A DNA stretch of 27,578 bases from a virus. The position numbers were made by a program, and so were the translations under genes. Each line of letters opens with the position of its first letter. Within the stretch, counting starts at the first letter, position 1. The notes beneath the pieces were generated by a model. The model made no database searches, was not told the DNA's origin, and saw only the letters and a program-made list of their open reading frames with translations. The stretch is from positions 1 to 27,578 of the IMG/VR virus record IMGVR_UViG_3300030382_003300; one strand, 5' to 3'. Of this stretch, positions 1 through 27,578 are shown one piece after another.

Positions 1-21
1 CATTTAGAAAAGGCAGATTAA
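1..21 (+). CDS. 3' end of an upstream gene (last six codons)
   Basis: Reading from base 1, six sense codons (HLEKAD) run into a TAA stop at 19-21. The A of this stop is also the first base of the tail-fibre ATG, giving a TAATG junction. The same one-base junction occurs at 8749 between two certain genes, which supports a real upstream gene in the same operon. Too little is present to identify the product. Confidence 0.4.
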   Translation, partial: HLEKAD

Positions 22-3000
22 TGGCAATACTAGCAACAGGAAATACGTTCGCTGACGGCGATCAAGTCACTTCGACTAAATTGAATAACATTGCTAATGC
101 AGCAACTTTTGCAGCGGACGCAGTGGACGATAGCACAACCGCACTTAGCGGAGGAAAGATTATCATCAAAGATGGAGGTGTCACTCCGACAAAACTTTCT
201 ACAAACCATCCAAATTGGGACTCAACTGGTCTTGGTGTAGGCACCAGTTCACCCAGTTCAAAGCTGGACGTAGAAAGTAGTAGCAGTAGTGCAGATGGCG
301 TAGATATTAATAACACGTCTACGGGTGATCCCGTTATAGAATTTCAGTTATCAGGCACCGCTACATTTACAATGGGTGTGGATAATAGTGACAGTGATAA
401 GTTCAAAATTGGAACCACTGCTGTTGAAACTGCAACATGCCTGACAATAGATAGCACCGGCCCACAACTTACCATTGGCAATGGTGCAGCAGCAGACACT
501 GCTATTATATTCGATGGTAATGCCCAAGACTTTTACATAGCTCTGGACGATAGTGCTGACGATTTATTAATTGGTCTTGGTTCAACCATTGGAACCACAC
601 CTGCAATTGCTATAGATGAGAATTTACAATCCACATTTGGTGGAGATGTTATTATTGGTGGCACGACCCCAACATTAACTATTGGTGATGCGGGAGCCGA
701 AGACACAGCAATCGTCTTTGATGGAAATGCAAAAGACTTTTATATAGCCCTAGATGACTCAGCAGATAAGCTGGTTATCGGAGAAGGCTCAACTGTTGGA
801 ACCAATAGCATCTTAACCATTACAGACGATTCTGTCACCATTGGTGACGCTTCTGCGGTTGATACCAAGATTGTTTTCGATGGGAACGCACAAGATTTTT
901 ATATTGGATTAGATGATAGCGCAGATGATTTGGTTATCGGTCTTGGAAGCACCGTAGGAACTACTCCCTCCATCTCGGTTGATGAAAATCAATTGGCCAC
1001 ATTCGGAGCTGGAATTACATCCACAGCAGCAGCCAACACATTGGGAGCCACCAGCTTCAATGATGCTGACATCACTAATGTTGGGTCGATTGCGTTAGAT
1101 ACCATTACTAACGATGGAACCGATGTAACCATAGACTCCAGCGGAGACATAATTTTAGACGCAGACGGAGCAGACATTAGGTTAAAAGATGCTGGAACAG
1201 AATTTGGAGCCTTCACAAACTCATCAAGCAGTTTTGTTATAGGTAATTATATATCTGACAAAGATATAATATTTAAGGGCAATGATGGTGGGTCAACAAT
1301 CACTGCTTTAACGCTTGATATGTCAGACGCAGGCGCAGCAATCTTTAACGATAAGATTGTCGCAACAGAGCTGGATATTTCAGGCGATATGGATATCGAT
1401 GGCATAACCAACTTGGACGTTGTGGACATTGATGGTAATGTGCAACTGGATGGGACGCTCACAGTAGGTGTTGATAACACAGGATATGATGTTAAGTTAT
1501 TTGGAGCAACCTCTGGAGCCTATTTGCTCTGGGACGAATCTGCCGATAAACTGCTAACAGCAGGAGACACCGTCATAGATATAGTTAAGGATAAACTCCT
1601 GATTGGTTCAACGGCTGTCACCACAACTGCTGCCGAACTAAATATCCTTGATGGCGTTACAAGCACAGCAGCAGAACTCAATCTGCTGGATGGTTCTTCT
1701 GCCGACACTGTAGTTAATTCAAAAGCTGTAATTTACGGATCAAGCGGAGAAGTAGCTGGAACCTTGTCTACTGCCGCACAGACCAGCGTAACCAGTTTAG
1801 GGACACTTACAGCCCTCACAGTAGATAATGTAGCGATCAATGGCTCAACCATCGGGCATACTAGCGACACAGACTTGATGACAGTTGCTAGTGGTGCTTT
1901 AAGCGTTTTGGGGACTGTTCGTATTGGTGATGGCGGTACAGATGATATGATTTTAAAGGGTGCGGTTGCTGCTGCTGTCGCTCCCGGCGGTTCTGCAAAT
2001 GCTGCAATTATAACTACCGCTGGAATCTCATCTTCCGCTTATCAAGTTGGGATAGAAGTACCTTCTAATGATTCTAACGACGGGTTTTATGTAGCGACTG
2101 ATTCTGATCAAGATGGAACTGTAGATTTAATTGCCATGAAGATTAAGGCTAATGGTTATATGGGTATTCTCAATACAGCCCCAACCACAGCTTTAGATGT
2201 CACTGGCACGGTAACTTCGGATGCTTTTGCGGGACCATTGACAGGCAATGTCACGGGTAATGTTTCAGGAACAGCAGCCACAGTAACTACTGCTGCACAG
2301 TCTAATATTACCAGTCTTGGAACACTCACCGCTTTAACCGTTGAGGGACTACTTAACTGTAGTAATGATAGTGGTGCTCCTCGTGTTCGGCAACAAGTTG
2401 CATCTGACAGGGGATACCTTTACCTCTACAGTGAGAATGATTACGCCATTGGGCGTTGGTATGCTGACGCAAACGGATCACTCATCAGACTTTATGAAAC
2501 TGAAGCTGAACAAACAAGAGTTCAGATGGGAATCGATGAGAATGATGACGGTTATGTTAAAGTTTGGTCAGCGGCTAATTCGAATACTATTGATATATCT
2601 GGAGATGGAAGCGCATCATTTTCAGGAGCTGTTTCAAAGGGAAGTGGATCGTTTAATATCGAGCATCCATTAGAATCTAAGAAGGAAACCCACCGATTGG
2701 TTCATTCATTTATCGAGGGACCACAGGCTGATTTAATTTATAGAGGGAAAGTGGATTTGATTGGTGGAGATGCGACAGTGAATATAGATATTGAAAGCGG
2801 AATGACCGAGGGCACGTTTGTTGCGTTATGCCGAGACGTTCAATCTTTCACGACCAATGAATCAGGTTGGACTGCTGTCAGGTCCAGTGTGTCGGGTAAC
2901 ATCCTGACAATTGAGGCTCAAGATCCCGCATCAACCGATTCGATTAGCTGGATGGTAGTTGGCGAGCGACAGGACGATCACATGATTGACACTGGCTGGA

Positions 3001-3074
3001 CCGACGAAATTGGTAAAGTTATTGTTGAACCATTAATTCCAGAGCCAGAGGAAGAAGAAGAAGACGATGAGTGA
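21..3074 (+). CDS. tail fibre / receptor-binding protein, 1017 aa
   Basis: Probable tail fibre that forms the elongated host-contact appendage. The sequence is rich in Gly, Thr, Ser, Asp and Ala with short beta-type repeats. Three copies of a ~40-residue unit containing FDGNA(Q/K)DFYI(A/G)LDDSAD lie near residues 153-192, 222-261 and 275-314. A TAAELN(I/L)LDG pair lies near 535-557, and two copies of a TSLGTLTALTV segment follow. The last ~140 residues form a different, more ordered domain (HPL..K...LVHSFIEGPQADLIYRGKV ... SWMVVGERQDDHM) of a kind I recognise from tail fibres of marine phages. The protein ends in an acidic tail (EPEEEEEDDE). The start is an ATG with an AAAGG-type ribosome site, overlapping the preceding stop by one base. 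It is the first of a run of late structural genes. Function is inferred from composition and C-terminal domain; no receptor can be named. Confidence 0.85.
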   Translation: MAILATGNTFADGDQVTSTKLNNIANAATFAADAVDDSTTALSGGKIIIKDGGVTPTKLSTNHPNWDSTGLGVGTSSPSSKLDVESSSSSADGVDINNTSTGDPVIEFQLSGTATFTMGVDNSDSDKFKIGTTAVETATCLTIDSTGPQLTIGNGAAADTAIIFDGNAQDFYIALDDSADDLLIGLGSTIGTTPAIAIDENLQSTFGGDVIIGGTTPTLTIGDAGAEDTAIVFDGNAKDFYIALDDSADKLVIGEGSTVGTNSILTITDDSVTIGDASAVDTKIVFDGNAQDFYIGLDDSADDLVIGLGSTVGTTPSISVDENQLATFGAGITSTAAANTLGATSFNDADITNVGSIALDTITNDGTDVTIDSSGDIILDADGADIRLKDAGTEFGAFTNSSSSFVIGNYISDKDIIFKGNDGGSTITALTLDMSDAGAAIFNDKIVATELDISGDMDIDGITNLDVVDIDGNVQLDGTLTVGVDNTGYDVKLFGATSGAYLLWDESADKLLTAGDTVIDIVKDKLLIGSTAVTTTAAELNILDGVTSTAAELNLLDGSSADTVVNSKAVIYGSSGEVAGTLSTAAQTSVTSLGTLTALTVDNVAINGSTIGHTSDTDLMTVASGALSVLGTVRIGDGGTDDMILKGAVAAAVAPGGSANAAIITTAGISSSAYQVGIEVPSNDSNDGFYVATDSDQDGTVDLIAMKIKANGYMGILNTAPTTALDVTGTVTSDAFAGPLTGNVTGNVSGTAATVTTAAQSNITSLGTLTALTVEGLLNCSNDSGAPRVRQQVASDRGYLYLYSENDYAIGRWYADANGSLIRLYETEAEQTRVQMGIDENDDGYVKVWSAANSNTIDISGDGSASFSGAVSKGSGSFNIEHPLESKKETHRLVHSFIEGPQADLIYRGKVDLIGGDATVNIDIESGMTEGTFVALCRDVQSFTTNESGWTAVRSSVSGNILTIEAQDPASTDSISWMVVGERQDDHMIDTGWTDEIGKVIVEPLIPEPEEEEEDDE
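477..962 (+). repeat. three in-frame ~120-bp repeats in the tail fibre
   Basis: Copies start at about 477, 684 and 843 and encode the unit G(N/D)A..DT.I.FDGNA.DFYI.LDDSAD.L.IG.GST(I/V)GT. Protein identity is much higher than DNA identity, so these are old repeats under selection. Spacing is uneven (207 then 159 bp) because different linkers separate them. Such modular shaft repeats can expand or contract by recombination. Confidence 0.75.
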
Positions 3075-3423
3075 TATTAGCGTAGTCCAAATGACACCGG
3101 AACAACTACCGGCACTTGAGGAGCAAATGTTGGCTGACGACCACAATGTGGTAATGCCTACACATGTATTCAAGAAAGGTGGTGACATCATTGGATCTGC
3201 CAGCGTTGGAGCAGCTCCGTTGGTTTGGTGGTGGATGAATAGTAAAAAAGCTAAAGCTCTTGATAGTGTTCGTTCCATTAAAAAGCTGGAAGATGTATAT
3301 CGTTCTAATGGTATACACCGGGCGTTCATAGTTTGCGATAAGGGGTCCAACTTTTTCCCATACATCGAACGTCTTGGTAACAAATTCATGTGGGAAACTA
3401 ACATTTATTATAGAGATTTTTAA
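3067..3423 (+). CDS. small protein, possibly degenerate GNAT acetyltransferase fold, 118 aa
   Basis: The ORF begins inside the last codons of the tail fibre (8-bp overlap), so translation is probably coupled. The pattern of a strand plus G-x-I-G (GGDIIGSASV), a long helix (KKLEDVYRSNGIHRAFIVCDKGS) and a terminal 'yierLGnkfmWETNIYYRDF' segment resembles the second half of GNAT-type acyltransferases. Proteins of that kind are annotated in T7-like phage virion clusters. I cannot see a convincing acetyl-CoA pyrophosphate loop (Q/RxxGxG/A), so activity is doubtful. The conserved WWW stretch (residues 54-56) is unusual. It sits between the fibre and the large internal proteins, which suggests a virion or assembly role. 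Resemblance is by eye only. Confidence 0.6.
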   Translation: MSDISVVQMTPEQLPALEEQMLADDHNVVMPTHVFKKGGDIIGSASVGAAPLVWWWMNSKKAKALDSVRSIKKLEDVYRSNGIHRAFIVCDKGSNFFPYIERLGNKFMWETNIYYRDF

Positions 3424-3434
3424 GGAGAATTGTT

Positions 3435-6400
3435 ATGGGAAGTACTAAAGTTGAAGCACCGATTATAAAAGACGTTGATATAGCCCAATCGCTTATAGAT
3501 AGTGCTCGGGGATATAAGGATGCGGCAGGTGATATAATTGCAGCCGAAAAAAAATTGCGCCCAGAAATGCAGAAGCTGGCTTTGGCTGATGCCAAAATGG
3601 CTTTACAGGGAGCCACTCCTGAACTTAGAAGGGAAAGAGATGCAGCACAAGCAGCTGTCGATGCTCAAACGGCTGCGAAAAGTAAAGCCGAGTCAGAGAT
3701 TCAAACTAATATAGCTGAGATTAAGAATAGGAAGTTTGATGTAGAAGCCCAAAAAGCTGAGTGGAAGGAGAACCAGGAATTTTATGCGGGTGAAAAAGAG
3801 AAAACAGAGAAAACTCTGGGCAATTTTCTTCAGGCAAGTTTTGCAGCTAGATCTAATACTGGAGAATTAAACAAGTTTAAAAGTAAATATAGCGAATTAT
3901 ACCATAAATCAACGGGTAAACTTAAAAAAGAAAACGAAGTTTCACCTGAAGAGTATAATCGATTAGGCGAAAGATCTGGGGAGGGGCAGTGGAAACAGGA
4001 TCTTAAAGATGCTTTGGACACTGAAAAAAAACTCGATGCTTGGGATTCGGGAAAGGAATATGACTGGCTCAAAAAACAGGCAGAAGACAAAGATCAAAGC
4101 GTAACGACCTATCTTAGAGAGACTGTTAAAGGCTATGACAAGTCTTTAGAGACCGTTACCAACGAGCTGGCTGCTTCCGATGCCGATATCCGTGAGTATA
4201 AAAAAGAAGAACATGAGGCCGCCACAAAGATGTTGGTTACTGCGGAAAACGATAGGATAACCGAGTTGGCTAAGAGTGGAAATTTTGAGGCTGCCGATAT
4301 TGAACGGTTGCAGGGTGAGCTTCAAGAAGCCAGCGATGCTGTTCTTACTGGTAGTCCGGGTATGCTTGATCTGGCGGAAGAGGCCGTTGAGAGACAAGCT
4401 GCCGTTGGTGAAAAACTTAAGAAAGCTGCTGCTGCAAATGAGTTTCATACCATTCAGGAATTAGCCCCTGAGCTGGTAGAAATGTATAGGGAGGCTGATC
4501 CGGGTTCTGTTGAATTAGCTGATTTAGCATCCAAGAGAGCACAGCAAATGATTGATCGCCCGGAGGCGGGATATTCAGAACAGCAAACTGCGATGAAGCA
4601 GTTGAGAGAAGACGTTGGGTTAGCTCCAGTTGGAGGACCATTGGGAGCGGATGTAGAGAGAGAAACAAAAGCGATGTTGGGGAAGGATGAGCTTGGTCCA
4701 ACTACCGCCACCCAGAGTGTTGTCCAAGCTATTGGAAGCCTGTTAGGTGGACCAGCAGCGTCGGCAGCGGAAACAGCCCTTTTAGCAGCAGGTGGAGCAG
4801 AACCCGGCGGGGCAGCACAAGCAGAGGCACTATCACGATTTGGAGCAGAACAATTGGCTGCGACAGCGAGACCGGCTGGAGCTGCTGAAATTGCTTTATT
4901 AGCAGCCGCTCAAAGACCAACAGAAGCAACGGGTTTAGCACAATTTGGAGCAGACCAAATGGCTGCTACTGGTAGAACGGTTTCACCCCTAGAATCAGCA
5001 TTGGGAGCCGCTGCGGCGGATCGTCTAGGTGCCGAACAACGGCGAGCTGGAACGGGAGAAACCGATATAAGAACGGCGGCACAAGCCTTGTTGGGACGAG
5101 CAGCAGGTGGTCCTTCTGCTGTTCAACAAGATGTTCAAACGCAAGCATTGCTTGATATTGCCGAAGGTGTTCGTGGCGCATCCTCAACGGAACAAGCGTT
5201 AAGGCAAGCTGCTGAAACAGGTTTGGGAGCAACTCAAAGGACTGAAGGGGCCAGAGAGCAGGCTTTAACGGCGGAAGGACTACGATTGTTGCAACAACAG
5301 GCAGGTGGACCATCTGGCGTTCAAAGCGCAATGGCTGATGCTGCCATAAGAGATATGGGAGCTGGAGCCAGGGGAGCTTCTCCTCTTGAAACCGCTTTAG
5401 GCGTATCAGGAATGCGTGGTCTGAATGCTCAAGCTAGAGGAGCTTCTGATATTGAACAAGCCCTTAGTGCTTCAGCGATGCGTGGCATGGGTGCCGATGT
5501 CAGGGCTGCTTCTGAAGTGGAAAGAGCTTTAGGGTTGTCAGCCATGCGTGGTATGGATGCTCAACAACGTGCAGCTTCTCCCGAACAGATTGCAATGCAG
5601 GCACGAATTGGAGAACTCATAGGTGGAGCCGGAAGACTTTCCGATATGGAACAACGTCAGGTGGATCAGGAGATGTTGGCATTACAACAACGTCAGGGTA
5701 GAGCCAGAGATACTGGTGCTGCCGCTGCTGTTACTGGTCGCATGGCTGAGGCTCGACGGGCTGATCTTGGTCAGGATTTGGGTCTAGCTTCTAGCCTTCT
5801 TGGTCAACAAGATGCTTTGACACAAGCTGCAATTCAAGAGCAGATGCAAGCGCAAGCATTAGGACAACAGGGTGCCCTTGGTGCTGCTGGACTGGAGTCT
5901 GCGAGACAGGATGAGATGATGAGACAAAGGGCTTTAGGGCAAGCTGGTGCTACCAGTGTCGCTGGTCTCGAAGCAGGCAGGCAAGATGAAATGCTCCGGC
6001 AGCAAGCACTGGGTCAACAGGGAGTTCTGGGCGCAGCCGGATTGGAAGCAGGCAGACAAGATGAGATGTTCAGACAACAAGCTTTAGGTCAACAGGCGGG
6101 TGTATCGGCACAACAAATGGACCTTGCCAGAGCGCAACAACTGGCATCAGAAAGGCAAGCAGGAGCTGGATTTTTAGGAGAAGCTGAAAGCCTGCAACAA
6201 GCTAGAATACAAGAAGGCTTACAGCGTCAGGGAATTGCTCAACAGGCTGCTGCTCAAACAATGGGTCAGGAAACGGCAAGACAGCAAGAACAGTTACGCA
6301 GACAAGCGCAAGGGTTGCAGGCCGGAATGACAGCAGAGCAGATGGAGCTTGCCAGACAACAACAAGGAATTGCTGCCACTCAAGCAGGGGCAGGGTTGGT

Positions 6401-7349
6401 TTCTGGAGCCGATGCTTTACAACAATCTCGGTTTCAACAATTTATGGCAGAGCAACAAGCTGGTGCTGGAATGGCGGGTGCAGCAGGGCAAATGGAAGCG
6501 CAACGCTTTGCCGAGATGCAGGCTCAACAGGGCATGGGAATGCAGGCAGCAGGTCAGGCAGGTTCGCTCGGTTTACAGGGACAACAACAACAGCTATCTG
6601 CTTTAGAATATGCCGGAGATTTAGAAGCGCAACGAATGGCATCCCTACAAGCCCAGAGGGGCATGGGAGCGCAAGCTTTGGGTCAAGCTGCTGGTTTCGG
6701 TTTACAAGGGGGAGCACAACAGTTGGGTGCATTGCAATCCGCTGGTCAACAACAGTCACAACGAGAGGCTCAACGACTACAAGGTGTTGGTTTAGCTGGC
6801 GGTATAGCCCAACAAGAATTTGGACAATTGGCTGCTGGCAGAGAACTGAAAATGCAGCAATTTGGAATGGGCGCAGGTGTTGCCGGGGATTTAGCTGCTC
6901 AACAAAGACAACAGCAGACATTGATGTCTGGACTTCTCGGTCAGGAACAACAAGCTGAAGAACGAAGAATGGCTCAAAATGTAGCGAGGGAACAGCAAGC
7001 AATGGGCGCACTTGGTGGTGCGTTCGGAATGTCTAAAGCTGTAGCCCCGGATGTTGGTGCTTTCTTCGGTCGTCCGGCAAGTCAATCGGAAGGACTGGGT
7101 GTTCTTGGAATGGGTCAACAACAAGCTCAATACGGAGCCACTCCACAAGGAGCTGATTATGGTGTTGGTCTTAACATGGCAATGGCTCAACAAGCTAATC
7201 AGGCAGAACTGGATGCAGCAGCCATTGGTGCAAGTGGATCAGCAAAGGGTGGTTTAATGGGTGGTATTGGCTCGGCAGCAGGAGCCATCTTTGGTGGTCC
7301 AGCAGGAGCCAAAATGGGAGGGTTCGTTGGAGGGCTTTTTGATAATTAA
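3435..7349 (+). CDS. giant Ala/Gln-rich repeat protein, probable internal virion/structural protein, 1304 aa
   Basis: The ATG follows a strong AAGGAG site 7 bases upstream. Residues 1-390 are charged and strongly helical (long Lys/Glu-rich stretches), consistent with coiled coil. Residues ~430-800 are Ala/Gly-rich with a 22-residue period, and residues ~800-1130 are Gln/Ala/Gly-rich with a 25-residue period. The C-terminus is a hydrophobic glycine-zipper-like segment (MGGIGSAAGAIFGGPAGAKM) that could insert in a membrane. No Cys is evident and no enzymatic motif is seen. Its place between the fibre and two other large structural proteins suggests an internal (ejection) protein or another elongated virion component. 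The glycine-zipper end is typical of proteins that form channels during DNA entry, but that role is inferred. A tape-measure protein is the main alternative, though none would be expected in a short-tailed phage. Confidence 0.8.
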   Translation: MGSTKVEAPIIKDVDIAQSLIDSARGYKDAAGDIIAAEKKLRPEMQKLALADAKMALQGATPELRRERDAAQAAVDAQTAAKSKAESEIQTNIAEIKNRKFDVEAQKAEWKENQEFYAGEKEKTEKTLGNFLQASFAARSNTGELNKFKSKYSELYHKSTGKLKKENEVSPEEYNRLGERSGEGQWKQDLKDALDTEKKLDAWDSGKEYDWLKKQAEDKDQSVTTYLRETVKGYDKSLETVTNELAASDADIREYKKEEHEAATKMLVTAENDRITELAKSGNFEAADIERLQGELQEASDAVLTGSPGMLDLAEEAVERQAAVGEKLKKAAAANEFHTIQELAPELVEMYREADPGSVELADLASKRAQQMIDRPEAGYSEQQTAMKQLREDVGLAPVGGPLGADVERETKAMLGKDELGPTTATQSVVQAIGSLLGGPAASAAETALLAAGGAEPGGAAQAEALSRFGAEQLAATARPAGAAEIALLAAAQRPTEATGLAQFGADQMAATGRTVSPLESALGAAAADRLGAEQRRAGTGETDIRTAAQALLGRAAGGPSAVQQDVQTQALLDIAEGVRGASSTEQALRQAAETGLGATQRTEGAREQALTAEGLRLLQQQAGGPSGVQSAMADAAIRDMGAGARGASPLETALGVSGMRGLNAQARGASDIEQALSASAMRGMGADVRAASEVERALGLSAMRGMDAQQRAASPEQIAMQARIGELIGGAGRLSDMEQRQVDQEMLALQQRQGRARDTGAAAAVTGRMAEARRADLGQDLGLASSLLGQQDALTQAAIQEQMQAQALGQQGALGAAGLESARQDEMMRQRALGQAGATSVAGLEAGRQDEMLRQQALGQQGVLGAAGLEAGRQDEMFRQQALGQQAGVSAQQMDLARAQQLASERQAGAGFLGEAESLQQARIQEGLQRQGIAQQAAAQTMGQETARQQEQLRRQAQGLQAGMTAEQMELARQQQGIAATQAGAGLVSGADALQQSRFQQFMAEQQAGAGMAGAAGQMEAQRFAEMQAQQGMGMQAAGQAGSLGLQGQQQQLSALEYAGDLEAQRMASLQAQRGMGAQALGQAAGFGLQGGAQQLGALQSAGQQQSQREAQRLQGVGLAGGIAQQEFGQLAAGRELKMQQFGMGAGVAGDLAAQQRQQQTLMSGLLGQEQQAEERRMAQNVAREQQAMGALGGAFGMSKAVAPDVGAFFGRPASQSEGLGVLGMGQQQAQYGATPQGADYGVGLNMAMAQQANQAELDAAAIGASGSAKGGLMGGIGSAAGAIFGGPAGAKMGGFVGGLFDN
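5376..5573 (+). repeat. 66-bp in-frame tandem repeats (22-aa units)
   Basis: Units start at exactly 5376, 5442 and 5508, and a degenerate fourth starts at 5574. Each encodes AS..E.AL..S.MRG(L/M).A..R(G/A). More diverged units of 21-23 residues can be traced upstream to about 4740 (for example ASSTEQALRQAAETGLGATQ). A 22-residue period equals about six helical turns, as in amphipathic 11/22-mer repeats. Confidence 0.75.
5886..6185 (+). repeat. 75-bp in-frame tandem repeats (25-aa units)
   Basis: Units start at exactly 5886, 5961 and 6036 and share AGLE(S/A)(A/G)RQDEM.RQ.ALGQ. A diverged unit follows at 6111. The 25-residue spacing can be followed in diverged form to roughly 6560 (for example EQMELARQQQGIAATQAGAG). 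It follows the 22-residue array in the same protein but in a different register. Confidence 0.75.
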
Positions 7350-7381
7350 AAAACAACTTTATAATTTAAGGAGAAAACATT

Positions 7382-8749
7382 ATGGCTAAATTAGGATCAT
7401 CAGTAGACGCAAGACTTTCACGGATAAGTCCCTACGCAACTAGTGCTATACTGCAAGGCGGTGCTTCAATGGGAGCCGGGTATTCCGCTGTTGGTGCCGG
7501 TCTCGGTAAAGCTATAACATCTATAATGCACCAGATTGAAGAAAGTCGCATAGATGAAATTTTGAACGAGGCACTTATGCCACAGGAGCCTGAGATGCAG
7601 ACCACTCCCTCGGTTATAGGGGAATTTACATCTCCTGCCGATATGCAGCGAAAGCCAATTGAAGGAACCGGCCATCAGCCTTACACCCCAGTGTTGGATT
7701 CTGAAGGCAAACCAACCACCTATTCTCAATTAGACGAAAAAGCTATCCGTCGTTTTCTGTCTGATAAAAAAGTTTTTGGTAGAAATATTTCCGAGAAACG
7801 CATTGCTTCATTTTTGAAACAAGAAAGGGATTCCATAAATTCTAACAACACCACTCAAATATCTTTAGCCGCTTTAGAGGATCAACAAGAAACAAATAGG
7901 GCTAACAGACAGTTAGCCGAAGAGAAAGAGACCACTCGCCAAGCTGAAGTTGAAGCTGGCATTTTAAGAGATAAAGGGTATCAGGAAGAACGAATGGGTG
8001 TTATAAGACAGACCAGAGACACTCAGCAGAAGCTCCTCGACCAACAAATTATAGAGACTGAGGCAGCGGTAGCCGAATTAGCCGCAGGCACAGCCGAAAG
8101 AACAGCAACTGCCGAAGGCAGGAAGGCGGAAGAAAAAATGTTTGATAAATTTAGAATTCAATTAGAAAGAGGTAGAGCTATAATTAACAATCCAGAGTCT
8201 ACCCAAGAAGATTACGCAAAGGTTCAAACAGATTTGAGATCCCTCCTTAACACCTACGGCCTAGCAACAAGTCAAGAAACTCTTGCGATGGCGCAGTTGG
8301 AGGCGACGGGCGAATTGATAATGGACGAGAAGTTAGACCTCGACGATCAAATCAATGCGGCGGCCAATGCCTTTTATGCAGATACAACTCAAGTTGAGCT
8401 TTTTGATCAAAAGCGAGCAGATGATCCGCAAGCACTCTTAGCAACAATGCTAACCTTATTGGAGGATCCAAATATCAAGACCGAAAAGCTTGAAAAACTA
8501 TATACTCTTTTGAATCAAGACGTAAGGAACAAAGCTGCAGCAAGGAAATCACTGGGCCTAAATGGTGGTAACCCTCCTCCAGCACCAGTAACTCAAACAT
8601 CTGCGTCTGGAAATACAACTTATCCAGGTAATTATATCTGGCCATGGTTCCGCAAGGAAGGGGTTCCCTACCTCGGAGCACCCACCATTGGTGAAACTCA
8701 AATGGGTCAAGCTATTCATAGCTGGCTCACCCCTGACCAAGACAAGTAA
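7382..8749 (+). CDS. coiled-coil virion-associated protein, 455 aa
   Basis: Not recognised as a named family. The ATG has an AAGGAG site 8 bases upstream. The N-terminus (residues ~20-50, ILQGGASMGAGYSAVGAGLG) is Gly/Ala-rich and could contact membrane. Residues ~145-265 are Glu/Gln/Arg-rich and predicted helical (coiled coil). The C-terminus holds a Pro/Ser/Thr linker and a short aromatic segment (YIWPWFRKEGVPYLGAP). It lies between two giant virion proteins and its stop overlaps the next start by one base (TAATG), so the two are translated together. By position it is a likely internal/ejection protein, the middle one of three. No enzymatic residues are visible. Confidence 0.75.
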   Translation: MAKLGSSVDARLSRISPYATSAILQGGASMGAGYSAVGAGLGKAITSIMHQIEESRIDEILNEALMPQEPEMQTTPSVIGEFTSPADMQRKPIEGTGHQPYTPVLDSEGKPTTYSQLDEKAIRRFLSDKKVFGRNISEKRIASFLKQERDSINSNNTTQISLAALEDQQETNRANRQLAEEKETTRQAEVEAGILRDKGYQEERMGVIRQTRDTQQKLLDQQIIETEAAVAELAAGTAERTATAEGRKAEEKMFDKFRIQLERGRAIINNPESTQEDYAKVQTDLRSLLNTYGLATSQETLAMAQLEATGELIMDEKLDLDDQINAAANAFYADTTQVELFDQKRADDPQALLATMLTLLEDPNIKTEKLEKLYTLLNQDVRNKAAARKSLGLNGGNPPPAPVTQTSASGNTTYPGNYIWPWFRKEGVPYLGAPTIGETQMGQAIHSWLTPDQDK

Positions 8750-11700
8750 TGCCCGTTGACGAATATGGTAATTGGGTGAATGAACTTCCGGCAAGGGGAG
8801 GGGGAGGTGCAGGCACTCTTGTTGCCGGTCTCGGTTCTGAAATTGGTATTGCCGGAGCTTCTCAACTCTTAGGTGCTGCCACCGGCGGCATTGGGTATCT
8901 GGCCCTAGCTTTTGGCGGTGGGATGGCAGGTAGCATTGCTAATCAGAAAATCAATAACGAACCCATTAGCCTCGGACGAGCCATAGCTGCTGGGATTATT
9001 AATCTTGTTCCCGGTAGTGCTGGTATTAAAGCAGGAAAAAACGCCTCAAAGGTAAAAAAATTATTAGCAAATGCCGCACAGGGGTTGAATAATTACCAAG
9101 GAAAAACAATCCCACATAGGGTATTTCGTGAAGCAGTGAAAGGCGCAGGTTTTGGAACCTCTGAAATTATCATAGAAAAGATTATTGATGAGGACAGGCT
9201 TCCGACCCCAGATGAACTCACTATGTATATGGGAACTGGCTTTGTCTTGGGGGGTGCTTTAGGGGGAACTCTAAGTTCTATTGGACAACGGAGTTTGGGT
9301 AAATCAATTAATGAAACCGAGCATGATCTCATTGTCGATCTTGTTGATTCTTGGGATAATAAAAATTTTAGAGATAAAGTTGAAACTGCCTTAGACTTAG
9401 ACATTAAAATGCCGGAGGACATCAGCGCATTTGTGAAGAGAAACCTACCAAATCTAGGACCGGGAGAAGTAGAGAAAAACCCAAACATCTTAGATCGGTT
9501 GCCATTTCATTTGACAAGGCAGATGGAGAAGGTGCTGGACAAAGAATTTAATTCTTTAACCGAGAAAGCTAAAGATTCTTTTGTTCAACTAAATTTAGTT
9601 AAAGCCTTTTTATATAACCAAGATCCAACCACCGAGGCTGGGAAAATACAATTTGCCAAATTAAAAAGTTATCTTTCACCGGGACGAATCTTTGGCACAG
9701 AATTACACAATAAACTGGATGCTATCCAAGGTAAGGTGAATGAAATGGAGAATTTGGGCAGCAGAATCCGCAGCAACATTACGCACTATATGGAAAAAAA
9801 TCCAAATGACCCAGGTGCAATGGATCAGCTTGCTGAATATGTAACGAAGCCTCGTCCTGGAGATCCAGGGGTGGAGGCTTATGGAATAGATCAGGTGAGA
9901 GACAAGGTTAATGGTCGGTTTATTAGTAGAGCAAAATTGCCAACACACCTTGAGTCATTCCGTGGTGACCTGGATACTTGGCGGGAGCTGAGAACAAAAT
10001 ATCAGCAGGAATTAATTCCGTTTCTGGAACCGGATGCAGTTAGATCGTTTGTTGGAATAGATGACCAACTGGCTTTTGCCGAGGTCTTTCAGCCTTTAGC
10101 TGACACCGTAAAAGATTCTGTTAAAATGCAGAATTACTTCACTACTGAATATCGTTTATTTACCGATGCTACATACGAACCTACTAAAGAACAATATAGA
10201 AAATTAATTAACCACTTTATCAAAGAGGACAAAAAAATTAGCCTCAGAAAGAAACAGCCTGAGCATTATCCAGATTGGGCTAGATCTCATCGCAAAGATG
10301 CTAGAACCGGAGAACAAAAACCGTTAGAAGGGCGAGACTTGTTACGTGCCCAACAGAAACAAGCAAAAGAGTTTATTGAAAAACGATATTTGTCTCGCTC
10401 AAAAAACATTAATAATCGTCCAGGGGTGCCGGCTCCTCCTGATTCTGGACAATCAACCTTGGGTAATGTTGACATATTAGATAGGCAAAATTCATTACCG
10501 GATGTATTAATTGATTTCCTTGGTGGGGAGATTAAAGATACAGGAGAGAAAATTTTTGGAACAGGTGTTCGCATCGCAAAGACACTAGCTAAGTTTCAAG
10601 CGGAAGAATTGCTTGTCCGGGATTTGGCTCAACGTAATTTAATTAGAATAGATTCAATTAAGCTTAATGACAAGTTCGTGGACATGCGTTCCCCTAAGTT
10701 GAATTTTGAAAATCCTAAAAATGTCCATTTGGTTGATGGAAGAATTTCTATTGAGGCTCCTGAAGTTGTAGCAAAGGCATTAGAAAACCTGAAAGAAACC
10801 AACTTTATGGGGGAGGTAATTGATAAGCAAGTCACTGGCATAAGGAAAGTTCTTGCAGAAATATACCAACCATTGGTCGGGTTATCCAAGGCCACCAAGG
10901 TAGTATTAAATCCGGCCAGTTATGCGACAAACCTGCTTGGTGCTGAAATTGCTGCGTTAGCTTCTGGTAATTTTAACCTTCTTGGTAAAGATGTATTTCG
11001 TGGGATAAGAGCCTCCTTTGATGAATTTGGTTCAATCGAGGGATGGGCCGAGCCAATTGGAAGGGCGGTTTCCAAAACAAGCAGACTAGGAATGAGTAGT
11101 AAGGCAGTCCAGGAAATGCGTTCCGACATCGGTAAGATGCAACGATATGGTATGATGAATAAGGATGTTACCGTCGGAGATACCATGAGGGCATTAGAGG
11201 ATGGTTCGGTGGGACGATTTATTCAAAAGGGGTTAGATCCGTTTTCAAAGGCTTACCAGGTTTCAGACAATGCCCTTCGGTATGTGGTTTGGAAGGGTAA
11301 TACTACTAAATTGAAAAAGATGTTCAGTCGCCCAGAGGGAATGGAACTCGTTAAATACAATGATGAAATCGAAAGAGGTGCTGCATTTCTAACCAACGCA
11401 ACTTATCAGAATTATGACAAGCTGGCCAAGCCTATCCGTGTATTTGCGAAGGTGGGATTAATGCCTCCTTTTGTGGCCTTTAGTGCAGAGCTTACCCGCA
11501 ATCTTTTTAATAACACCAAAGCAGCTACATATATGATGTTCGGTAAATTCGGTAGGGATTTGGGATTAAGTTCTTCTGTTTTAGCGAATGCCAACCGAGG
11601 TGAAATGTTTAAAGAAGGGATTACGAGGTTGACAATGATAGGGGCATTAACCTATGGGACATATAAGGCAGTTAATTATATTAATGAAGAAGGGGGTGTT

Positions 11701-12822
11701 GACCGAGAAACAATGAATGCCCTGAAGAACACTGTCATTCCAGAATATGACCGAGACAAGGAGTTGATTATTGAAATGAACCCAGATGGTAAGTCTGGCC
11801 ACTACATCAATGCTTCATACATTAATCCTTTTGCGTTTTTTAATAGTTTTGTTCGAGCCTACCAGGATGGCACTAATACCATCGGATCTTTATCTGGAGT
11901 AGCTAAAGTGATTAGCAATGAATTTACCGGACGAGGGAATTTTGTGTTCCACGAATTAGGAAGTTTGGTAAGAAATTCAGATGAGTATGATAACCCCATT
12001 ACCCTCAAGGAAGATGGAGTTGGAAAAGCAGCCGACCTCGCTAAATATTTCTTTGGAGAACTATTGAAACCTGGAGCGTGGAGGGAATTGGATAAATGGG
12101 TGGATGCTTTAAATAATGTGGGCGACAACGAAACCAAAGATTTGGTTCATCGGATGTTGGGCATTCGTAAAACCTCTTTCAACCTGGAGGAAGATCCTAA
12201 GTGGAAAATAAGACCATCCAAGGAGCGGCTTACGATGGCCGAGGGTCGCTACTTTCATGCCCAGAGGCAAACCGACATGTCTCCTGAACGTAAAGCCCAG
12301 GAATACCAAGAAGCAAACAGTGTCAGGCTTGCCTCTATGGAAAAGATGCAAACGATTTACGATTCCTTAAAGGTGCTGGGCATGTCTGAGGACAATGCTA
12401 TTGGTATTATGAAGGACAACCGAGTGAGAAGCTCTGACATCATTCAGCTTTCCCAGAACAACATCCAAGACTTGGAATTGTCTAGGGAAGATAGTTTGTC
12501 TGACAAATATGAAGAACTCTCTGGCGACACTTTCCGGGAAACAAGGGAAAACATTATTGAAAATACCAGAGAAAACCCGATGCTCAAGAAGAGTTTATTA
12601 AACAAGCTCAAGAAGGAACAACTGTATGACCGCCGTGGTGTCACCATGTTTGACAGGCAACTCCTGGGTCTGGGTGTATCAGAACGAGCCGAGACTCTAA
12701 TGAATGTTCTCGGTGTCACCACAAGTAACATGGCCCTGATTAGGGAATACCGGAGAAAAGGTATTATCACCGACGATGTGCTCAAGGCTATACGCCTGCG
12801 TGAGATGCAGCCTCGGTATTAA
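8749..12822 (+). CDS. large internal virion (ejection) protein candidate, 1357 aa
   Basis: The last and largest gene of the late operon; its ATG overlaps the preceding TAA. Residues ~20-95 are a Gly/Ala-rich hydrophobic stretch with small-residue repeats (LLGAATGGIGYLALAFGGGM), typical of phage proteins that enter the host envelope. The middle is long and helical. Residues ~825-940 hold a segment (DNALRYVVWKGN ... NATYQNYDKLAKPIRVFAKVG ... PPFVAFSAELTRNLF) that recalls a domain I know from large phage 'polyvalent' and internal virion proteins (LPD38-like); this is tentative. I see no lysozyme or transglycosylase catalytic motif. Size, position and N-terminus fit a protein ejected into the cell with the genome, like T7 gp16. 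Function is inferred. Confidence 0.8.
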   Translation: MPVDEYGNWVNELPARGGGGAGTLVAGLGSEIGIAGASQLLGAATGGIGYLALAFGGGMAGSIANQKINNEPISLGRAIAAGIINLVPGSAGIKAGKNASKVKKLLANAAQGLNNYQGKTIPHRVFREAVKGAGFGTSEIIIEKIIDEDRLPTPDELTMYMGTGFVLGGALGGTLSSIGQRSLGKSINETEHDLIVDLVDSWDNKNFRDKVETALDLDIKMPEDISAFVKRNLPNLGPGEVEKNPNILDRLPFHLTRQMEKVLDKEFNSLTEKAKDSFVQLNLVKAFLYNQDPTTEAGKIQFAKLKSYLSPGRIFGTELHNKLDAIQGKVNEMENLGSRIRSNITHYMEKNPNDPGAMDQLAEYVTKPRPGDPGVEAYGIDQVRDKVNGRFISRAKLPTHLESFRGDLDTWRELRTKYQQELIPFLEPDAVRSFVGIDDQLAFAEVFQPLADTVKDSVKMQNYFTTEYRLFTDATYEPTKEQYRKLINHFIKEDKKISLRKKQPEHYPDWARSHRKDARTGEQKPLEGRDLLRAQQKQAKEFIEKRYLSRSKNINNRPGVPAPPDSGQSTLGNVDILDRQNSLPDVLIDFLGGEIKDTGEKIFGTGVRIAKTLAKFQAEELLVRDLAQRNLIRIDSIKLNDKFVDMRSPKLNFENPKNVHLVDGRISIEAPEVVAKALENLKETNFMGEVIDKQVTGIRKVLAEIYQPLVGLSKATKVVLNPASYATNLLGAEIAALASGNFNLLGKDVFRGIRASFDEFGSIEGWAEPIGRAVSKTSRLGMSSKAVQEMRSDIGKMQRYGMMNKDVTVGDTMRALEDGSVGRFIQKGLDPFSKAYQVSDNALRYVVWKGNTTKLKKMFSRPEGMELVKYNDEIERGAAFLTNATYQNYDKLAKPIRVFAKVGLMPPFVAFSAELTRNLFNNTKAATYMMFGKFGRDLGLSSSVLANANRGEMFKEGITRLTMIGALTYGTYKAVNYINEEGGVDRETMNALKNTVIPEYDRDKELIIEMNPDGKSGHYINASYINPFAFFNSFVRAYQDGTNTIGSLSGVAKVISNEFTGRGNFVFHELGSLVRNSDEYDNPITLKEDGVGKAADLAKYFFGELLKPGAWRELDKWVDALNNVGDNETKDLVHRMLGIRKTSFNLEEDPKWKIRPSKERLTMAEGRYFHAQRQTDMSPERKAQEYQEANSVRLASMEKMQTIYDSLKVLGMSEDNAIGIMKDNRVRSSDIIQLSQNNIQDLELSREDSLSDKYEELSGDTFRETRENIIENTRENPMLKKSLLNKLKKEQLYDRRGVTMFDRQLLGLGVSERAETLMNVLGVTTSNMALIREYRRKGIITDDVLKAIRLREMQPRY

Positions 12823-12831
12823 ACCTGTTAA

Positions 12832-12867
12832 AAGGAGAAGGTGTACGTGATAGCGTACTGGATATAA
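12832..12867 (+). promoter_or_regulatory. orphan Shine-Dalgarno with a 6-codon frame
   Basis: AAGGAG (12832-12837) is the same ribosome site that precedes the genes at 3435 and 7382. Here it leads only to GTG at 12847 followed by five codons and TAA at 12865-12867. It may be a remnant of a lost gene or a leader-type minigene. Confidence 0.4.
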
Positions 12868-12893
12868 CGGTGTAAGATATCTGACTGGCTATA

Positions 12894-12909
12894 GCATACG
12901 TATGTATGC
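12894..12909. repeat. short inverted repeat GCATAC-GTAT-GTATGC
   Basis: Perfect 6-bp arms with a 4-base centre in the junction region. No T-run follows on either strand, so it is not an obvious terminator. It could be a protein-binding site or chance. Confidence 0.35.
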
Positions 12910-12947
12910 ATCACCCATACAATGACACTGTTGTCTACTTATTGCAA

Positions 12948-12998
12948 TCCACCAACCTGTAGATAAAACCACATATTGGTAGATAAGGTCCACCAACC
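12948..12998. repeat. short direct repeats TCCACCAACC and GTAGATAA
   Basis: TCCACCAACC occurs at 12948-12957 and 12989-12998 (41-bp period). GTAGATAA occurs at 12959-12966 and 12979-12986 (20-bp period). The arrangement TCCACCAACC, GTAGATAA, GTAGATAA, TCCACCAACC is nested. Meaning unknown. Confidence 0.45.
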
Positions 12999-13049
12999 AA
13001 TTTGATGACCTATTCGGAAGGAGCACTTCCAGAAAGATACCAAAAGAAA

Positions 13050-13069
13050 GGGCCGGATTTCTCCGGCCC
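13050..13069 (-). terminator. intrinsic terminator of the leftward block
   Basis: Perfect 8-bp GC-rich stem (GGGCCGGA / TCCGGCCC) with a 4-base loop. On the - strand it is followed by TTTCTTTTGG, a T-rich tail; on the + strand the following bases are not T-rich. It lies about 43 bp past the last leftward stop (13112), as expected for the end of that operon. Confidence 0.75.
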
Positions 13070-13111
13070 AGCAGGAATTAAAAAGGGACAAAAGAATAAC
13101 CCCATCCGCAA

Positions 13112-13294
13112 TTACTTACTGGATTTACCTGCCTCTCCAGAAAGAGCTTTCTTTTTTTCTTTGGCGGTCAAGGATTTAAACCGCTTCAAAGCAGTTTCCG
13201 TGGCCACCTTCTGCATGACACCCACCGTCATGGCTAGTGTCACTTCATTTAAAATAATGTCAGCTTGAGTCTTTAGATATTCTTCTTTGGTCAT
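13112..13294 (-). CDS. small hypothetical protein, 60 aa
   Basis: No family recognised. The sequence is helical and charged, with a hydrophobic middle (IILNEVTLAMTVGVMQKVA) and a Lys-rich end, which looks like real protein. It overlaps the upstream DnaA-like gene by 35 bp and has no ribosome site, so it probably relies on coupled translation. It is the last gene before the terminator at 13050. Confidence 0.55.
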   Translation of the reverse strand: MTKEEYLKTQADIILNEVTLAMTVGVMQKVATETALKRFKSLTAKEKKKALSGEAGKSSK

Positions 13295-13619
13295 GAGTTT
13301 TTATAATGTTGTTTGTATATTCCATAATTCCTTCCTCGGTGTCGAGGATACTATTTGCACATCTTAGGCTGTGATAAATGCAAGTGCGGTCCCGGTTGAA
13401 GAACCAGCAAATGTATTTACCGGAGATTCCTAGTTTGGTTAATGCATACATAGTTAGCTGCCTGGCCGTCGTGGGTATGCGCTGTCGATTTTTGCTAACC
13501 ATCGTTTCCATTTCCACGCCACACAATTTGGCGAAGTCCTCGGAAACACTCTTACAAAAATTGAAAATGTTCAATTGATGTTTATCTCTATCCTTTTTGA
13601 TTATCGGTTCGTTTTTCAT
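13260..13619 (-). CDS. stand-alone DnaA domain IV-like DNA-binding protein, 119 aa
   Basis: Residues ~30-95 match the C-terminal DNA-binding domain (domain IV, Bac_DnaA_C) of the replication initiator DnaA. The basic loop (SKNRQRIPTTARQ) aligns with the DnaA SK(S/N)R.R.....RQ segment. A helix (LTMYALTKLGISGKYICWFF) follows, then the signature NRDRTCIYHSL, which corresponds to GRDHTTV.HA. The AAA+ ATPase and domain I are absent, so it cannot act as a full initiator. In E. coli the D-H-T-T residues read the DnaA box; here they are D77-R78-T79-C80, so box preference may differ. The gene overlaps the HNH gene upstream (32 bp) and the small gene downstream (35 bp). Likely roles, inferred: marking a phage origin, competing with host DnaA, or acting as a regulator. 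Confidence 0.8.
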   Translation of the reverse strand: MKNEPIIKKDRDKHQLNIFNFCKSVSEDFAKLCGVEMETMVSKNRQRIPTTARQLTMYALTKLGISGKYICWFFNRDRTCIYHSLRCANSILDTEEGIMEYTNNIIKTHDQRRISKDSS

Positions 13620-14055
13620 TTTCTTCTTTGGTTTTAATTTTGTGAGCTGCTTTGCTCACGGCTTGTAAATTTTTTTCACTACAAAATAATCTCGGTAAAA
13701 GTTCGTTCCAATTGTAGCCGAGCCATTTTGTTCTACGTCCCCACCTGTCAGGGATCACAGGATCAATATGATCGATCTGCATCTCGGATGCCGGGAACAA
13801 ATCTTGAGTAATAGCACACCTATACATTTTTCTTTTTCTGTTAGTCTTCGGATTAATTTGATCTTCAACAAAAGCTTTATTCAACACTGAATATTTTGGT
13901 CCCCACCGAGATGTCATTCTCCGCATACCGCTCATAACGAATGATCGTAGGCGTGCTTCAGTCCAAGGTTTCTTCTTCACGGGTTTGGGTTCTGGGTTTT
14001 TACCGGTAGGTGAATTTAAACACCTCCTGTTCCATACGTTTAGCTGCGATCTCAC
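13588..14055 (-). CDS. HNH endonuclease, up to 155 aa
   Basis: A phage-type HNH nuclease, which cuts DNA with a beta-beta-alpha-metal site. The core is YRCAITQDLFP then QIDHIDPVIP (D95-H96), a central NW.ELLPRLFCSEKNLQ with N119, and H128 followed by KIKTKEE. The usual pairs of zinc-binding Cys around the core are mostly missing (only C80 and C115 remain). The longest frame starts at GTG 14055, which has a GAGGAG site but overlaps the methyltransferase by 56 bp. The family's usual beginning (KKPWTEAR.RSF) suggests an alternative GTG start at 13983. Many such proteins sit near phage replication or packaging genes; one this close to a methyltransferase could also be a restriction partner, but nothing shows that. 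Confidence 0.8.
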   Translation of the reverse strand: MRSQLNVWNRRCLNSPTGKNPEPKPVKKKPWTEARLRSFVMSGMRRMTSRWGPKYSVLNKAFVEDQINPKTNRKRKMYRCAITQDLFPASEMQIDHIDPVIPDRWGRRTKWLGYNWNELLPRLFCSEKNLQAVSKAAHKIKTKEENEKRTDNQKG

Positions 14056-14641
14056 AGTATTTCTCCTCGATCTCGATTCCTATAGCTTTGCGATTGACAT
14101 CTTTAGCTGCTCGGAGTGTGGTGCCGGACCCCATGAAAGGGTCGAGGACAGTTTTAGCCTCCGGGAAGAAGGCAAGGCACCATGTCATTAACTTTAAAGG
14201 CTTTTGTGTCGGATGATTAGTACCGTCGATGGCTAGTTCGCACCGATTCAAAACTATCCTCCTTAATGCTTTATTTCTTGTAGAAAATGCAAGCTCGCAA
14301 TCAGACGAGCAAATATCTTGCCCTTTATCCCAAACGAGCCAGCCCATACTTGGCGGGAAGCATTGAGGAAAGTAATTTGCTCCCCAAACAACAGAATCAT
14401 GGGCCTTTTTCATTGCTTGTGTAATAATCTCGACTGGTGCGGAGTTATCCCATCCAAGGAACTCATAAGCCTTCCTGCCACCATGACTTGACGTTGAAGC
14501 GATCATTCCGTCTCTACCAATCCCATACGGTGGGTCGGTCAGCACCAAGTCCACCTTCCCCATATCGGGCAAAATTTCCCTACAGTCCCCATTGTAAATC
14601 TTCACGTAGTCGTCTTGGTAGTATGGATTAGGTAGACTCAT
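14000..14641 (-). CDS. site-specific DNA methyltransferase (N6-adenine or N4-cytosine), 213 aa
   Basis: Transfers a methyl group from S-adenosylmethionine to an amino group in DNA. The catalytic motif TDPPYG is at residues 35-40. NHPTQKP (142-148) and the SAM-binding motif DPFMGSGTT (167-175) follow, with GIEIEEKYCEIAAKRM near the end. Motif IV before motif I is the beta-class order. The DPPY form is common in both N6-A and some N4-C enzymes, so the base is undecided. Length is normal for a small phage 'orphan' methyltransferase. It starts just after the exonuclease stop (4-bp gap) and overlaps the HNH nuclease. Likely role is protection from host restriction or modification of phage DNA. Confidence 0.9.
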   Translation of the reverse strand: MSLPNPYYQDDYVKIYNGDCREILPDMGKVDLVLTDPPYGIGRDGMIASTSSHGGRKAYEFLGWDNSAPVEIITQAMKKAHDSVVWGANYFPQCFPPSMGWLVWDKGQDICSSDCELAFSTRNKALRRIVLNRCELAIDGTNHPTQKPLKLMTWCLAFFPEAKTVLDPFMGSGTTLRAAKDVNRKAIGIEIEEKYCEIAAKRMEQEVFKFTYR

Positions 14642-14645
14642 TCAT

Positions 14646-15413
14646 TTACAGCCCATTTATCTCATCGTAAAAAACAAAACAACTGATGGCATCGCTTAAC
14701 GATTTGTCAAAAGCTTTGTCGGTCCATTCCTTAACGTGAGTGTCTCCATCTTTGGTGTTAATTATCACTGAAAATATCTTCGGGTTGTAGTCCAGGTGCA
14801 TCATCTCCCGCACCATATGACTCTCCGATGCCAGTTGCATACAATCCTTTGCATATGCTTTCCTTTTTATATCCTGACCTTCACCCACCATCCGGGTTTT
14901 ATAGTCGAACAGAGCGACCTTCCCATTTAGTTTGGCTAACAAATCAATTGTCCCGGCGACATTGAACGAGGGTTTATCAGACGCAATGATAGTCTCGGTT
15001 TCCATCACCTGGAAATCCCTGTCATTAGTCCAGTCGACAAATGGCTGAACAAACGGTTCCCATTCATTGCGCTTCCATTGACCGTTCAAAGCAAGCTCAA
15101 GCTGCTTATGGGCCTCGGTCCCCCACTCAGAGCTACTTACCTCCTGTCCGGTAATTGGATGCTCCCTGATGCCCCAGAGCATTTCAGTTATGATGGAGGT
15201 TTCAACATTCCGGTGTTTGCGGGCAAGGTGTATGGCCTCGGACACACGCCAATTATTAAAAAATTCGGACGGGAAAGTCTTTAGTTTTTCTGTAACCGAG
15301 GCGACCAATTTGCGCCCGGAGGTTAGCCATTCCTTCCTGGCCTGATGAGGGGTGTGAATGTCCTCTCTAAAAAATGCCGAGTGCCTAGATGTTATTTCGT
15401 AAAAATGTCTCAT
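14646..15413 (-). CDS. PD-(D/E)XK exonuclease, RecB/Cas4-like, 255 aa
   Basis: Predicted DNA exonuclease for phage recombination or DNA processing. Visible motifs in order: WGTEAH (H102), E140 in VMETETI, GTIDLL (D157), FDYKTR (D170-x-K172) and Q193 in CMQLASE. This is the RecB-family nuclease core (H, D, D-x-K, Q). No Cys cluster for an iron-sulphur centre, as in Cas4/AddB, is obvious. The ATG follows an A-rich leader with no Shine-Dalgarno site. It lies between the SSB-like protein and the methyltransferase in the replication block, a usual place for phage exonucleases. Confidence 0.85.
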   Translation of the reverse strand: MRHFYEITSRHSAFFREDIHTPHQARKEWLTSGRKLVASVTEKLKTFPSEFFNNWRVSEAIHLARKHRNVETSIITEMLWGIREHPITGQEVSSSEWGTEAHKQLELALNGQWKRNEWEPFVQPFVDWTNDRDFQVMETETIIASDKPSFNVAGTIDLLAKLNGKVALFDYKTRMVGEGQDIKRKAYAKDCMQLASESHMVREMMHLDYNPKIFSVIINTKDGDTHVKEWTDKAFDKSLSDAISCFVFYDEINGL

Positions 15414-15448
15414 TGTTTTTTATAGTGGTGTAATTAGGGGGAAAGGCA

Positions 15449-15466
15449 CCCCGACCTAAGCCGGGG
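15449..15466 (-). other. intergenic hairpin
   Basis: Arms CCCCGGC / GTCGGGG on the - strand pair over 7 bp with one G-U and a TTAG loop, in the 83-bp gap between the SSB-like and exonuclease genes. The following bases (TGCCTTTCCCCC) are only weakly T-rich. It may be an attenuator or mRNA-processing structure rather than a full terminator. Confidence 0.45.
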
Positions 15467-15496
15467 CACCACACTCTCCTACTAATTTGTGATACG

Positions 15497-16012
15497 TCAA
15501 TAAGGATCTTCGTCCACTGGCAACTCACTCCCGCTTGATATGGCATCTCGAATCTCAAGTAGATCCTTAGCCATTTCATATACAACCTTCTTGAAGGTTT
15601 CATTGTATCCATTTTCCCGGTAGTAAGGGCTTCGGGCGGTTGCACTGCATGCCTGATTAATACAAGCCTGTATGGCAATCTCTCTCCCTCGGTCCGATTG
15701 CCGAGAGAAACCCGTCGAGGTTCCGGTCGAGCTTTTGGTTACAACAAACCCACCTTCATCGGGTTTCCCGTCGTCATAGTCGTTGGGAATTTTGATGCGC
15801 CAGATGATTTTACCATTGGCTTTGTATGTGGAGTCCGTAGCCTCAACCAAGGTGCCTTCTTCAGCCCATGGGGGTGAGGTGGATGCTCCGTTTGCTATAC
15901 CCTCGGTTCCGTCATCAAAAAAGATGTCGAATGCCCAGAGATCGGTGCCGTATTTATTTCGGTACGGCCTTTTACTTTTCAGTTTTACGCTGATTATTGT
16001 TTTCAGTTCCAT
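15497..16012 (-). CDS. candidate single-stranded DNA-binding protein, 171 aa
   Basis: Proposed to coat single-stranded DNA during replication. The N-terminal ~90 residues alternate strands in an OB-fold-like way (LKTIISVKLKSKRPY ... LWAFDIFFDDG ... LVEATDSTYK ... IWRIKIP). A Gly/Ser/Thr-rich linker follows (~residues 104-120). The protein ends in an acidic tail with an aromatic last residue (PVDEDPY), like the SSB protein-interaction tip DDDIPF. A helical RGREIAIQACINQA segment is extra. Size is near that of bacterial SSB. Position directly after primase-helicase and before exonuclease fits. The fold is judged by eye. The leader is AATAATAATG with no Shine-Dalgarno. Confidence 0.6.
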   Translation of the reverse strand: MELKTIISVKLKSKRPYRNKYGTDLWAFDIFFDDGTEGIANGASTSPPWAEEGTLVEATDSTYKANGKIIWRIKIPNDYDDGKPDEGGFVVTKSSTGTSTGFSRQSDRGREIAIQACINQACSATARSPYYRENGYNETFKKVVYEMAKDLLEIRDAISSGSELPVDEDPY

Positions 16013-16020
16013 TATTATTT

Positions 16021-17880
16021 TTATTTAGTATTTTCATCGAGATACCATGCGCCCTTCACGGGACTGACATCAATTTCGATGGGTGTGGTTTGAAACATTC
16101 TTGTTTCCTTATTAAACCACAAATCTTTTGAAAAATTAGCTCCACTATTCCTTTGTTTGAATACACTAAAGATGGCATCTCCCTGCTTTGCAAACTTTTC
16201 TTTTCGGTCCTGTGAATCACTGGACATAGCCATTTCTTTTTCCACGTTGCGCCACATAGAACAGATGGTATGGCTGGCCTGACTCAACTCCTGAGCACCG
16301 AGGATATTACCTGGACTGGTTGGCGGGTAGCGAGTGCCACCAGAGTCTTTACTCTTTGCATCGGCATGGGCCAAGAGAACTATACTCACCTCGTTTTTTA
16401 TCCCAGTGCGGGCAAGGTCCATTGATATAATACCCTGGTTTTCGAAGTCCATCTTAGGGGCCAAATAAGCATAGCTGTCTATGAATACTACACCTATTCC
16501 ATACTTCTTTTTAGCTAGAACTATTTCATCCCTCAATCCTTCCCAAGTTTTGTTATGCCGGAAGAGTGTGTCGTCAACAAAATACATATGCTCGCCTAAA
16601 ATTTCTGCAATTTCAGCACACTCTTCGTGCTTAGATTCACGACCGAGTTTTTGATGGGCGAGCTGTAGCATCATCGCTTCAATTGGAATTTCAAATGAGA
16701 GGAACATCAGCTTGGTTCCATTGTCTGCCAAGAAATTTGCGAACTGGTAAGCAAGCTGGCTCTTACCTGATCCTGGGATGCCACAAATTGTAAAAAGTTC
16801 GCCGGGACGCAGACTCAGGTCCATATCCTGAAACATCCAGTTTTTAAATTCCTTTTCCTGCTCCTGCCTTGTAACACAATCCTGCATCTGTAGAACAAAT
16901 GACGATGGTCTTACCAAACTTTCAGACTGGGTCGTTTTACTTTCATCGAGTAATTTCAGAAGCTGTTCTTCGGTCGGGTTGTCTTTGCAAAACCACTCAT
17001 TAACGTCGTTGTGTGGCCTGGGAATTTCCAGCCGCTTACACCTCTCTACACCGAGCCGTTTTGATAGCACGATGAACATGTTTTGCCCTGCATCATCCAT
17101 GTCACTGGCAATGTAAATTGTCTCCATCTGGGACAGGGTCGAATAGCAATGCTCAATCCAATTATGATTGGACGCAGACGGTACACTTATAACAGGAATC
17201 TTATCATCTTTTTGTATTTGGAAAATGGACATGGCATCAATCTCTCCTTCACAAATAATAACAGAGGTATCATTTTCGGTTACGAGGTGACTGCCAAATG
17301 GGGCACTGAACACTGGCTGAGTTGAATAAATCTGCTTACGATTTCCGGTGCGGGCCAGGTTGGTATATTTCATCATCCGGCAATGATTATCTTCATCGTA
17401 GTAGGGTGCTCCCCACCACGTTGCCCCGTTCCTCACGCTCTGGAACACCTTAAAGAGGTTGAGAGTGCGCTCGTTGAGCTTGCGCTCCTGTAACATGTAA
17501 CGAGCCACCTCTGTGCCCCTTAACGGCTCATCAGTCACCTCAATGATTTTAGGCAGGTCAACTTTGATGGTGCGGATCTGCTCATACCCACAAAACTTGT
17601 GCGCCCATCTCATTGTCTCGGAAAAACTTCCGCCGAGAACCCGGTGAACCAACTCCAAGATGTTTATACTCTCATCAGATTCGTGATCTTTGGCCAGATA
17701 CACAGAGTTATTTCTATTCTTAAATACAGAGGTGGAGTATCCCCTATCACCCGAAAAATTTCCCATACTATATTTCCCCCCTGCCTCCCGCTTGGCAGCG
17801 GGAAACAGTTCGGACATCAGGCTGTCAATTCTTCGGGAAAGTTCTTGCCTGATTTGTTGTGGAGACTTGGCTTCGTTCAT
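16021..17880 (-). CDS. bifunctional primase-helicase (TOPRIM + DnaB-like), 619 aa
   Basis: T7 gp4/Twinkle-type replicative enzyme that unwinds DNA and may make primers. The TOPRIM domain shows IICEGEIDAMS (E211, E213, D215) and ASDMDDAGQ (D260, D262). The RecA-like helicase domain shows Walker A GIPGSGKS (367-374), Walker B VVFIDSY (D468) and IVLLAHADAK (500-509). The N-terminal part resembles the module before TOPRIM in such enzymes (GYSTSVF ... VYLAKDHES) but has no Cys4 zinc-finger, so template-specific priming may be weak or different. It overlaps the ParB-like gene by 4 bp (ATGA), so the two are co-translated. It is the central gene of the replication block. Confidence 0.92.
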   Translation of the reverse strand: MNEAKSPQQIRQELSRRIDSLMSELFPAAKREAGGKYSMGNFSGDRGYSTSVFKNRNNSVYLAKDHESDESINILELVHRVLGGSFSETMRWAHKFCGYEQIRTIKVDLPKIIEVTDEPLRGTEVARYMLQERKLNERTLNLFKVFQSVRNGATWWGAPYYDEDNHCRMMKYTNLARTGNRKQIYSTQPVFSAPFGSHLVTENDTSVIICEGEIDAMSIFQIQKDDKIPVISVPSASNHNWIEHCYSTLSQMETIYIASDMDDAGQNMFIVLSKRLGVERCKRLEIPRPHNDVNEWFCKDNPTEEQLLKLLDESKTTQSESLVRPSSFVLQMQDCVTRQEQEKEFKNWMFQDMDLSLRPGELFTICGIPGSGKSQLAYQFANFLADNGTKLMFLSFEIPIEAMMLQLAHQKLGRESKHEECAEIAEILGEHMYFVDDTLFRHNKTWEGLRDEIVLAKKKYGIGVVFIDSYAYLAPKMDFENQGIISMDLARTGIKNEVSIVLLAHADAKSKDSGGTRYPPTSPGNILGAQELSQASHTICSMWRNVEKEMAMSSDSQDRKEKFAKQGDAIFSVFKQRNSGANFSKDLWFNKETRMFQTTPIEIDVSPVKGAWYLDENTK

Positions 17881-18797
17881 TTGATCTTGAGCATCTTAGT
17901 TGATTTATCGTTACCGAGCCGGATGTAATCAACTCGACTACCTTCCCTCATTTTATTCCAGGTGTAGATCATGTAGTTGTAGTCGAGTATGTCCAAGGTT
18001 GCCCCAGTTCTGTATTTGAGTTTCAGATACATAGTTTCTCGATCCAGTTTAATCAGTTTTTCACGCAAGGCATAAACAGGATCACCGATTTTAATCCCGG
18101 AACCCGAAATTAATTTCTCGATGAAATCATCAGCCATCTCCCGGCCACCTGCACGTGCAAACATGACGTGACATGCAACCATCTTAGCTGGTTTGTAGAT
18201 ATGGAATTTTTTATATCCGGATTGAGCACAAAAAGTCATACTCTCAAACAGATCAGGAGTGTTGTGCCACATTGCCTTGCCCTCAATATGAGAAGGTTTA
18301 ATCCTCCTCCTTGGCCTTCCATCCTGCTCATCTAATATAGTTACATACGCATTAACAACCGCTGCCGCATCCGACGGGTTGGAAATCCAATTTTCCCCTG
18401 ATCCCAAAGCATCAGACAATCTCCTGGGATTCAGGTGCCCGATGGAATCAGGATCAGTGAGTTTAGCATTTCTATATACATACGCCCAGATAGTGACACC
18501 TGTTGCCACCACCGCATTCAACCGGTGTTGGCCGTCGATGACTATTCCTTCGGGTGTGATTGATATCGATGCTCCGTTGAGAACCCACCTGTCCTCGGTC
18601 ATTTCATAGGAATAGATATTGACCCAGTTGCGACTAACTGGCCGATTTCTATTCTCGGCTAACTCTCGCATCCGCTTGTCTAACGAGAGCATTCTCGCCG
18701 CCCTTTCCGGTGTTATTTTTTCGACCAGGATCGGGTGATCCATGTACGTGTATTCATCGTTATCATATTTTCTCAATAACTCTTTTGGCTTATTCAT
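17877..18797 (-). CDS. ParB/sulfiredoxin-superfamily protein, about 306 aa
   Basis: The stretch WVLNGASISITPEGIVIDGQ followed by HRLNAVV contains the DGQHR motif of the ParB/Srx superfamily, found in phage proteins near replication genes. In chromosomal ParB the equivalent region binds CTP; here GQHR replaces the usual GERR. The remaining ~190 residues are helical and unrecognised. The longest frame starts at GTG 18842 (ATG at 18833) and would overlap the metallopeptidase by 38 bp and begin with an AAT-repeat-encoded Asn run. I prefer ATG 18797, 7 bp after the upstream stop, with the same AT-rich leader type as other genes here. The stop overlaps the primase-helicase start. Role unknown: DNA binding, nuclease or regulation are possible. 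Confidence 0.75.
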   Translation of the reverse strand: MNKPKELLRKYDNDEYTYMDHPILVEKITPERAARMLSLDKRMRELAENRNRPVSRNWVNIYSYEMTEDRWVLNGASISITPEGIVIDGQHRLNAVVATGVTIWAYVYRNAKLTDPDSIGHLNPRRLSDALGSGENWISNPSDAAAVVNAYVTILDEQDGRPRRRIKPSHIEGKAMWHNTPDLFESMTFCAQSGYKKFHIYKPAKMVACHVMFARAGGREMADDFIEKLISGSGIKIGDPVYALREKLIKLDRETMYLKLKYRTGATLDILDYNYMIYTWNKMREGSRVDYIRLGNDKSTKMLKIK

Positions 18798-18804
18798 ATT
18801 ATTA

Positions 18805-19155
18805 TTATTGTTTTTGGTTATCGGTGATGCCATCGTGGCCACCGTTTTTTAAATTTGTTGTGAGGTAAGCGAGCACTTCGGGGTTGTGTTTAAAAATATT
18901 TATTAACCCGGCTGATAACACAGCCACAGCGTTTTCCTCGGTCTCTCTGTTCGATCGCTTATATTCATACCAAATGGCATGCATTATTTCGTGCAAAAAT
19001 GTGTCAGCTTCACAGCCATGAATGCTGTTGTGAACAATTTCGATCCGGCGTTTGTCTTTGTAGCACAGTCCCCAGTCATCCGATCCGCAAGGCAACTCAT
19101 TGTCGAACCAGAACACACTCCATTCAGTGCCTAAAATGTTTATGTATTTAATCAC
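18805..19155 (-). CDS. HExxH zinc metallopeptidase-like protein, 116 aa
   Basis: A short zincin-type protein. FLHEIMHAIWYEY holds the zinc/catalytic motif HEIMH (55-59). A second helix with EENAVAVLSAGL (E73/E74) can supply the third zinc ligand. This layout resembles phage ImmA/IrrE- or SprT-like small peptidases. No membrane segment or other domain is present. It starts at GTG, overlapping the previous stop by 4 bp (GTGA), and is followed 7 bp later by the preferred ParB-like start. Substrate unknown; possibilities are a host protein, a phage repressor or a DNA-protein crosslink. Confidence 0.75.
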   Translation of the reverse strand: MIKYINILGTEWSVFWFDNELPCGSDDWGLCYKDKRRIEIVHNSIHGCEADTFLHEIMHAIWYEYKRSNRETEENAVAVLSAGLINIFKHNPEVLAYLTTNLKNGGHDGITDNQKQ

Positions 19156-19484
19156 ACTGCAATGAACAGTTGGGGCAACTCGTTCAAAATTATTCTATTC
19201 TCGTTCCACACTGGACTGCGATAGAGTTCACCATCCCGTGAGTACACTATCCACTTATCTGTCTTTTCTCCAGTGGAAACTCTTCTTCTCAAGGATATGG
19301 AATACCGAGTTTGTGAGGGTATGCGGTACTTAACATAGCCCCACACGTCACTGCCTTCTTTATGGTCATCGTGACCTACTCGTAATTGCTTGAAAGCAGC
19401 AAGAGATAGCCGCTTTCCATTAACTCTGATGGCCTGTATGTCAATTGACAGGGTGGCCAGTTGTGCCTCATGTTTTTGTATCAT
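19152..19484 (-). CDS. hypothetical protein, 110 aa
   Basis: Not recognised. The N-terminal region reads IQAIRVNGKRLSLAAFKQL and is followed by an alternating-strand section (YVKYRIPSQTRYSISLRRR, then KWIVYSRDGELYRSPVW). It looks like a small mixed alpha/beta protein, basic in the middle, with no Cys. Translation of the metallopeptidase is coupled to it by a 4-bp overlap, so the two may act together. No Shine-Dalgarno site precedes the ATG. Confidence 0.6.
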   Translation of the reverse strand: MIQKHEAQLATLSIDIQAIRVNGKRLSLAAFKQLRVGHDDHKEGSDVWGYVKYRIPSQTRYSISLRRRVSTGEKTDKWIVYSRDGELYRSPVWNENRIILNELPQLFIAV

Positions 19485-19509
19485 TTTTTATGTGGTTAGT
19501 TTTTTATAA

Positions 19510-19752
19510 TCATGCTATTTGTCGTTGCACCAGCTTGTCGATTACCTCGCCGATGCTTTCGTTTGTATCTTTGCTCACCCCTTTTAAAAAAATAAGGGTG
19601 TTTGGGCGCACCCGAGTCTGGAGCCTAACTTGCTCACCTGGTTTCCATTTCGGCTTGCGACCGCCATAGGTTCGCTTGTCACGTTTGTAAAATAGTGCCT
19701 GGATTTCAGACACGGAAGGAATATTTGGTTTTATCTCTGATCTTTTTTTCAT
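19510..19752 (-). CDS. ribbon-helix-helix DNA-binding protein candidate, 80 aa
   Basis: The C-terminal ~45 residues (EQVRLQTRVRPNTLIFLKGV, then a loop and ESIGEVIDKLVQRQ) have the strand-helix-helix pattern of CopG/Arc/MetJ-type dimeric repressors. The middle is basic (KRTYGGRKPKWKPG). The frame extends upstream to a TTG at 19830, but the first ATG at 19752 is a better start because the extra part is AT-rich with a TTGACT promoter-like hexamer. It is a candidate regulator of phage promoters, possibly of the dyads at 23.7 kb, which is untested inference. Confidence 0.65.
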   Translation of the reverse strand: MKKRSEIKPNIPSVSEIQALFYKRDKRTYGGRKPKWKPGEQVRLQTRVRPNTLIFLKGVSKDTNESIGEVIDKLVQRQIA

Positions 19753-19897
19753 CTTCGGTTGTATTTTTTTTAATCTCGGTAAATCTTTTGCCAAGAAGGG
19801 TAAAAAATAGTTAAATGTACTTAGAGTCAAACTAATAAAGAAGTTAATTAATTAATTAATTAGAATATATAGGTTTACTAAGATAGGTTGATCCTCG
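19753..19897. other. AT-rich intergenic region with a TTAA tract
   Basis: This 145-bp gap holds TTAATTAATTAATTAATTA at 19844-19862. A TTGACT hexamer on the - strand (19825-19830) shares the ten-base context AGTTTGACTC with the -35 of the promoter at 23459. The best -10 match (TATTTT at 19804-19809) is only 15 bp away, so promoter status is uncertain. The tract could also be an easily melted site. Confidence 0.45.
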
Positions 19898-20152
19898 CTA
19901 CCTTTCAATCACCGAGATGACACTGGATTTATTGTGTCGTCTGCGGGAGCTGATTAGCCCACGCCGTGAGAGCCTGCTGATGGCCCTCGAAACGGTTTGC
20001 GGGTTGAGTCCGGTGAGGTGTGCCACCTGCTTGTTGCTCGGCCAGCATTTGCCTGTTCTGCTGTTGGCAAAATGGGCAAGGCACAGGAGCACCAACTTCT
20101 CGGTTGATGGAAGCCGGTGCTTGAACGCCTCGTTAATGTGATTAAACCCCAT
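19898..20152 (-). CDS. winged helix-turn-helix protein (HTH_36-like), 84 aa
   Basis: The pattern LPSTEKLVLLCLAHFAN ... CWPSNKQVAHLTGLNPQTVS ... ISRLSRRGLISSRRR is that of the helix-turn-helix domain common in phage replication-initiator and transcription-factor N-termini. Here it stands alone. The recognition helix is near LNPQTVSRAISRL and the wing is basic. It begins 11 bp inside the end of the HNH-AP2 gene. It may bind the AT-rich region that lies immediately downstream of it, or a phage promoter; this is inference. Confidence 0.78.
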   Translation of the reverse strand: MGFNHINEAFKHRLPSTEKLVLLCLAHFANSRTGKCWPSNKQVAHLTGLNPQTVSRAISRLSRRGLISSRRRHNKSSVISVIER

Positions 20153-20669
20153 TTAACGCTTCTGGGTTGAAGCCTTCATTGATGGCTGCCTTGTCATAGG
20201 CTCTTGCTGCTTCTTCCTCCTCATCAAAGCGGCCAAGGTGTTTCAACTTGCCCCCAGTAGCTCGTGGGGCCAACATAATTTTCGCCTCCCATTTCTTGTG
20301 ACACTTGTGCCAAGAGACACCTCGGAATCTAGAAGTGCATCCTTGTCTCTTTTTTGCAAAGCTTCTGCTATTCCCTTGACGGGTTACCATCCTCAGGTTT
20401 TCAACGTGGTTTTCTTTCTTTTTCCCATTGATGTGGTCTACCTCTAAACTCTCATCCCAATCAGGGAGGAAGGCTTTAGCAAGTAGGCGGTGAGTGCGAT
20501 ACCATTTTTGTTTCCCTCCTTTGTAAATACCAACTTTACAGTAGCGATAGTCACCGACTTGGTGCTTTAGCATTCTAATCCTGCCAAATTTCAGGGACCT
20601 AACCCTGCCTTGGTTGGAAACTTGATAGTCTCCGTCGTAACCCGGAATGTCTTTCCATATTTCTGTCAT
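20142..20669 (-). CDS. homing-type endonuclease: NUMOD4 + HNH + AP2, 175 aa
   Basis: Residues 4-26 are a NUMOD4 motif (IWKDIPGYDGDYQVSNQGRV). An HNH_3-type core follows (H60 in RTHRLLAKAF, then EVDHINGKKKENHVENLR with D78-H79-N81). Residues ~112-163 form an AP2 DNA-binding domain (SRFRGVSWHKCHKKWEAKI ... LGRFDEEEEAARAYDKAA). This domain set is well known from free-standing homing endonucleases of phages. The start is coupled by ATGA to the 40-aa membrane protein and the end overlaps the winged-helix gene, so it is unusually tightly embedded for a mobile gene. All core residues look intact. Confidence 0.9.
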   Translation of the reverse strand: MTEIWKDIPGYDGDYQVSNQGRVRSLKFGRIRMLKHQVGDYRYCKVGIYKGGKQKWYRTHRLLAKAFLPDWDESLEVDHINGKKKENHVENLRMVTRQGNSRSFAKKRQGCTSRFRGVSWHKCHKKWEAKIMLAPRATGGKLKHLGRFDEEEEAARAYDKAAINEGFNPEALNGV

Positions 20670-20788
20670 TTTACAATGATAATAATGAGGGTGAGCAACC
20701 CCACCGCTATGATGGATGCCATCACCCAGAAGGCAGCCTCCGCTGCCTTTTCGGTGTAGCCTTTTTTATCTCGGTCTCGGTCATCCAT
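20666..20788 (-). CDS. single-pass membrane mini-protein, 40 aa
   Basis: A frame of 40 codons from ATG 20788 to TGA 20666. The start has an AAGGA ribosome site 7 bases upstream and overlaps the previous gene's stop by 8 bp. Its stop overlaps the HNH-AP2 start as ATGA, so it fills the gap exactly. The N-terminal half is charged (MDDRDRDKKGYTEK). The C-terminal half is one hydrophobic segment (FWVMASIIAVGLLTLIIII) ending in Lys, suitable for one membrane span. Such small early phage proteins can be membrane-acting inhibitors or superinfection factors; no homologue is recognised. A holin is less likely in an early block. Confidence 0.75.
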   Translation of the reverse strand: MDDRDRDKKGYTEKAAEAAFWVMASIIAVGLLTLIIIIVK

Positions 20789-21023
20789 GCCAGAATCCTT
20801 TCCATCTATTGGACTCGGATTGAATCAGCTCCATTGCCTCCTCTGAGTAAGGCCCGTCTAATGCTTCCTTCACTGCATCAGCCGGAGACATTTCGTAGGT
20901 TTCCAAAAGAATGTCGAGCAATTCTGCCTTACCTCTTTCGCTCCACCGAATTGATTCAATTAGTTTGTGAAACTTTTTTTGGTTTTCTATTCCGGCCATC
21001 TCGGCTTTAATAAGGTCAGTCAT
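20781..21023 (-). CDS. small hypothetical protein, 80 aa
   Basis: Helical, acidic protein with no recognised family (ERGKAELLDILLETYEMSPA is typical). The frame extends to 21095, but ATG 21023 is preferred: it has GGAGG 8 bases upstream and overlaps the previous stop as ATGA. Its 3' end overlaps the membrane mini-protein by 8 bp. It belongs to a run of tightly coupled small early genes. Confidence 0.7.
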   Translation of the reverse strand: MTDLIKAEMAGIENQKKFHKLIESIRWSERGKAELLDILLETYEMSPADAVKEALDGPYSEEAMELIQSESNRWKGFWHG

Positions 21024-21220
21024 CGTGGCCACCTCCATTTTCTGTCTAAGTGGCTGAACGCCTCTGCGATTTGATCGCAATGGTGTTGCTCCCACGCTTG
21101 TTGTTCTTGGTCATAAAACCAAGAGCCGAGGTCTTTATGATCGACCTTGTTGAGTTGCCGATAATAATCGGCCTGGGTTTTCGCCAAATCTATGGCGAAT
21201 TGTTTTATATCTTTTGTCAT
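21020..21220 (-). CDS. small hypothetical protein, 66 aa
   Basis: Not recognised. A helical protein with many Gln, Asp and aromatic residues (DLGSWFYDQEQQAWEQHHCD). The ATG has a clear AAGGA site followed by A-rich spacing. The stop overlaps the next start by 4 bp. Together with the next two genes it forms a small-protein cassette. Confidence 0.68.
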   Translation of the reverse strand: MTKDIKQFAIDLAKTQADYYRQLNKVDHKDLGSWFYDQEQQAWEQHHCDQIAEAFSHLDRKWRWPR

Positions 21221-21256
21221 TTTTTTTCCTTTTGTTTTGGTTAATCTTCATTCGAG

Positions 21257-21682
21257 TCAGGAGCATTGTTCACACGCTGTCAAGGAAATATCGAAAAATT
21301 TTTCCCGGGACATAAATTTGTTGTCCAACTCCACCGGCTCCAGGTTGATTGCCCAGGATTCCACCCATATGAGCCTGTCCAGGCCAGCGTTCCAAACAAT
21401 GAACATCGTGGGCTTATCGAGCTTGATAAATTTGAGTTTCCGGTAGGGTAAGTGAAGCGACGGAAACGGGAATTGCCCATGCTTCCACCCAGCCTTGACC
21501 TCGACTTCGCAATAGCCAAAAGTTGGTACAATTAAATCCACCCCGAATCGGTCCGGATTCTCGATTGCATGAATACCATGGCGGGCAAGCCACCTCATCG
21601 CCTTGCGCTTTGCCAACGCATCAAATTGCTCGTGCAAGGCTGGGTCAAATTGTTTCATTGCCAACCATCTTGGCAAACTCAT
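21257..21682 (-). CDS. small PD-(D/E)XK nuclease-like protein, 141 aa
   Basis: The central motif GVDLIVPTFGYCEVEVKAGW matches the nuclease core D-(Xn)-E-x-K (D in GVDL, then EVEVK), preceded by a helix (AKRKAMRWLARHGIHAIENP). The rest is beta-rich with aromatic residues. Similar short proteins in phages are annotated as endonuclease or Holliday-junction resolvase-like. The frame extends to TTG 21727, but ATG 21682 is preferred because the bases upstream hold a promoter-like pair. No Shine-Dalgarno site is visible, so the mRNA may have a very short leader. A non-nuclease host-takeover protein is possible. Confidence 0.65.
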   Translation of the reverse strand: MSLPRWLAMKQFDPALHEQFDALAKRKAMRWLARHGIHAIENPDRFGVDLIVPTFGYCEVEVKAGWKHGQFPFPSLHLPYRKLKFIKLDKPTMFIVWNAGLDRLIWVESWAINLEPVELDNKFMSREKFFDISLTACEQCS

Positions 21683-21689
21683 AGGCAAA

Positions 21690-21727
21690 GTAAATACATT
21701 TACAAGGGCTTTCCTACTGGCAGCCAA
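21690..21727 (-). promoter_or_regulatory. candidate promoter with palindrome over the -10
   Basis: On the - strand, TTGGCT (21722-21727) and TGTAAA (21699-21704) are separated by 17 bp, each matching 4/6 of the sigma70 boxes. The palindrome GTAAAT-GT-ATTTAC (21690-21703) overlaps the -10 and the expected start point and ends 7 bp before the nuclease ATG. It sits just after the terminator at 21780, where a new promoter would be needed. Confidence 0.45.
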
Positions 21728-21779
21728 TTGAAACGCCTCACAGGGCTATTTAAATGCCTTGTATAGGTGCATTAAAAAA

Positions 21780-21800
21780 GACCGCTCGTTACAAGCGGCC
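21780..21800. terminator. intrinsic terminator, possibly bidirectional
   Basis: The stem GGCCGCT / AGCGGTC (7 bp with one G-U on the - strand) has a 7-base loop and a run of six T on the - strand. On the + strand the stem (one mismatch) is followed by TTTTTGCTTT. It lies 26 bp past the stop of the 21827-22075 gene and divides the leftward block in two. Confidence 0.8.
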
Positions 21801-21826
21801 TTTTTGCTTTGTGTTATCCGTTTTTT

Positions 21827-22075
21827 TTAAGCGAGATAGTCAATCCAGCTCCCGCCATCATAATAAATATAGGGATCTAATCCCATTGCCTCTCGTGCCA
21901 CCTCAATTAAGGATTCAGAGCGTTGCATCATACATAGGTGATATGGATACGGCCCTACTTCCCAGCAGGCATTGCAGGCCTTGTCCCATAATGCGAATTT
22001 GTAGCCATCGCCCCATTGGTATATCTGGCCGACTTCAGAGCGGGCTTGCTTGATTGCTTGTGTTTTATTTTTCAT
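21827..22075 (-). CDS. hypothetical protein, 82 aa
   Basis: Not recognised. The frame extends to 22111, but ATG 22075 follows an AAGGA site closely and is the better start. The protein starts basic and helical (KNKTQAIKQARSEVGQIYQW) and then is rich in Trp, Tyr and Cys (NACWEVGPYPYHLCMMQ). A terminator follows 26 bp after its stop, so it is the last gene of the first leftward transcript. Confidence 0.65.
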   Translation of the reverse strand: MKNKTQAIKQARSEVGQIYQWGDGYKFALWDKACNACWEVGPYPYHLCMMQRSESLIEVAREAMGLDPYIYYDGGSWIDYLA

Positions 22076-22117
22076 GTTTCCTTTTTGGTTTTTAGATTTT
22101 GGCAGTCTCATCAGTGC

Positions 22118-22152
22118 CAGCTTGCCAAGCTGACAGACGGCTTTGCAGCCGT
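22118..22152. repeat. two adjacent hairpins
   Basis: CAGCTTG-C-CAAGCTG at 22118-22132 and ACGGCT-TTGC-AGCCGT at 22137-22152, four bases apart, in the gap after the gp88-like gene. There is no T-run on the - strand, so they are not clear terminators. They may affect mRNA processing or stability. Confidence 0.5.
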
Positions 22153-22161
22153 TTCGACATT

Positions 22162-23133
22162 TTAAGCGGCAAGTGTAGTGTGTTGATACCTATCCCTGTT
22201 TCCAAACTCATTCTTATGCACTCGAAAAGCGGGCAATTGATTGAGTTCTCTAATCAATTTTTGTACGCCTTCAAAATCAAGAATAAATCCACCCTTGATA
22301 CCCTCAATTGTGTGCATTGTGCGCTTAGCTGTTAGAATTCCAAAGCTTGCCTTGGGTTCGTCTAAAAAACGTAAATCCGTGGTATCCATTGAAAATGTAT
22401 TTTCAATTTCTAATAGCACTCTTTCAACATCTTGCTCAATTACAGGAATAGCTAAATTGACACCCTCTTTTATATGCTGAAAATACCAAAGTAGTCGATT
22501 TTGGGACATGTCAGCGAATGAATAGGTCAAGTGATAATTTAACCTCTTTCCATTTTGCCGTGTTGGATTTTTGGTATAGTCGTAGAAAATTTCAAAAGGA
22601 AATTGTTCAATAACGTGCGACCAATCCAGATCGGAAGTACAATTTAGCCTTATTGCTAAATGGTATTTACTTGTTTTCACTTTTCTTCGCTCTCGTTCGA
22701 TCTCATGAACAATTAGCTTTTCGGCAACCTTGGGAAAAAATACAGCAACCCAAGTTTTCTTAATGCGACTAACGGCAATTGTATTTTTGCCGCTTAGGTC
22801 TTCAATTAATTTGTGGCCGCTACCATCAAGACAAGCAAGGCGGCATGCCTTGCAAGCAAAGCTACAGATATCAATACCCGCCTTTTTAGAAGGTGCTAGA
22901 TATAGGCCTAGCGTTCTATACAAAAGCTTTTCGCCTTTCTCAAGTTTGGCGCTTTGATTTACGCCGCAATAATAAGAGCATCCAATTGTTTTCAAGATTT
23001 TTGAATAACTCATATTTTCAAGCTTCATTTCGCTCAAAATCAAATTAGCCTTATCTAAAATAGACTGTTGGGCATTGCGTGGTGATTTTGCCGCTTGTAT
23101 TTCCGCTAATTTATTCAATTGATCTTTCATCAT
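22162..23133 (-). CDS. L5 gp88-like Cys-motif protein of unknown function, 323 aa
   Basis: Resembles the phage 'gene product 88' family (first named in mycobacteriophage L5). Features I recognise are the Cys cluster ICSFACKACRLACLDGSG (C90, C94, C97, C101), then VSRIKKT, AIRLNCTSDLDW (160-171), FYDYTKNP (183-190) and LNYHLTYSFADMSQNR. Two more Cys (C52, C56) lie in GCSYYCG. The family function is unknown; the Cys spacing could hold a metal or iron-sulphur cluster, which is inference. It is the second gene of the leftward early transcript. The start has an A-rich leader and no Shine-Dalgarno, and its first codons repeat those of the preceding gene. Length is in the normal range for the family as I know it. 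Confidence 0.75.
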   Translation of the reverse strand: MMKDQLNKLAEIQAAKSPRNAQQSILDKANLILSEMKLENMSYSKILKTIGCSYYCGVNQSAKLEKGEKLLYRTLGLYLAPSKKAGIDICSFACKACRLACLDGSGHKLIEDLSGKNTIAVSRIKKTWVAVFFPKVAEKLIVHEIERERRKVKTSKYHLAIRLNCTSDLDWSHVIEQFPFEIFYDYTKNPTRQNGKRLNYHLTYSFADMSQNRLLWYFQHIKEGVNLAIPVIEQDVERVLLEIENTFSMDTTDLRFLDEPKASFGILTAKRTMHTIEGIKGGFILDFEGVQKLIRELNQLPAFRVHKNEFGNRDRYQHTTLAA

Positions 23134-23155
23134 TTTGATTTTTTGGTTAAATTAT

Positions 23156-23401
23156 TTAGTTGATTGATTTTTGGCAATTTTTCCAATATTGAAGCGTCAG
23201 GTTAAAACCTTTAGTAATTTGAATAATATCTCTAGTACTAATTGGCCAGCGATTGTAAGGACAGTTTGCAAGGTATTGCGCCTTGCAGTTTTCCTTAGCT
23301 TCTTTGCTAGTTTTTCCAACGCCTATCGTTTCAATTATTTCTTGGCCTTCCCAGTAGGTGATCGAATATATTTTTTCAGGGTTATTTGATTGATCTTTCA
23401 T
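23156..23401 (-). CDS. small early protein, 81 aa
   Basis: Not recognised. First gene of the leftward transcript, about 30 bp after a good promoter. The sequence begins MKDQSNNPEKIYSITYWEGQ, has an antiparallel-strand look up to GVGKTSKEAKENCKAQYLA, and ends in a basic/aromatic part with three Cys in total. The GVGKTS string resembles a P-loop only by chance: it lacks the preceding G-x4 pattern and the protein is too small. The gp88-like gene begins 23 bp after it. Confidence 0.6.
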   Translation of the reverse strand: MKDQSNNPEKIYSITYWEGQEIIETIGVGKTSKEAKENCKAQYLANCPYNRWPISTRDIIQITKGFNLTLQYWKNCQKSIN

Positions 23402-23435
23402 AATGATTTTGATTGATTAATAATTTAAAACCAAA

Positions 23436-23464
23436 ACTCTACAGGCTTTTATTTTCGGAGTCAA
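23436..23464 (-). promoter_or_regulatory. sigma70-like leftward early promoter
   Basis: On the - strand, TTGACT (23459-23464, 5/6) is followed by a 17-bp spacer and TAGAGT (23436-23441, 4/6). The expected start point is near 23429, leaving a leader of about 28 bases before the ATG at 23401. This is the best host-type promoter seen in the window and would drive the leftward block. Confidence 0.65.
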
Positions 23465-23692
23465 ACTGTTTTTTCACTTGTTTATTAACAGGGTTAAGTA
23501 GTTGAATATCAGTAGCTTAGGTTACAATTGAGCTATATTCACAGAAATTAATTTGAAGAAAATTGAGCAGCAAAATATGGATTCCCTAGGCCTCAAAAGA
23601 TTTACAACAATGGGTGAAATTGCCGCCAGTTCCGGCCGTTGCGTGGCTATTTCCTTTCTACCAGCACACGCACACGCACGAGCACACACAGG

Positions 23693-23711
23693 GTATCCGG
23701 TAAATGGATAC
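23693..23711. promoter_or_regulatory. operator-like dyad 1 (GTATCC-N7-GGATAC)
   Basis: Perfect 6-bp arms, spacer GGTAAAT. It is one of three dyads with identical arm sequence and spacer length. Centre-to-centre distance to dyad 2 is 37 bp. Confidence 0.75.
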
Positions 23712-23729
23712 AGTGAGGAAAGTGGTAGT

Positions 23730-23748
23730 GTATCCGAATGAAGGATAC
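23730..23748. promoter_or_regulatory. operator-like dyad 2 (GTATCC-N7-GGATAC)
   Basis: Perfect arms, spacer GAATGAA; the symmetry extends one base further on each side (T...A). Distance to dyad 3 is 28 bp. Confidence 0.75.
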
Positions 23749-23757
23749 AGCTTAATT

Positions 23758-23776
23758 GTATTCGCACATTGGATAC
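23758..23776. promoter_or_regulatory. operator-like dyad 3 (GTATTC-N7-GGATAC)
   Basis: Same geometry with one arm mismatch, spacer GCACATT. Symmetry extends two more bases on each side (TT...AA), which partly makes up for the mismatch. Confidence 0.7.
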
Positions 23777-23809
23777 AAGCAGGTAGATTTCGGGTAGTGA
23801 AAGTTTCAA

Positions 23810-23825
23810 TTTTGAGTAGTCAAAA
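23810..23825. promoter_or_regulatory. palindrome TTTTGA-GTAG-TCAAAA
   Basis: Perfect 6-bp arms with a 4-base centre, 33 bp right of dyad 3. A further TTTGAGTG half-copy occurs just after it (23833-23840). It is possibly a second type of regulator site. No T-run follows that would make it a terminator. Confidence 0.45.
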
Positions 23826-23842
23826 AGCAGACTTTGAGTGCC

Positions 23843-23860
23843 GGGGAGGGGGTCGGGGGG
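23843..23860 (+). other. G-rich tract
   Basis: Runs of 4, 5 and 6 G separated by A and TC on the + strand. It could form a two-layer G-quadruplex, but only three long runs are present, so a stable three-layer form is unlikely. It lies about 80 bp before the TerS start. Confidence 0.4.
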
Positions 23861-23942
23861 ACCAGGCCTTCAGCTATATATATAGATTAACTGCCCTATA
23901 AAAAAATTTGACCAATGGGGCCAGTTGCCGTAGCTATTTTGA

Positions 23943-24494
23943 ATGATTACAGACCAAGATGACAAAAAAGAATTAATTAATTCTATCCGAGATGGTATTA
24001 ACGAGGTAAAGGAAGCCCTGACGGTCCCGAAGAGCCTGAGTAAGTATAACCCTGAGAAGGTGGCTACTATCCTTTATTTACATTCTATTGGAGTGACTCA
24101 GACCCAGATGGAGAAAAAGTATGGATTGGGGAGCCGCACTACTTCTAACATATTGGTTCAGTATGCTGATTACACAAACCGCTGGAAGGCTATGGGGGCG
24201 AACATCCGTGGTCGTCATTTCCTGGAACTTTCTTCTTTGGAGGAAAGTTTAATTGATGCGTTAAAGGAGCGAATGGCGAATGGTGAGATTAAGCCAACCT
24301 TTCGGGATTTATTACCTTTAAGCATTGCATTGGAGAAGGCCGAGAAGGGAAGTAATACATTCCGTGGCGAGGCCAGTAATATTATTGAGGAGCGAAAGAT
24401 GGTGACACAGGCGGATTACGAGGCGACGGTGGAGGCTGCCCGAAAACGTATGTTACAATTAAAGAAGGCCGAGGCCATTAATAATGACGGATGA
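23943..24494 (+). CDS. terminase small subunit candidate, 183 aa
   Basis: Proposed DNA-recognition subunit of the packaging motor. Residues ~36-80 contain a helix-turn-helix-like segment (NPEKVATILYLHSIGVTQTQ, then KKYGLGSRTTSNIL). The remainder is helical and charged, as expected for oligomerisation, ending in a basic segment (AARKRMLQLKKAEA). It is the first rightward gene and lies just upstream of the large terminase, the standard position for TerS. No Shine-Dalgarno precedes the ATG; a TTGACC hexamer at 23908 with a poor -10 would give an almost leaderless mRNA. Identification rests on position and HTH, since TerS sequences diverge widely. Confidence 0.7.
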   Translation: MITDQDDKKELINSIRDGINEVKEALTVPKSLSKYNPEKVATILYLHSIGVTQTQMEKKYGLGSRTTSNILVQYADYTNRWKAMGANIRGRHFLELSSLEESLIDALKERMANGEIKPTFRDLLPLSIALEKAEKGSNTFRGEASNIIEERKMVTQADYEATVEAARKRMLQLKKAEAINNDG

Positions 24495-24681
24495 AGATAT
24501 TGAGTTGATTGTTTCTATTCTTTCTGAAACAACGGATAAGTTCTGGGTTGTTTATGAGTCTGACCAGAAGTTTATGATGTTTGGGGGAAGTCCTTGGGAG
24601 CTGAAGGATCAGTTGGACGGGAAGGTAAATCCGTTTAGTTGGAGGGATAGGTTTAGTAAGCCTCACTGGGATGAAATTTAG
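24484..24681 (+). CDS. small protein between TerS and TerL, 65 aa
   Basis: Not recognised. An acidic, aromatic-rich protein (DKFWVVYESDQKFMMFGGSP is typical). It overlaps TerS by 11 bp and TerL by 11 bp, and no other frame fills this gap, so it is probably real and co-translated. It may be an accessory packaging protein, by position only. Confidence 0.6.
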   Translation: MTDEDIELIVSILSETTDKFWVVYESDQKFMMFGGSPWELKDQLDGKVNPFSWRDRFSKPHWDEI

Positions 24682-26320
24682 TCCTCACCCGATATTATCT
24701 GGGCCGTCAGACGAGGAAATTGTGTTCTGGGGGGAGAATGACCCTGGAACCCTTGAAGGTTTGCACACGGCACACGAGGAGCGTATTTTAAGCAGCAAGA
24801 CAGACCCTGTGAGGTATGGGTTTGACCTGGACGGCTGGAACCGCATTCGTTCCGGGTTGGATGAATACAACGAGTGTTTATGCCTTGGTGGTAATCGCAG
24901 TGGTAAAACAACTGGATGCGCCAAGATAGTTATGGAGAGTGTCATGGCCAACAAGGATGGTCACATTGTATGTTTTTCACAGAATGCGGACACTAGTGTG
25001 AAGGTTCAGCAGGCGGTGATGTGGGAGATGATGCCCAAGGAGTTCAAGCGAAAGACTAAGGGTGTCGAGGGCTACATCAACTACTCGATGCAGAATGGTT
25101 TTACCGGGAGTGGTTTTATCTTTCCTGACACTCGGACCAGGGTGGATTTCAAAACCTACACTCAGTTTAGCAACAACCAGACCATTCTGGAGGGCTTTGA
25201 ATTTGGATTTAAGGCCGGAGATAGTATAAACCTCGGAGCTTGGTTGGATGAATATTTGGGTGATGACACATTAATTAACACTTTAAGGTTCAGGCTGGCT
25301 ACTCGGGACAGCAAGATGCTGATAGCGTTCACTCCGATTAATGGGTATACACCGTTCATTAATGAGTATTTAAAGGGTGGAGAAACCTTACAGACCAGGG
25401 AAGCGGTGTTGCTTAACCGGGAGTTGCCTGTAAAGCAGTATAGTCCTAACCGGGATGCTGCTGTTGTATATTTGCATTCTGACGAAAATCCGTTTGGTGG
25501 TTATCAGCGTATAGTTAAGGACTTGCGTGGGAGGCCGGATGACGAGGTGCTGGTCAGGGCTTACGGGATTCCGGTGAGGAGCATTACATCTCTGTTGCCG
25601 TTATTTAATACCGAGGTGAATGTTCTTAGTGAAACGCCTAACAAATATGGGATGGTGTTCCCTGATATATCTGACAGGGAGCAATTCACCTGCTACCAGG
25701 TGGTGGACCCTGCGGGAGCACGTAACTACACTTGTTTATGGGCTGGGGTGGATGAGGACGGATATGTATATATTCGCAAGGAATGGCCGGACCGGGATGG
25801 TTATGGTGAGTGGGCATTATTTGGTGATCCTAAATGGAAAACTGGACCGGCGACCAAGAAGCTGGGATTTAATGTGGAGACGTATGCTGATTTATTCAAG
25901 GAAATTGAAGAAGATTTGAACATTGATGTATTTGAGCGTATCGGGGATAGTCGTTATTTTTCCAGCGAGAATGAAAACAATGACGACTTATATATGTCGT
26001 TTGATGATTTTGGGATGGTATTTGTTCCTTCTGATGGTCGCCGTGAGGAAATTGGGATTAATGCCCTAGATGAATGGTTTATGTATAATCCTAACATTGC
26101 TGTAGATACGGTTAATAAACCGAGATGTTATATACACCGGGATTGCGGAAATTTAATTGACAGTTTAATTAATTATAATAGTCAGGGTAAGTCGGACGAA
26201 GCGTTGAAAGATTTTTTTGATTTGATACGTTATTTGCGAATGGCGAACGGAGGCGAAGGACCGGATCACATTACTAATCGCAGTATGCTGGTAACACAAA
26301 AAACTATGGGGGGATATTGA
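24671..26320 (+). CDS. terminase large subunit, 549 aa
   Basis: ATPase and nuclease that pumps phage DNA into the capsid and cuts it. The N-terminal ATPase domain has Walker A GGNRSGKT (73-80) and Walker B GAWLDE (189-194, with catalytic E194). Motif III-like sequence (LIAFTPING) is at 217-225. The C-terminal nuclease domain starts with QVVDPAG (D346) in an RNase H-like strand, followed by GDEDGYVYI-type strands and further acidic residues (IGDSRYF). Size is normal. The start overlaps the small gene upstream, and the stop TGA overlaps the next ATG. It defines the packaging module. Confidence 0.93.
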   Translation: MKFSPHPILSGPSDEEIVFWGENDPGTLEGLHTAHEERILSSKTDPVRYGFDLDGWNRIRSGLDEYNECLCLGGNRSGKTTGCAKIVMESVMANKDGHIVCFSQNADTSVKVQQAVMWEMMPKEFKRKTKGVEGYINYSMQNGFTGSGFIFPDTRTRVDFKTYTQFSNNQTILEGFEFGFKAGDSINLGAWLDEYLGDDTLINTLRFRLATRDSKMLIAFTPINGYTPFINEYLKGGETLQTREAVLLNRELPVKQYSPNRDAAVVYLHSDENPFGGYQRIVKDLRGRPDDEVLVRAYGIPVRSITSLLPLFNTEVNVLSETPNKYGMVFPDISDREQFTCYQVVDPAGARNYTCLWAGVDEDGYVYIRKEWPDRDGYGEWALFGDPKWKTGPATKKLGFNVETYADLFKEIEEDLNIDVFERIGDSRYFSSENENNDDLYMSFDDFGMVFVPSDGRREEIGINALDEWFMYNPNIAVDTVNKPRCYIHRDCGNLIDSLINYNSQGKSDEALKDFFDLIRYLRMANGGEGPDHITNRSMLVTQKTMGGY

Positions 26321-26706
26321 TGGCTAAGGTGAGAATTGACAGGCTGGCGAAAGAGTGGGGAATGGAAGTGGAAGAGCTTCTATCTTTGGCAACCGACAAG
26401 CTATCGGACAAAATGATGACCGGAACACGTCGAGCTACTTGGATTAACGAAGAGGGTCAAAAGATTTTGAAGGATGCAACGAGCATACCGGAATGTGTCC
26501 CTAAACACTATGAGGGTCAGGTTATTAAGGGAGCCGCCAACCCAAGTTACGTGTATGCCTTTATTAAGGAGATAGGGAAAAAGGTTCCGGTGGTTGTTCC
26601 TCGACGCTGGCGTGGACGACTAACTGGAAAGAATGTATTAATTGAAGCCATTCAGGATATAAATGGAACCTCTTACAGATATAGAGAAAGACATCACTCT
26701 AAATAA
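26320..26706 (+). CDS. protein with IF2 N-domain-like start, 128 aa
   Basis: Residues ~2-24 (AKVRIDRLAKEWGMEVEELL) closely resemble the small helical IF2_N module found at the N-terminus of bacterial initiation factor 2, where the pattern is KVRVYELAKELG.....EL. A segment TRRATWINEEGQKIL follows, also seen in such helical DNA/RNA-binding modules. The rest is basic (VPRRWRGRLTGKNVLIEAI). The ATG at 26320 has a G-rich (GGGGGGA) ribosome site and overlaps the TerL stop by one base; the frame's TTG at 26317 is an unlikely start. Its place between terminase and portal suggests a packaging or DNA-binding role; a role in translation is possible but unsupported. Confidence 0.7.
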   Translation: MAKVRIDRLAKEWGMEVEELLSLATDKLSDKMMTGTRRATWINEEGQKILKDATSIPECVPKHYEGQVIKGAANPSYVYAFIKEIGKKVPVVVPRRWRGRLTGKNVLIEAIQDINGTSYRYRERHHSK

Positions 26707-26887
26707 ATGGTGGATCTCCAGTGAGATTAACAGGCTTCTTGCCTGGGAGATATTGTGTTCTGTTGCGAGAGGAAAACAGGAAATACCTATAAGGGTTATG
26801 GATTTATGTGATATGATAGGAACGAGCGAAGACTTTTATTCCAAGATTTTATACACTGTTAGAAATAAGCTGAATGAAAAACAATGA
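26663..26887 (+). CDS. small helical protein, 74 aa
   Basis: Not recognised. Starts inside the previous gene (44-bp overlap) behind an AGGA site. It is helical (NKWWISSEINRLLAWEILCS, then MDLCDMIGTSEDFYSKILYT). It overlaps the portal start by 14 bp. Confidence is moderate because of the overlaps, but the bases between the neighbours are otherwise unfilled. Confidence 0.6.
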   Translation: MEPLTDIEKDITLNKWWISSEINRLLAWEILCSVARGKQEIPIRVMDLCDMIGTSEDFYSKILYTVRNKLNEKQ

Positions 26888-27578
26888 TATTTCCGAGTCG
26901 CTAACTTACGTTAGTGATAAACCTGACATTAAATCCTTACGTTATTCGTATGACCAATCGGTAACGGAGCTGGAAGCCTATTTCGATTTATGTCGAAGTA
27001 GCTACGATGACAGGCGTAACTGGTGGCCTGGTAAAAGCCGAGACTTACGCAAGCACGGGGCCGATGCTTTTCCCTGGGAAGGTGCCTCGGATATGGAGAG
27101 TCATGTTATTGATGAGCGTATCACCCGTTTGGTTTCTTTGTTTCTTTCTGCGTTGAGCAGGGCAAATATAAGGGCGTTCCCGGTAGAAATTGCTGATATT
27201 CCGAAAAGCAGAATAGTAAGTAATTTCCTTAAATGGATGATTACATCTGGATATATACCGAGATTTAACAAAGAGATGGAGCTGGGTGCTAATTATATGC
27301 TGGAGCGTGGGCTTCTCATTACGTATGTAGGTTGGCACCGGGAAGATCGGACATTTTTACAGCGGTTGAGTCTGGAGCAAATTGCCGCCATCAATCCCGA
27401 AGTGGGGGCGATGATAGGTGAGGGGTCGGACGACGATCAAATTATTCGTATGATCCAGGGTAGCTTTGATGGTGTGACTAAAAAGCGAGCCAAGAAAGCA
27501 TTAAAGGATTTGCGGAAGCTGGGGATGGCTGAGTTGCCAATCGTGAAGCGTCAGGTGAATGCACCGGAGGTTAAGACA
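26874..27578 (+). CDS. portal (head-tail connector) protein, 5' part, 235 codons
   Basis: Forms the dodecameric ring at the capsid vertex through which DNA passes. An open frame from ATG 26874 reaches the window end with no stop (exactly 235 codons). The start of the protein matches the family I know from phages: R..WW.GKSRDLRKHGADAFPWEGASDMESHVIDERI..LVSLFLSAL.RANIRAFPVE. It follows terminase as usual. A full-length portal should be about 500-700 residues, so more than half is outside the window. It overlaps the previous gene's stop by 14 bp and has no strong ribosome site. Confidence 0.85.
   Translation, partial: MKNNDISESLTYVSDKPDIKSLRYSYDQSVTELEAYFDLCRSSYDDRRNWWPGKSRDLRKHGADAFPWEGASDMESHVIDERITRLVSLFLSALSRANIRAFPVEIADIPKSRIVSNFLKWMITSGYIPRFNKEMELGANYMLERGLLITYVGWHREDRTFLQRLSLEQIAAINPEVGAMIGEGSDDDQIIRMIQGSFDGVTKKRAKKALKDLRKLGMAELPIVKRQVNAPEVKT

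Follow-up and report, generated by a model that had tools for sequence, protein, structure and literature searches.

The window, that is, the whole 27,578-nucleotide stretch analysed here, is a fragment of a virus genome with two divergent groups of genes. The leftward genes, on the minus strand at 13.1–23.4 kb, include those for DnaA-IV-like, exonuclease, primase/helicase-like, ribbon-helix-helix (RHH) and winged-helix proteins, and the rightward genes open with TerS followed by TerL. Between them lie three inverted repeats with the arms GTATCC and GGATAC separated by seven bases (Table 1). These dyads do not overlap the predicted core promoters, lying ~230 bp from the leftward and ~130 bp from the rightward one. 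To their right stands a conserved element with the layout GGGGAGGGGGTC, ~20 bp, then TATATATATAGATTAACTGCC..TAAAAAAA; its AT-rich stretch (23875–23907) is located 99 bp from the array, with the G-rich tract in between.

Table 1. Features of the divergent region and its flanking genes (window coordinates; a point marks features without strand).
Feature	Position	Strand	Description
First leftward gene	23156..23401	-	81 aa, product unknown
Putative leftward early promoter	23436..23464	-	TTGACT-N17-TAGAGT, promoter scan
Degenerate copy of motif TTGATnnnCAACnACTTA	23501..23521	.	kept between early genes and slot in relatives
Dyad 1	23693..23711	.	GTATCC-GGTAAAT-GGATAC, direct reading and pattern scan
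Dyad 2	23730..23748	.	GTATCC-GAATGAA-GGATAC, direct reading and pattern scan
Dyad 3	23758..23776	.	GTATTC-GCACATT-GGATAC, one arm base off; direct reading and pattern scan
Conserved core element beside slot	23843..23907	.	GGGGAGGGGGTCG, ~20 bp, then TATATATATAGATTAACTGCCCTATAAAAAAA
Putative rightward promoter	23908..23936	+	TTGACC-N17-TAGCTA, directly 5' of the TerS gene; predicted by sequence reading
TerS-like gene	23943..24494	+	183 aa, homologous in relatives
TerL gene	24671..26320	+	549 aa, phrog_2 match 2.3e-15

Direct reading and a pattern scan bore out the original prediction on the array itself: the three dyads are real, the third with a GTATTC arm, and their spacer sequences differ. 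Allowing up to one mismatch, they are the only GTATCC-N7-GGATAC sites of the whole record. We also scanned the whole window for dyads with any equal 6-base arms and an equal spacer of 3 to 12 bases lying within 100 bp of each other. Across the 27.6-kb record the GTATCC pair is the sole pair of exact equal dyads, whatever the arms, and the near-exact third copy adjoins it. Such pairs were absent from 100 dinucleotide-preserving shuffles of the window, so the array is beyond chance, as had been claimed. A literature search for the dyad itself returned nothing relevant.

A search with TerL yielded 80 related viral contigs and the phage C75C1, whose TerL is 72% identical and which lacks the dyads; a DNA search of the region in phage records gave no match. 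One relative, L005 (94% TerL identity), carries three dyads in the same place, at 1690, 1720 and 1754, with altered spacers and spacing. L005 and L006 have nearly identical TerL proteins, and in L006 an unrelated stretch replaces the dyads between kept flanks. Comparison of the relatives' sequences also found the dyads absent from this slot in L004, the sister of the window, and in L007. Further away, a two-dyad pattern scan, with copies of up to two arm changes counted, revealed 3–8 dyads in the slot of L085, L091, L092 and L095. The conservation in relatives that was anticipated is thus partial: L005 and distant relatives retain the dyads with different spacers, and other close relatives have the flanking genes but no dyads. 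Mapped onto the TerL tree, the GTATCC label requires four changes, of which supported branches force at least three, and the sister pairs window/L004 and L005/L006 differ in it.

The slot sits upstream of the TerS gene, beside the G-rich/AT-rich element, and it can hold other arrays. In L041, L048, L049, L053, L061, L063, L065, L067 and L069 it contains three to four copies of TGAGAC-N3-GTCTCA, and by reading the same holds for L071. Since GTATCC dyads are swapped between close relatives and TGAGAC arrays fill the slot of another branch, the slot is an exchange site for dyad arrays. The TGAGAC arrays, which in L061 span 7934–8127, have varied spacers. In the GTATCC arrays of L092, L095, L091 and L088, degenerate copies nearly always have the form GTATCC-N7-GAATAC reading towards TerS, and the variable half-site is the one nearer the core element.

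The arms being inverted, they might also act as RNA or single-strand hairpins with a 6-bp stem and a 7-base loop. Several degenerate copies can still pair through G-U on the leftward strand, and dyad 2 is terminator-like by scan score. However, the sequence of the arms is conserved instead of covarying, pairing is kept on different strands in the window, L005 and L092, and an Rfam search of the region gave no match, which leaves this reading a very remote one.

The flanks of the slot are more constant than its content. In L005 and L006 the leftward promoter reads TTGACT-N17-TAGGGT, and the rightward promoter of relatives reads TTGACA-N17-TATACT. Among more than 45 loci compared, nearly all relatives retain the G-rich/AT-rich core element whether or not they carry dyads, and the order GGGGGnGGGGGTC, ~20 bp, TATATATACATAAAC..TTAAAAA is found upstream of the TerS promoter across nearly the whole phage family. 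We considered the G-rich element as a cos site; this is unsupported because near-complete contigs cross it and contig ends are not piled up there. Left of the slot, TTGATnnnCAACnACTTA also occurs in L011, L017, L018, G003 (~7841), L087 and L095.

The original prediction left a choice between operators and origin iterons. In the latter case, the array would resemble the lambda origin, where 19-bp imperfect inverted repeats are flanked by an AT-rich tract (PMC7466680): an O-like initiator would bind the dyads and melt the adjoining AT-rich region, here the TATATATA/TTAAAAA element. The size and dyad form of the repeats fit, the gene at 19898–20152 codes for an O-like winged-helix protein, and the AT-rich element stands on one side of the array. 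Unlike the lambda iterons, the window array lies outside the initiator gene and is not linked to it, the initiator-like gene being 3.5 kb away. Close sisters with the same element have no array, the O-like family PF13730 is absent from the other array phages while present in the array-less L012, and the same dyad is scattered over host chromosomes. Missing in close sisters, the array is not a conserved essential origin of the phage family. A role as iterons is possible and, in our view, quite unlikely; the other part of the proposal, sites for a dimeric protein, is supported.

The same dyad is also present outside this family. L087, L088, L093 and L094 encode a different terminase of 432 aa and have no protein match to the window, and 2–6 GTATCC-N7-GGATAC dyads lie upstream of the terminase genes in these phages; the array thus recurs in an unrelated phage family. 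All exact copies found in phages have a spacer of seven bases. Five relatives, the unrelated phages and host chromosomes all have the same arms and spacing with free spacer sequences, which upholds the view that arms in this divergent control region have been selected for a dimeric DNA-binding protein. Selection on the arms is shown by these comparisons, and the dyads are most likely sites for one such protein.

The RHH, winged-helix, DnaA-IV and ParB-like proteins that the window encodes had been put forward as candidate binders. In an all-against-all protein comparison of the window with G002 (28 kb, containing L092) and G003 (41 kb, containing L093), no shared regulator was found. One exonuclease was the common early protein of the window and G002, and it also occurs in phages without the array; the window and G003 had no protein in common. 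Family searches recognised no DNA-binding family among the early proteins of G002, G003 and L091, except for one weak AT-hook match in G002. The winged-helix family PF13730 occurred in one of 20 array or array-less records, the array-less L012, and viral contigs yielded no relative of the ParB-like protein in a protein search. The four candidates are unsupported because the array-bearing phages have no DNA-binding protein in common.

A phage-encoded regulator, whether one of these four or an unrecognised small protein, would have the dimer switch early to late transcription from the array as its operators. The location of the array between divergent promoters suits this explanation, as do the RHH protein (Arc-like, phrog_3180) and the winged-helix protein (HTH_36) of the window. 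Yet the other phages bearing these dyads, the unrelated family among them, share none of the candidates with the window. The early module of L012 is like that of the window and L012 has no array; likewise, G002 has an early module like that of C75C1, which has no dyads. Each phage may encode its own unrecognised binder; all in all, we consider a phage regulator unlikely.

Bacterial chromosomes offered another source. Host genomes were counted with the 7-base spacer pattern. The sole tandem pair of the dyad found in a Verrucomicrobiota genome (L108) drew attention to Opitutaceae bacterium nzgw617 (G029), which contains 77 exact dyads against none for the reversed control. Among 388 Verrucomicrobiota genomes, most of which have 0–1, high counts were also obtained in G110 (16) and G259 (14). 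Within the Opitutaceae, G424 (complete, 5.8 Mb) reached 71 and G449 (complete) 22, and control matches in G029, G424, G449 and G110 numbered 0 to 2. The form GTATCCRN5YGGATAC totalled 153 copies in 150 Opitutaceae genomes versus 3 for its control; G121 had no copy of it. In a sample of 547 genomes from two other phyla, the dyad reached at most two copies per genome in Pseudomonadota (299 genomes) and at most three in Bacteroidota (248 genomes).

The chromosomal sites listed are mostly inside genes and use all three codon frames. Over-use of the half-site was rejected as their cause, GTATCC not being enriched outside dyads. A pure protein-motif origin was likewise discarded: there is one clear case, an M16 peptidase (L177/L210), yet all three frames are used. 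Long-hairpin copies such as those of G071 and G074 (GTATCCC...GGGATAC) look like another repeat and were not counted as support, and matches in Vibrio, Treponema, Oscillatoriaceae, Olsenella, Oscillospiraceae and Prevotella resemble coding or local repeats. G449 and G110 have sites in common with identical spacers. The promoter of a SWIB-domain gene (swib) carries the dyad in three of the genomes, with two copies in G029 and one each, with 1 mismatch, in G449 and G110. These SWIB-promoter loci are L218, L217 (dyad at 1923) and L219 (1216 and 1255).

The presence of one site in chromosomes of some soil and water bacteria and in an unrelated phage group suggests that the dyads are probably landing pads for a host-made protein. 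From the motifs in common, we infer that these phages infect Verrucomicrobiota. The dyad is abundant in some Opitutaceae genomes, presumably those of or near the hosts, and the motif left of the phage slot, GTTGATnnnCAACnACTTA, is over-represented in Verrucomicrobiota genomes (19 matches, control 0). TerL has only distant matches there (28–37%).

A known protein with similar sites is HipB of E. coli, which binds TATCCN8GGATA at four operators (PMC3376134; PMC3920265). The hipBA operators have identical TATCC/GGATA arms and a free spacer sequence, with several sites near one promoter, and the HipB dimer binds cooperatively. They differ from the phage dyads in their spacer of 8 instead of 7 bases and in the outer G/C, conserved in the phage dyads; because of the spacer, the dyads are not a HipB operator. 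Family searches over the window genes recognised no hipBA or Xre protein beside the phage array. By analogy, a HipB-like or other helix-turn-helix dimer is a natural guess for the binder.

The explanation that we prefer, with about even chances of being right, is that the dyads are sites for one dimeric protein that the bacterial host, rather than the phage, encodes, probably HipB-like (Xre/Cro-fold) or a similar helix-turn-helix dimer. The host would belong in or near the Opitutaceae (Verrucomicrobiota), where the dyad is chromosome-wide. The protein would read GTATCC/TATCC half-sites whose centres are separated by 13 bp. The phage would hold several copies in the swappable slot, between the leftward early promoter and the rightward TerS promoter and by the G-rich/AT-rich element, so that dimers on adjacent sites could form a local complex. 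The level or state of the host protein would thereby control early and late transcription or how active the adjacent element is. The array may serve the phage as a transcription switch, in origin control or in chromosome attachment. Evidence against a host binder comes from the chromosomal sites, whose mostly intragenic location is unusual for plain operators, and from the dyads lying clear of both predicted core promoters; the HipB spacer speaks against the HipB-like guess.

A precedent exists in phage GIL01, which carries LexA boxes, sites of the host repressor (PMC4551915). Both cases would place sites for a host chromosomal protein, a putative one here, in a phage control region; the candidate binder differs in that its host sites are mostly intragenic. 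The arrays could otherwise be borrowed sites of a host chromosome-organising or nucleoid-occlusion protein of the SlmA, Noc or MatP type, used for anchoring, segregation or division block and not for transcription. The host copies resemble such sites in being palindromic, single, scattered and mostly intragenic, with tens per chromosome, as in the 71 copies across the complete chromosome of G424. SlmA sites are more abundant near the origin (PMC4117426). Unlike SlmA or MatP sites, those of G424 are evenly spread: among the 50 of 71 sites listed, which extend to 3.8 Mb, no bias to origin or terminus was seen relative to dnaA (at 1.2 kb), and sites also occur opposite dnaA (2.83–3.02 Mb), where the terminus was assumed to be. 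MatP sites are confined to Ter. In addition, the dyads are arrayed in phages, and the swib promoter dyad suggests regulation. An organiser is therefore, in our estimation, improbable. To our knowledge, the dyad is not any LexA box.

The host-encoded binder may be an instance of a more general arrangement, which we propose tentatively, as a possibility with clearly less than an even chance. Phages of Verrucomicrobiota and of other bacteria would keep a swappable 'host-code' slot by an origin or late-promoter element, filled with the scattered dyad of the current host, GTATCC-N7-GGATAC or TGAGAC-N3-GTCTCA, and read by an undescribed genome-wide host protein. TGAGAC-N3-GTCTCA is also arrayed in many unrelated viral contigs (L223–L239). 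The comparisons suggest that a bacterial phylum which has received little study possesses an undescribed DNA-binding protein whose chromosomal sites number in the tens, and that phages repeatedly gain these sites in one exchangeable slot. They would offer a direct route to finding the binder, and a way to trace uncultured phages towards their hosts from sequence. In the Bacteroidota sample, the reversed control CATAGG-N7-CCTATG has 53 copies in one genome (G990), and scattered 6-N7-6 dyads with different arms may exist in other lineages.

Exchange has probably affected other parts of the window. The NUMOD4-HNH-AP2 protein at 20142–20669 is 69% identical to a protein at a different gene position in G011, the genome of L012, and its gene is probably a mobile one of the homing type. 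Over 603 residues the 1304-aa structural protein at 3435–7349 matches its G011 counterpart at 93% identity, against only 40–47% elsewhere, a pattern that reads as mosaic exchange.
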